A stretch of DNA of 49,900 nucleotides from the NCBI GenBank assembly GCA_009693865.1, contig SHWL01000013.1, positions 1-49,900 of the forward strand. Direction: 5' to 3'. The stretch's first letter is position 1, and every line of letters begins with the position of its first letter. Shown piece after piece: positions 1-49,900 of this stretch. A program made the translations under genes and the position numbers. Under the pieces are notes generated by a model. The model ran no database searches. It saw only the letters and a program-made list of their open reading frames with translations, and was not told the DNA's origin. The stretch is from Acetobacteraceae bacterium. Its GTDB lineage: Bacteria > Pseudomonadota > Alphaproteobacteria > Acetobacterales > Acetobacteraceae.

Positions 1-110
1 TCATCCTCCGGCGCGACCGGAGGATCCGGAGCGGCACCACGCCTTGCTTTCCGGCGCTATTATACGCGGATATGTGCCGCTACCGATCCTCCGGTCACGC
101 CGGAGGATGA
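1..110. repeat. Inverted pair of REP-like hairpins
   Basis: Two 26-bp arms (1-26 and 85-110) are reverse complements of each other with one mismatch, separated by 58 bp. Each arm is itself a hairpin: a 9-bp stem (ATCCTCCGG / CCGGAGGAT) around a 5-nt loop. A small palindrome occurring as an inverted pair between genes is the layout of REP/BIME elements. The left edge of the window cuts the context, so the element may extend further left. Genome copy number is unknown. Confidence 0.6.
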
Positions 111-135
111 CGAAAAAGCAAGCGTCAGCGCCATA

Positions 136-423
136 ATGAGAATTGCTGCTCTGACAACCCGCCGCCGCCGCGAAAGTGGCGTGGTCCGTGTCGAAGTTCA
201 GGTACCCTCAATCGACGCGAGCATGCCACGCGACCTCGCGAATGTTTTGCGCGGCGACGCCGCCTCGGCGCAGGCCATGCGCGCTCAGCTACGGTCCGCT
301 ATCGCGAAGCCAAAAGGAGACGCGGTGTTCGACATCTTTGGCTCCGATCTGCCGGACGCCTGGTGCGCCGGTGTGTTCGAGGAGAGTAGCCAAGGCGACA
401 ACCCTCGCGACGTTGACCTTTGA
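136..423 (+). CDS. Putative antitoxin of a PIN-domain toxin-antitoxin module
   Basis: This 95-residue protein sits immediately upstream of a VapC-like PIN toxin and overlaps it by 4 bp: its TGA stop lies inside a TTGA sequence whose TTG starts the toxin. Small size, basic N-terminus (a TRRRR run at residues 8-12), acidic C-terminus and this coupling are the usual features of a type II antitoxin, with an N-terminal DNA-binding part and a C-terminal toxin-neutralising tail. I do not recognise it as a standard VapB, Phd or MazE family member, so the role is inferred from position. The ATG at 136 has only a weak purine-rich stretch upstream. The module would be expected to repress its own promoter. 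Confidence 0.6.
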   Translation: MRIAALTTRRRRESGVVRVEVQVPSIDASMPRDLANVLRGDAASAQAMRAQLRSAIAKPKGDAVFDIFGSDLPDAWCAGVFEESSQGDNPRDVDL

Positions 424-830
424 GTTATCTGCTCGACACCAACGTCATTTCCGGGTCGCGTAAGCGCCAACGCGGCAATCCCGGCGTGGTGGGATGGGCC
501 GCGTCGGTCGATCCATCCGATCTGCATACCAGTGTCCTGGTGATCGGCGAGATCAGGCGAGGGATCGAACAGAAACGCCGCTCGGACGCCACTCAGGCGG
601 CGGCGCTGGATGGATGGCTCGCCACCGTTCGCACCGGACTGATGGGCCGTATCTTACCAATCGATGAGCGGGTCGCCGAATTGTGGGGGAAACCGGGATC
701 TCGCAGGTCGATCCCATCCATTGACGGGCTAATCGCCGCCACCGCGTTGGTCCATGGTCTGACGATGGTGACACGTAACGTAAAAGATATGGCGCGAACG
801 GGCGCGGTCCTGCTCAATCCCTTTGTTTGA
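420..830 (+). CDS. PIN-domain ribonuclease toxin, VapC-like
   Basis: The 136-residue product is a complete single PIN domain. The conserved acidic metal-binding positions are visible: Asp6 in LLDTN, Glu44 in VIGEIRRG, Asp102 in SIDGLIAATA, and a C-terminal TRNVKD with Asn120/Asp123. PIN toxins are Mg2+-dependent RNases that cut tRNA, rRNA or mRNA and are held inactive by the cognate antitoxin. The start is TTG at 420, in a 4-bp TTGA overlap with the preceding gene, so the toxin is probably made by translational coupling at lower levels than the antitoxin. The length is normal for VapC. The RNA target cannot be read from the sequence. Confidence 0.9.
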   Translation: MSYLLDTNVISGSRKRQRGNPGVVGWAASVDPSDLHTSVLVIGEIRRGIEQKRRSDATQAAALDGWLATVRTGLMGRILPIDERVAELWGKPGSRRSIPSIDGLIAATALVHGLTMVTRNVKDMARTGAVLLNPFV

Positions 831-867
831 CGGTTCGGCCCGGGGCGATTACCCGGGCCAATCAAGT

Positions 868-898
868 CCTGGGACAGGCGTTATCCCCAGGCTTTTTT
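868..898 (+). terminator. Rho-independent terminator after the PIN toxin
   Basis: A CCTGGG/CCCAGG stem (868-873 with 886-891) is followed by C and six T. Just upstream is a second GC-only stem, GGCCCGGG (837-844) with CCCGGGCC (852-859). The T-run doubles as the two AAA lysine codons near the end of the opposite-strand small gene, so terminator and coding sequence overlap. Confidence 0.6.
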
Positions 899-1072
899 GT
901 GGGCTTCATTGGTCCGTTCGATCGTCGCCACGGCCTCGGCGGCGTCGCGTTCCACCAACCCCGCGAGGCAGGCCTCGTAATGGCCAAAGAAATCGCCGGG
1001 CGTCGGTTCGTTCTGTTTGGCGATCATCGCCGCGGCGAAAATGGCGGCGACCAGCTTGTCCGTATCAATCAT
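881..1072 (-). CDS. Small hypothetical protein
   Basis: This 63-residue protein begins MIDTDKLVAAIF and ends EAHKKAWG. I chose the ATG at 1072 because a GAGG ribosome-binding site lies about 7 nt upstream and the longer reading adds a low-complexity N-terminus with no match to anything I know. The protein is mainly helical (Ala- and Glu-rich), soluble, and has no signal peptide or membrane segment. Family not recognised. It is convergent with the PIN toxin and its last codons form part of the terminator of that gene. Small alphaproteobacterial proteins of this kind are often conserved hypotheticals. No function is assigned. Confidence 0.55.
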   Translation of the reverse strand: MIDTDKLVAAIFAAAMIAKQNEPTPGDFFGHYEACLAGLVERDAAEAVATIERTNEAHKKAWG

Positions 1073-1472
1073 CGGATGCCTCGTGGTGTTGCAAGTGAGC
1101 CTCAGGGGACCGGGCACCCACCCCAAGGCATATGCCCGACGAACCGCCATAACGGCAATTGAAGCGAACAGAGCACAACCATCGTCTCGGTTGCCTCGCG
1201 CGACAATATTTCGCGGCTGCTTTCAAACCGATGCCGCTCACTGGCATTCTGATGGCCACGCCCGGCCTGCGCGCCATCTCCCTCTCCGGCGGAGGGCGTA
1301 TTGCCGCCAGGCACCAGCGTCCCGCCACGCCAGGTGAACACCAGACATCTCATTCTCACCGGCCAATCCGATTGCCCCCTTGCCAATCGCGGCGTCTGGG
1401 GCGACATAGCCCCAGACGTTCCCGGACCGCTCCGGTCCGGTTTCCACGCGACATGACACAGGGCCGAACACC
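1073..1472. other. Gene-free region upstream of nfuA
   Basis: No reading frame here looks coding. The notable content is two hairpins near its right end: a perfect 10-bp stem (1393-1402 with 1409-1418, 6-nt loop) and a 7-bp stem (1422-1428 with 1434-1440, 5-nt loop). They lie 35-80 nt before the nfuA start and would be in its leader or form a terminator for upstream transcription. There is no T-run after the first, and only three T after the second. Confidence 0.5.
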
Positions 1473-2042
1473 ATGTTCATCGAAACCGAAGGCACCCCGA
1501 ATCCCGCGACCCTGAAATTCCTGCCCGGGCGGGACGTCATGGGACTCGCGACGGCAGATTTCGCGTCGCAGGCGTCCGCGGCACGCTCCCCGCTCGCGAC
1601 CGTGTTATTCGACCTTGAGGGTGTCACGCGTGTGTTTCTGGGCGGTGACTTCGTCACCGTGACCAAGTCCGACGTGGTGGCCTGGGACGCGCTGAAGCCT
1701 CAGGTGCTTGGCACGATCATGGACCATTTCGTCATGGAGCGGCCGGTGATCGATGCGACCATGGCCAATGACGACCTGTTCGATGAAGAGGACGTTGATC
1801 CCGCCGATGCCGAGATTGTGGAGCAGATCAAAGAACTGCTGGACACGCGCGTCCGCCCGGCCGTGGCGGGCGACGGCGGCGATATCGTTTTCCGCGGGTT
1901 CCGTGACGGGGTCGTGCGGCTGCACATGCAGGGCTCCTGCTCCGGCTGCCCATCATCGCGCGCCACGCTGAAACATGGGATCGAGAACATGCTGCGCCAT
2001 TACGTGCCCGAAGTCGTGTCAGTGGAGCAGGTCGAATACTGA
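1473..2042 (+). CDS. NfuA-like iron-sulfur cluster scaffold (NifU family)
   Basis: The protein (189 aa) begins with the Nfu N-terminal domain (about residues 1-87, with the family signature TEGTPNPATLKF) and ends with a NifU-type C-terminal domain (about 109-182) carrying the cluster-binding CxxC at Cys156 and Cys159 in GSCSGCPSS. Dimers of this family hold a 4Fe-4S cluster at the subunit interface and pass it to apo-proteins in the cytoplasm. Order, length and motif fit the alphaproteobacterial and mitochondrial Nfu1 type rather than E. coli NfuA, whose N-terminal domain is a degenerate A-type domain. A modest AGGG lies 9 nt before the ATG. It appears monocistronic, behind two strong hairpins. 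Confidence 0.92.
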   Translation: MFIETEGTPNPATLKFLPGRDVMGLATADFASQASAARSPLATVLFDLEGVTRVFLGGDFVTVTKSDVVAWDALKPQVLGTIMDHFVMERPVIDATMANDDLFDEEDVDPADAEIVEQIKELLDTRVRPAVAGDGGDIVFRGFRDGVVRLHMQGSCSGCPSSRATLKHGIENMLRHYVPEVVSVEQVEY

Positions 2043-2251
2043 GGTAGGCCGACCGGCCCACCGTCCTTTCAGGCCCCGCTCCCTTCAGGGTTAGCCCGGG
2101 CCGCGGGCATGATTTCGCGACGTTCACGCCGGCAAACCCGGCGTGGCGAAGGATCGCTGGCAGGACCGCGATGTCGTGCGCCCCCCTTGTCCGAAGGCGC
2201 GCCGCACCGCACCATGGTCCTTTGTTTCCCACCTCTCCGGAGTTGCTTCCC

Positions 2252-2839
2252 ATGACGCTCGAGGCCGCCGCAAACGATCTGTTGTTCCGCGAGGCGCGCA
2301 CCCACAACAAATGGCAGGACAAACCCGTCACCGACGCGCAGATTCACGAGTTGTACGATCTGCTGAAGTTCGGTCCGACCTCGGCCAACTGCTCGCCCGC
2401 GCGGTTCGTGTTCATTCGCACGCCGGAAGGCAAGGAGAAGCTGAAGCCCGCTTTGTCGGCCGGTAATACGGACAAAACGATGTCCGCGCCGGTCACCGCG
2501 ATCGTCGCCTACGACCCGAAATTCTTCGACAAACTGCCGCAGCTGTTTCCGCACAACCAGGAAGCGAAATCCTGGTTCACCAGCAACGACTCACTGGCCG
2601 CGACCACCGCGTTCCGGAATGGCACGCTACAGGGCGCCTATTTCATCATCGCCGCTCGCTCGCTGGGTCTCGACACGGGGGCAATGTCGGGCTTCGACAA
2701 CGACGCGGTCGATAAGGCCTTCTTCGCCGAGAACGGCTGGCGGTCCAACTTCCTGTGCAACATTGGATACGGCGACTGGAGCGGCGTGTTCGGCCGTTCA
2801 CCCAGACTGGATTTCGACGAGGCGTGTCTGCTGACCTGA
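2252..2839 (+). CDS. RutE/HadB-type nitroreductase family reductase
   Basis: A 195-residue flavin reductase that matches the RutE branch of the nitroreductase superfamily: [12 protein letters not shown] near the N-terminus, [18 protein letters not shown] in the FMN-binding region, and a C-terminal [15 protein letters not shown]. RutE in E. coli reduces malonic semialdehyde to 3-hydroxypropionate in pyrimidine catabolism, but no other rut gene is nearby, so the substrate is uncertain and the symbol is withheld. The ATG at 2252 is chosen over the longer frame because homologues start close to this point, and CCGGAG lies about 9 nt upstream. It is followed after 18 bp by tsaB on the same strand. 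Confidence 0.85.
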
Positions 2840-2857
2840 GGCACGGGTCGGGCGCGG

Positions 2858-3517
2858 ATGCGTATTCTTGTTCTCGATTCCGCGCTCGCGCGCCGCACCG
2901 CGGCGATCATCGCCGATGATGCGGTGATCGCGTTGCGGACCGAGGCGGGGAAACAAGGGCACGAGACGATTCTGCCGGCAATGGCGCGGGATGTGATGGC
3001 GGAAGCCGGCGCCGGGATCGACCTCGTCGCGGTGACAGTCGGACCCGGCTCGTTTACCGGGATTCGCGCTTGTCTCGCGCTTGGCCACGGCATCGGCCTT
3101 GGCCATGGCGTACCGGTCGTTGGCGTGACCGTCGGCGAGGCCATCGCGGTCGCGTTCCCGCATCTTGGGGGCCGTGACATGTGGGTCGTGACCGAGAGCC
3201 GTCGAGGCTACATATTTCTCGAGCAAGGCGTGGACATCGCATCCCTCGCCATCGCGGCTTTGCCCGAGCCACGACGCCCGGTCGCGATCGCTGGAGCGGC
3301 CGCGGTTCAGGTGGCCTCTCGCCTCGCGGCGCGCGGGGTAGATGTGCTGCTGACTGACAGCCGGTTTCCTTTGCCTCGGCACATCGCGCGCGTGGCGGCG
3401 CGGCGTCACAAGGGCGAGCTATCGCCACGCGCGGCGCAACCGCTTTACGTCGATCCGCCCGAGGCACGGTTTCCCGCGGGCGGTCTGCGCCCTCCCCCTG
3501 AAACACTGCTCCGGTAG
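2858..3517 (+). CDS. tsaB: tRNA t6A37 modification protein TsaB
   Basis: A 219-residue protein of the ASKHA-fold TsaB/YeaZ family. The N-terminal MRILVLDSA, the GHETILP segment (about residues 35-41) and VGPGSFTGIRACLALG (about 65-80) are diagnostic. TsaB is the non-catalytic partner of TsaD; with TsaE and TsaC it transfers the threonylcarbamoyl group to A37 of ANN-decoding tRNAs. The family is essential in most bacteria. As in many genomes it is followed directly by rimI (6-bp gap), consistent with an operon that may begin at the RutE-like gene. The C-terminus (PLYVDPPEARFP) also matches the family. Confidence 0.95.
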   Translation: MRILVLDSALARRTAAIIADDAVIALRTEAGKQGHETILPAMARDVMAEAGAGIDLVAVTVGPGSFTGIRACLALGHGIGLGHGVPVVGVTVGEAIAVAFPHLGGRDMWVVTESRRGYIFLEQGVDIASLAIAALPEPRRPVAIAGAAAVQVASRLAARGVDVLLTDSRFPLPRHIARVAARRHKGELSPRAAQPLYVDPPEARFPAGGLRPPPETLLR

Positions 3518-3523
3518 AATGCC

Positions 3524-4015
3524 ATGAGAGGTACAGGCAAGGTCGGCGCGATCGAAATCGCGACGCTCGCCCATGCGGCGCTTCTGGCCGCGATTCACCG
3601 CGCCGCCTTCCCTCCCGCCGAAGCATGGTCACGTGACGTCATCACGTTACAACTCAGCCTGCCCACAACTTTCGGTCTGTTCATTTCCTCTGGTGGCTTG
3701 ATTTTGGGTCGTATCGCGGCTGACGAGTCGGAGGTTCTGACCTTGGCGGTAGATCCAGCCCGGAGGCGGCTGGGCCTCGGATCGGCACTGTTACGTGGTG
3801 CGATGGACCGTGCCGCCAGCCTGGGCGCGACCTCGATGTTCCTGGAAGTCGCGGTGACAAACCACGCGGCGCTCGCGGTATATGCCGCGCATGGGTTTAT
3901 CGACGCGGGCCGGCGCCGACAATATTATTCGGACGGGACGGATGCTTTGGTCTTGCGCTCTACTTTGCCGTCAGTCCCGCGCCCTGGCCTGCCGCCTGGC
4001 CGCGCCGGCCCATGA
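3524..4015 (+). CDS. rimI: RimI-like GNAT N-acetyltransferase
   Basis: A 163-residue single GNAT domain. The acetyl-CoA pyrophosphate loop is visible as RRRLGLGSALL (about residues 85-95), preceded by the beta-strand SEVLTLAVDP and followed by FLEVAVTNHAALAVYAAHGF and RRRQYYSDGTDALVL, which is the RimI arrangement ending in the YY.DGxDA motif. RimI acetylates the N-terminal alanine of ribosomal protein S18. Placement behind tsaB is the classical arrangement. The last 16 residues are Pro/Gly-rich and look like a non-conserved tail. Confidence 0.9.
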   Translation: MRGTGKVGAIEIATLAHAALLAAIHRAAFPPAEAWSRDVITLQLSLPTTFGLFISSGGLILGRIAADESEVLTLAVDPARRRLGLGSALLRGAMDRAASLGATSMFLEVAVTNHAALAVYAAHGFIDAGRRRQYYSDGTDALVLRSTLPSVPRPGLPPGRAGP

Positions 4016-4053
4016 CAGGACGTCACCGGCCCGGGTAACCGAGGCCACGGCTT

Positions 4054-4299
4054 CTATCCGCCTTTCCTTAAAAGCAGCAGCGACGTCCCATCGGATTCGT
4101 CGTGGCGCTCCAACACGGTATGGCCTTGTTCGGTGGCAGTACGTGGCACGTTGCGCAAAGGTTCCTCCCCCCGCAGGCGGACCAGCAAAGTCTGACCGGG
4201 GGCAAGGCGATCAAGCGCGATCCGTGTCTTCACAAACGTCATCGGACACAGATCCCGCGTGATATCGATCGTCCGGTCGGCGGCGGCAAGCGTTTCCAT
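4054..4299 (-). CDS. TusA/SirA-like sulfur carrier protein
   Basis: An 81-residue TusA-fold protein. The family CPxP-like site is present as Cys18-Pro in RDLCPMTFVKTRIAL, with Met in place of the second proline. TusA proteins carry persulfide sulfur for tRNA 2-thiolation, molybdenum cofactor synthesis or sulfur oxidation. The ATG at 4299 is preferred to the longer frame because a GGAG lies 12 nt upstream and homologues start just before the first strand. It is convergent with rimI and divergent from mucR (95-bp AT-rich gap), so the two may share a regulatory region. Confidence 0.85.
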   Translation of the reverse strand: METLAAADRTIDITRDLCPMTFVKTRIALDRLAPGQTLLVRLRGEEPLRNVPRTATEQGHTVLERHDESDGTSLLLLRKGG

Positions 4300-4352
4300 G
4301 ATACTTGCACACTCCAAATTAAGAAGAATAACCATTGCGAAACGGCCTTGGG

Positions 4353-4358
4353 TATAAT
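4353..4358 (+). promoter_or_regulatory. Candidate -10 element of mucR
   Basis: A perfect TATAAT lies 38 nt before the chosen mucR start in a conspicuously AT-rich, T-A-step-rich stretch (about 4315-4375) between divergent genes. I cannot identify a convincing -35 at 16-18 bp. MucR proteins bind such AT-rich sequences and often repress their own promoters, so autoregulation is plausible (inference). Confidence 0.4.
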
Positions 4359-4395
4359 TATATGATTGAAGTCATCCGAGATAAAGGGGCATTCG

Positions 4396-4836
4396 ATGCC
4401 GGACGGTTCAACTTCACGGAGCGTGCTGAGTTTGACGGCGCAAATCGTCTCCGCACATGTCGCCAACAATCAGGTCGCGACGCAGGAATTGCCGGAACTG
4501 ATCGAGCGGGTGTTCCGCGCGCTGAATGGGACTGAAGCGTCATCCGCGGCCTCGCAAATGAGCCGCGCCACCCCGGCGGAACGCGCGAAGCCCGCGGTGC
4601 CGATTTCAAAATCGGTATTCGCGGACTACATTGTCTGCCTCGAAGATGGCAAAAAACTGAAAATGTTGAAGCGTCACCTGCAGACTTCATACGGTTTGAG
4701 CCCCGACCAATATCGCGCGAAATGGGGCCTCGATCCGAACTATCCGATGGTCTCGCCGGACTATGCGAAAAAGCGGTCTTCGCTCGCCAAGGCGATTGGA
4801 TTGGGCACACGTCCCCGCGAGGCCCGGCGGGCCTGA
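4396..4836 (+). CDS. mucR: MucR/Ros-family transcriptional regulator
   Basis: A 146-residue member of the Ros/MucR family. The C-terminal DNA-binding region runs from DYIVCLEDGKKLKMLKRHLQ (about residues 78-96) through LSPDQYRAKWGL and YPMVSPDYAKKRS, as in MucR. The N-terminus (residues 8-45) is the oligomerisation region. MucR acts as an H-NS-like silencer of AT-rich DNA, controlling exopolysaccharide, motility and virulence genes. The ATG at 4396 is chosen because AAGGGG ends 6 nt before it; the longer frame would start with TTG inside the leader. In the finger, Cys81 and His94 are kept, but the second Cys is Asp84 and the distal His positions are Ser98/Tyr99, so zinc binding is doubtful. 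Confidence 0.92.
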   Translation: MPDGSTSRSVLSLTAQIVSAHVANNQVATQELPELIERVFRALNGTEASSAASQMSRATPAERAKPAVPISKSVFADYIVCLEDGKKLKMLKRHLQTSYGLSPDQYRAKWGLDPNYPMVSPDYAKKRSSLAKAIGLGTRPREARRA

Positions 4837-5010
4837 CCCACCCGGTTTCAACTTGTGTTCGGCGTTCCGAGAGGCCGGCTGGCCGCCAGAACGATAATCG
4901 CGACCGGGCTGTGCCCTCGATGGACAGCGGTATCCGAAGTCGGCTACCAGGTCTTCAAGGCAAGGCGTCCCCGCCAGGCCTGATCATTCGGGATTGTCAC
5001 AAGGATGCCG

Positions 5011-5466
5011 ATGGAATCGCGCATCGAGCGCTTGTGTGTCGAACGGGGCGTGAAAATGACCGGACAGCGCCGAGTCATCGCGCGTGTGCTGTCCGACACC
5101 GAGGACCACCCGGATGTCGAGGAATTGTACCGCCGCGCCACCAGACTCGATTCGCACATTTCGATTGCCACCGTTTACCGCACCGTCCGCCTGTTCGAGG
5201 AGAAAGGTATCCTCGAACGGCATGACTTCGGCGGCACCCGTGCCCGTTACGAACCCAGCGAACACGGCCACCATCACCATTTGATCGATATCGAAACCGG
5301 CAAGGTAATCGAATTTCAGGACGCCGAGCACGAGGATCTCATGCGGGTCGTTGCCTCCCGCCTCGGTTTCGAGCTTGTCTCGTTGCGGCTGGAGCTGTTC
5401 GGCCGGAAGCAAAAATCGGCACCTCGGGGCCGCGCGGCACCGCCCGCGAGGAAACCCAGCAAGTGA
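5011..5466 (+). CDS. fur: Fur-family metalloregulator (Fur/Mur type)
   Basis: A 151-residue Fur-family repressor: winged helix (about 1-80, with the recognition segment ISIATVYRTVRLFEEKGILER) and a dimerisation/metal domain with EHGHHHHLIDIETGKVIEF. The CxxC structural zinc motif of E. coli Fur is absent, as in alphaproteobacterial Fur/Mur proteins, which respond to Mn2+ or Fe2+. The second ATG (5011) is favoured: AAGG sits 6 nt before it, but would be in contact with the first ATG at 5005. The basic C-terminal tail overlaps the next gene by 4 bp (GTGA), coupling the regulator to the OlsB-like acyltransferase. Fur versus Mur cannot be settled from the sequence alone. Confidence 0.9.
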   Translation: MESRIERLCVERGVKMTGQRRVIARVLSDTEDHPDVEELYRRATRLDSHISIATVYRTVRLFEEKGILERHDFGGTRARYEPSEHGHHHHLIDIETGKVIEFQDAEHEDLMRVVASRLGFELVSLRLELFGRKQKSAPRGRAAPPARKPSK

Positions 5467-6269
5467 CCAGCGCCCTGCCCTTCGCGGAATTGCGCGCGAG
5501 CAATCTGGGAGTCCGAATTGCCACCGCCGCGGATGAGATCGACGCCGTTCAGGCGTTGCGTTACCGCGTTTTCTATACGGAAATGGGCGCGAAACCGGAT
5601 GCGGAGACCCTTCGAAGCGGGCGTGACCGTGACGCGTACGACGCGGTCGCCGATCATCTGCTGGTGGTCGACCACGCGGTCGGCTCAGGAGCGAAAGGAG
5701 TCGTTGGAACCTACCGGTTGATCCGGCGGGAGGCTGCCGCGAAGATCGGTCAGTTCTATTCCGCGGGCGAATACGACATCGGCCGAATCGAACAATGGCC
5801 TGGACGGATTCTCGAACTTGGCCGTTCCTGTGTCGACGCCCGATATCGCGATCGCGCAGCGATGCAATTGCTCTGGGGTGGAATCGCCGCTTATGTGTTC
5901 CACCATAAGATCGATCTGATGTTCGGCTGCGCCAGCCTGCCCGGCACCGATTCCGACGCGCTCGCCGCGGAACTCACCTATCTCTATTATCATCATCTGG
6001 CCCCGCCAGACCTGCGGCCACGAGCGTTGCCGCATCGCTATATCGAGATGCGCCGGCTGGATCGCGACAAGATCGATCCGCGCCGTACGCTGATCGGCTT
6101 ACCCCCATTGATGAAGGGCTACCTGCGGCTTGGCGGCTTCGTGGGCGATGGCGCGGTGATCGACGCGCAATTCAATACGACCGATGTCGCGGTCGTCGTG
6201 AAAACGGACCTGGTCACGGCCTCCTACCTCCGCCATTTCGAACGGCGAGTTCGCGACGCGCCGGACTGA
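5463..6269 (+). CDS. OlsB-like N-acyltransferase (ornithine lipid synthesis family)
   Basis: A 268-residue GNAT-related protein of the OlsB/hemolysin-like (COG3176) family. Diagnostic stretches are LRYRVFYTEMGAKPD (about 33-47), DHLLVVD, VVGTYRLI and the central WPGRILELGRSCVDARYR followed by LWGGIAAYVFHH. OlsB transfers a 3-hydroxy fatty acyl group from acyl carrier protein to the alpha-amino group of ornithine, giving lyso-ornithine lipid at the inner membrane. OlsA is not in the window, so the product could be another acyl-amino acid. Translation starts at GTG in a 4-bp overlap with fur, and lnt follows after 10 bp, so fur-olsB-lnt is likely one transcript with an envelope-lipid theme. Confidence 0.82.
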   Translation: MTSALPFAELRASNLGVRIATAADEIDAVQALRYRVFYTEMGAKPDAETLRSGRDRDAYDAVADHLLVVDHAVGSGAKGVVGTYRLIRREAAAKIGQFYSAGEYDIGRIEQWPGRILELGRSCVDARYRDRAAMQLLWGGIAAYVFHHKIDLMFGCASLPGTDSDALAAELTYLYYHHLAPPDLRPRALPHRYIEMRRLDRDKIDPRRTLIGLPPLMKGYLRLGGFVGDGAVIDAQFNTTDVAVVVKTDLVTASYLRHFERRVRDAPD

Positions 6270-6279
6270 GCGGCGGCGA

Positions 6280-7791
6280 ATGACCTTTCCCCGCTCATGG
6301 ATCGAGGCTCGCGGCCTCCGCGCCGACCTGATCGCCGTGCTGGCCGGCGCTTTAACTGCAATGGCGCTGCCGCCCTTGCATATCGTGCCATGCCTGTTGG
6401 TGGCATTTCCGCTGCTGCTGGCCCGAATCGACGTGGCCAAAGGATGGTTCGCCGCCGCGCGGCAGGGCTGGTGGTTCGGTTTCGGTCATCATTTGATCGG
6501 CCTGTACTGGATCACCGAGGCGATCCTGATCGAGGCCGCGCGGTACTGGTGGCTGGTCCCACTGGCCGTGCCCGCCCTCGCGGCGTTGCTCGCGATCTTC
6601 ATCGCGATCCCCGTGGCGCTGGCCTGGTTCTTCGCTCCCGGGCTCGCGCGGGTCGCGACTCTGGCGGGCGCGTGGGGGCTGGCCGATCTCGCGAGGCAAT
6701 TCGTCGCGACCGGATTTCCCTGGAACCCTTTGGGCAGCATCTGGGCCATGCCGGGATTTGCCGGCGACGTCATGATACAACCGGCCGCGCTGGTGTCTGT
6801 GCACGGTCTGACCTTGGCGACGGTTTGCCTCGCCTGCGCACCCGCCTTGAACTGGCGCGGACGCGGGCTTTGTTTGTGCCTCGCGCTGGCATGGATCGGG
6901 TTTGGCATAACCAGGACACTCGCGCCACCGCCACCGGATCAGGCAATCCAGGTCGTGCTTGTGCAAGGCAACGTGCCGCAGGGACAGAAATGGGATCCGG
7001 CGTTTCTGCTGACGGTGTTCGAACGGTATCTCCACCTCACCGATGAAGGTGCCGGCGCGGCCGGCCAAGGCCCTCGGGTGGTGGTTTGGCCCGAAACCGC
7101 GAGTCCGTTCCAGTTGGCCACGGACCGCGCCGCCCGTGAGGCAATCGCCAACGCAAGCCACGGCAGCCTGGTTCTGGCGGGCGCGGTCCGCTTCGATGAA
7201 GCCGATCGGCCAAGAAATGCTGTGTTCGCCATAGCGGGCGCGGGCATCATCTCGGCGCTCTATGACAAATGGCATTTGGTGCCATTCGGCGAGTATCAAC
7301 CCAACTGGATTCCAATCGGCATTCAGCTCGTACCCGGCGGCGGGTTCGCGCGCGGCCCAGGGCCTCAAACATTGCATTTTCCCGCGGTGCCGCCGGTGGG
7401 GCCGCTGATTTGTTATGAGGCGATCTTCCCTGGTCAGGTCGTGGACGAGGACGACCGGCCCACCTGGATGGTCAACATGACCAACGACGCATGGTTCGGC
7501 ACCTCGTCCGGGCCCCGGCAACACCTCGCCGCCGCGCGATTACGTGCGGTTGAAGAAGGCCTACCACTTCTACGTGCCGCGAATACGGGAATCACTGCTG
7601 GATTCGACTCGCGAGGACATGAGATTACACGCCTAAGTATGGGGCAGACCGGTTTTCGCACGGTAACGTTGCCAGGCCCTTTGCCACCAACTTTTTTCGC
7701 CCGATTTGGGTTGATGGTACCGGGATTGCTGGCCCTGAGCCTAGTTGCCGTTGGCCTGTTAACGACGCAATTACGGTGGTACCGTGGGTGA
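6280..7791 (+). CDS. lnt: Apolipoprotein N-acyltransferase Lnt
   Basis: A 503-residue inner-membrane enzyme. The N-terminal half has about six hydrophobic segments (residues 17-215), then a periplasmic nitrilase-like domain (about 224-470) and a C-terminal membrane helix (about 475-497). The catalytic triad is visible: Glu272 in WPETASPF, Lys330 in YDKWHLVPFGEY and Cys378 in LICYEAIFP. Lnt adds the third acyl chain to the N-terminal cysteine of lipoproteins, using phospholipid as donor. Length is typical (E. coli 512). It follows the OlsB-like gene by 10 bp. In many alphaproteobacteria metK follows lnt; here a PraR-like regulator follows instead. Confidence 0.96.
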   Translation: MTFPRSWIEARGLRADLIAVLAGALTAMALPPLHIVPCLLVAFPLLLARIDVAKGWFAAARQGWWFGFGHHLIGLYWITEAILIEAARYWWLVPLAVPALAALLAIFIAIPVALAWFFAPGLARVATLAGAWGLADLARQFVATGFPWNPLGSIWAMPGFAGDVMIQPAALVSVHGLTLATVCLACAPALNWRGRGLCLCLALAWIGFGITRTLAPPPPDQAIQVVLVQGNVPQGQKWDPAFLLTVFERYLHLTDEGAGAAGQGPRVVVWPETASPFQLATDRAAREAIANASHGSLVLAGAVRFDEADRPRNAVFAIAGAGIISALYDKWHLVPFGEYQPNWIPIGIQLVPGGGFARGPGPQTLHFPAVPPVGPLICYEAIFPGQVVDEDDRPTWMVNMTNDAWFGTSSGPRQHLAAARLRAVEEGLPLLRAANTGITAGFDSRGHEITRLSMGQTGFRTVTLPGPLPPTFFARFGLMVPGLLALSLVAVGLLTTQLRWYRG

Positions 7792-7864
7792 ATGACCAAA
7801 ATTCACACAAAAAAGACGTTTGATCCCGCCAACTGAAACGTGATGCTGCGAATTAATCAGAGTA

Positions 7865-7893
7865 TTGACAATTATCGGTTGTGGCGTTAAAAC
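7865..7893 (+). promoter_or_regulatory. Candidate promoter of the PraR-like regulator gene
   Basis: TTGACA at 7865-7870, a 17-bp spacer, then TAAAAC at 7888-7893. The -35 is a perfect consensus, the -10 only partial. The surrounding 210-bp intergenic region is clearly more AT-rich than its neighbours. It would give a leader of about 100 nt before the ATG at 8002. Confidence 0.4.
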
Positions 7894-8001
7894 AATGCTA
7901 ATGGATACGCGAGACGTGTGATCTGTCCAGTGCAATCCATATGGTTGTATGATCATCCGGTTGTATGGCCTGGTTCGAGAGATTTTGAAAGGGATGCACA
8001 C

Positions 8002-8466
8002 ATGGCTATCGCCGATCAGGCCGTCGGGGTTGACCGCGAAGGACGCCCCAGCCCGATTGATGTGCATGTCGGCTCCCGGGTGCGGTTGCGCCGAACGTTG
8101 CTGGGGATGTCACAGGAACGGTTGGGGGAAGCCCTGGGCCTCACGTTTCAGCAGGTGCAGAAATATGAACGCGGGGTGAATCGGGTCGGCGCATCCCGTC
8201 TGTTCGATCTTTCCCGCGTGCTGGATGTGCCGATCAGCTTCTTCTTCGACGATATGCCCGATAGCCTGACCTCGACATTCGGGGCACCCGCGACCCGTCG
8301 CGCGACAGGATTCGCCGAACCGTCCGACTCTTTCGCCGACGACACGCTGAACCGGCGGGAAACGCTGGAGTTGGTGCGCGCCTATTACCGCATCACTGAC
8401 CCGGCGATCCGCAAACGCGTTTTCGATCTGATCAAGTCGATGGGTCCGACCGAAGCCGTGAGCTGA
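8002..8466 (+). CDS. XRE-family regulator, PraR-like
   Basis: A 154-residue protein with a Cro/C1-type helix-turn-helix (about residues 24-78: VGSRVRLRRTLLGMSQERLG, FQQVQKYERGVNRVGASRL) and a C-terminal helical segment, matching the PraR/SinR-like regulators found throughout alphaproteobacteria. PraR in Rhizobium and Azorhizobium represses quorum-sensing and surface/biofilm or phage-like genes; the targets here are unknown. The ATG at 8002 is chosen because AAAGGGA lies about 7 nt upstream and the family begins shortly before the HTH. It has its own AT-rich promoter region after lnt. Confidence 0.88.
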   Translation: MAIADQAVGVDREGRPSPIDVHVGSRVRLRRTLLGMSQERLGEALGLTFQQVQKYERGVNRVGASRLFDLSRVLDVPISFFFDDMPDSLTSTFGAPATRRATGFAEPSDSFADDTLNRRETLELVRAYYRITDPAIRKRVFDLIKSMGPTEAVS

Positions 8467-8478
8467 CCGGCCCTCGTG

Positions 8479-8976
8479 TCACACTCGCAACTGCGGATTA
8501 TCGAACTCCGGGTTGCGGACCCGGTGCAACGCCCGAGCCAGACTCGCCGCCAGGTCGCGCTTCTCGGCCTCCCCTAACGCCCGCGCGATTTCCTCGGCGA
8601 TCCCATGCCGGCGGAGCACCAACCTGGGCACGCGTCCATCGCGCTCCTCCAACGACACGGAAAGCCATCCCGACGACAACACCATCTCCCGCCGCCGGCC
8701 GGCCGGATCGGTGCGCACGATCCGTAGTTCGTCTTCACTCAGCACGATCAACTCGCTCGCCCGGGCCTGGCGAGCGTTCAAACGCAGCATCAGTAACACC
8801 AGTCCCGCCTCGGCCACTCCAAACGGCAGGACTGGCCAGGCCCCAAGCATCGAAAACCGCAGGCCGATCACCAGAGCAAAGCCGGCGATCAGCACGATCG
8901 CCCACCGCAGCCCTCGCGAGGACGGGCTGCGGTAGGGAACGATCAACGCCTCGAAAAGGGCCGGTGTCCCACTCAG
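8479..8976 (-). CDS. DUF2244 membrane protein with probable CTG start
   Basis: A DUF2244-family protein with two membrane helices near the N-terminus (GLRWAIVLIAGFALVIGLRF and GVAEAGLVLLMLRL) and a cytoplasmic beta-rich domain (ELIVLSEDELRIVR ... RLVLRRHG). Function unknown for the family. No ATG or GTG exists in frame. A TTG at 8946 would begin MIVPYRS, but in-frame codons upstream read PALFEALIVPYRS, which resembles the conserved family start, up to a CTG at 8976 that overlaps the TGA stop of the CoA-transferase gene as CTGA. I therefore propose the CTG start, giving about 165 aa. If that is wrong, the TTG at 8946 gives 155 aa. It is translationally linked to the upstream CoA-transferase. 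Confidence 0.75.
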   Translation of the reverse strand: MSGTPALFEALIVPYRSPSSRGLRWAIVLIAGFALVIGLRFSMLGAWPVLPFGVAEAGLVLLMLRLNARQARASELIVLSEDELRIVRTDPAGRRREMVLSSGWLSVSLEERDGRVPRLVLRRHGIAEEIARALGEAEKRDLAASLARALHRVRNPEFDNPQLRV

Positions 8977-10235
8977 CCGAGGGCTCCTTCGCCGCGCAAC
9001 TTGCCGACGTCATCGCCACTCAGCCCCAGCCACTCGGCCAGCACGCTGTCGGTGTGTTCACCCAATACAGGCGAGGCCTTGATCGTCGACGGCTTGCCAT
9101 CGACCCGCACCGGCCAGCCCGGCATCTTGAAATCGCGGTGCAGGGGGTGCTTCATGGTCTGCATGATGCCGCGCTGCTCGAACGTCGCATCGTTGTGCAA
9201 CTCCATGGTGTCGAGCACCGCGCCGGCCGGGATACCGGCCTCCCCGATCAGCCGCATCGTGTCGTGCTTGCTGCGCTGGCGGGTCCAGGTAGCGATGATC
9301 TCGTCGACCTCCGCCTCGCGCGCGACACGGTCGGCGGGTGTGAGGTAGCGCTTGTCGCCGATCAGGTCCTCGCGCCCGATCAACTTCAGCAGCCGGTCCC
9401 AATGGTCGGGGTTGGCGCGGCTGGTCATGATGTAAGCGTAATCGTTCGGCCCGCCCGGTGCGCACGGATACAGGCCCATTGGCGCGTTGTTGACACCCAC
9501 GACTTTCGATCCGCCACGCTCGGCCGCTTTGCCGGTCAGGCCCTGGGTCGCGAAGTTGATCCGCATGTAATGCATGATCGCGTCCTGCATCGCGACCTGG
9601 AGGCGATGTCCCTCGCCCGTTTCGCGCCGCTTGAACAACGCGCCGAGGATAGTAATCGCCATGAGCATGCCGGTGCCGGTGTCGCCAAGCGAAATGCCCG
9701 GCCGCGTTGGGGGGCCGTCCCGATCGCCAGTGACGCTGAACGTGCCGCCGCAGGCTTGCGCGATCATGTCGAAGGCCAGGTTCTTTTCGTATGGGCTTCC
9801 CTCGCCGAACCCTTTCACCTGGGCGTAAATAATCCCGGGGTTCAGCGCTTTCACCACATCGTAGCCAAGGCCCAGACGTTCGATCGCGCCGGGAGCAAAG
9901 TTCTCGATGGTGACGTCGGCCTTTTTCAGCATGTCCTTGACGAGGTTCAGGCCGCTCGCGGATTTCAGATCGACCGTGATCGACTTCTTGTTGGCGTTGA
10001 ACACGTGGAAATAATAGGGATCGGTGTCTGGCAGTCCGGGCCGCAGGCGGCGCCCAGGATCGCCCATTTTCGGGTTCTCGATTTTCACCACGTCGGCGCC
10101 GAGCCATGCCAGGGCTTCGGTGCATGACGGTCCGGCCTCGAACTGCGTGAAATCGACGATCCTGACGCCGGAAAGGAATTTGAACTCGGCTGTGACGCCC
10201 TGGGGCACTGTCGAGACCGTTGTGCTGTCGTTCAT
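8973..10235 (-). CDS. CaiB/BaiF (class III) CoA-transferase
   Basis: A 420-residue family III CoA-transferase of the formyl-CoA:oxalate CoA-transferase (Frc) type. Visible family elements are LSGVRIVDFTQFEAGPSCTE (about 21-40), GADVVKIENPKMGDPGR, the probable catalytic Asp156 in NLAFDMIAQACGG, and GDTGTGMLMAITILGAL. These enzymes move CoA between carboxylates by aspartyl-anhydride intermediates. Start at 10235 is supported by GAGGAG 8 nt upstream; a longer frame to 10283 lacks a site. It is divergent from an MFS carrier of the oxalate/formate-antiporter-like type, suggesting uptake plus CoA activation of a small carboxylate. The DUF2244 gene overlaps its stop by 4 bp. Confidence 0.9.
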   Translation of the reverse strand: MNDSTTVSTVPQGVTAEFKFLSGVRIVDFTQFEAGPSCTEALAWLGADVVKIENPKMGDPGRRLRPGLPDTDPYYFHVFNANKKSITVDLKSASGLNLVKDMLKKADVTIENFAPGAIERLGLGYDVVKALNPGIIYAQVKGFGEGSPYEKNLAFDMIAQACGGTFSVTGDRDGPPTRPGISLGDTGTGMLMAITILGALFKRRETGEGHRLQVAMQDAIMHYMRINFATQGLTGKAAERGGSKVVGVNNAPMGLYPCAPGGPNDYAYIMTSRANPDHWDRLLKLIGREDLIGDKRYLTPADRVAREAEVDEIIATWTRQRSKHDTMRLIGEAGIPAGAVLDTMELHNDATFEQRGIMQTMKHPLHRDFKMPGWPVRVDGKPSTIKASPVLGEHTDSVLAEWLGLSGDDVGKLRGEGALG

Positions 10236-10442
10236 GTGCGTGGCTCCTCGCCTTGAGAATGTGTCTTGAAGCGAGCCTGCCATACCATCGTCGTTTCGGC
10301 CAGCGGGACAGTCTGAGCGCGAAGCCGCATTTTACGTGTCCCCGCAACCGATGGTCGCCGTTGAACGCGCACTCATCACGCCAAAGGGAGGCAGCCATGC
10401 GCGCCCGCATGGCGTTTGGGGCTGACGGGAAAGACGGTCCTT

Positions 10443-10484
10443 CTTTATCTTCTGCTCATCGTACTTTATCTTCTGCTCATCGTA
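10443..10484. repeat. Perfect 21-bp tandem duplication before the MFS gene
   Basis: Two identical 21-bp units (10443-10463 and 10464-10484, each beginning CTTTATCTTCTGCTCATC) abut directly upstream of the AGAAGGA ribosome-binding site of the MFS gene. It lies in the untranslated leader or promoter of that gene, so copy number could affect expression. Confidence 0.8.
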
Positions 10485-10497
10485 GAAGGATTTGTTC

Positions 10498-11784
10498 ATG
10501 ACGCCAGCCAGACTCGCGAGGATATTTTCAGGCCGCTTTCACTATGCCTGGGTCGTTCTCGCCGTCGTGTTCGTGTCGATGCTCGCGGGGGTCAGCGTTC
10601 GCGCCGCGCCAGGCGTGATGATTGGCCCCCTGCAGCGCGCATTCGGCTGGGATATCAGCACGATTTCGGCGGCGATTTCGGTCAACATCATGCTGATGGG
10701 CCTGATCGGCCCCTTCATGGCGGGCATGATGCAAAGCCTCGGCCTGAAACGCACGATGATCGGGGCGCTGCTGGTGCTCATGAGCGGCACGGGATTGTCG
10801 ATGTTCATGACTTCGCCCTGGCAGTTGTTCCTGACCTGGGGCGTGTTGGTGGGCATCGGTGCCGGCGCGGGGGCGGTCGGGTTCGCGGGAGCGGTGGCAA
10901 ACCGCTGGTTCCTGAAGCGGACCGGTTTCGCGGCCGGGCTGTTGTTCGCCGCCAACGCCGCAGGGCAGTTGATCTTTCTGCCAGTGCTGGCCTGGTTGGC
11001 GAATCGTTACGGCTGGCAGGGTGTGTCGATCGGTACTACCGCGGCGATCGCCTGCGTCATTCCCCTGGTGATCTGGCTGCTCCCGGAATCCCCAGAGGAC
11101 ATTGGCGTGGCTGCCTATGGCGGTCACGAGATTGTTCCCGAACGAGATAATTACGCGCCTGGCGGAAACATGTTCGCGGTCGCGATCAATGCGCTGATCC
11201 GGGCCTCGAGGTCGATGGATTTCTGGCTGTTGTGCCTGACGTTCGGCATTTGCGGGCTGTCGACAAATGGGCTGATCAACACGCATTTGATCGCTTATTG
11301 CATGGATGAAGGCATTCCCGAATTTCAGGGCGCGTCGATCCTGGCGGGCATCGGATTGTTCAGTCTGTTTGGCTCGATGGCGTCAGGTTGGTTGTGCGAT
11401 CGATACAGTCCCCGGGTGTTGCTGTTCTGGTATTACAGCTTGCGCGGGGTGTCGCTCGTGTTGATCCCGTTCAGCCCCTTCGATGGCGCCAGCCTGGCAG
11501 TGTTCGCGGTATTCTATGGGCTGGACTGGGTGGCGACGGGGCCCGCGACTTTCTCCTTGACCAACGAGGTGTTCGGACGGCGAGACGCTCCGGTGATCGT
11601 GTCATGGATATTCCTGGCGCACCAGATCGGCGGCTCGATCGCGGCGTTCGGCGCGGGCGCGGTGCGAAGCGCGTCGGGCAGCTATTTGCTGGCGTTTCTG
11701 GCCAGCGGCGTGGCTTGCCTGGCGGCCTCCATGCTGGTGCTGCGGATCACGCCGAGGGGCAAGCTGGTGACCGCGGCGGAGTGA
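10498..11784 (+). CDS. MFS transporter, oxalate/formate antiporter-like
   Basis: A 428-residue major facilitator with twelve predicted membrane helices. It begins with a short cytoplasmic tail, and the first helix is FHYAWVVLAVVFVSMLAGV. The loop 2-3 region (GPFMAGMMQSLGLKRTMIG) and the matching loop 8-9 (SMASGWLCDRYSPRVLLFW) follow the MFS pattern. The opening HYAWVVLAVVF and overall layout resemble the OFA (oxalate/formate antiporter) and monocarboxylate carrier branch. The ATG at 10498 has AGAAGGA 7 nt upstream; the TTG two codons earlier does not. It is divergent from a CaiB/BaiF CoA-transferase with 262 bp between the two starts. Substrate is inferred, not shown. Confidence 0.87.
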   Translation: MTPARLARIFSGRFHYAWVVLAVVFVSMLAGVSVRAAPGVMIGPLQRAFGWDISTISAAISVNIMLMGLIGPFMAGMMQSLGLKRTMIGALLVLMSGTGLSMFMTSPWQLFLTWGVLVGIGAGAGAVGFAGAVANRWFLKRTGFAAGLLFAANAAGQLIFLPVLAWLANRYGWQGVSIGTTAAIACVIPLVIWLLPESPEDIGVAAYGGHEIVPERDNYAPGGNMFAVAINALIRASRSMDFWLLCLTFGICGLSTNGLINTHLIAYCMDEGIPEFQGASILAGIGLFSLFGSMASGWLCDRYSPRVLLFWYYSLRGVSLVLIPFSPFDGASLAVFAVFYGLDWVATGPATFSLTNEVFGRRDAPVIVSWIFLAHQIGGSIAAFGAGAVRSASGSYLLAFLASGVACLAASMLVLRITPRGKLVTAAE

Positions 11785-11874
11785 GGCGCCCGATTGGCAT
11801 CGTCACCTTCCCCATGCTGATATGTTGAGGTCTCGCCCTCGCGCGGGGCCAGCGGCATGAGGGAGGAAATGAAA

Positions 11875-12492
11875 ATGACCGCGACCAGCGACGACGAGAT
11901 TTGCACCGCCCGCATTGAGATGATCGACAGCGACCCCTTGATCTGGCGGGAAGTTGAGGTGCCAACCTCCAACACGCTTTGGGATCTGCACGACATCGTC
12001 CAGAGCGTTATGAATTGGCAAGATTATCACCTATGGGAATTCACGATCGGTAAGCAGCGGTTCGGACCGCCAAGCGATGAGAATTTTGGCATGGAGCCAG
12101 TAACCGACGCGGCCATGGCCCATCTCCGCGATGTCCTGAACCCACGAAGGACCACGATTCGCTATCTGTACGATTTCGGCGACAATTGGGAGCATCGGCT
12201 CATTGTCTCCAGGATCCGCCCTGGCGAACCGGATGTCGCGTACCCGCGCCTGGCCGGTGGGGAAAGAAACGCGCCGCCAGAGGACTGCGGCGGCATTTAC
12301 GGTTTTTATGACAAGCTCGCCATCGCCGCCGATCGCAAGGCCCGTGAACATCACGAGATAAAGCGATGGCTGGGGCAATACGACCCGAATCGTTTCGAAG
12401 AACGGCGTATCAAAATCGCACTCGGCCGTATCGCGAAAGCCGGGCAGGTGCTGAAAAAGGGTAAGTCCACGACTGCCTCCCGGCGTCGATAG
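11875..12492 (+). CDS. Plasmid pRiA4b ORF-3 family protein
   Basis: A 205-residue protein of the PRiA4_ORF3 family, recognisable from ARIEMIDSDPLIWREVEVP near the N-terminus, TLWDLHDIVQSVMNWQDYHLWEF, and RYLYDFGDNWEHRLIVSRI followed by RLAGGERNAPPEDCGGIYGF. The family is widespread on plasmids and chromosomes; its biochemical role is not established, though some members accompany mobile elements. The ATG at 11875 is chosen because GGAGG ends 8 nt upstream; two earlier in-frame ATGs sit on or before that site. The C-terminus is strongly basic, compatible with nucleic-acid contact. It stands alone between the MFS gene and a convergent acyl-CoA dehydrogenase gene. Confidence 0.88.
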   Translation: MTATSDDEICTARIEMIDSDPLIWREVEVPTSNTLWDLHDIVQSVMNWQDYHLWEFTIGKQRFGPPSDENFGMEPVTDAAMAHLRDVLNPRRTTIRYLYDFGDNWEHRLIVSRIRPGEPDVAYPRLAGGERNAPPEDCGGIYGFYDKLAIAADRKAREHHEIKRWLGQYDPNRFEERRIKIALGRIAKAGQVLKKGKSTTASRRR

Positions 12493-12532
12493 CGCTCGCC
12501 GGTTGAGAAACAGGAGGCAGCGTTCGAGGCTG

Positions 12533-13531
12533 TTACCCTCCGGCCCGCCCCAACCGTGCCTGCCGCGCCAGCCTGGGCCCCCTCGCCACACCGAATGTCG
12601 CTTCAATGTCACCAAGCAACGTCATAACCGCCACGTCATTCGCTGGCCCCTGCGCGGCGACATGCGCATGGGCCAAACGCAGCATCTCGGCGGCGAGCAA
12701 GCGAAGGCCAACCAATGTCGCCGATCCCATATCGACCCGGCCTTGATCCAGTGGGACGACGACCGCCATGGCGCCCGCTTCGAAGACCGCGGCCAGCGCC
12801 ACGATTCCGCCCAACGAAAGCGCGGCGTCATCGCTTGGCTCACCGCCGCGACGGAGGCGATTCAAAAGGAAACGGAACGCGCCCAACGTACCAAATGTTC
12901 CAACCGCGTCTTCCACATCGCGAAACGGCAGTGCCATCCTGTCATACGCCGCGCCCTCCGAGCCAAGCAGCGCGGTCGTGGGAACCTCGCAACCTTCGAG
13001 CCGGACATGACAGTGACGGGAGGGCCGCAAAGCATGAAACCCGGGCATGTCTTTCAACGTAAGACCAGGCGTTCCGCGCGGCACCAGGAACATGCTGTAT
13101 CGCTTCCGGCCGGCCTCCTCCGCGGTGATCGCCAGCACAATCAGAACATCGGCGATCGGGCCGTTGCTGCACCACGCCTTTTCGCCAGAGATGCGCCAGC
13201 CGTCAGCGAAACGTTCCGCTCGCGTCGTCAGTTGTTTTGGATGAGCGCCCACACCCGGTTCCGAGATCGCGACCGCCGCCGTCCTGCCAAGCCATGCGGC
13301 CTTTTGCGCCTCTGACCCGAACCCGTCGACGAACCAGCGCCCGGTCATCTGCCGCCCGCCCCAGACTCCGCCGACTCCCAGGAGCCCGGTTCGTTCCGTC
13401 AGCGCTGCTTTGATCCGCGCGATCTCCAGGTACGATTGGCACGGAGCCAGAAGTCCGGCCTCCGCCATGCCCGGTATCGCGTCAGTGGCCGGGTCAGGGC
13501 AAAGCCGATGCCATGTTTCGATCGCTTCCAT
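12533..13531 (-). CDS. Acyl-CoA dehydrogenase family protein, short form
   Basis: A 332-residue acyl-CoA dehydrogenase fold protein. The middle beta-domain is clear: AVAISEPGVGAHPKQLTTRAER, GWRISGEKAWCSNGPIADVL, RYSMFLVPRGTPGLTLKDMPGFHALRPSRHCHVRLEGCEVP. A helical C-terminal domain follows. It is about 50 residues shorter than usual, with an abbreviated N-terminal helical domain, and I cannot place the catalytic glutamate, so activity is uncertain. The ATG directly follows the TGA of the SNF2 helicase gene (TGAATG), suggesting translational reinitiation. That pairing of an FAD enzyme with a helicase is probably transcriptional convenience rather than function. Confidence 0.8.
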   Translation of the reverse strand: MEAIETWHRLCPDPATDAIPGMAEAGLLAPCQSYLEIARIKAALTERTGLLGVGGVWGGRQMTGRWFVDGFGSEAQKAAWLGRTAAVAISEPGVGAHPKQLTTRAERFADGWRISGEKAWCSNGPIADVLIVLAITAEEAGRKRYSMFLVPRGTPGLTLKDMPGFHALRPSRHCHVRLEGCEVPTTALLGSEGAAYDRMALPFRDVEDAVGTFGTLGAFRFLLNRLRRGGEPSDDAALSLGGIVALAAVFEAGAMAVVVPLDQGRVDMGSATLVGLRLLAAEMLRLAHAHVAAQGPANDVAVMTLLGDIEATFGVARGPRLARQARLGRAGG

Positions 13532-16500
13532 TCAGGCCCTCGCACGTCGCGGCAGCGCATGCGCGTCTGGCGCGAACAGAGCCTCGATGTCCTCCATCGT
13601 CATTTTCAGCGCGCCACCTTGTTCGGCGGCCATGACGGCGTTCACCAATGCGCGCTTCCTTTGTTTCAACTGTTCCATCTTTTCCTCGATCGTGCCGAGG
13701 GTCACCAGGCGATGAACGAACACCTTCTTGGACTGGCCGATGCGGTGCGCGCGATCGGTGGCCTGATCCTCGGCGGCCGGATTCCACCACGGATCGTAAT
13801 GGATGACCGTATCCGCCGCCGTCAGATTTAAACCGACCCCGCCCGCTTTCAGGCTGATCAGGAACACCGGCACCTTTCCCGCCTGGAAATTTTTCACCGG
13901 CGTCCTGCGGTCTCTGGTATCGCCGGTCAGCATCACATACTCGATCTTCTCGTCCCACAATCGTTGCTCGATCAAAGCGAGCATCTCGGTGAACTGCGAG
14001 AACAACAGGATACGCCGTCCCTCGGAAATCATGATCGGCAGCATCTCCATCAATCGGTCGAGTTTCGCGGAGCCCGCCTTTGCCTTTTCCACCGCCTTCA
14101 GCTTCAGCAGTCTGGGATCGCAGCAGGCTTGCCGCATCTTCAATAGCGCATCCAGAATGATTATCCCCGAGCGCGCCAGGCCTTTATCGGCGATCGCCGC
14201 CCGAACCCGAGAATGCATCGCCAGCCGGATGCCGTCGTAGATCGCGCGTTGTGCCTGCTCCATTTCCACGACTTCGGAGATTTCGGTCTTTGGCGGCAGT
14301 TCGGTCGCGACCTCGTCCTTGGTGCGGCGAAGCATGAACGGGCGGACCCGTTTGTTGAGCATGATCTGGCGGTCGACATCTCCGTGTTTCTCGATCGGCG
14401 TGCGGTAGCGTGCCCGGAAGCCGCGTTGCGAGCCCAGGAACCCGGGCGAGAGGAAATCGAATAGCGACCACAATTCGCCCAGGTGGTTTTGCAAGGGCGT
14501 GCCGGACAGGCACAGGCGCTGGCGAGCCTTCAACCGCAAGGCCTGACGCGTCGTTTCGGCATTGGGATTCTTTATCGTCTGCGCCTCATCCAGGATCACC
14601 GCGTGCCACACCCGATCCACCAGGACCGCGTGATCGCGGGCGAGCAGCGGGTAGGTCGTCAGGATCAGATCGTGGTCCTTGATTTCCCTGAAGCGCTCTT
14701 TCCGCGCCGGACCATGCAATGGCAGGACGCGCAGGGACGGGGCGAATTTCTCCGCCTCCATCGTCCAGTTCGGGATCAGGCTGGTTGGACAAACGATCAG
14801 CGCTGGCGTGGTGAGCCGTCCTTCCGCCTGGTCGATCAGGAGATGCGCCAGCGTTTGCACCGTTTTACCAAGCCCCATGTCGTCGGCGAGGATGCCGCCG
14901 AGTTCCGCGCCTCGCAGGAACTGCAACCAATCCACGCCTCGCGCCTGATATTCGCGCAACGATCCATGAAACGATGCCGGAACAATCGCCTCGGGTATCG
15001 TTCCGCCCGCCTGGCGCAGTTGCCGGCCCAAAGCGCGAAGCGCTTCACCGCCGGTGAGATCGAGATTGGCGCGTTCTTCAAGCTCGGCGAGATTGGCGGC
15101 ATCGAGGCGGGAGAACCCGATTCGATCGCCATCGACACCGATTCCGCCACCGGCGTACAGCTCCATCAACGCGCGCAACGTTGGCCGGATACGGCCAAGC
15201 GGCAGCGACAACAGGCGTCCATCCGGCAATTGCAACAAGAACGGCGTGTCGTCGTCTCCGTCCATTGTCATCGCCGGGTCTGGCTCGGTGATCAACCGGA
15301 TCAACGCCGGCACGAGGTCGACGGTTTCGCCTGCGATCTGGACGCCGAGATGCAATTCCAGCCAATCGATGCCGCTGCGTTCCTCCAGCCGGCCCGTGAC
15401 CTCGCTGTCCGGGGTCACGACGCGGATCGGGAACCCATCGTCGACCTCAATCTCCCAGCCCTCGGCGCGCAGTTCCGGGACGGCGTGCAGAACGATCGAA
15501 AGCCAGTTCGGCGCGCCAGCGGATTCCTGAAGGGCGAAATCGTCGGTGTGCGCGTGCTGATAGTAAACCGGCGCCAATTGCGCGACGCGCCCCAGGCCCA
15601 AAAGCGTCAGTGCTTCGATCGCCTTTTGCTCACCCGCCCGATCGCGCGCCAGATCGAATAGTTTGCCGTCATGGGAGACGCGTCTGGCGGCGGGTCTGAT
15701 CGTGCTCGGAACCTCCAGTTGGCGATAACGGAACGACAACCGCGCAAGAGGGACTTCGTACAGGCCACCGCCAATGTGGCGGGCGGAACCGCGACCATGC
15801 GCGGGATCGACCGGCAGTGTCCCGTTGATCAGCCGCAAGCGAGGTTGCGCCCGTCCGGCGATCCGCTCCGCCGCGGGGAGGGTTTGCGGCACCGGCACCG
15901 GCAGCGATGGCAAACGCTGACGCAGTTCCGCACTGACGCGCTCCGCCAGTTCCGGCGGCACCGGGGGCGAGCCCAGTAATCGCGCCGCGGCCCGCACCGG
16001 CAGGTCCAGCGCGATCGGGCCGACGGCACCGGTTCTGGGCGCGGCATACCAAAGCATTGTGGCGTCGAGCGGCACCAACCCGTCCTCCAGCGCCAGGATC
16101 GTGTGCTGGGTGCCGTCCGGCGCGAGTTTCCAGACCACGCTCCCGGCGCGCGCCGGCCCTTCGGTTACACGCGGTCCGTCAGGCGTGCCCCAAAAAGACC
16201 GGCCGGTCGCGATGATACGGCGTAACGTGTCGACCGGATCTTCGTCGCCCGCGCCATTCCACCCACCTATGGTGGCCCGGCGGAGACGCGCCAGGATCAT
16301 CCGATCGGAAGGCCGCAGGTACCGGGCCGGCGCGCCCACCTGATGCAACGCGAATTGCTTCGGATGACTGATTTTTCCGGTCGCAAGCAGTCGCACCGAG
16401 AAGGGCCGGACCGACAGGGTGGCCCCGCCCTTTGTTCCGTTCGGGGCGACATCCGCCGTGGACAGCACGTAGTGCAGACGTTGATGAACCGACGGTGGAA

Positions 16501-16963
16501 AATCCTCGGAATCCAGACCATCGTCCCCGGGCAGCGAAGACAGCCAGCCGGCGAGATCGTAAGGCAGCGACGTGTCTCCGGCCGCTCGCATGGGCGGCGC
16601 AGGGATCAGAGGCGCGGCGTCGGGCTTATCAGCCGCCAATTCCTCCCGATGCGCGGCGACCAGGACGGCGGCGACGTGTTTGCAATCGCGGCCGATTGGG
16701 CAGGAGCACATTCCCGCGATGGCAAGCTTGCCGTCGCGGCGGCGGCCCACGGCAATGCGCTGGGTGTACGGATCAGGCGCGGTGCCCTGGGTTTCCGCCG
16801 ATATCAGCGCGCCCTGCTGGGTAATCCGCAGATTCCGCACCCGCCCGCGCAGTTCATAGATACGGCCCGCCTCCAGCGTGGCTGGGGCGAAGACCGGGCG
16901 GATGGCGCCATCCGTCAGGACGAGCGAAGGATCGATAGCGAGAGCAACTGGCACAACATGCAT
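13532..16963 (-). CDS. SWIM zinc-finger SNF2-family helicase-like ATPase
   Basis: An 1143-residue SNF2/Rad54-like DNA translocase. A SWIM zinc finger lies near residue 88 (CSCPIGRDCKHVAAVL). A long middle region (about 100-640) resembles the bacterial SNF2-associated segment. The helicase core follows: motif I DDMGLGKTVQTL (about 690-705), motif II DEAQTIKN (about 790), motif III LSGTPLQNHLGELWS, and the C-terminal lobe with LFSQFTEML, LKAGGVGLNLTAADTVIHYDPWWNP and HRIGQSKKV (about 1072). Such proteins remodel protein-DNA complexes; RapA-like and repair roles have been proposed. The start is MHVVPVAL at 16963, without an obvious ribosome-binding site. It is divergent from the aminotransferase gene across 98 bp. 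Confidence 0.93.
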   Translation of the reverse strand: MHVVPVALAIDPSLVLTDGAIRPVFAPATLEAGRIYELRGRVRNLRITQQGALISAETQGTAPDPYTQRIAVGRRRDGKLAIAGMCSCPIGRDCKHVAAVLVAAHREELAADKPDAAPLIPAPPMRAAGDTSLPYDLAGWLSSLPGDDGLDSEDFPPSVHQRLHYVLSTADVAPNGTKGGATLSVRPFSVRLLATGKISHPKQFALHQVGAPARYLRPSDRMILARLRRATIGGWNGAGDEDPVDTLRRIIATGRSFWGTPDGPRVTEGPARAGSVVWKLAPDGTQHTILALEDGLVPLDATMLWYAAPRTGAVGPIALDLPVRAAARLLGSPPVPPELAERVSAELRQRLPSLPVPVPQTLPAAERIAGRAQPRLRLINGTLPVDPAHGRGSARHIGGGLYEVPLARLSFRYRQLEVPSTIRPAARRVSHDGKLFDLARDRAGEQKAIEALTLLGLGRVAQLAPVYYQHAHTDDFALQESAGAPNWLSIVLHAVPELRAEGWEIEVDDGFPIRVVTPDSEVTGRLEERSGIDWLELHLGVQIAGETVDLVPALIRLITEPDPAMTMDGDDDTPFLLQLPDGRLLSLPLGRIRPTLRALMELYAGGGIGVDGDRIGFSRLDAANLAELEERANLDLTGGEALRALGRQLRQAGGTIPEAIVPASFHGSLREYQARGVDWLQFLRGAELGGILADDMGLGKTVQTLAHLLIDQAEGRLTTPALIVCPTSLIPNWTMEAEKFAPSLRVLPLHGPARKERFREIKDHDLILTTYPLLARDHAVLVDRVWHAVILDEAQTIKNPNAETTRQALRLKARQRLCLSGTPLQNHLGELWSLFDFLSPGFLGSQRGFRARYRTPIEKHGDVDRQIMLNKRVRPFMLRRTKDEVATELPPKTEISEVVEMEQAQRAIYDGIRLAMHSRVRAAIADKGLARSGIIILDALLKMRQACCDPRLLKLKAVEKAKAGSAKLDRLMEMLPIMISEGRRILLFSQFTEMLALIEQRLWDEKIEYVMLTGDTRDRRTPVKNFQAGKVPVFLISLKAGGVGLNLTAADTVIHYDPWWNPAAEDQATDRAHRIGQSKKVFVHRLVTLGTIEEKMEQLKQRKRALVNAVMAAEQGGALKMTMEDIEALFAPDAHALPRRARA

Positions 16964-17061
16964 CGCATTAGCATGGAAGCATGCGTCGAGTCGGCGCCAG
17001 CTTGCATGGCAGCCTCCGAAAATGGTCTTTTCTCGCCATGTGATGTCAGGGGAGACGGACG

Positions 17062-18357
17062 ATGGCTGAAATTTCGCGAAGCGAACGTGAACTGGCGCTG
17101 ACCGCGCTGGCCAGACGCGTGCTGCCGGGCGGCAGTTTCGGGAACCTGTCCTCGGACATCGTGATCGGCGAAGGGCGGGCCGGCCGGGTCTGGGATGTCT
17201 CCGGCAACGAGTATGTCGATTTTCTCCTGGGCTCGGGGCCTATGTTCATCGGTCACGCGCATCCGGACATCGTGGCGGCGGTGCAGGCGCAAATTCCCCG
17301 CGGCGTGACGTTCTTCGCGAACAGCGAGCCGGGGATCCGCCTTGCCGCCGCGATCGTGGACGCGGTGCCCTGCGCGGAGAAAGTGCGGTTCACCAGCACC
17401 GGCACCGAGGCCGATACGTATGCCATGCGGGTCGCCCGTGCCTTCCGCGGCCGCGACAAAGTGTTGAAGTTCGAGGGCGGCTTCCACGGCATGAGCGAAT
17501 ACAGCCTGCAAAGCCTGGCGCCGAAGCGGCCTGGGAACTTCCCCCAGGCGGTACCGGATTCACCGGGTATCCCGCGTTCGGTCTCCGGCGACATGTTGAT
17601 CGCGCCGTTCAACAACGCCGATCTGGCCGCCAGTCTGATCCGCGAGCACCAGGAGGATCTGGCGGCGGTGATCGTGGAGCCGTTCCAGAGGTTGCTTCCG
17701 CCCCGCGAGGGTTTCCTTCAGGCGTTGCGAGCGGTAACGGCGGAATGCGGCATCCCGCTGATTTTCGATGAAATCGTGACCGGGTTCCGCTTCGCCTATG
17801 GCGGAGCGCAGGAATACTACGGAGTCGTTCCGGACATCTGCACGTTGGGGAAAATCGTCGCGGGCGGCTTCCCGCTGGCTGCGGTGACGGGCCGCGCCGA
17901 TATCATGCGTCATTTCGATCGCGGCGAGGTGGGCGACAACGTCTTGCCGCAAATCGGCACGTTGTCGGGCAATCCGGTCGCCTCGACCGCGGGCCTCGCC
18001 ACGCTGGAGGTTCTGCGGGAAGCCGGAACTTATGACCGGGTGTTCGCGACGGGGCGGCGGCTGATGGACGGGCTGACGGCGGCGATCCGCGCGCGCGGCC
18101 TGCCCGCGCAAGTGATCGGGGAACCGGTGTTGTTCGACATTGTGTTTTCCGAAGACAATATTTTCGATTACCGGTCCGGCTTGACACAGGATTTCGACGC
18201 GTTGCGGCGGTTCAACCTGGCGCTACGGGGGGAAGGCGTGTTGAAGGGCGATACGAAGTTTTACATCTCCACGGTGCATGATGAGGCGGATGTATCGAAG
18301 ACATTGGCGGCATTCGGCACGGCATTGGACATGGAAGTGGCGTTTCGGAAGAGATAA
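17062..18357 (+). CDS. Class III aminotransferase, glutamate-1-semialdehyde aminomutase-like
   Basis: A 431-residue PLP enzyme of aminotransferase class III. Seen are VWDVSGNEYVDFLLGSGPMFIGHAHP near the start, STGTEADTYAMRVARAFRGR and KFEGGFHG, the DEIVTGFRF aspartate motif, and the PLP-binding Lys264 in TLGKIVAGGFPLAAVTG. It resembles HemL-type enzymes, but also the larger group of uncharacterised GSA-like aminotransferases common in catabolic clusters, and the latter fits the context better: an AtuA/DUF4387/LLM set follows on the same strand after 224 bp. The true HemL signature cannot be confirmed here, so no symbol is given. Confidence 0.88.
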   Translation: MAEISRSERELALTALARRVLPGGSFGNLSSDIVIGEGRAGRVWDVSGNEYVDFLLGSGPMFIGHAHPDIVAAVQAQIPRGVTFFANSEPGIRLAAAIVDAVPCAEKVRFTSTGTEADTYAMRVARAFRGRDKVLKFEGGFHGMSEYSLQSLAPKRPGNFPQAVPDSPGIPRSVSGDMLIAPFNNADLAASLIREHQEDLAAVIVEPFQRLLPPREGFLQALRAVTAECGIPLIFDEIVTGFRFAYGGAQEYYGVVPDICTLGKIVAGGFPLAAVTGRADIMRHFDRGEVGDNVLPQIGTLSGNPVASTAGLATLEVLREAGTYDRVFATGRRLMDGLTAAIRARGLPAQVIGEPVLFDIVFSEDNIFDYRSGLTQDFDALRRFNLALRGEGVLKGDTKFYISTVHDEADVSKTLAAFGTALDMEVAFRKR

Positions 18358-18581
18358 GACTGGATTGACCCTGCGGAACGATCGGCTTCCGATGTTGGGC
18401 GACTTGACCCGCGTGGCCGGGGACGGCGATGCGCGAAGCCGATCTCGTATTCCGGGTCTTACTCGAGAAATTCTGATCCACTCGGCCGGACCTTGCGGTC
18501 CGCCGCCATATCGGGTGCATTCGACCTCAGCCCTCGCACAGGCAGAGCAACGATGATCGAAACCACACGGAGCACCCAGCG

Positions 18582-19949
18582 ATGAGCAAGGAAATCCGCC
18601 TGCTCTCAACGAGCGCCATCCTCGGTTACGGCTTCCCGGAGGCCTCGCTGAAGGCCGGCCTTGATCGCGACCCGCATTTCATCGGCGTCGACGGCGGCAG
18701 TGTCGATCCCGGTCCCCATTATTTGGGGTCCGGCAAGCCATTCTGCTCGCCCATCGCGATCCGCCGTGATCTGAGGCTGATGTTGCGCGCGGCGATCGAG
18801 AAGAAAATTCCCCTCGTCATCGGCACCTGCGGCGGAGCCGGCGGCGCGCCGCATGTGGAACTCGTGGTCTCGATGGTGCGGGAAATCGCAAAAGAGGACG
18901 GATTGCGCTTCAAGATGGCCACGATCCACGCTGAACAGGACAAGGGCGAGTTGAAGCGCCGCGTCGCCGCCGGAACGATACGGGGGCTGGCGCGTCAGCC
19001 ACCCCTGACCGATGCAACGATCGACCGCGCAACCCGCATTGTCGGTATGATGGGCCCCGAGCCTTTCATCGAGGCGCTGGATGCCGGCGCGCAGGTCGTG
19101 CTGGCCGGACGGGCCTCCGATCCCGCGCCCTGGGCCGCCGCCGTGACTCGCGCGCAACTGCCACCCGCGCCCGCCTGGTACGCGGGCAAAATGCTGGAAT
19201 GCGGCGCCACGCCGTCCATTCCGAAAGGCCATGATTCCTTGTTCGTGACCGTGCGCGAAGATCATGTGGAATGCGAGCCAACCAACCCCGCGCGCCGCTG
19301 CACGCCGCTGTCGGTCGCCAATCACAGCCTCCACGAAAACAGCAGTCCAATCCATCACATCGAACCGGGCGGCATGCTCGACACCTCGGATTGCCGGTTC
19401 GACGCGGTCAGCGACCGCGCGGTGCGCATCAGTGGCATGCGTTGGAATCCGGCGGATCGCTACACGGTGAAGCTCGAGGGCGTGGAACTCGCGGGCTATC
19501 GCGCGATCTGTGTGTGCGGCACGCGCGATCCCCTCCTGATTGGGCGGCTGGACAATTTCCTCGATAGCGTGCGGTCGGAGGTCGCGACCAAAGCGGAAGC
19601 GTTCGGTGTCAATCCGGATGCGTATCAACTCGGCATCCGCGTTTACGGCCGCGACGGCGTCATGGGCGCGCGCGAACCGTTACGCAATGCGACGCCGCAC
19701 GAACTGGGTTTCGTGATCGAGGTCGTGGCCCGCGAAAATCAGGAAATCGCCTCCGCCGTTCTGGGTATGGCACGCACCAACATGCTGCACACCGATTTCC
19801 CGGGACGCTTGTGCCGGGAAGGCAACATGGCGTTTCCGTTCTCCCCGTCGGATATCGAGGTCGGGCCGGTCTACCGTTTCAGCGTCTTCCACGTCGCCGA
19901 ACTGGACAATCCGGTTGAATTGTTTCCAATTGAATACGAGATGGTCTGA
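18582..19949 (+). CDS. AtuA-like protein (DUF1446, acyclic terpene utilization family)
   Basis: A 455-residue member of the DUF1446/AtuA family. Typical features are the N-terminal STSAILGYGFPEASLKAGL, the acidic/glycine segment IGVDGGSVDPGPHYLGSG, LVIGTCGGAGGAPH, and QVVLAGRASDPAPWAA. AtuA is required for growth on citronellol and geranyl compounds in Pseudomonas, but its reaction is not firmly established and this family is wider than terpene use. A GGAG about 10 nt upstream supports the ATG at 18582. It is followed after a single base by a DUF4387 gene (TGA-C-ATG), a pairing seen in many genomes, and then by an LLM monooxygenase. Confidence 0.88.
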   Translation: MSKEIRLLSTSAILGYGFPEASLKAGLDRDPHFIGVDGGSVDPGPHYLGSGKPFCSPIAIRRDLRLMLRAAIEKKIPLVIGTCGGAGGAPHVELVVSMVREIAKEDGLRFKMATIHAEQDKGELKRRVAAGTIRGLARQPPLTDATIDRATRIVGMMGPEPFIEALDAGAQVVLAGRASDPAPWAAAVTRAQLPPAPAWYAGKMLECGATPSIPKGHDSLFVTVREDHVECEPTNPARRCTPLSVANHSLHENSSPIHHIEPGGMLDTSDCRFDAVSDRAVRISGMRWNPADRYTVKLEGVELAGYRAICVCGTRDPLLIGRLDNFLDSVRSEVATKAEAFGVNPDAYQLGIRVYGRDGVMGAREPLRNATPHELGFVIEVVARENQEIASAVLGMARTNMLHTDFPGRLCREGNMAFPFSPSDIEVGPVYRFSVFHVAELDNPVELFPIEYEMV

Positions 19950-19950
19950 C

Positions 19951-20262
19951 ATGGCCCTGATCCGCGACGCCGCCCGTGTCTGTAAAAGCAAAAATGCCGG
20001 CCCGTTTGAGCTGACCATCGATGTCGTGTTCGACGACGCCGAGACCTTCCGGCGCGTGAAAGCGACCGGCGTGCTGTGTCCGGCACTGTTCGCCCGCCTG
20101 TACAACGTCGCCGAGGAACATGTGCTGTTCACGCCGTACGACGCCGCCTTTGCCTTCAAGGCAACGCTGCCTCGGCTTGTGCCGTCGGGCGATTTTGGCG
20201 ACACGGATGTCTACGGTTGCCAGCAGCATGCGCCGCTGCTGGATGTCGACTTGCCGATTTAA
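19951..20262 (+). CDS. DUF4387 family protein
   Basis: A 103-residue protein of the DUF4387 family, which almost always follows a DUF1446/AtuA gene. It begins MALIRDAARVCKSKNAGPFE and has the segment TIDVVFDDAETFRRVKATGV. The ATG lies one base after the AtuA-like stop, so the two are almost certainly translated together and probably form a two-component enzyme or complex (inference from coupling). No catalytic motif is recognised. Confidence 0.85.
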   Translation: MALIRDAARVCKSKNAGPFELTIDVVFDDAETFRRVKATGVLCPALFARLYNVAEEHVLFTPYDAAFAFKATLPRLVPSGDFGDTDVYGCQQHAPLLDVDLPI

Positions 20263-20325
20263 AATCACCGGCTCGGCATGGCTCGGACAGGCCGGGGCAT
20301 GACGGGCCGCACGAAAGGCCCGAAA

Positions 20326-21687
20326 ATGGCTTCCCGCATGATGACCTTGATCGCGTTCCTTCAGGCACAGAATTGCTCGAACCTGCCGGGATCATGGCGG
20401 CATCCTTCGACCATGCTGGATTTTCTGACCCCGGAATATTACCAGCGCATCGCGCGGATTCTCGAAGACGGCAAAATCCAGATGGCCTTCTTCGACGATC
20501 GCCTGGCCTTGCCGGACCGGTATACCGACGATCATGCCGCCGCGATCAACGCCGGCGTGCGAGCTGTGAAACTCGATCCGACCACCGTCGTCATGGCCAT
20601 GGGCATGGCCACCAGCCGCCTTGGTCTGGGCGCCACCTACTCCACGACTTACTACGAGCCATATCATGTCGCCCGTGTCTTCGCGACGATGGACCTGATG
20701 TTGAAGGGGCGCGTGGCGTGGAACATTGTCACCTCCCTCAACAGCGGCGAGGCGTTGAATTTTGGCGGCGAAAAACACCTTGAGCACGACGCCCGCTATG
20801 ACCGGGCCGACGAGTTCATGGAGGTCGTCATGGGTCACTGGAACACCTGGGACGACGACGCTCTGATCCTGGACAAGGAAGGCAATCGTTTCGCGGACGC
20901 GAACAAGGTGCATCGGTTGGACCATCGGGGACAGTGGTTCAACTCGCGCGGCCCGTTCAGTGTGCCGCGCTCGCCGCAGGGGCACCCGGTGTTGATTCAG
21001 GCCGGCCAATCGGGCCGCGGCCAGACCTTCGCGGCGCGGTGGGCCGAATTGGTTTTCGCGATCCATCACAATCTGGAAGCCGGCAAGCAGCACTACAAAG
21101 CCTTCAAAGCCGCCGTCGCCGCCGAGGGGCGCGATCCGGCATCCGTCCAGGTCGCGCCAGCTTGTTACGTTTGCGTCGCGGAGTCGGAGGGAGCGGCCCA
21201 GGAAAAGAGGGCGATCATTGAAGCGACGGCGAAACCGATTGATGCACTTGTGTTGATTTCCGAAGTTCTTAATTACGATTTCTCAATTAAGGCCTACGAC
21301 GAGCCGTTCAGCGATGAAGAACTGGCGGCGTTGAGTTGGCACGGGTTTCGCGACCGCGTCGTGACGTTCTCGGGCAAGAAGAATCCGACCGTGCGCGACT
21401 TCGTCGAGGTCTCTGGCCGCGGCACGGTCAAGGAACACAAGATGTTCGTCGGCACGGCAAAGCAGGTCGCAGATCAGATGGAGGAATGGTTCACCGCTCC
21501 CGCCTGCGACGGATTTGTTCTGGCCGCGACACATATGCCCGGTTCTTACGAGGACGTGGTACGGCTGCTCGTGCCGGAACTGCAACGGCGCGGTCTGTTT
21601 CACAAGGATTATGAAGGGACGACCCTACGCGAAACCCTGGGCCTGCCGATTCCCCGCGCGGCCGACTGGCACCGGCGCCAGGCCTGA
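20326..21687 (+). CDS. LLM-class FMN-dependent monooxygenase, NtaA/DszA-like
   Basis: A flavin-dependent monooxygenase (453 aa from the chosen start) of the NtaA/SnaA/DszA branch of the bacterial luciferase-like family. Diagnostic segments are the GRVAWNIVTSLNSGEALNFG block, the FSVPRSPQGHPVLIQAGQSGRG flavin-site loop, and a C-terminal DGFVLAATHMPGSYEDVVRLLVPELQRRG. These enzymes use FMNH2 from a separate reductase to oxidise nitrogen- or sulfur-containing or terpenoid substrates; no reductase gene is adjacent. Several in-frame ATGs are possible (20278, 20326, 20338); 20326 has an AAAGG about 7 nt upstream. It sits 63 bp after DUF4387 and is convergent with ftsZ. Together with AtuA-like and DUF4387 it suggests degradation of a branched or heteroatom-bearing compound. 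Confidence 0.88.
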   Translation: MASRMMTLIAFLQAQNCSNLPGSWRHPSTMLDFLTPEYYQRIARILEDGKIQMAFFDDRLALPDRYTDDHAAAINAGVRAVKLDPTTVVMAMGMATSRLGLGATYSTTYYEPYHVARVFATMDLMLKGRVAWNIVTSLNSGEALNFGGEKHLEHDARYDRADEFMEVVMGHWNTWDDDALILDKEGNRFADANKVHRLDHRGQWFNSRGPFSVPRSPQGHPVLIQAGQSGRGQTFAARWAELVFAIHHNLEAGKQHYKAFKAAVAAEGRDPASVQVAPACYVCVAESEGAAQEKRAIIEATAKPIDALVLISEVLNYDFSIKAYDEPFSDEELAALSWHGFRDRVVTFSGKKNPTVRDFVEVSGRGTVKEHKMFVGTAKQVADQMEEWFTAPACDGFVLAATHMPGSYEDVVRLLVPELQRRGLFHKDYEGTTLRETLGLPIPRAADWHRRQA

Positions 21688-21692
21688 CCGCC

Positions 21693-21708
21693 CAACGGCC
21701 GCCCGTTG
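21693..21708. terminator. Short hairpin between convergent LLM and ftsZ genes
   Basis: A 6-bp CAACGG/CCGTTG stem with a 4-nt loop fills almost the whole 21-bp gap between the two stops. There is no T-run on either side, so it is at best a weak bidirectional terminator. Confidence 0.3.
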
Positions 21709-23289
21709 TCAGGGCGAGGAAGACTGCCGGCGCAGGAACGCGGGAATCTCGATCCCACTATCGTCCGCCACTCCGGACCGCCGGTCCCCGGCGCGATCCG
21801 GTTCCACCGCCAACTCGGTGGCGGGCGCCGCCTGGGCTGGCATCTCCGCCGTCGGCTCCCGCCGGCGAGCCGCCGTCTCCGGTACCGGTGTGGCGGTCGT
21901 GCGTTTCCGAAACAAACCAGTCGCCTGCTGGAACAAAGACCGTGCCACCGACTCACTGGGCTGCGGCGCCGGCGTGGCCTCGACGACAGCGGGGGTGTGC
22001 GAGAACAGCCTGGACGGTTGTCTCGGCGCGGGAATACTGGCCGAAATCGGGCGGCGCTGTTGATCGGTCGTCAGCTCATCCGGGTACGGCATCGGATCGG
22101 GGATGATCACGCGCTCGGGCTGCTGGCGTAGCGCGGTGATATTCGACGCCTGCTGCTGCAACCCCATCGAGGCGGTCACCCCCATCGCCACCGGCTCCGC
22201 CATTTGCCCCTGAAGCAAGGTGGGGTTCGATACCGGCAGGGGAATGGGGCGCGGCTCGGCGAAGATGGCGCCGCCACCCACGGCGACCAGCTTAGGCCGA
22301 GGCATCTCATACTCCCGCGGCTGATCGATCCCGGTGGCGACAACCGAGACGCGGATACGCCCCTGCAACGACTCATCCGTCGCCGAACCGAACAGCACGT
22401 TGGCCTCTTCGTCGACCTGATCGCGCACGGTGCTGACCGCCTGGTCGACCTCGAACAAGGTCAGATCGTCGCCGCCGGTGATGTTGATCAACAGGCCGCG
22501 AGCGCCCGCCATGCTGGTTTCTTCCAACAATGGATTGTTGATCGCCGCCTCGGCGGCGCGTTTGGCGCGATCTTCGCCCTCGGCCTCGCCAGTGCCCATC
22601 ATCGCCTTGCCCATCTCCGCCATCACCGTCTTGATATCGGCGAAGTCGAGATTGATCTGACCATGCACCATCATCAGGTCGGTCACGCCACGGACACCCA
22701 TGTACAGCACCTGATCGGCCATCTTGAACGCCTCGCGCCAGGTGGTGCGCTCGCTCGCGATGTTAAAAAGGTTCTGATTCGGGATGACGATCAGCGTATC
22801 GACGTATTGTTGCAGTTCAAGAATGCCCTCGTCGGCGGCGCGGGCACGGCGCGAGCCTTCGAACCCAAAGGGGCGGGTCACGACACCGACCGTCAGAATG
22901 CCGCGTTCCTTCGCCATGCGGGCGATGACCGGAGCGGCGCCTGTCCCCGTGCCACCGCCCATGCCAGCGGTAATGAATACCATGTGGGTGCCGTCGAGGT
23001 GACGATATAGCTCATCCGCCGCTTCTTCCGCCGCTGCACGGCCAATATCGGGCTTCGCGCCGGCGCCCAGACCCTGCGTGAGATGCGGACCCAACTGGAC
23101 CCGCCGGTCCGCCTTGCTGTGCATCAATTGCTGCGCGTCCGTGTTGGCGACAACAAAATCCACACCGCGGAGGTTTGCGAGGATCATGTTGTCCACGGCA
23201 TTCGTGCCGCCACCGCCAACGCCGATCACGGTAATGCGCGGGGTGAAATCGGTATGCATTTGCTGCGGCGCGTTCAGATTAAGGGTCAT
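21709..23289 (-). CDS. ftsZ: Cell division GTPase FtsZ
   Basis: A 526-residue tubulin homologue that assembles the Z ring. The GTP-binding signature [10 protein letters not shown] is at residues 109-118, the T7 synergy loop [11 protein letters not shown] at 210-220, and the conserved C-terminal peptide [13 protein letters not shown] is close to the end (about 508-520), which docks FtsA and other partners. Between the core (ending about 335) and that peptide lies a Pro/Gln/Ala-rich linker of roughly 170 residues, long as in other alphaproteobacteria. The GGGAGGA ribosome-binding site lies just upstream of the ATG. It is the last gene of the dcw cluster; 76 bp separate it from ftsA, room for its own promoter. 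lpxC does not follow. Confidence 0.98.
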
Positions 23290-23365
23290 GCCCAGATCCT
23301 CCCCAGGGTAACGGGACGACAGTCAGAGTCCTTGTAGGACTGTGAAACGGATTCGCTACAGGCCA

Positions 23366-24676
23366 TCAGACGCGATCTCTGATGAAGTTCACGAGGCGAT
23401 GGAACCAGCCGTTACGCGCGCCGCGTCCCGTTTCCACGTTCTGGAACGCTCCGCCCTCGCCGGCGGCCCAGGTCAGGAGGCCAGTGACGGTGGCGAAAGC
23501 TGGGCCGGTGAAGATTTCTGGCATGCCGCGGACTGGCAAGGGCCGGCCGACGCGAACATCGTGGCCCAGGATGCGAGAGGCGAGATGCGGCAGACCGGCC
23601 AACTGGCAGGCACCGCCGGTCAGCACGATGCGGTTGCCGGTGGCGTGCGACAGGCCGGACTCCGCGAGTTTGTCACGGATTTTCTCGAACGTTTCCTCGA
23701 TCCGCGGCCTGATGATGTTGACGACCATGCTGCGCGGTACTTTCGCCAGGTGATGATCCGCCTCTCCCACGCGCGGTACGGGCAGCATGTCGCGTTCGTC
23801 GTCCGGACTGGTTTCCACATTGCCCCACAGGGTCTTCAACCGTTCCGCGTGAGCCAGAGGCGTCGACAGCCCCTTCGCCAGATCGCTGGTGACGTGCAAC
23901 CCGCCCATGCGGACCTGCGCGGTATGGATCAACTGGGTTTCGAAGAAGGAGGCGACGTTGGTGGTACCGCCGCCCATATCGATGACCGTGGCACCAATTT
24001 CCCGTTCGTCCTCGACCAACGTCGAGAGGCCAGCGGCCATCGGCGCCGAAACGATCGATTCTATTTCCAGATCGCATCGTTGTAAACAGGCTTCCAGCGA
24101 GCGCAAACCCGAAGACGACACGTCGATCGCATGCAGCCGCGCGTCCAGCACGGAACAATACAATCCGCGGGGATCGACGACATGGTCGGTGTTATCCAGC
24201 GAGAACTTCAATGGCATCACATGCACCGGTTCCCGGCCCGCCGCCCGCGACAGCTCACGGCCCTCGCGCAAGACCTCGCGCACGTCCTGGTCGGTGACCG
24301 GGCGACCCTCGGCCGGGGCGTCGAGCGACCACTTCACGTTGTAGATATGCGAATCAGGTTGACCGCAGGTCAGGTTGACAATGACCGCGCGCAGCCTTGT
24401 GTCGGCCATATTCTCGGCCTGACCCACGCAGGCGCGGATCGCCCGCTCGGCTTTTTCCAGATCGACGATGCTGCCGCCACGGATGCCCAGCCCCTGGCGC
24501 CAGTCGCAGCCCAGGACACGGATTTCCCCATCGCTGTCCACGCGCGCGATCAGACACGCGATCTTCGTCGTGCCGATATCCAGCACGCCGAAGGTGCCGG
24601 ACCTATGCGGCCGCGAACGATCCGGTTCCGGTGGTCCGGTCTCGTGCCCCAGTACGCGGTGCGGCATGTCGTTCAT
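23366..24676 (-). CDS. ftsA: Cell division actin-like protein FtsA
   Basis: A 436-residue actin-fold protein that tethers FtsZ to the membrane. ATP-site motifs are visible: phosphate-1 FGVLDIGTTKIACLIARV (about 29-46), phosphate-2 VIDMGGGTTNVASF, and the adenosine motif IVLTGGACQLAGLP. The C-terminus NGWFHRLVNFIRDRV is an amphipathic membrane-targeting helix, as in other FtsA proteins. Length is typical. A 12-bp gap follows ftsQ, and it is transcribed with ftsQ and ddl. Confidence 0.97.
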   Translation of the reverse strand: MNDMPHRVLGHETGPPEPDRSRPHRSGTFGVLDIGTTKIACLIARVDSDGEIRVLGCDWRQGLGIRGGSIVDLEKAERAIRACVGQAENMADTRLRAVIVNLTCGQPDSHIYNVKWSLDAPAEGRPVTDQDVREVLREGRELSRAAGREPVHVMPLKFSLDNTDHVVDPRGLYCSVLDARLHAIDVSSSGLRSLEACLQRCDLEIESIVSAPMAAGLSTLVEDEREIGATVIDMGGGTTNVASFFETQLIHTAQVRMGGLHVTSDLAKGLSTPLAHAERLKTLWGNVETSPDDERDMLPVPRVGEADHHLAKVPRSMVVNIIRPRIEETFEKIRDKLAESGLSHATGNRIVLTGGACQLAGLPHLASRILGHDVRVGRPLPVRGMPEIFTGPAFATVTGLLTWAAGEGGAFQNVETGRGARNGWFHRLVNFIRDRV

Positions 24677-24688
24677 GTCTGCGCGTTC

Positions 24689-25543
24689 CTAAACGGGTTT
24701 GTTGGGCGAAGGTGGCGGCGGCGGCTTATCGGTCGGCGCCGGGCGCGGACGCAGCACAAGCTTGTCGCCAAGACGCATGTCGATCGACTGCAACGGACGA
24801 TCGAGCAGCGCGGTTTCCTGCTGCAGCGTCAGCAGGCGATCGAGCGCCTCGATCTCATGTCCTTCCGGCAACAAAATGTCGGTGCCGTTTTTCATGCGCA
24901 GGTTCCAGCGGCGCTCGCTGATCCGCATCGCCGCGACGACGCGGGACTGGATCGCTGGGCGGCCCGTCAGCGCGTCGAGCAGTACGCGGGCGCCGTCCGG
25001 CGCACCGGGTCCGACGATCAGCGGCAGATGGCGAAATTTGGCGACTTCTTCGTCGGTCACGGGCTGACCGTCGCGATCGATCAGCACGTATTTTCCCTGG
25101 TTCTGCCAGACGGCGAAGGGCCGGCGTTCCCACAGCACGACAACGATCGTGCCTGGCAAACGGCGTTCCACGGTCGCATGCGCCACCCACGTGAGTTTTT
25201 CGATATCCGCCCGCGCGCGTTCCAAAGAAAACCCGATGATTGGATCACCGATGCGCACGCCAAGCGCCGCGCGGAGGAACGGTTCCGGTGTGTTGGCGCG
25301 GCCTTCAATCACGATATCGTTGACTCGCATTCCGGCGTTGGCGGTAATGGTGCCAATCCACTCCCGCACCGACGCGATGCTGCCGCCCGGAGGTGCGTTA
25401 CGTAACAGAATCGTGCCGGCCGCGAGGGCCACCATGCCGGCACAACCCCAGGCAAGTGGCCGCAACGTCCAGCGCTGGCGGCGCAAGAACAACTTCCACT
25501 TCGGAGGACGATCGTTGACGGACCCGCGCGGGCGGCTTGCCAT
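24689..25543 (-). CDS. ftsQ: Cell division protein FtsQ
   Basis: A 284-residue bitopic membrane protein. A basic cytoplasmic N-terminus (residues 1-29, RRQR near 21-24) is followed by one membrane helix (about 30-48) and a periplasmic POTRA domain (about 59-128, from VNDIVIEGRANTPEPFLRAAL to LPGTIVVVLWERRPFAVWQ), then the beta domain. FtsQ links the Z ring to the FtsBL/FtsWI synthase. The tail is proline-rich (PPPPPSPNKP). Order ddl-ftsQ-ftsA-ftsZ is canonical. Confidence 0.95.
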   Translation of the reverse strand: MASRPRGSVNDRPPKWKLFLRRQRWTLRPLAWGCAGMVALAAGTILLRNAPPGGSIASVREWIGTITANAGMRVNDIVIEGRANTPEPFLRAALGVRIGDPIIGFSLERARADIEKLTWVAHATVERRLPGTIVVVLWERRPFAVWQNQGKYVLIDRDGQPVTDEEVAKFRHLPLIVGPGAPDGARVLLDALTGRPAIQSRVVAAMRISERRWNLRMKNGTDILLPEGHEIEALDRLLTLQQETALLDRPLQSIDMRLGDKLVLRPRPAPTDKPPPPPSPNKPV

Positions 25544-25565
25544 GGTCAGATCGCTCCCGGTCGCA

Positions 25566-26486
25566 TCATTCGCGGCATGACGCGTGCTCCACCATCCACG
25601 CGCAGAGGCGCGAGAAGCTGATGCCCAGATGCGCCGCCTGTTCCGGCAACAGCGATGTCGGTGTCAGGCCGGGTTGAGTATTGAGTTCCAGCAGTACGAG
25701 GCGGCCGGGCTCGCCACGCGTGTCATCGTAACGAAAATCGGACCGGCTGGCTCCGCGGCAACCCAACGCCTTATGCGCTCGCAACGCCACGTCCATCGCC
25801 TGAGCGTAAATATCCGAATGAATCGCGGCGGGAACGATATGATGAGACCCACCGTCGCTGTACTTCGATTCGTAGTCGTAAAACATGCCGGCATCGGCGA
25901 TGATGTCTGTTACCGCCAACGCCCGGTCGCCCATGACGCCGACGGTGAGTTCGCGGCCCGGAATGAACTCCTCGACCATCGCCATGGGACCGTAGCGCCA
26001 GGTCTGGACCACCTCGGCGCGGCGGTTGTCGCCCGCGCGAACGATCGAAACGCCCACGGACGATCCTTCGCTCACGGGTTTGATCACATAGGGCAGCGGG
26101 ATCGGATCGGCGGCGGCGAGATCCTCGACCGGAATGACCGCGCCGATCGCCACAGGCAGGCCGGCGGCGGCGAATATGGCCTTGGCGGATTCCTTGTTCA
26201 TCGCGACGGCCGAAGCACGGACGCCTGAATGCGTATAAGGAATGTCCAGCCAGTCGAGGACGCCCTGAATCGCGCCATCCTCCCCGAACCTGCCGTGCAG
26301 AGCGTTGAACACCGCGTCGGGCTTTGGGGTGAGAGCGGTCAGTAAGGCCGCGAGGTCATCGGTCACGTCGATCAGATCGACGTCGAAGCCCGCCTCCCGT
26401 AGCGCGGCCGCGACCTGCCGGCCGGAGGACAGACTGACCTCGCGCTCGTTTGAGATGCCGCCATGAAGGACCGCGACTTTGGTCAT
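25566..26486 (-). CDS. ddl: D-alanine--D-alanine ligase
   Basis: A 306-residue ATP-grasp ligase that makes D-Ala-D-Ala for the pentapeptide stem. It begins MTKVAVLHGGISNEREVSLSSG, the typical Ddl N-terminus, and ends with the Mg/ATP site ELNTQPGLTPTSLLPEQA. KPVSEGSSVGVSIV in the middle belongs to the ATP-grasp lid. The ATG at 26486 is chosen for the GGGAGAGA just upstream and homology of this start; a longer frame adds ten residues. It is separated from murB by 127 bp that contains a palindromic repeat, an unusual break in this cluster. Confidence 0.96.
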   Translation of the reverse strand: MTKVAVLHGGISNEREVSLSSGRQVAAALREAGFDVDLIDVTDDLAALLTALTPKPDAVFNALHGRFGEDGAIQGVLDWLDIPYTHSGVRASAVAMNKESAKAIFAAAGLPVAIGAVIPVEDLAAADPIPLPYVIKPVSEGSSVGVSIVRAGDNRRAEVVQTWRYGPMAMVEEFIPGRELTVGVMGDRALAVTDIIADAGMFYDYESKYSDGGSHHIVPAAIHSDIYAQAMDVALRAHKALGCRGASRSDFRYDDTRGEPGRLVLLELNTQPGLTPTSLLPEQAAHLGISFSRLCAWMVEHASCRE

Positions 26487-26548
26487 GAACGTCTCTCCCG
26501 ACCGAGGCATGCCCACGCTGCCACAAAATGGGGAATATCTGGTCCAGG

Positions 26549-26590
26549 ACCGTGCCGCGCCGGATGGCCCGGTCGAGCCGGGCCATGACG
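26549..26590 (+). repeat. Solo copy of 42-bp palindromic repeat (murB-ddl gap)
   Basis: A 42-bp repeat with the core palindrome ATGGCCCGG-tcgag-CCGGGCCAT (26564-26586; 9-bp stem, 5-nt loop). It matches two other copies in the window (30552-30593 reversed, 31036-31077), with 38 of 42 positions identical to the latter by eye. It interrupts the dcw cluster between murB and ddl and would form a strong hairpin in the transcript. Confidence 0.85.
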
Positions 26591-26613
26591 AGGAGGGTCG
26601 ACCGCGACATTGG

Positions 26614-27570
26614 TCATAGTGAGGCCTCCTTCAGGATTGCTGGCACGCCGATCCGGCGGATTTCCCAATACAGATCGACCCCGGTGGCGGCTTTGACCCG
26701 GCGGCGGACTTCCTCGCCCAACGCTTCGATCTCGGTGGCCGTGGCGCTGCCGGTATTGATCAGGAAATTACAGTGCTTTTCCGACACCGCGGCCCCGCCA
26801 AGAGTGAGCCCGCGGCACCCCGCGGCGTCGATCAACTCCCAGGCTTTCATCCCGCCGGGCACGCTGTCTGGATTACGGAAGGTGGACCCGCCGGTGCGGG
26901 CCCGGATGGGCTGGGAGGCTTCGCGCGACGCCCGGATATCAGCCATTTTCGCCACGATCACGGGCGTCGCGCCAGGTTTCGCGGCAAGCCGCGCGCGGGT
27001 GATCACGCTGCCGGGTGGAACGTTGGCGTGGCGGTAACCGAAGGCCAGATCGGCCGGCGACAAACGCCGTTTTTCCCCGTCCCGCGTCACGCACTCGGCC
27101 CAGGAGAGGACATGGGCCATTTCGCCGCCGTAAGCGCCAGCGTTCATCGCGACGGCCCCGCCGATCGTGCCGGGGATCCCCGACAGAAACTCGAGCCCGG
27201 TCAGACCAGCCGCGGCGGCGGTCTCCGCGACGGTCAGGTCCAGCGCGGCGGCACCGGCGATAACGCCGTCGGGCTCAACGGCGATGGTGGAAAAACCACG
27301 CGCCAACCGGATCGTCACGCCGGGCAGGCCGCCATCGCGGACGATGAGGTTGGAGGCCGCGCCGATCACCTGTACCGGCGTGGTCGCGGGCAGACCCCGC
27401 AGCAAAGTCGCGAGGTCGTCAGTATCGGCGGGCCGAACCAGAAATTCCGCCTCTCCTCCGGCGCGAAACCACGTGAATGGCGCGAGCGGCGCGTTGGCCT
27501 GGACGCGTCCCCGGATCGAAGGCAGCGCACCGGTGGGCACTGTTGTCTCGATGCGCGCCGCCGCCATCAT
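26614..27570 (-). CDS. murB: UDP-N-acetylenolpyruvoylglucosamine reductase MurB
   Basis: A 318-residue FAD enzyme that reduces UDP-GlcNAc-enolpyruvate to UDP-MurNAc. FAD-domain signature [17 protein letters not shown] and [21 protein letters not shown] are clear; the catalytic Ser lies in GGSTFRNP and the Glu in YWEIRRIG at the C-terminus. The chosen ATG overlaps the murC TGA by ATGA (27567-27570), so it is coupled to murC. A longer upstream frame lies inside murC and is not expected to be used. Confidence 0.96.
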
Positions 27571-29000
27571 GCGGGCGGTCCCCGGCGCGTGTTGGCCTGC
27601 AGTGCCGTGAGTTCGGCGGGCAACGCGGTGGCCCATTGCGTGATCGAACCGGCGCCGAGGCAGACGACGTAATCCCCAGGTTTGGCGATCGCGTGGACCA
27701 TCTCGGCGAGGCGCGCGGGCGCGGGCAAAGGCACGACGCTGCGGTGGCCGCGCGCGCGCATCCCTTCGACAAGCGCGTCGCGGTCGATGCCAGGGATCGG
27801 TGCCTCGCCGGCCGCGTAAACATCGGCGACGATCACCGTCCCCGCATCGTTCATGCAGGCACAGAATTCGTTGAACAGAGATCGCAGGCGCGTGAAGCGG
27901 TGCGGTTGCACGACCGCGACGACATCGCGCGCTCCCGCCTGGCGAGCGGCTTTCAACACGGCGGCGATTTCGACCGGGTGGTGTCCGTAATCGTCGATCA
28001 CGGTGATTCCGCCGGCCTCGCCCGTGCGGGTGAAGCGGCGGCTGACACCTTTGAAGCCCAGAAACGCGTCGCGCAGGACGCTGTCGCTGATTTCCATTTC
28101 CGCGCCCACGGCGATCGCGGCCAGCGCGTTTTGCACGTTATGGGCGCCCAGCATGGGCAGGCGGAATGGGCCCATGCGACGGGAGCGATTGCGGATCCGG
28201 TCGGTGACAACGACCTCGAAGGTCGAGCCGGCCTTATCCGGATTGACCTTGTCGGCGCGGACATCGGCCTGCGGCGAGAAGCCATAGGTGACGATCCGCC
28301 GGTCCGACAGGCGCGGGATCATCTGCTGGACCGCCGGATGGTCGATGCACAACACGGCGAAGCCATAGAACGGAATGTTGGCGACGAACTGGTCGTAGCC
28401 TGCGATCATCGCCTCGGCGGTGCCCCAGTAATCGAGGTGTTCCGGGTCCATGTTGGTGACGACGGCGATGACAGCGGGCAGGCGGAGGAAACTGCCGTCG
28501 CTTTCGTCGGCCTCGACGACCATCCAATCGCCGTCGCCCATACGGGTGTTCTTGCCGGAAGCATTGATGATGCCGCCGTTAATAACGGTGGGATCGAGGT
28601 GGGCGGCCTCCAACATGCAGGCGATCAGGCTGGTGGTGGTGGTCTTGCCATGCGAGCCGCTGACGGCGATGGCCCATTTCAGGCGCATCAACTCGGCCAG
28701 CATCTCCGCGCGGCGAACGACGGGGATGAAGCGGGCGCGGGCGGCGAGAACCTCGGGGTTGTCGCGTTTGACGGCGGTCGAGACGACGACGACACGGGCA
28801 TCGCCCAGATTGGCGGCGTCGTGGCCGATCGAGACTGGGATACCAGCCTCCCGCACCCGCCGAACGTTGGCGGAGTCGCTGATGTCGGAGCCCTGCACAG
28901 AATATCCAAGCGTGTGCAGGACCTCGGCGATCCCCGACATGCCGATCCCGCCAATGCCGACGAAATGCATCCGTCCAATGGTGAGTGGCAGGGCCCTCAT
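27567..29000 (-). CDS. murC: UDP-N-acetylmuramate--L-alanine ligase MurC
   Basis: A 477-residue Mur ligase that adds L-alanine to UDP-MurNAc, the first stem residue. N-terminal nucleotide-sugar motif [25 protein letters not shown]-loop [15 protein letters not shown] (about 108-122), and [13 protein letters not shown] then [11 protein letters not shown] confirm MurC. It overlaps murG by 4 bp on its start side and murB by 4 bp on its stop side. Confidence 0.97.
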
Positions 29001-30142
29001 ACGCGCGCCTCCTGGTGGATGAGTTGCTCCACCACATCCGCGAGCGCCGCCGCCGCGCCCGGTTGGGCCACGCTTCGGGCACCGGTCGCGGCGCGCGTCA
29101 AGGCAGCTGGGTCCGGCAATAATTGCGTCAGGCCATCGGCCAAAGCGGCGGGCGTGAACATAGGTTGCGGCATGACCCAGGCGCCGCCCGCTTCGGCCAG
29201 GGCACGCGCGTTGGCGCTTTGATGATCGTCGATCGCGCCCGGCAGCGGCACCAGAACGGCTGGCCGGCCAGCAATGGCGAGTTCAGCCACCGAAGAGGCC
29301 CCCGCACGCGAGATCACCAGGTGCGTGGTTCGCAGCCGGTCGGCGACGTCCTGAAAGAAGGGTGCCATTTCGGCGGTTATGCCACTCGCGGCATAGGCGG
29401 CGCGGACCCGGTCGAGATCCTCGGCCCGGCATTGCTGCGCGATCAGCAAACGCGCTCTGAGTGCCTCGGGCAGACGCGCCAAAGCATCCGGCACGACGTC
29501 GCTGAACACGCGCGCGCCCAGAGAGCCGCCAAGGATCAGCAAGCGGATGGAGCCGCCCTGGATCGAGCCGTCGTGACGCGATCCGGCGGGCGCCTCGTAC
29601 CCGGCCTGACTCAATGCCGCGACGGCGGGCCGGACTGGATTCCCCGTCACCACGGTGCGAACGCGATCGGGAACGCGGCTGGTGGCGGCAAAACTCAGGG
29701 CGAGGATGCTGGCATGGCAGGACAGGAAGCGATTAGCACGGCCCAGAACGGCATTCTGCTCATGCAGCACCACTGGCGGCCGGTCGCGCAGCAGCCGCGC
29801 GCCAAGCACGGGGGGCACTGAGGGGTAACCGCCGAACGCGACCACGGCGGCGGGCCCGATCCGCGCCATGATGCCACGGGCCCGCGCGACCCCCGCGGCC
29901 AACGAGAAGACGGCCTTGCCGGCCCGCGCCAGCCCTCGGCCCGCGATCCCCGCGCCCGGCAGCACGTATTGATTCCGCGGGTCAAACACCTGGCTCCGCA
30001 ACGCACCCGAGCGGGCGTCGGTCATCAAAACGACCCATTGTCCGCGCTCGATCAGCGCGGCGGCAAGCGCCTCGGCCGGATAAAAATGGCCGCCCGTGCC
30101 GCCGGCGGCAATCACGATTGGGCGTACTTCCGGCCCTCTCAT
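28997..30142 (-). CDS. murG: Lipid II synthase MurG (GT28 glycosyltransferase)
   Basis: A 381-residue peripheral membrane glycosyltransferase that adds GlcNAc to lipid I. Motifs: [20 protein letters not shown] (G-loop 1, about 12-31), [16 protein letters not shown] and [14 protein letters not shown], then the UDP-GlcNAc site [32 protein letters not shown]. It has its own AGGAGA ribosome-binding site before the ATG. Unlike its neighbours it is not coupled to the gene upstream: a 1.1-kb block of repeats plus a GIY-YIG gene lies between it and ftsW. Confidence 0.97.
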
Positions 30143-30276
30143 GGCGAGTCTCCTCGGACGGTCGAGGTTTGATTCGCGATAGGGCCCATCGCCGCGCCTG
30201 GCCGCCGTTTATTCACCACGGCGAGATGCCCGACACTCGCCATGGTTCGATGGCTCCGACCCGACTCCGCGTGAGG

Positions 30277-30539
30277 CCCCTCACACGCCAACGCGAGATG
30301 CCCCTCACACGCCAGCGCGAGGTGCCTCTCACCCGCCAACGCGAGATGCCCCTCACGCGCCAACGCGAGATGCCCCTCACACGCCAACGCGAGGTGCCTC
30401 TCAAACGCCAGCGCGAGGTGCCTCTCAAACGCCAGCGCGAGGTGCCTCTCAAACGCCAGCGCGAGGTGCCTCTCAAACGCCAGCGCGAGGTGCCTCCCAC
30501 GCGTCACGGCGAGGGCCTTTCACACGTCGCGGCGAGGTG
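30277..30539. repeat. 24-bp tandem repeat array (about 11 units)
   Basis: Contiguous 24-bp units of the type CCYCTCAMACGCCARCGCGA+RRTG run from 30277. Units at 30397-30492 (four copies) are identical; units 1-5 differ at a few positions; the last two (30493-30539) are decayed. More degenerate copies are visible to about 30205 on the left. There are no spacers, so this is a minisatellite and not CRISPR. Being 24 bp long, units keep an open frame (MPLTRQRE on +, RHLALAFE on -), but no start, composition or neighbour supports a protein. Confidence 0.9.
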
Positions 30540-30551
30540 CCTTTTCTTACT

Positions 30552-30593
30552 CGTCATGGCCCGGCTTGACCGGGCCATCCGAACCGGCACGGC
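30552..30593 (-). repeat. 42-bp palindromic repeat, left flank of GIY-YIG gene
   Basis: This copy is in the reverse orientation relative to 26549-26590 and 31036-31077. Core palindrome ATGGCCCGG-cttga-CCGGGCCAT at 30556-30578. Reversed, it matches the right-hand copy at 38 of 42 positions by eye. The two flank the GIY-YIG gene as inverted repeats, with the same end pointing outward in each. Confidence 0.85.
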
Positions 30594-30692
30594 AGGGCGA
30601 GTGAGCGATCCCGCCGCAAATCGGCGGAGAGATCGAACGGATCCACCCCCCTGTTCGAACTTTCTTAACCTTTCCGCCGCCACAATCGCACG

Positions 30693-30983
30693 ATGAAAGG
30701 CGGATGGGTTTACATCATGGCCAATCGGCCATTTGGAACGCTCTATATTGGCGTTACAAACGATATCGCCCGCCGCGCCTGGGAACATCGCCAGTGCGTT
30801 GGCCCCGGATATACTGCCCAGTATAAAATTGTACGTCTCGTCTACTACGAGCCGTTCGACAATATCGTCACGGCCATCCGGCGTGAAACAAGGCTGAAGC
30901 ATTGGTCCCGGGCATGGAAGCTCGACCTGATCGAGCGTCAAAACCCAAGATGGGACGATTTGTTCGATCAGATCGTCCTGTGA
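30693..30983 (+). CDS. GIY-YIG nuclease-domain protein (YhbQ/UPF0213-like)
   Basis: A 96-residue single GIY-YIG domain: the two tyrosine strands are WVYIMANR and GTLYIGVTND, followed by the basic helix IARRAWEHR with the conserved Arg, and RRETRLKHWSRAWKLDLIE, the latter typical of the small bacterial group. GIY-YIG enzymes cleave DNA using Mg2+; the role of this stand-alone group is not settled. It lies on the strand opposite to the surrounding dcw genes, inserted between ftsW and murG, and is bracketed by inverted copies of a palindromic repeat about 100 bp upstream of its start and 50 bp downstream of its stop. No clear ribosome-binding site is seen. Confidence 0.9.
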   Translation: MKGGWVYIMANRPFGTLYIGVTNDIARRAWEHRQCVGPGYTAQYKIVRLVYYEPFDNIVTAIRRETRLKHWSRAWKLDLIERQNPRWDDLFDQIVL

Positions 30984-31285
30984 GACCACGTTCTGACAGC
31001 CTCGTCCCAATCGCGGTTGGCCCGTCTTCTCCGGCGCCGTGCCGCGACGGATGGCCCGGTCAGGCCGGGCCATGACGGGGAGGGAAGCCCGCGGGTCGCC
31101 AGGGAGGCAGTTGCCTGCCACGCGCGGATCGGCCCGGGCGGCGACGACGGGAGAAACCCGGTGCATCGCCGGGGGCAAGTTGCCTCCCGCGCCGTAACCG
31201 GCGATCGCGACGAGGTGAGGCATCCGCGGCATCGCGGAGAATAAGGGGCCACCTGCGCCGCGGGCGCCAATCGCAATGACGGACA
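30984..31285. other. Repeat-containing region between GIY-YIG gene and ftsW
   Basis: Contains the right-hand palindromic repeat (31036-31077) and then about 200 bp of GC-rich sequence with loosely repeated motifs such as GGGAGGCAGTTGCC (near 31105) and GGGGCAAGTTGCCTCC (near 31171). No coding frame is credible. Confidence 0.5.
31036..31077 (+). repeat. 42-bp palindromic repeat, right flank of GIY-YIG gene
   Basis: Core palindrome ATGGCCCGG-tcagg-CCGGGCCAT at 31051-31073, in the same orientation as the solo copy at 26549 and inverted relative to the copy at 30552. The GCCGTGCC end faces the GIY-YIG gene and the ATGACG end faces outward. Confidence 0.85.
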
Positions 31286-32452
31286 TCATGCCGCCTCCTC
31301 ACGCGCGGCCCCGTCCGCGATGCGCCTCTCCCGCGCCCGCTCATCCCTTGCCCTGGGCCGGGTCAGCGAGAGGAACATCCCCATGCCAAGACCGACGGCG
31401 ACAGCCGAGGAACCGCCGTAGGAGATGAACGGCAACGTTATCCCTTTCGTCGGCATCATTCCGAGGGTCGAAAACAGATTGATCATCGCCTGCAGCCCGA
31501 ACCCGGCAATCAGACCTGTGCCGGCGAGGACGACGAACAGATCCTGCTCCCGCATCAATCGCAGCAGGCCGCGCAGCACGATGAAGGCGAAGACGCCAAC
31601 CAGCAGCAAGCATACGGCCAGCCCGAATTCCTCGCCCACCACGGCAAAGACGACGTCGGCATGCACGTCGGGGATCGAATCCTTGACTGTTCCCTCGCCC
31701 GCGCCCTTGCCAAAAAGACCCCCGTTGGCGAATGCCTCCATGACCCGGTCGATCTGGTAATTGCCACCCTTCCCGCCGTACATGAATTGATCGAACCGGC
31801 GGCGCACGTGCGGCAGCAACGTATAGAGCATCACCCCGCCACCGCCCGCGAGGCTCACACCCAGGCCGATCCACAACAGATTGATCCCGCTGACGAACAA
31901 CTGAATGATGAACACGGCGCCAATAACGGCCATCATCCCGACGTCCGGCTGCTTCTTCAGGATCGCCACTATGGCGAGGAACAAGCAGAGCGCGATCACC
32001 GTGCCATGGAATCCGGGCCTGATACGCTGACGCGACAGCAACCAGGCCGTCGTCATGGCGAAGCACGGTTTCAGGAACTCACTTGGCTGAATACGGCTCC
32101 CCGCGATGGAGATCCAACGGAATGCCCCCTTGGTTTCGATCCCGAACACCAGCGTCATGGCGGTTGCCAGCAACGCCACGCCGCAGCCCAGGATCGCCAA
32201 TCGGCGGACCATTCGCGGCGGCATCATGGACACCACGATGATAATACCGAACGCGGTCGCAAGGAACGCCAACTGTTTGAAAATGAACAGTTCTCGGGAG
32301 GCACGAATCCGCTCTGCCACCGCCGGACTCGCCGCGAGAACCATGATGTAGCCGCAGCCAACCAAACAGCAGAGCGCACCAAGGGTCCAGCGGTCCACGG
32401 TGAGCCACCAGCGAGCGATTGGCGTGTTGTCGGCACGGGAGAAGGCGATCAT
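31286..32452 (-). CDS. ftsW: Peptidoglycan glycosyltransferase FtsW (SEDS family)
   Basis: A 388-residue polytopic SEDS protein with about ten membrane helices. The C-terminal family signature is LPFISYGGSSAVAVGLGMGMFLSL (about 343-366), and the extracytoplasmic RWISIAGSRIQPSEFLKPCF segment (about 115-134) marks the active-site side. FtsW polymerises lipid II at the septum together with FtsI. It starts in a 4-bp ATGA overlap with murD. The expected downstream neighbour murG is pushed 1.1 kb away by a repeat/GIY-YIG insertion. Confidence 0.97.
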   Translation of the reverse strand: MIAFSRADNTPIARWWLTVDRWTLGALCCLVGCGYIMVLAASPAVAERIRASRELFIFKQLAFLATAFGIIIVVSMMPPRMVRRLAILGCGVALLATAMTLVFGIETKGAFRWISIAGSRIQPSEFLKPCFAMTTAWLLSRQRIRPGFHGTVIALCLFLAIVAILKKQPDVGMMAVIGAVFIIQLFVSGINLLWIGLGVSLAGGGGVMLYTLLPHVRRRFDQFMYGGKGGNYQIDRVMEAFANGGLFGKGAGEGTVKDSIPDVHADVVFAVVGEEFGLAVCLLLVGVFAFIVLRGLLRLMREQDLFVVLAGTGLIAGFGLQAMINLFSTLGMMPTKGITLPFISYGGSSAVAVGLGMGMFLSLTRPRARDERARERRIADGAAREEAA

Positions 32453-33834
32453 GCGGCATCTCCCGCGGAAGTCGCCCGGACGAGAGCTCGGGCGAGTTCA
32501 GCGAAACGCTCGCCTCGATGCTCATAGCTTTTGAACTGATCCCAACTCGCCGTCGCCGGAGATAGCAATACGACCGGCGCATGTTCCCGTTTCGCGGCAG
32601 CGAAAGCGGCGGGAACGGCGGCGTCCAGGGTTTCCACACAGTCGAAGGCGACACCGTGACTGGCCAGGGTTTCCGCGAAGATCGGGGCGTCACGGCCTAT
32701 CAGCAACGCGCGGGCAATGCGGGGGAAATGCTGGACCAAGGGAACGATGCCACCTTCCTTGCCCATACCGCCGGCAATCCAGATCACTCGATCGTAACAG
32801 ATCAACGCTCGCTCGGCGGCGTCGGCGTTGGTGGCTTTGCTGTCGTTGACGAAGGTGACACCGTCGATCGTGACGACACGCTGCTGGCGGTGAGGCAGAC
32901 CCGGATAGGAAGCGATGCCCGACGCGATCCGATCGCGCGCGAGGCCCAGAAAAGCGGCCATCGCGGCACAGGCGGCGGCGTTTTGAGCATTGTGCGCGCC
33001 AGGCAGAGCCATCGCGTCCGCCATACGCAGGATCAGGCCGGCCGCGTCGCGCAGCACTCCGTCCTCACACCATACGTCCGCGACCCCTGATCCCGCGACC
33101 CGGACCACCTTCGCTGGCCGCGTATCGAGCCAGCCTGCCATGGCGCGCGACCCCGCATCCTCGATACCGATCACGGCGAGGTCATCTTTGGTCTGGCGGT
33201 CGAAAATCGCCCGCTTCGCCAATGCATAGCCTGCCATGTCGCCATGGCGGTCGATGTGGTCCGCGCTGAGATTGAGCATCGCCGCCGCATCGAAGCGAAC
33301 AGTACGGATTCGCTCCAACATGTAGGACGACATTTCCAGCACATAAACGCCATCGTCCGGCAACAGAGGCAGCGAAAGCGCCGCCGGGCCGAGATTGGCC
33401 CCTGCTTCGGCGTTCCAACCCGCCTGTTTCAGGACATGGGCCAGCAGCGCGGTGGTCGTGGATTTTCCGTTGGTGCCGGTGATGCCCACAAAGCGGGCAC
33501 GTGACCCGGCACGGCGGACCGCCTGCCAGAGAAGTTCCGTATCGGATACGATCGGCACGCCAGCCGCGATGGCGCGCACCGCGATCGGGTGCGGCTTCGG
33601 CCGGTTGTGCGGAATACCCGGCGACAGCACGATCGCGTCGAAGGTCAGATCGCCCTCGCGGAGATCTCTCAGGGTGTGGCCGGCCGCGGCCTCACGAGCG
33701 GCCTCAGAATCGTCCCAGGCCGTGACCTTGGCACCCATCGCGCGCAACGCGTCCGCGGCGGGCCGGCCGTTGGCGCCCAGACCGACGACGGCGAACCGCT
33801 TTCCCGCAAACAATGTGGAGGGAAACGCCGTCAT
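32449..33834 (-). CDS. murD: UDP-N-acetylmuramoylalanine--D-glutamate ligase MurD
   Basis: A 461-residue Mur ligase adding D-glutamate. It begins [21 protein letters not shown]-loop [32 protein letters not shown] and the C-terminal [15 protein letters not shown] are as in MurD. The ATG (33834) overlaps the mraY stop by ATGA; the 70-residue longer frame lies within mraY and is rejected. It also overlaps ftsW by 4 bp at its other end. Confidence 0.97.
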
Positions 33835-34919
33835 CGGATTTTCAGGGTCGCAAGCCCGACCAGCGCCAAAATCATCGAAATGATCCAGAATCGAATCACG
33901 ATGGTCGGTTCGGCCCATCCCTTTTTCTCGAAGTGGTGATGCAGAGGGGCCATCAGGAAGACACGCGTGCCGGTTCGCTTGTACCAAAATACCTGCACAA
34001 TGACCGATATCGTTTCGGCAACGAATAGTCCCCCAACGATGCACAGCACGATCTCGTGCTTGGTTGCCACCGCGACCGCGCCTAAGGCACCGCCGATGGA
34101 AAGGCTGCCGATGTCACCCATGAAAACCGCCGCGGGCGGAGCGTTGAACCACAGGAACCCCAACCCGGCCCCGATCAGCGCGGAACAGAATACCGCGAGC
34201 TCGCCGGCGCCTGGCACCGCGTGCAATTGCAGGTAGTCCGCGAAGAAGCGGTTACCCACCAGATAGGCGATCAACGCGAAGACGCCCGCGCAAATGATCG
34301 TCGGCACGATGGCAAGCCCATCGAGCCCGTCAGTGAGGTTCACCGCGTTGGATGCGCCCATCATCACGAGCATCCCGAAGACCGGAAAAAACAGACCAAG
34401 CTGCAGCGCCAGGTCCTTGAACACCGGGAAGGTGATGGCGGTGCCCATCGGATCGCGCGCCAGCCATGTCAGCCAAATGGCCGCGATCAGTCCGGCACCG
34501 GCCTGCGCGAACAGCTTGAACCGTCCATTGACGCCCTTCGTGTTCCGTCTCGTGACCTTCAAATAATCGTCCCAGAACCCCAAGGCACCGTACGTAACGG
34601 TTACGAACAGAACCGCCCAGACATAGCCATTGCGCAGATCCACCCAGAGCAGGGTCGAAATGATCACAGCAAACAGGATTAACAGGCCGCCCATCGTCGG
34701 CGTGCCCTTTTTCTCGAGCAGATGCCGTTCCGGGCCGTCCTCGCGAATTGGCTGACCCTGCCCCTGCACCTTTCGCAGCCAGCGGATCACGATCGGCCCC
34801 AGCAGGAAACTGACGAGCAATGCGGTCAGGCACGCGCAAGCTGACCGGAACGTGATGTAGCGTAGCAAATTCACCAGCGCGTAATGGTCCGGCACCATGC
34901 GGGAAATATTGAAAATCAT
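33831..34919 (-). CDS. mraY: Phospho-MurNAc-pentapeptide transferase MraY
   Basis: A 362-residue inner-membrane enzyme that joins UDP-MurNAc-pentapeptide to undecaprenyl phosphate to form lipid I. Ten hydrophobic segments. Conserved loops: [61 protein letters not shown] and [22 protein letters not shown], with the aspartates and histidines of the active site. The start ATG shares one base with the murF stop (TGATG at 34917-34921), which excludes the 73-residue longer frame. Confidence 0.97.
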
Positions 34920-36337
34920 CAGCCGCGCCCCCCCCGGGCATTCGTCGGCGCGGCATCGCCCGCGACGGTCAGGGCATCCAGCGCCTCGACGATTACTTTC
35001 ATCCGGCTGCCGAGGCTGCCCTTCACCAGGATCGCGTCGCCCGCCAGGACCCGCGCCGCAACGATCGACGCCAACGCGCCCGCGTCCGCCGCATGATCCG
35101 CCCGCGCTCGCGCGGGGATAGCTTGGTTCAGGTGCCACATGAGTGGACCACAGGTGAACACGAGGTCAGCCGAGCGAACAGCATCGGCCGCCAACGCGGC
35201 GTGCTCGGCCGGACCGGCCTCACCCAGTTCCAACATATCGCCAAGGATGGCGACGCGGCGCGTGGCGGGCTGCAGGCGCAACACGTCGAGGGCGGCGCGC
35301 ATCGATGCGCCGTTGGCGTTATAGCTTTCGTCCAAAAGAAGCGCCGCGCCCCCGGGCAAGGACAGACGGCGATGCGCGCCACGCCCGAGCAGCGGCGTGA
35401 ACCTCTCCAGGGCCTGAGCCGCGATCGCCGTATCGAGACCAAGCGCGGCAACCGCGGCAAGCGCCGCGACGGCGTTCATCGCCATGTGCCGGCCGGGCGC
35501 ATTGAGGCGCATACGCAGTTCGCGGCCAGCGATCTCGGCCCGTAAGGTCGAGCCATTGGCGTCCTGTTCGATCTCCATCAGCCGCGCTTCGGCCCCGGCC
35601 GCGGCTCCGAACCCCACGACGTGGTGCGATCCAGCCCGTTCGCGCAACCGGGAAAACCACGGCGAGTCCACGGGCAGTACGGCGACGCCGCCGGCGTCCA
35701 GCCCACTCAGGATCGCGGCCTTTTCATCAGCGATCTCATCCAGACCGCCGAGATACCCTATATGCGCCGCTGCGACCGTCGTGATGACCGCCACGTGCGG
35801 CTGGGCGAGAGCCGCGAGCGGTGCGATCTCCCCGGCATGATTCATGCCGATTTCGGCGATACAGAACATCGCTTTCCTGGGGGTTCGCGCGAGCGTCAAC
35901 GGCACGCCCCAGTGATTATTGTAAGATGCGACGGCCGCGTGGGTGGGACCGAAGGCCGACAGCGCGAGCCGCAGCATTTCCTTTGTGGTCGTCTTGCCGA
36001 CACTACCGGTCACCGCCACCAGCCGCCCGGGGAAACGTGCGCGCGCGAAGGCGCCAAGACGGGTAAGGCCCGCGAGTGTGTCGTCGACGACCAGACGGCG
36101 GCCAATCGACAGAATATCCCGATGCACCATCACACCGGCGGCGCCCGCCTCCCTGGCACGCGCGACGTGGTCATGGCCGTCTCCCGCTTCACCCACCAGG
36201 GCAACGAACAGATCGCCAGGCACGATCGTTCTGGTGTCGATAGACACGCCCGAAGCATTGAATGCTTCGCCGAATGTGCCACCGGTCGCTTCCAGCAGGT
36301 CGGCGGAGGTCCAGAGCGAGCTCACAGGGAGAGTCAT
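34919..36337 (-). CDS. murF: UDP-MurNAc-tripeptide--D-Ala-D-Ala ligase MurF
   Basis: A 472-residue Mur ligase that adds D-Ala-D-Ala. N-terminal domain [26 protein letters not shown]-loop [18 protein letters not shown] (about 110-127), [14 protein letters not shown] and [20 protein letters not shown] identify MurF. It overlaps murE by 4 bp (ATGA) and mraY by 1 bp. Confidence 0.97.
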
Positions 36338-37812
36338 GACGGGACGCCCACCAGGCCACGAACGACGCTCGCATCGTCAAAGGGATGCGCGATGCCGGCG
36401 ATGATCTGGCCTTGCTCGTGACCCTTGCCCGCGACCACCAGGACATCCCCGGAACCAAGGTCATTCAGCGCCGTTTCGATGGCCTTGGCACGGTCGCCGA
36501 TCTCGCGCGCGCCGGGGCAGCCGGACAGAACATCGGCGCGGATGATTTCGGGAGGCTCCCCGCGCGGGTTGTCGTCAGTCACGGTGACGCGGTCGGCGAA
36601 CCGAACGGCCGCTTCGCCCATCAACGGCCGTTTACCCCGGTCGCGATCGCCGCCAGCACCCAAAACAATGTGCAGCTTGGCCTCAGTGTGTGGGCGTAAC
36701 GCGGTCAGCAGCCGCTCCAGCGCATCCGGTGTGTGCGCGTAATCGACATAAACGGCCGCGCCGTTCGGCAGACGGGCTGCGAGTTCCATTCGGCCGCGCA
36801 CGCCGGTCAATCGCGGCACAAAGTCCAGCACGTCGTCCAAACCCATGACGAACCCGAGACCCGCGGCAACCAGGACATTATCGGCCTGGAAACGGCCAGG
36901 CAGATTCAATCGGACCTCTCGCCTGACGCCGCCGGCATCGATGACGAGGTCCTGCCCATCGGGGCGCGGCATTGCGCGGGAAAGGCGGAACAGCGAACCA
37001 GCAGTCCCCACGGTGTGTAACTGAAGCCGGCGGGCGATGGCGATGGCGCGCAAGGCCTCCAGCGTTACCGGGTCCATATCGCCATGCGCGACGAAGGGGG
37101 AGCGCGCCGGCAACAGCGCGCCAGCCAGGCGCAATTTGGCCGCGCGATACGCCGCCATGGTCACATGGTAATCCAGGTGGTCGCGGGTAAGATTGGTAAA
37201 TCCGGCCGCGGCCAACTTCACGCCATCCAGCCGGTACTGGTCGAGGCCATGCGACGATGCCTCCATCGCCACGCACTGAACTCCATCGCGCGCGAAATCG
37301 GCCATGGTCTCCGCGAGGCTGACCGGGTCGGGCGTGGTCAAACCAGGACCTGGATCGTGACCGGGCGCGATGACTCCCAGGGTTCCGATGCTCGCGGCCC
37401 GATGACCAGCCAATGTCCAGAACTGGCGCAGAAACTCGACCGTGCTGGTTTTGCCATTGGTTCCCGTGACGGCGACGACGGTTTCGGGACGAGCTCCGGC
37501 CAGAACCGCGGCGATCTGTGCGAGCAACCTCCGCGGCTCGGGGTCGATCAGCAAAACACGCGGGGGAACTTCCGGCGGCCAGAACGTGCCTGGTGGCGCC
37601 AGGACCGCGACGGCGCCATTGCGGACGGCATCAGGGATGAAGTTCCGCCCGTCCACGAATACGCCAGGCACCGCGACAAACAGATCGCCCGGCCTCGCCT
37701 TCCGGCTGTCCGCCGTGACGCGCGAAATGTCCAGCCCGGCCACCGCCCTGGGTAGCGGCCCGCCCGGGCCGCGTAACGCCAATATCTGGCGAAAGATATC
37801 AGTGAGGAGCAA
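36334..37812 (-). CDS. murE: UDP-MurNAc-tripeptide synthetase MurE (meso-DAP type)
   Basis: About 492 residues from the favoured TTG start at 37812 (MLLTDIFRQ), which lies inside the end of ftsI; another TTG at 37836 would add eight residues. No ATG or clear ribosome-binding site exists, so translation probably depends on ftsI. P-loop VTGTNGKTSTVEFLRQFW, MEASSHGLDQYRLDGVK, and the DNPR motif in VTDDNPRGEPPEI, which marks specificity for meso-diaminopimelate rather than lysine. It adds the third stem residue. Confidence 0.95.
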   Translation of the reverse strand: MLLTDIFRQILALRGPGGPLPRAVAGLDISRVTADSRKARPGDLFVAVPGVFVDGRNFIPDAVRNGAVAVLAPPGTFWPPEVPPRVLLIDPEPRRLLAQIAAVLAGARPETVVAVTGTNGKTSTVEFLRQFWTLAGHRAASIGTLGVIAPGHDPGPGLTTPDPVSLAETMADFARDGVQCVAMEASSHGLDQYRLDGVKLAAAGFTNLTRDHLDYHVTMAAYRAAKLRLAGALLPARSPFVAHGDMDPVTLEALRAIAIARRLQLHTVGTAGSLFRLSRAMPRPDGQDLVIDAGGVRREVRLNLPGRFQADNVLVAAGLGFVMGLDDVLDFVPRLTGVRGRMELAARLPNGAAVYVDYAHTPDALERLLTALRPHTEAKLHIVLGAGGDRDRGKRPLMGEAAVRFADRVTVTDDNPRGEPPEIIRADVLSGCPGAREIGDRAKAIETALNDLGSGDVLVVAGKGHEQGQIIAGIAHPFDDASVVRGLVGVPS

Positions 37813-39808
37813 CGGACGATGCCGACGACATGGCAACCACCGGTCGGTCGCCTGGTGCCACCTGGGTTCTATGCATCAAATCGGGCTGCGGCGGACCGGG
37901 CGGAAGCCGCGCCGGCAGAACGCGCGGCCGCGGGGCCGGTTCAGCCTTTGGCTCGGCCACGCGGATCGGGCCCAGTGTCAGACCTCTGGCTGGCTGAAGC
38001 GGAATGGCCAACGCTTGCTCGATCGCCGGCATGTTCTGGATGTCCGGCATCAGGCCAAGGATTGGACCGATGCGGGTGATCACCTTCCCCGCCGCGGGCG
38101 CGGCAACCTGGCCGGCCGTGGAATAACCACCGGTCGCGGCTGTGCCATGGGGCTCATCCAACATCATGTAAACCGCGTAACGCGGCGCCTGCATCGGGAA
38201 GACGCACATGAAGGCCGACACGTTGGCGTGCTTTTTATAACCGTGACCGCTGTTCTTCTCGGCGGTTCCGGTCTTTCCGCCCGGGTAATAACCGGGCACT
38301 TCGGCCTTTCTGCCAAACCCGCTGGTCACGACCAGCCGCATCAGGCGCCGCATCATGTCCGAGGTGGATTGGTTCATCACGCGGGTGCCTTCCGGCGGCG
38401 CGGCCGGGTCGGTTACCAGGATAGTGGGACGCATCAAAATCCCGCCGTTCGTCACCGCCGCCGTGCCCGCGACGACGTGCAACGGCGTGATTGAGATTCC
38501 ATGGCCGAAGCCCACCGTGTAGTTCACCGCCTCACCCCAGGTGGCGTCGGAACGAACGATCGGGCGCGAGGCTTCACGCAGTTCGATCGGCACCCGCTGG
38601 AACATGCCCATGTTGCGCAACCAGGCGCGCTGCCGTTGTCCGCCCATGATGTGAGCAATGCGGGCAGCGCCCAGATTGGACGAGTAAGCGAGCACTTCCG
38701 GCAGCGCCAGGAATCGGTGCTTTCCCTGGTAGTCTGTGATGGTGAACCGGCCAATATGAATTGGATTGGCGGCATCGAACGAATCCCAGATATGGACGGC
38801 GCCGGAATCAAGCCCCATCGACAGGGTCTGAATCTTGAACGTGCTGCCGGGTTCGTAAGTACCGGTGATCGCGCGGTTGAAGCGTTCCTCGGTCCCCGCG
38901 ATCCGGAAGGCGTTGGCGTCGTAATCCGGGAGCGACACCATCGCCAGCACTTCCCCGGTGTTCACGTCCATCACGAGGCCGGCCGCGCCAAGCGCGCTGA
39001 ACATGACTTTCGCGGCCAGTAATTCCTCGCGCACCACGTTCTGCACACGAACATCCAGCGACAGGCGCAACGGCTGACCGTTCTCGCGGATTTGCTTGTC
39101 AAACGCCATTTCAGCGCCAGCGACACCGTTTTCGTCAATGTCGACGCCGCCGATCACGTGCGCGGCGACGCGTCCCAACGGGTAATGGCGCTGCTGCGTC
39201 TGGCGAAAATCGACACTCGGAATCCCCAGGTTGTTGATGCGGGCTTCTTCGTCCGGCGTGATCTGGCGTTCGAGGTAGACGAATCGCTTACTCTGATCCG
39301 ACAGTCGTTTGATCGTCCGTTGCACGTCCAACCGAGGCAGAACAGATTTCAGTTTCTGAACCGCTTCGGCTGGATTGCCGACGGCGGCCGGGTTCGCGAA
39401 GACCGAACGCGTTGGCTGCGACAGTGCGAGAGGTTGACCGGTTCGATCGACGATCATCGCGCGCTGTCCCGGCAAAACGGCGTCGGTGATCGGTTTCAAC
39501 GGTCCCTTCGCGACGGGTGGTGTGACTTTATGCGCGATCTTCGCCTCGACCGGATGCACGACCGTAACCCAGGCGACCCGCACGGCGACGACGGCAAACA
39601 TGAGCGCGAAGGCCCCGGCGGCGAGCACCAGCCGGCCGCGGCTTCGATCCATCAATTCCCGCCGGCGCTTCTCGGCGGAGGTGACGTGAAAGTGCTCCAT
39701 CCGCAGAACCGCGTCGCGAGGTGGGGCACCGCGGCGGATGCGCAGCCGATGGAAGCGCCCGGGCGGCGGGACCTGAGGCAGATCGTCCGGAATATCGGCG
39801 TTGGTCAT
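37799..39808 (-). CDS. ftsI: Septal transpeptidase FtsI (PBP3)
   Basis: A 669-residue class B penicillin-binding protein. A cytoplasmic tail of about 55 residues precedes one membrane helix (about 57-80); then a pedestal domain, and the transpeptidase with catalytic Ser322 in GSTFK, S376-S377-N378 (SxN) and Lys512 in GGKTGTAEKN. It cross-links septal peptidoglycan alongside FtsW. The C-terminal about 90 residues are proline/arginine-rich and likely disordered. It follows ftsL by 9 bp and overlaps the murE start. Confidence 0.97.
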   Translation of the reverse strand: MTNADIPDDLPQVPPPGRFHRLRIRRGAPPRDAVLRMEHFHVTSAEKRRRELMDRSRGRLVLAAGAFALMFAVVAVRVAWVTVVHPVEAKIAHKVTPPVAKGPLKPITDAVLPGQRAMIVDRTGQPLALSQPTRSVFANPAAVGNPAEAVQKLKSVLPRLDVQRTIKRLSDQSKRFVYLERQITPDEEARINNLGIPSVDFRQTQQRHYPLGRVAAHVIGGVDIDENGVAGAEMAFDKQIRENGQPLRLSLDVRVQNVVREELLAAKVMFSALGAAGLVMDVNTGEVLAMVSLPDYDANAFRIAGTEERFNRAITGTYEPGSTFKIQTLSMGLDSGAVHIWDSFDAANPIHIGRFTITDYQGKHRFLALPEVLAYSSNLGAARIAHIMGGQRQRAWLRNMGMFQRVPIELREASRPIVRSDATWGEAVNYTVGFGHGISITPLHVVAGTAAVTNGGILMRPTILVTDPAAPPEGTRVMNQSTSDMMRRLMRLVVTSGFGRKAEVPGYYPGGKTGTAEKNSGHGYKKHANVSAFMCVFPMQAPRYAVYMMLDEPHGTAATGGYSTAGQVAAPAAGKVITRIGPILGLMPDIQNMPAIEQALAIPLQPARGLTLGPIRVAEPKAEPAPRPRVLPARLPPGPPQPDLMHRTQVAPGDRPVVAMSSASSVAPH

Positions 39809-39817
39809 GCCATCACC

Positions 39818-40789
39818 TTAACGGCCTGGTCCATTGGGGCTCGTTCCATCGGTACGCACCCACGTGGCACTGATTGGGGTGGGCGCCGGGAGTGGGAGTG
39901 GGAGTGGCACGGCGCCTCGCGACATCCCGAGCAACGACCCGGCTGAAGGCGGCGCGGCACCTTGCGCCTGCATTTGCGGTTGTCCCTGACCGGCATGATG
40001 TTGCCCTGAAGGGCCGCGCGGATCGGGCGGCGCCGGCCGCGCGGATCGAGCGTCCCGCCCAGGGTTGTTGGTCCGGCCATCGGCGGTCCGGAGATCCCCG
40101 GCATCTGGCGCGATTTGCTGGCTCGTTGGCGTCTGGGATGGGGCCAGGCCCTGCGCCTGCAGTGGTGGCAAGCCACTGGTCGGGATTCCTCCGCTGGATC
40201 GAGGGTCGGCTGGTTTCAGCGCGACCGGCTTTGGGGTCGCGGGACGTGGCTCATCGGGGGATCTCGTTTCGACGGCGGCCCTGAGTTTCAGGGGTGACGC
40301 CTCTTGCTGGCCGGCCGGTGGCGAGGCGGTCCTCCCCGGTGCGGGCGGGACCGTGACAGCGGGCATCGCGACTGAGACCGGGGCGACGACGGAGGGGGGA
40401 AGCGGCGGAAGCGGTAAATCGTCGGCCTCCGCTTCATCGGTCCCGCCCGTGTCTCCTGCGGCGGGCGGATCCCCGGCGTCGGTCTGGGCCTCGACCGCCA
40501 CCCGTGGCGGTGGCAAGCGGCCTGGCAAATCGGCGACACGAACAAACTGGGCCGGCACAACGATTTTCAAACCGAGATACTGGTCCGAATATTTGTGCAG
40601 TTGCTCCGGCTCGCCGAGACGGATCCATTCGTCCAGCATGCGCCGGCTGTCCGCCCGTAAAGCGTCAGTCTCCTTCGCGATCTGGACAATGTATTTGTCC
40701 ATCAATTCCACCTCATGCTTGGCGCGGTATAGGTAGAGGCCCGAGCCGAGAGCCAGGAGCCAGCAAATCACGGTGATGGGTCGGATCAT
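39818..40789 (-). CDS. ftsL: FtsL-like division protein with long Pro/Gln-rich tail
   Basis: 323 residues. The first 85 look like FtsL: membrane helix ITVICWLLALGSGLYLY (about 5-21), a coiled-coil AKHEVELMDKYIVQIAKETDALRADSRRMLDEW, then LHKYSDQYLGLKIVVPAQFVRV. From about residue 95 to the end the protein is low-complexity, rich in Pro, Ala, Gln and Gly (PLPPLPPSVVAPVS; PLPLPLPAPTP), so it is two to three times the usual FtsL length. FtsL with FtsB activates FtsWI. Position between rsmH and ftsI supports the call. Confidence 0.88.
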   Translation of the reverse strand: MIRPITVICWLLALGSGLYLYRAKHEVELMDKYIVQIAKETDALRADSRRMLDEWIRLGEPEQLHKYSDQYLGLKIVVPAQFVRVADLPGRLPPPRVAVEAQTDAGDPPAAGDTGGTDEAEADDLPLPPLPPSVVAPVSVAMPAVTVPPAPGRTASPPAGQQEASPLKLRAAVETRSPDEPRPATPKPVALKPADPRSSGGIPTSGLPPLQAQGLAPSQTPTSQQIAPDAGDLRTADGRTNNPGRDARSARPAPPDPRGPSGQHHAGQGQPQMQAQGAAPPSAGSLLGMSRGAVPLPLPLPAPTPISATWVRTDGTSPNGPGR

Positions 40790-41123
40790 GAAGTCACCAA
40801 TCGGTTAGCGGCCCTGGGCGAGCAGTTGAGCTTTGGGATGCGCAAGGGCTCCGCCCTTGAACCCGCCAGGAGGCGCTGCCTCCCCCGCCTTCGCAGGGGC
40901 ATGCCTGACCTCCGGCAAAGGCACGCCTTTGCAATCCATTTATTTTGGTTGGAGGTGAAAGGGGGCCGACCGAGATGTTGCGATATCCGAGTAGGCCCCC
41001 TTTCACCTCCAACCAAACAGATCGCGTTCCAAGGGCCGTGCCCTTGGCGGGGCTCCAACGGGCAGAGCCCCTTGGTGGGGTCCGGGGTGAAGCCCCGGCG
41101 CTTCCTGGAGTTCACGCACGCGC
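40790..41123. other. Hairpin cluster between rsmH and ftsL
   Basis: A 334-bp gene-free interval inside an otherwise overlapping cluster. Seven perfect hairpins follow one another: 40843-40859, 40869-40883, 40915-40932, the large 40944-41017, 41029-41047, 41049-41071 and 41082-41098. The coding-like frames here are by-products. It would fold extensively in RNA of either strand. Confidence 0.85.
40944..41017. repeat. 24-bp perfect inverted repeat
   Basis: Arm 40944-40967 (TTTGGTTGGAGGTGAAAGGG...) is the exact reverse complement of 40994-41017, with a 26-nt loop that contains GATATC. It lies centrally in the hairpin cluster and is far longer than a usual terminator stem. Confidence 0.9.
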
Positions 41124-42074
41124 TCATGCGGGCACAGCCAGGCACTCGATGGCGCGCAGGCGGGCTGAGCGCGCCCGCGGGTTGATCGCGATTTCAGCAG
41201 TCTGAGGACGCATCGCTTTCGAGGTCACGAGGCGGAACCGGGCGGTGAACTTTTCAGTCAAACCGCGCGGATCGTGGCGTGACGGTGCGGGCCCGCGGCC
41301 CGTGGCCTGGGTCATGAAGCGTTTGACAATGCGGTCTTCGAGCGAATGGAACGACACGACAACGATCCGCCCGCCCGGGTTCAGCAGCCGCACCGCCGCG
41401 GCCAAACCGCGCTCGATCTCCCCCAACTCGTCGTTGACGGAGATGCGTAACGCCTGGAACGACCGCGTTGCCGGATCATGGCCGGATTTGTCTCTGGGCA
41501 GGACGGAGCGGATGATGCTGGCCAGCCGTCCGGTCGTCTCAATCGGCGCTTCGGCCCGTGCCATCGCGATGGCACGGGCCACGCGGCGGGAAGCGCGTTC
41601 CTCACCAAGCTGAAACAGGAGATCGGCGAGATCGCGCTCCGGCAACGTATTGACCAGGGTCGCGGCGGTTGGCGCGGGATCGTCCCCATGCCGTCCCATG
41701 CGCATGTCGAGCGGACCCGACCCCTGGAAGGAAAAACCCCGCCCGGGATCGTCGATCTGGAAGGACGACACGCCGATATCGAAAACGACGCCGTCCAACC
41801 AGGTCACGCCGGCCTCGGTCAGCAGGACCAGCATGTCGCCGAAACGGCCTCGCAACAAATGCAGGCGGCCCGGGTATTGAGCCGCGAGGCTGGCGCCGCG
41901 GGCGATCGCGGTTTCATCGCGGTCGATAGCCCAGACGTGGCAACTCGCATGGTCGAGGATCGCCCGTGTGTAGCCGCCACCGCCAAATGTGGCGTCCAGA
42001 TACACGTGCCCATCGCGCGGGTTCAGCGTGTCCAGTACTTCAGGCAGCATCACGGGGACATGCGAGCCGCTCAT
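41124..42074 (-). CDS. rsmH: 16S rRNA m4C1402 methyltransferase RsmH (MraW)
   Basis: A 316-residue SAM-dependent methyltransferase that modifies C1402 in the decoding centre. It begins [17 protein letters not shown] site [42 protein letters not shown] and [19 protein letters not shown] and the final [13 protein letters not shown] are all family motifs. The ATG overlaps the mraZ TGA by ATGA, which excludes a 29-residue longer frame. Confidence 0.97.
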
Positions 42075-42562
42075 GCGGCGGCCTCCCTGTGGCGGGCGAC
42101 CCGCGCCTTGTTGATCGCCATCGCCTCCGCCTTCCGGTTGGCTACACTGGCGGGGTTCCACAACTGGAAACTCAGGCCGATACCAACGAAAGCGACACTT
42201 TCGGCCCGCGCGATCCCGGCGAAATTTAGCAGCGGATCGGGGACGATCACGCGGCCCTCCTTGTCGGTCTCGACCGGCCAGGCGTCGGCGAACAGGACGG
42301 TTGCCAGAGCGTCGTATTCCTCGCTGAGCGGATCAAGCTTTTCGAGTTCGGCCGCGAGTTCCTGGTGCTTGACTTCGGTCAGGGCTTCGATGCACAGCGT
42401 TTTGTCGGACGGTCGCAAAACCAAAGGCAGGCTGGCAGGTCCGTCGCCAAGCGACGAAATGTTGGTGACACCCGCGCGCAAGGCAGCACGGAATGAGGCG
42501 GGGATGGAGACCCTGCCTTTCGAGTCAAAGTTCTGCACGTACGTTCCGTTGAACAAAGCCAT
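42071..42562 (-). CDS. mraZ: Transcriptional regulator MraZ
   Basis: A 163-residue two-domain SpoVT/AbrB-type DNA-binding protein, beginning [21 protein letters not shown] and repeating the fold at [20 protein letters not shown]. MraZ binds TGGGN direct repeats in front of its own operon and represses dcw transcription. The ATG at 42562 is favoured; a GTG at 42586 would place the AGGAGGT site inside the protein. First gene of the cluster. Confidence 0.97.
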
Positions 42563-42697
42563 TGGAGCCTGGCCACCTCCTGGCACGGGTCGTCACGTCA
42601 GCCGAGGGCGGAAAACAAGGGGAAAGCGACGCGGTCTGGTTGGGGTTTCCGCCGGGCAACCTGGTCCTGGACCACCACGGATTTGGCCAAAGGTTAT

Positions 42698-42732
42698 TGG
42701 GTATCCATGGGTGTTTGTGGGATAGCATGGGA
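42698..42732 (-). promoter_or_regulatory. MraZ operator: four TGGGN boxes at 10-bp spacing
   Basis: TGGGT (42698), TGGGT (42708), TGGGA (42718) and TGGGA (42728) are spaced exactly 10 bp apart, each pair separated by 5 nt, and lie 136-170 bp before mraZ. The known MraZ site is TGGGN repeats with 5-nt spacers. The boxes read on the strand opposite to mraZ. Confidence 0.85.
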
Positions 42733-42991
42733 TTTACTTTCCGACAAGGGTAGTTGGTGCCTCGCGCGAGAAAAAATTCGCGTGTGACGCTGGATCGACA
42801 AGCATCGACGCGAGAAGTTGGATGGAACCTCGCCAAGACGACACTGGATCGACTTGGATAAATTCTTGTTTTGTTCTGGCGCATTGGTGCCGCGCGCATG
42901 ACCGGCGGCCGGGAGCGGTTAGCAGGCGGGCTCCGTGCGGCTGGGATGGCCGAGACTCTGGCACGACCGGAACTTCCGGGATGAAACCAGT

Positions 42992-43020
42992 TTGTAACCT
43001 TTAATTGTCTAAATTATTAC
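42992..43020 (+). promoter_or_regulatory. Candidate promoter of the flp gene
   Basis: TTGTAA (42992-42997), 17-bp spacer, TATTAC (43015-43020), in an AT-rich island; each hexamer matches consensus at four positions. Leader about 60 nt to the ATG at 43086. Confidence 0.35.
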
Positions 43021-43085
43021 CGTTAGCATCAGGAAAGACCTATATTGACCGCGTTTCCTTTCACCGATCTTACAGGAGAATCATT

Positions 43086-43256
43086 ATGATATTGGTCGCC
43101 CAAACCTGGCTGGCCTTGAAACAGGACCGCCGGGCAGTCACTGCCCTGCGGTACGGGCTGATTGCCGGCATGATTGTCGCCATGGTGGCCGTCGGTTTTT
43201 CGTCGTTGGCCAACGCTTTGTCCAACCAGTTCAGCTCGATCGGGGGCAGTCTATGA
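43086..43256 (+). CDS. Flp-family type IVb pilin-like small protein
   Basis: A 56-residue protein with the Flp/Fap pilin layout: a basic leader to about residue 17, then VTALRYGLIAGMIVAMVAVGF as the hydrophobic stalk, then a short C-terminus. It has an AGGAGA ribosome-binding site. Flp prepilins normally are cut at G|xxxxEY; here the residue before the cut is Ala and the Glu(+5) is Arg, so processing and assembly may differ. No tad/cpa genes are present in the window, so it is an orphan. Other small membrane proteins are possible but the YGLIA core is characteristic. Confidence 0.78.
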   Translation: MILVAQTWLALKQDRRAVTALRYGLIAGMIVAMVAVGFSSLANALSNQFSSIGGSL

Positions 43257-43563
43257 TTGGATGACGGCGGGATGAACCTCCACTCGGCGGCCCATGGAAC
43301 GGCAACCGGGTGGGCTTCATGAATACTACCTTGGGTTGTAGCTCAAAGAAAGGCCTTGTCCGAGGCCAGTCAAGATCGGACGTCGTCGCTCGTGTTCACG
43401 GCCCAGGGGGCCTGGAAATTATCAGGTTTACCCGGGCCTCACGCATCTTCATGACTCGCATGCCGCCTGGACGCGTGAGCGCTGGAACCATTCCCCTGAG
43501 ACCGCTCCACGGCCGCTGCTCGGGCATTCCCGGCGGCGTCTCCGATCCAACCAGGAGGTGAAC
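43257..43563. other. Region after flp: no clear gene
   Basis: About 300 bp with no convincing gene on either strand. It ends in a strong AGGAGGTG (43553-43560) that precedes the 20-codon frame described separately. Confidence 0.4.
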
Positions 43564-43626
43564 ATGAATTGGCTCGAAGCCAACATGAACCGTGGCAACC
43601 CCCGAAAAACGCCAGACGGCCTATAA
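43564..43626 (+). CDS. Possible 20-codon small ORF with strong ribosome-binding site
   Basis: ATG at 43564 preceded by AGGAGGTG with a 4-nt spacer reads MNWLEANMNRGNPRKTPDGL then TAA. It ends inside the 3' end of rnpB, on the opposite strand. The Shine-Dalgarno is near-perfect, one of the best in the window, but no promoter is obvious and the last codons are fixed by the rnpB P1 stem, so conservation cannot be judged. Confidence 0.35.
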   Translation: MNWLEANMNRGNPRKTPDGL

Positions 43627-44018
43627 GCCGGGTTCTGTCCGCGCCCATTACAAACGCGGGACGGCCATTCCTCTGGGACGCGCCTTGCAGCGCGCCTCAC
43701 GCGACCAACCCGGGCGGCGGGACGGGAATGTCCCTGCTCAGATCCCCCGACCAGGTCGGGGGACATGCGCGACCGCCCCTATTCGGTCTTGCTCCCGGTG
43801 GGGTTTACCCTGCCATCCCTGTTACCAGAGACGCGGTGCGCTTTTACCGCACCGTTTCACCCGTGCCCGTGAGATGTCTCCATCGCCCGGATGGTTTGTT
43901 TTCTGTGGCACTGTCCCTGGGGTCGCCCCCGCCGGCCGTTAGCCGGCACCGTATTCCCGTGGAGCCCGGACTTTCCTCCATCACCCGAAGGCAACAGCGG
44001 CCGTCCAGCCGTCTGGCG
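43607..44018 (-). ncRNA. rnpB: RNase P RNA (rnpB), bacterial type A
   Basis: On the - strand, the 5' conserved block GAGGAAAGTCCGGGCTCC is at 43960-43979 and the 3' block ACAGAACCCGGCTTATAGG at 43620-43638. Stem P1 is visible as an 11-bp perfect pairing between 44008-44018 and 43610-43620. The internal conserved AAACCCCACC...GAGCAAGACCGAATAGGGG lies near 43775-43818. About 410 nt, typical for alphaproteobacteria. A T5 run (43605-43609) directly follows P1. It is the catalytic RNA that matures tRNA 5' ends. Confidence 0.95.
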
Positions 44019-44024
44019 GGCGGG

Positions 44025-44053
44025 ACATGGGGCCTCGGAGGCCGGATCGTCAA
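44025..44053 (-). promoter_or_regulatory. Candidate rnpB promoter
   Basis: TTGACG (44048-44053, - strand), 17-18 bp, then a weak CCATGT/CATGTC -10. The predicted start is at the beginning of P1 near 44018. It lies in the 61-bp gap after the LLM gene. Confidence 0.35.
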
Positions 44054-44079
44054 GCGGCGGGACTTATCAGCCCGCGGTG

Positions 44080-45018
44080 CTACCACCCCAATGACAACCG
44101 CACCTTCGCCAGCGCGGACATATGAGACTCATGTTCACCAGCGAAGCGGACGCAGAGGTGGCTCGCGCCCGCCTTCGCATAGGCATCGAGCCATTCAGCC
44201 ACTCCCGCCCCCGGCCCGGCGTAACAAGCCTGACGCCGCCGCAGAACCGGCGCGGGCTGGCTGTAATAGCGTTCAAGGAACCCGTTCAGCCTCGCCTCGG
44301 CTTTCGCCGCGTCGTCGTCGAGCGCGATCGTCAGATACATCGCCCCAGCCACGGAGGCCGGATCGCGGCCGGCTGTTTTCGCGACGCCGCGCACATGGGC
44401 AAGCCCGCTGGCGAAAGCTTCGGGCGCCGGCGCGATCGGAAACCAGCCGTCGAATGACTTGCCGGCGCGCTCCAGACTGGCGGGAAGGTTACCACCAATC
44501 CACAGCTTCGGGCCATCCGGGCGATACGGCGTGGGCGCGACCACGCCTTGTTTCACTTTCCAGCGTCCATCCCAGTCGACCGGTTCGCCTGTCCACAGCG
44601 CCCGGCACAGCCGCAGCCCCTCCATCATCCGGCCGATGCGTTTTTCAAATGGCACGCCCGCCGCTTCGAACTCCGCCCGGATACTGGGCGCATCGGCGGC
44701 GAAGCCAACGCCCAGGATCAGGCGCCCCTCGGAAATCTGATCCAACGTCGCAACCTGATGCGCCAGCACCACGGGATTGCGCAGCGCGGGCAACAGCACC
44801 GCCGTTCCCAGTTCGACGCGTCCCACCCTTCCCGCCACACCCGCGAGCAAGGTCAGCGGATCATGGCGCGGCCGGGCGAGCAACGAATCCCCAACCCACA
44901 CGGAATCGAACCCTTCCGCCTCCGCCCGCGCGGCGAGCTCCAACAATGGCGCCGCTTCCGGCCGACCTTCCATGATCTGCTCCCGCGTGGGCAGCAGGTA
45001 ACCGAGTTTCGGGGTCAT
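44080..45018 (-). CDS. LLM-class flavin-dependent oxidoreductase
   Basis: A 312-residue luciferase-like TIM-barrel protein. It begins MTPKLGYLLPTREQ and shows AARAEAEGFDSVWVGDSLL, VELGTAVLLPALRNPVVLAHQVATLDQISEGRLILGVG and PDGPKLWIGGNLPASLERAGKSFDGWFP. The family uses FMN or F420 to oxidise diverse substrates; none is indicated here. Two further LLM genes lie at 47491 and 48362. The stop is followed by rnpB, which appears to have its own promoter. Confidence 0.88.
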   Translation of the reverse strand: MTPKLGYLLPTREQIMEGRPEAAPLLELAARAEAEGFDSVWVGDSLLARPRHDPLTLLAGVAGRVGRVELGTAVLLPALRNPVVLAHQVATLDQISEGRLILGVGFAADAPSIRAEFEAAGVPFEKRIGRMMEGLRLCRALWTGEPVDWDGRWKVKQGVVAPTPYRPDGPKLWIGGNLPASLERAGKSFDGWFPIAPAPEAFASGLAHVRGVAKTAGRDPASVAGAMYLTIALDDDAAKAEARLNGFLERYYSQPAPVLRRRQACYAGPGAGVAEWLDAYAKAGASHLCVRFAGEHESHMSALAKVRLSLGW

Positions 45019-45144
45019 CGGGATCAGCCTTCCAGTTCACGTCACGGCGAGAACCCGTGAGGATCGTTGCTTCCCATCAGGAAGACAAGCTGACCAATCC
45101 ACTGTCGGGCGAACGGCGCTCCCTGCGGGTTCCGCCGTCTTTTG

Positions 45145-47244
45145 TCAGGGCGTGTCGCTCAAGACAACGCCCGACGCGGCTGTCATCGGAACATGCAGCG
45201 GCATGTTCAGCGCCCACTCCGCGCCAAGATCGGTCGCGATGTTCCAGTTTGCCGGCGGGGTGACACTCGCGAAATTGTCGGTCACGAGGTTCCCGCGGCC
45301 GATCGTCGCAGTGCCATACGGATAGAACAGACGACACGCGGCGCTGGCACTCGTCAGACTCCACGCCAATGTAATCCGTATTTGCGTGGCGTTTACCCGC
45401 GCGCAGGCCGTCGCGGCGGCAATGGCACCTGGCGCGCTCATTGAGCCTCCGTCCATCACCCCCCATCCCGCCCCGAGCGCGGCCTGCGTGGTGGGCACGA
45501 TCAGATCGGTGCCAGAATCGTGCTGGACCGTCACGACCAGGCTGGTCGCGGTTTCTCGATAGACATGGGTGACGACCGGCCCGCCAGTGGCCGGAATACC
45601 TGCTGGAATGGATGCAATCGCATCGCCACCTTCCGAGGCCAGGACCGCGCGCGCCACCAGCGACGCGGCCAGCCTGCCAAACCGCAGGTTGTCCGCGCTG
45701 TCGCGATGCAACGAATCCCCGCCGGCCCAGAGCCCCGTGGCCGGATCGTACGACGCCGGCGCCCGTGGCAGGCTGTCCGCCGTTTGCGGTAGAACCACCG
45801 TTACGTTCTGCGCCGGATCCGCCGCCATTCCGGCCACGACCTCGCGCTGCATCTGCATCCCCGCGTGGTTGTCGCCGTATGCGAAAGGGATCGCCGACCA
45901 CCAGACCTGCGGCAGACTCGCCGGGGAACGGGAGAGCATATTGCGTTCCAGCGACAACAGACGCCGTGCAGCCGCCGCGTACGTCGGTTTCTCGCTGTAT
46001 GCGCGAGCGCTGTCATCCTCGGACCAGGGCCACAGGATCGCGACGATGTCGGCCGCGTCGGCAGGGTCAGTGTTGGACTGAAGCCAGGTTCTCACCGCCT
46101 GTCCGTCGGTCCCGAGCTCCCAGGTGGAAGGATCGCTGCCATCGTTGGGGTTGATCAGGAACGAACCGCCGAAGCCCAAAGCAGCCACAGGATAGATGCC
46201 TTCGCCAAGGATACATGTCGCCGACGGCGGGCTCCCGTACGACCCCACCACCCCAAAGCCCAATGCGCCCAGATGCCAGGCCACCCCCTGAGCCAGCAAA
46301 TGCCAGGCGCCGTCGTTCAGGCCATTGCCCGCGTTGGACTGCCCAGAGACCAGGATCTGGACGCCCTTGCGCGGCCCCGTGATCCAGCGTGCTTCGTAGG
46401 CCAGAACCGCGGCGATGCCCGCGGCACTCAGCGCGTTGTCCCAAACCGCGGCTTCGTGGAACCAGCACTCCGCTCCGCCGTTGACCGCGCCGTTGTGCAG
46501 AAACAGGAGTGGTACGCCGTTGGACGCCGCCAACGGATTGGGCGAGGCCGTGGCAACCTGAGTTGCGTCGAGCCAAACATCCACACCGCCACCAGGCGTG
46601 TTGCGCAGCACGACCGCGTGCGTGTGCCGCCGTGTCAATCCGCCGATCAGCACGGTTTGCTGGGCACCAGGAAACAGCACCAGACGGTTAGTGCCAGTCT
46701 TGTTGTCAGCGGCGAGCACCACGGTGCCACCGATACTCAACAGGGTGCTGGCTGTATCAGAATTCTGGCGCCAGTTCGGCCGTGACCAGACCAGCAACAA
46801 CGTCCACGCGGCTCCAGCTCCGAGATTTGTCGCGCCGCCAATCAGACCTTGGTCCGGGTCCATGAGTGGAAGCTGCTGACCGGACGCGGGCAGGTTGGGC
46901 GGGACGACCAGGTTGCGGCCAAGCCCGCCGAGAAAGCCGTTCAACCGGGGCGTGGAGGTCGGCGGCGTGCCGCCATTGCCCGCCTGATGCCAGACCGTCA
47001 GAGCGCCGCCGCCGCCCGATTTATCGGTCACGCCGCCCGACTGAGCCCTGAATGCCGCGAGCGGCACTCCGGTTGGGTCGAGCACACCCGTTGCCACCCC
47101 TGCGTCCCACCATCCGGTGAGACCGGCCACCGCGGTCAGATCCTGTGCGGCCGGGATCGACGTAGACAGGGGCTCAACGAGCATTGGCCTTCCGGGGGCA
47201 GCCATCATGATCGTGTTGTTGGGTCCGGCCAGAATCACGGTCAT
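45145..47244 (-). CDS. LamG-like plus SGNH/sialate-O-acetylesterase-like protein
   Basis: A 699-residue protein. Residues about 40-290 are beta-rich and resemble a concanavalin/LamG jelly roll (GLTGWWDAGVATGV ... ECWFHEAAVWDNALSAAGIAAVLAYEARW). From about 295 to 560 is an SGNH-type esterase: block I ILVSGQSNAGNG (Ser near 300), and the Asp/His block GDSLHRDSADNLRFGRL (near 510), as in carbohydrate-esterase 6 and SASA families. The last 130 residues are beta-rich. No signal peptide is seen. It probably removes acetyl groups from a polysaccharide; proteins of this layout occur in phage tails and surface-exported proteins. Confidence 0.72.
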   Translation of the reverse strand: MTVILAGPNNTIMMAAPGRPMLVEPLSTSIPAAQDLTAVAGLTGWWDAGVATGVLDPTGVPLAAFRAQSGGVTDKSGGGGALTVWHQAGNGGTPPTSTPRLNGFLGGLGRNLVVPPNLPASGQQLPLMDPDQGLIGGATNLGAGAAWTLLLVWSRPNWRQNSDTASTLLSIGGTVVLAADNKTGTNRLVLFPGAQQTVLIGGLTRRHTHAVVLRNTPGGGVDVWLDATQVATASPNPLAASNGVPLLFLHNGAVNGGAECWFHEAAVWDNALSAAGIAAVLAYEARWITGPRKGVQILVSGQSNAGNGLNDGAWHLLAQGVAWHLGALGFGVVGSYGSPPSATCILGEGIYPVAALGFGGSFLINPNDGSDPSTWELGTDGQAVRTWLQSNTDPADAADIVAILWPWSEDDSARAYSEKPTYAAAARRLLSLERNMLSRSPASLPQVWWSAIPFAYGDNHAGMQMQREVVAGMAADPAQNVTVVLPQTADSLPRAPASYDPATGLWAGGDSLHRDSADNLRFGRLAASLVARAVLASEGGDAIASIPAGIPATGGPVVTHVYRETATSLVVTVQHDSGTDLIVPTTQAALGAGWGVMDGGSMSAPGAIAAATACARVNATQIRITLAWSLTSASAACRLFYPYGTATIGRGNLVTDNFASVTPPANWNIATDLGAEWALNMPLHVPMTAASGVVLSDTP

Positions 47245-47360
47245 GGCGAGATTTCCGTCGGGGTGGGAACGGCAATACGGCCGTCAGTTTGCATTCGGGG
47301 GATATCCTTCGATCCAGGCTCGGCAGCCCTTGCCACCGGCGATTTTCGCCGGGCCTTCTA

Positions 47361-47429
47361 ACTTATACTAACTTATATGGCAAGTATAATTAACATTTTT
47401 CGCCGTGGAGGCCCCTGGCATGGGGCCTC
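47361..47429. other. AT-rich direct repeat and GC hairpin upstream of the esterase gene
   Basis: TAACTTATAC/TAACTTATAT is a direct repeat at 10-bp spacing (about 47361-47380), in a very AT-rich stretch to about 47398, unlike its surroundings. Next to it is a perfect 8-bp hairpin GAGGCCCC/GGGGCCTC (47408-47415 with 47422-47429). Likely promoter or regulator site for the esterase gene (-), with the hairpin at the end of the LLM transcript. Confidence 0.4.
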
Positions 47430-47490
47430 AGCAAATGAACGGGGCGGCAGGCGGTCATCCACCGCCGCCTCCGATCCGTGCCGCGGCGGG

Positions 47491-48345
47491 TCAGCCGTCC
47501 AACTGTTTCATGATCGCGGTCCAACGGTCGATGATCGGCATGCATTCGTCTTCCTTCCCCGCGGGCAGCGAGAAGACGACGCGGTCGATCCCGATCTCTT
47601 CGCAGAAGCGCAGTTGCTCGATGACCTCGGGCACGCGGAAAATCGTAATCGGCAGGCTGGCCGGATCACGGCCGGCTTCCACGGCCATTTCCCGGAACTT
47701 CCCGATCAGCACGCCAATGCCGTCCTTGGCGAGACGATCCGCGCGCGGGATCCAACCGTCACCGTACGCGACGGCGCGCCGCGCGGCATAGGGGAAGGCG
47801 CCGCCGACGATGATCGGCGGGTGGGGCGTTTGCACCGGCTTCGGCCACTGCTTCATCTTTTCTATGTTCACCAGCTCGCCGTGGTATTCCGGTTCCTCCT
47901 GGGTCCAGATCGCCTTCATTGCCTCGATCCGTTCACGGCCCAGTTTGTGACGGGTTTTGAACTCGGTGCCATGATTTTCGATCTCGTCCTGATTCCAGCC
48001 ATTTCCAACCCCGAACAGAAATCGCCCGTTGGAAACCCGGTCGAGCGAGGAAATCAACTTCGCCGTCACGATCGGATCCCGTTGCGGAACCAGACAAACA
48101 CCCGTGCCAACTTTGAGTCTCGTGGTCACGGCAGCGGCCGTGTTCAACGCGATGAAGGGGTCGTAAATATCGTAATAAGGCCGGATCAAAGGTCCGCCCG
48201 CCGGATACTGCGTCTTACGGGTCGAGGGAATGTGAGTGTGTTCCGGCACCCAGAGCGATTCGAAGCCCCGCTCCTCCAGCTCACGCCCCAAAGCGGCGGG
48301 CTGCATCGAGTCGCTGGTGAAAAACATGACGGTGCCAATTTTCAT
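47491..48345 (-). CDS. LLM-class oxidoreductase, F420-dependent-like
   Basis: A 284-residue luciferase-like protein of the group often annotated TIGR03619. Features: MKIGTVMFFTSDSMQPAALG, ERGFESLWVPEHTHIP, KVGTGVCLVPQRDPIVTAKLISSLDRVSNGRFLFGVGNGWNQDEIENHG and PPIIVGGAFPYAARRAVAYGDGW. Cofactor (FMN or F420) cannot be told from sequence by eye. 16 bp after the next LLM gene (48362), transcribed in the same direction, so the two are probably co-transcribed. Confidence 0.9.
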   Translation of the reverse strand: MKIGTVMFFTSDSMQPAALGRELEERGFESLWVPEHTHIPSTRKTQYPAGGPLIRPYYDIYDPFIALNTAAAVTTRLKVGTGVCLVPQRDPIVTAKLISSLDRVSNGRFLFGVGNGWNQDEIENHGTEFKTRHKLGRERIEAMKAIWTQEEPEYHGELVNIEKMKQWPKPVQTPHPPIIVGGAFPYAARRAVAYGDGWIPRADRLAKDGIGVLIGKFREMAVEAGRDPASLPITIFRVPEVIEQLRFCEEIGIDRVVFSLPAGKEDECMPIIDRWTAIMKQLDG

Positions 48346-48361
48346 GACTTTGTCTCCTGCT

Positions 48362-49375
48362 TCAGGCGGCCGAGCGAACGGCGGGGAAAATCTCTTCCGA
48401 GATCAATTGCATTTGTTCCATCGCGAGACTGGCGGGCATGCCGACCCAGTGAATTCCCAGCACCAGCGTGTTGATGTTGAAGCGACGCTTCAGTTCCAGG
48501 ATTTGCTCGGTCACCTCGGCGGGCGATCCGAACAAAAAACGGTCATTCATCAGGTCTTCGAAATCCGCGCTGAACGCATCGCCCGACGGCATGACCTGAT
48601 CCTGCCCCCAGGCCTTGTAGGCGGCGTATTTCGCCTCCAGCGACGGCCGCGCGAGGCGGATGGCTTCGGCGCGGGTCGGCGCGACGAAACATTCCCGCGC
48701 CATCGGCAATTCGTCGGGGAAAGGTTTGCCTGCTTCGTCCAGCGCGCGTTTGTAGACTTCCATTTGATCCGCGATGGTGTCGATCTTGTTGTGCGGGTTG
48801 ATGAACCAGGTATCCGCGACCCGAGCCGCGCGGCGAATGCCGACGTTGGCGTTGGCGCCGATCCACACCGGTGGCATCGGCTTTTGCACGGGCATGACGG
48901 TGCAGTTGGCGTTGTCGAGTTCGAAATAGCTCCCCTTCATTGTCACGAAATCTTCCGACCAAAGGCGTTTTACCGCTTCCAGACATTCCTCGAACCGTTT
49001 GCCGGACTGTTTCTGGGTTGAGCCAAACGCCTTGAACTCGACCTCGCGGTAGCCGATGCCGGCGCCAAAGATCAGCTTGCCGTTGCACATCACATCCAGT
49101 GAGGCCAGTTCTTCCGCCACGTGCAGCGGACTGTGCAGCGGCAACAGCACGACGCCGGGACACAGCCGCAGCTTCGGCGCGATCATCGCGACCTGGCAAA
49201 GATAAGGAATTTGCTGGATGTATTGGAACGGGTGCGAACTGTAATGCGAACCCTTGCCAATCAGATCGTAGCCCAGGTCTTCGGCGAATTTGGCGGCGTC
49301 GAGGTCTTCCTTCAGGCGGACGCGCATGTCGTCGCCCTGTGGGTACTGGCCGCGTATGATCAGGCCGAAGCGCAT
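48362..49375 (-). CDS. LLM-class flavin-dependent oxidoreductase
   Basis: A 337-residue luciferase-like protein: MRFGLIIRGQYPQGDD, AKFAEDLGYDLIGKGSHYSSHP, LRLCPGVVLLPLHSPLHVAEELASLDVMCNGKLIFGAGIGYREVEF, and MPPVWIGANANVGIRRAARVADTWFINP. It is the upstream member of a two-gene LLM pair (with 47491-48345). A GGGAGGAT lies in front of the ATG. Substrate unknown. Confidence 0.9.
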   Translation of the reverse strand: MRFGLIIRGQYPQGDDMRVRLKEDLDAAKFAEDLGYDLIGKGSHYSSHPFQYIQQIPYLCQVAMIAPKLRLCPGVVLLPLHSPLHVAEELASLDVMCNGKLIFGAGIGYREVEFKAFGSTQKQSGKRFEECLEAVKRLWSEDFVTMKGSYFELDNANCTVMPVQKPMPPVWIGANANVGIRRAARVADTWFINPHNKIDTIADQMEVYKRALDEAGKPFPDELPMARECFVAPTRAEAIRLARPSLEAKYAAYKAWGQDQVMPSGDAFSADFEDLMNDRFLFGSPAEVTEQILELKRRFNINTLVLGIHWVGMPASLAMEQMQLISEEIFPAVRSAA

Positions 49376-49462
49376 GGGGATCCTCCCGGTTGGTTAGGAG
49401 GAGTGTAAGCGGGGAACGCGGCGCCGACAAAGCCAGCCTCGTTGGAAGTGGCTCGCCGGCGG

Positions 49463-49756
49463 TCAGGCGCCTGCCCAACGGGCGTCGAGGTAACGCCGCA
49501 CCATTGGCCCCCAGATGCTGGATCCACCATTGCCAAAGAACAGCCGGTGACCGTCGGACCCGAACGGCCCGGGCTGGATCAGCTCCGCTTTGCCGCCGGC
49601 CCTGGTGAACGCAGCATGCATGTTGGCCGCCAATCCTGGGTCGAAATCCGAATCACTCGCCGCGTAGACCCAGAGCATCGGGGTAGAGGCGGTCGCGCCT
49701 GAAACGCCGCCGGCCCGGGCGAGTTCGTCCGGCCGGCAATTCTTGTGCGGCACCAC
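49463..49756 (-). pseudogene. 3' fragment of a dienelactone-hydrolase-like gene
   Basis: The 97 residues read as the C-terminal third of a dienelactone hydrolase/alpha-beta hydrolase: NCRPDELARAGG, STPMLWVYAASDSDFDPGLAANMHAAF, and the likely catalytic histidine in GSDGHRLFFGNGGSSIWGPMV. The N-terminal two thirds, with the nucleophile, are missing; the reading frame runs into a stop at 49784-49786 in sequence of different composition. The gene looks truncated by an insertion or rearrangement near 49757; a GTG at 49756 would only be an accidental start. Confidence 0.75.
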
Positions 49757-49900
49757 TACTGTCCGGTCAATAGCTGAATAAATTCAATTGGTTATCGTCC
49801 ATGACATGTTCGGAACTGTCAGCTGTTTGAGAAATCACAGATTCTATCGAGGCCTTTTCAAATACTGTCACCGAAAACACCTGCATCAATGTGTAGAGGG
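49757..49900. other. AT-rich sequence beyond the hydrolase breakpoint
   Basis: About 60% AT, compared with the GC-rich window, and unlike the coding sequence it abuts. It begins ACTGTCCGGTCAATAGC and could be the end of an insertion sequence, but I cannot assign a family and no transposase is visible before the window ends. Confidence 0.4.

Follow-up and report, generated by a model that had tools for sequence, protein, structure and literature searches.

RAYT (TnpA-REP), an HUH-Y1 transposase, is the known enzyme of the REPs tagged with GTAG, and the REPtrons that contain it were described previously (PMC2817692, PMC3116915, PMC6006769). REPINs were defined by Bertels and Rainey (2011; PMC3116915). 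The CGTC-tagged REPs were defined by Di Nocera et al. (2013; PMC3733652), in excerpts of which they are reported from all alphaproteobacterial orders as well as from Neisseria and Rickettsia and are said to include dRS3 of Neisseria, named there as CGTC-1, and RPE-4/RPE-6 of Rickettsia. According to the same excerpts, these REPs "apparently lack a dedicated transposase", no tyrosine transposase gene is flanked by CGTC repeats, and "excinuclease ABC complex proteins" are among the REP-decorated proteins. In addition, excerpts of PMC6006769 report none or only few Y1 genes from Alphaproteobacteria.

Among the matches listed from the open-licence literature, no title or abstract opening linked GIY-YIG to REPs, REPINs, dRS3 or Rickettsia palindromes, and an earlier report elsewhere is possible. 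Searches of this literature that paired GIY-YIG with dRS3 or with Rickettsia palindromic elements found no paper, and the excerpt of one co-mention (PMC9465073) lists the two genes separately.

The GIY-YIG gene between ftsW and murG

The window, which is the whole 49,900-nt stretch of DNA analyzed here, contains part of a cell-wall and division gene cluster encoded on the minus strand, with a GIY-YIG nuclease gene on the plus strand between ftsW and murG. MurG (28997..30142, minus strand) scored over the cut-off of TIGR01133. FtsW (31286..32452, minus strand), whose gene adjoins murG, matched TIGR02614 with E=2e-89, which is below the curated cut-off. The GIY-YIG gene (30693..30983, plus strand) encodes 96 amino acid residues, of which residues 4-77 matched Pfam PF01541 with E=6e-12. 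It lies between two CGTC-tagged REPs. The left REP (30552..30593, plus strand) consists of the CGTC tag (30552-30555), a hairpin (30556-30578), a CC tail and an inner GCACGG box, and the right REP is inverted (31036..31077, minus strand), with its hairpin at 31051-31073 and its tag, read as GACG, at 31074-31077. The stem of the window REP is 9 bp with a 5-nt loop (ATGGCCCGG) in each flanking copy. The two 42-bp arms matched at 38/42 positions when counted by hand, and an inverted-repeat search extended them to 51 nt (30543-30593 and 31036-31086; 84% complementary), which ranked first among the 25 inverted pairs listed in a 6-kb stretch. Folded as single-stranded DNA, the flanking REPs reached -12 and -13 kcal/mol, with z scores of -4.6 and -5.0 against shuffled sequences. 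A solo REP of the same family (26549..26590, minus strand; z -3.9) is located between an ORF at 25566-26516, which by its appearance we take to be ddl, and murB (26614-27636). The gene, the inverted 42-bp repeats, the 9-bp-stem palindromes with the same end outward and the third copy, all of which had been described in an earlier sequence-only reading of this DNA, were confirmed, and the outward ends were found to carry the CGTC tags.

From tag to tag, the REP-gene-REP unit is 526 bp long (30552..31077); its counterpart in Bradyrhizobium extends no farther than the tags. It lies inside the 1143-bp gap between murG and ftsW (30143..31285). A tandem array of 24-bp repeats (30276-30542; 11.2 copies, 88% matches) is also found in this gap, between the start of murG and the left REP. 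Elsewhere in the window, positions 20279-20299 contain a degenerate REP palindrome with 2 mismatches, followed by an ATGACG tag.

Among 42 aligned proteins, the invariant residues include Y7, Y18, G20, R28, H32, E65 and N84, which presumably have the catalytic roles of GIY-YIG residues and agree with the conserved Y, Y-x-G, R, E and N of this nuclease superfamily. By sequence, they fit an intact GIY-YIG active site. The protein is close to a bare catalytic domain, with PF01541 as its only Pfam match, and the closest solved structures by sequence are the UPF0213 proteins 1zg2 (E=1e-6) and 1ywl (E=3e-4). The dN/dS values of 12 pairs ranged from 0.02 to 0.29, which indicates purifying selection on the gene. 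GIY-YIG enzymes are hydrolytic and are not known to rejoin DNA, and movement of the unit would therefore need host repair.

The REPs are abundant in the own genome of the window, whose assembly comprises 4.48 Mb in 209 contigs and is 81% complete. The pattern GTCATGGCCCGGN5CCGGGCCA, with up to 2 mismatches, identified 347 copies, and the reversed control pattern 0, so that the repeat is more frequent than expected by chance. Inverted pairs spaced 47-48 bp apart, which is the layout of REPINs, accounted for 26/50 of the sites listed. An inner box of GCACGG or similar was common to most REPIN halves and gene arms among 20 copies examined, and the gene-bearing unit therefore resembles a REPIN with a gene in its middle. 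The short unpaired tail, which is CCA in the definition of the CGTC superfamily, is CCG in the window and mostly CCC, CCG or CCT in the other copies of this genome; CCA was found in 297/376 hairpins near genes of the wider samples, for which the four commonest tails were counted. PF01541 was found at four places of the genome, one UvrC-sized frame (685 amino acid residues) and three small subfamily genes, and all three small genes adjoin REPs. The second small gene is between 58-nt inverted arms that are 97% complementary and carry a different palindrome. This palindrome type, CCACGGGN5CCCGTGG, occurred in 35 copies with up to 1 mismatch, compared to 2 for the control. The third small gene has a REPIN upstream, and its other side is near a contig end. 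No match over the cut-off of PF01797 (Y1 transposase) was found in the own genome, where one weak, partial match had E=0.0016.

Association of the gene with tagged REPs in other genomes

Two larger samples were analyzed. The named sample consisted of the best 80 of 228 relatives from a scan. The class sample was drawn evenly and contained 289 genomes, of which 82 had a strong match (E<=1e-28); 129 loci from 79 of these genomes were examined and 7 listed strong places were left out. The search profile was built from 42 rows hand-picked from 83 proteins, and the class search is therefore biased toward this subfamily. The samples overlap: L036 is identical to L101, and L025 to L275, L056 to L273, L038 to L282 and L051 to L278 by contig number and position. 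After exclusion of loci whose flanks were too short, 74 of 80 named and 126 of 129 class loci remained for the inverted-repeat counts and 71 and 123, respectively, for the tagged-hairpin counts.

The best inverted repeat between the 400 bp upstream and the 400 bp downstream of the gene scored at least 36 in 52/74 named loci, compared to 2/285 control intervals in the same loci, and in 65/126 class loci, compared to 1/115 controls. Moreover, the density of outward tagged hairpins was 3.5-5.9 per kb at distances of up to 100 bp from the gene but only 0.0-0.4 per kb at more than 400 bp, and inward tags near the gene were a third to half as dense as outward ones. By a looser hairpin rule, 50/123 class genes had outward tags on both sides, compared to 2/115 and 1/120 shifted pseudo-genes (3/235 when pooled). 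For the named sample, the counts were 43/71 genes and 1/66, 3/69, 2/71 and 1/71 pseudo-genes (7/277 when pooled). Two-sided outward tags were thus about 32 times (class) and about 24 times (named) commoner than at pseudo-genes, and 38/79 class genomes had at least one gene tagged outward on both sides. A tag on at least one side was found at 97/123 class genes but also at 49/115 and 46/120 pseudo-genes, and a one-sided tag is weak evidence. No tagged hairpin occurred within 300 bp on either side of 26/123 class genes. In 97 units, the base before the left GTC was C in 66, T in 25 and another base in 6.

The sequence-only reading had considered the association to be chance if the GIY-YIG genes of relatives lacked flanking copies or if the repeats were frequent in genomes without such a gene. 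The first is not so: each of the 16 genes listed for the genus, including the three from the own genome of the window, had a tagged hairpin no more than 300 bp away on one side or both, and the two larger samples agree. The association is established and is far from chance, and explaining it as a small gene that happened into a REP-rich intergenic region has a probability close to nil. Although REPs are abundant and drawn to intergenic regions, and one-sided tags are common at pseudo-genes, the two-sided counts above and the control intervals rejected chance flanking. Other small GIY-YIG genes in REP-rich genomes also argue against it, as 0/5 of them were tagged on both sides and one on one side; accordingly, that any small GIY-YIG gene will do was not supported. 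These five genes, which by eye only look UPF0213-like, scored 13-21 bits with the subfamily model. The remaining 16 of the 21 GIY-YIG loci in this comparison (15 UvrC-sized frames and one fragment) had no match to the subfamily model and were not scored.

As for the second condition, the outcome is divided. The REP family of the window had 388, 347, 278, 217, 100, 81, 79, 24, 17, 8, 4 and 1 copies in 12 genomes of the genus, and the subfamily gene was absent at E<=1e-20 from the three with 79, 4 and 1 copies. Two of these three are only 80-89% complete, including G292 with its 79 copies (89%). Among the 289 class genomes, the median excess of a generic CGTC-REP pattern was 14.2 per Mb in the 82 genomes with a strong match and 6.7 per Mb in the 207 without (one-sided p=5e-14), where the background of the pattern is high and families whose tails differ, including that of the window, escape it. 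Thus, REP density was about twofold higher with the gene, but 22/58 REP-rich genomes (at least 16 per Mb) had no strong match to it. A PF01541 search of 15 of these 22 found only UvrC-sized frames in 11 and other small genes in 4. By analogy to the gene loss suspected for REPs in genomes without tnpA-REP in excerpts of PMC6006769, the REP-rich genomes without the gene may hold relics. The highest generic density, 83 per Mb, was that of a 1.7-Mb genome (G268) with only a UvrC-sized GIY-YIG frame. The number of strong matches was mostly one to three per genome and reached ten in G123.

The arms also belong to their own genes. Outward hairpins were within 250 bp on both sides of 50/129 class loci. 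More than one such gene was present in 9 genomes. There, the identity between left and right arms was 0.896 for the same locus (n=22) and 0.714 for different loci of one genome (n=36; permutation p=0.0006), which rejects genome-wide REP composition as the sole cause. For instance, the three genes of G296 each have their own palindrome. Across loci with an uninterrupted frame of at least 80 amino acid residues and an outward arm, arm identity dropped from 0.97 for proteins less than 10% apart, a bin that is inflated because loci recur across the samples, to 0.62 for those 40-50% apart. Overall, the co-divergence of proteins and arms was weak (Mantel r=0.26, p=0.001, 154 loci); it was not significant in the genus (r=0.08, p=0.27, 13 loci) or in a nearest-homologue test (p=0.18), and strict enzyme-palindrome co-evolution across genomes was not retained.

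Similar arrangements were found outside the class sample, where 10/32 matching records of a plasmid collection, some of them chromosome-sized, were opened. Outward tags on both sides were observed in Aeromonas, Sinorhizobium, Novosphingobium and two Sphingobium records, and those of Planktothrix, Photobacterium and Rhizobium rhododendri were not two-sided and outward. In plasmid p3 of Azospirillum lipoferum (L291, 1354-1972), REP pairs are on both sides of a gene in the suf operon, between sufB and sufC, which is a second insertion into a core operon. Matching arms were also found at both Rickettsia loci, in some Desulfobacterota and in a MAG labeled Ignavibacteriae, where MAG labels may be wrong. 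In Neisseria gonorrhoeae, inverted GTCATTCCCGCG...CGGGAATC repeat pairs, which are taken to be dRS3, are located both upstream and downstream of the gene. A phage collection gave no match at E 1e-8. Finally, a related GIY-YIG gene is present in at least 7 near-identical copies in Legionella sp. PATHC038 (L071, L073, L076-L079 and L096). By eye, they lie just downstream of an apparent insertion-sequence transposase gene, and they share a common end about 360-366 bp from the gene start, near the palindrome GCCGCG...CGCGGC followed by CGTAG. As no matching REP arms were found and the genes adjoin the apparent transposase gene, they were rejected as REP-bounded units.

Unit boundaries and occupied and empty sites

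In Bradyrhizobium, loci L030, L032, L033, L034 and L042 have flanks in common and L035 has the 455-bp unit elsewhere. Compared with L030, L033, L034 and L042, L035 is alike over these 455 bp and has little in common with them outside CGTC...GACG: the alignment is continuous from CGTCATGG and ends at GCATGACG. Discrete ends and the same unit at unrelated sites, as are expected of a transposable element, were thus found in this genus. More broadly, 184 pair-locus rows were compiled in which homology did not reach as far as 300 bp from the gene; each pair contributed both of its members, Legionella pairs and pairs of longer homology were left out, and 9 rows had no upstream and 3 no downstream tag. 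An outward tag was no more than 3 bp away from the boundary in 79 rows upstream and 78 downstream, compared to 3.1% and 4.9% for random positions, where the rows are not independent because they share loci.

The L035 site was empty in related genomes. Both flanks without the unit were found in 3/4 other Bradyrhizobium genomes (G300, G301 and G303). In the fourth, B. agreste G302, only the left flank matched, and a REPIN that contains no gene lies some 85 bp past this flank. At the same site, G300 has by eye a REPIN-like pair of another family. Across species, this intergenic stretch (L298 and L301) has different CGTC-type REPIN-like pairs, which is reminiscent of a landing spot. The open frame of the L035 gene begins inside the REP (2456-2791; MAGLVPAIHV...), and automatic start calls may therefore translate the repeat. 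As reading frames can run into a REP in this way, some of the REP-decorated excinuclease entries mentioned above could be the present GIY-YIG genes.

An empty ftsW-murG junction in a sister strain, which the sequence-only reading had suggested to look for, was found in the sister species G295, in which ftsW and murG (87 and 81% identical to those of the window, respectively) overlap by ATGA. The 1143-bp insertion is longer than the 526-bp unit and also holds the 24-bp tandem array, which is missing between these two genes in G295, and other sequence. Because of this extra insert and of the diverged intergenic flanks in Bradyrhizobium, neither site gives a base-exact junction, and a precise empty site was rejected. 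No enrichment of flanking direct repeats that would point to a target-site duplication was found in 97 units, except for one single-case cell of 36. RAYT-type elements are not expected to produce such a duplication.

Explanations and comparison with known systems

The sequence-only reading had proposed an analog of the RAYT-REP system with an unrelated GIY-YIG enzyme. As an association, this proposal is supported; the role of the enzyme we infer from the anatomy and the unit boundaries. The explanation that we favor, with a probability of about two in three, is that the REP-gene-REP is a compact mobile unit, that the GIY-YIG nuclease is its cognate enzyme and that REPINs are its gene-less derivatives. 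The observations behind it are the outward tags on both sides, the arms specific to their own gene, the ends at tags, the occupied and empty sites and the purifying selection. Arguments against it are the REP-rich genomes with no strong match, among the genus also G292 with its 79 copies, the class genes with no tagged hairpin nearby, the Legionella copies, the weak co-divergence of proteins and arms, the lack of a target-site duplication and the hydrolytic chemistry of GIY-YIG enzymes. The nuclease would recognize the REP hairpin with its tag, in single-stranded or extruded form, and would cut it at its foot, near CGTC; host repair or replication would copy the REP-bounded segment to new sites. 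Gene-less REP pairs, which are most of the copies, would be served in trans, a relation like that of MITEs to insertion sequences. A broader version, for which the odds appear only slightly better than even, is that a small GIY-YIG nuclease serves as the long-missing dedicated enzyme for all of the CGTC superfamily, including dRS3 of Neisseria and RPE-4/6 of Rickettsia. It would then represent a second class of REP-mobilizing enzymes, with a chemistry unrelated to that of RAYTs, in which hairpin cutting and host repair, with no strand transfer, spread MITE-like REPINs.

The most serious competitor, which we consider unlikely, is a homing nuclease that parasitizes REPINs: the REPs would spread otherwise, and the gene would home into the center of a REPIN with the REPs as homology arms. 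GIY-YIG is a classical homing-nuclease fold, and the unit has the appearance of a REPIN split in the middle, with the inner GCACGG box common to REPIN halves and gene arms. In B. agreste, moreover, the gene-less REPIN is next to the left flank of the site that L035 occupies, at which the right flank is unmatched. The correlation across genomes fits homing as well, because more REPs would offer more targets. Homing, however, leaves the CGTC REPs without a mobilizing enzyme, as Y1 genes occurred in 56/289 genomes and showed no significant correlation with REP density (two-sided p=0.058). In addition, the arms of a locus match each other beyond other gene-borne arms, which random homing into mixed REPINs does not need. 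A domesticated enzyme is considerably less probable; the nuclease would then serve the replication or repair of the host by trimming or resolving REP hairpins, with the gene kept beside REPs for regulation. Strong purifying selection and the usual one to three matches per genome would suit such maintenance, but the same unit ends at its tags at different Bradyrhizobium sites, sites are empty in sisters, G123 has ten strong matches and 207/289 genomes have no strong match at all.

That a RAYT encoded elsewhere moves the CGTC REPs, with the GIY-YIG gene as a passenger, is more improbable still. RAYT is the enzyme of the GTAG REPs, a Y1 domain is found in the 56 class genomes mentioned above, and the own genome is 81% complete and has the weak PF01797 match. 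Nevertheless, neither the Y1 search of the own genome, with no match over the cut-off, nor the class correlation supported it, and according to excerpts of PMC3733652, CGTC repeats were not seen around any tyrosine transposase gene. The favored explanation, a mobile unit with its own nuclease, now provides a specific candidate enzyme of about 95 amino acid residues for the CGTC REPs, which makes the question of their enzyme directly testable in vitro. If it is correct, REP systems would have arisen at least 2 times around enzymes that are unrelated, and a GIY-YIG domain on its own would suffice for spreading a family of repeats. A function would also be suggested for genes whose only annotation is 'GIY-YIG nuclease family protein'.

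GIY-YIG homing endonucleases, whether free-standing or encoded in introns, have the same catalytic domain, and selfish spread by cutting and repair is possible for both. Different from them, the protein described here has about 95 amino acid residues and no second Pfam domain, and its gene is REP-bounded and associated with a large family of repeats that contain no gene. UPF0213 and other small GIY-YIG proteins include the nearest structures by sequence (1zg2 and 1ywl), but the five UPF0213-like genes, so classified by eye only, had no two-sided tagged REPs. Similar to REPtrons, the gene is between inverted tagged REPs, is accompanied by many gene-less REPs and inverted pairs, and a genome can contain several REP families, each with its own gene. 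However, the enzyme is a GIY-YIG nuclease (PF01541 only) and not an HUH-Y1 transposase (no PF01797 match over the cut-off in the own genome), and the tag is CGTC/TGTC and not GTAG (GT[AG]G). The REPs themselves have the features of the CGTC superfamily, namely the tag, a stem of 8-9 bp starting from AT, a loop of 4-5 nt, a high copy number and head-to-head dimers. In their CGTC tag, AT-starting 9-bp stem, 5-nt loop, head-to-head dimers and the first two bases (CC) of the tail, they are like those in the excerpts of Di Nocera et al. (2013; PMC3733652), where no dedicated enzyme is reported; here, a GIY-YIG gene lies between the REPs.
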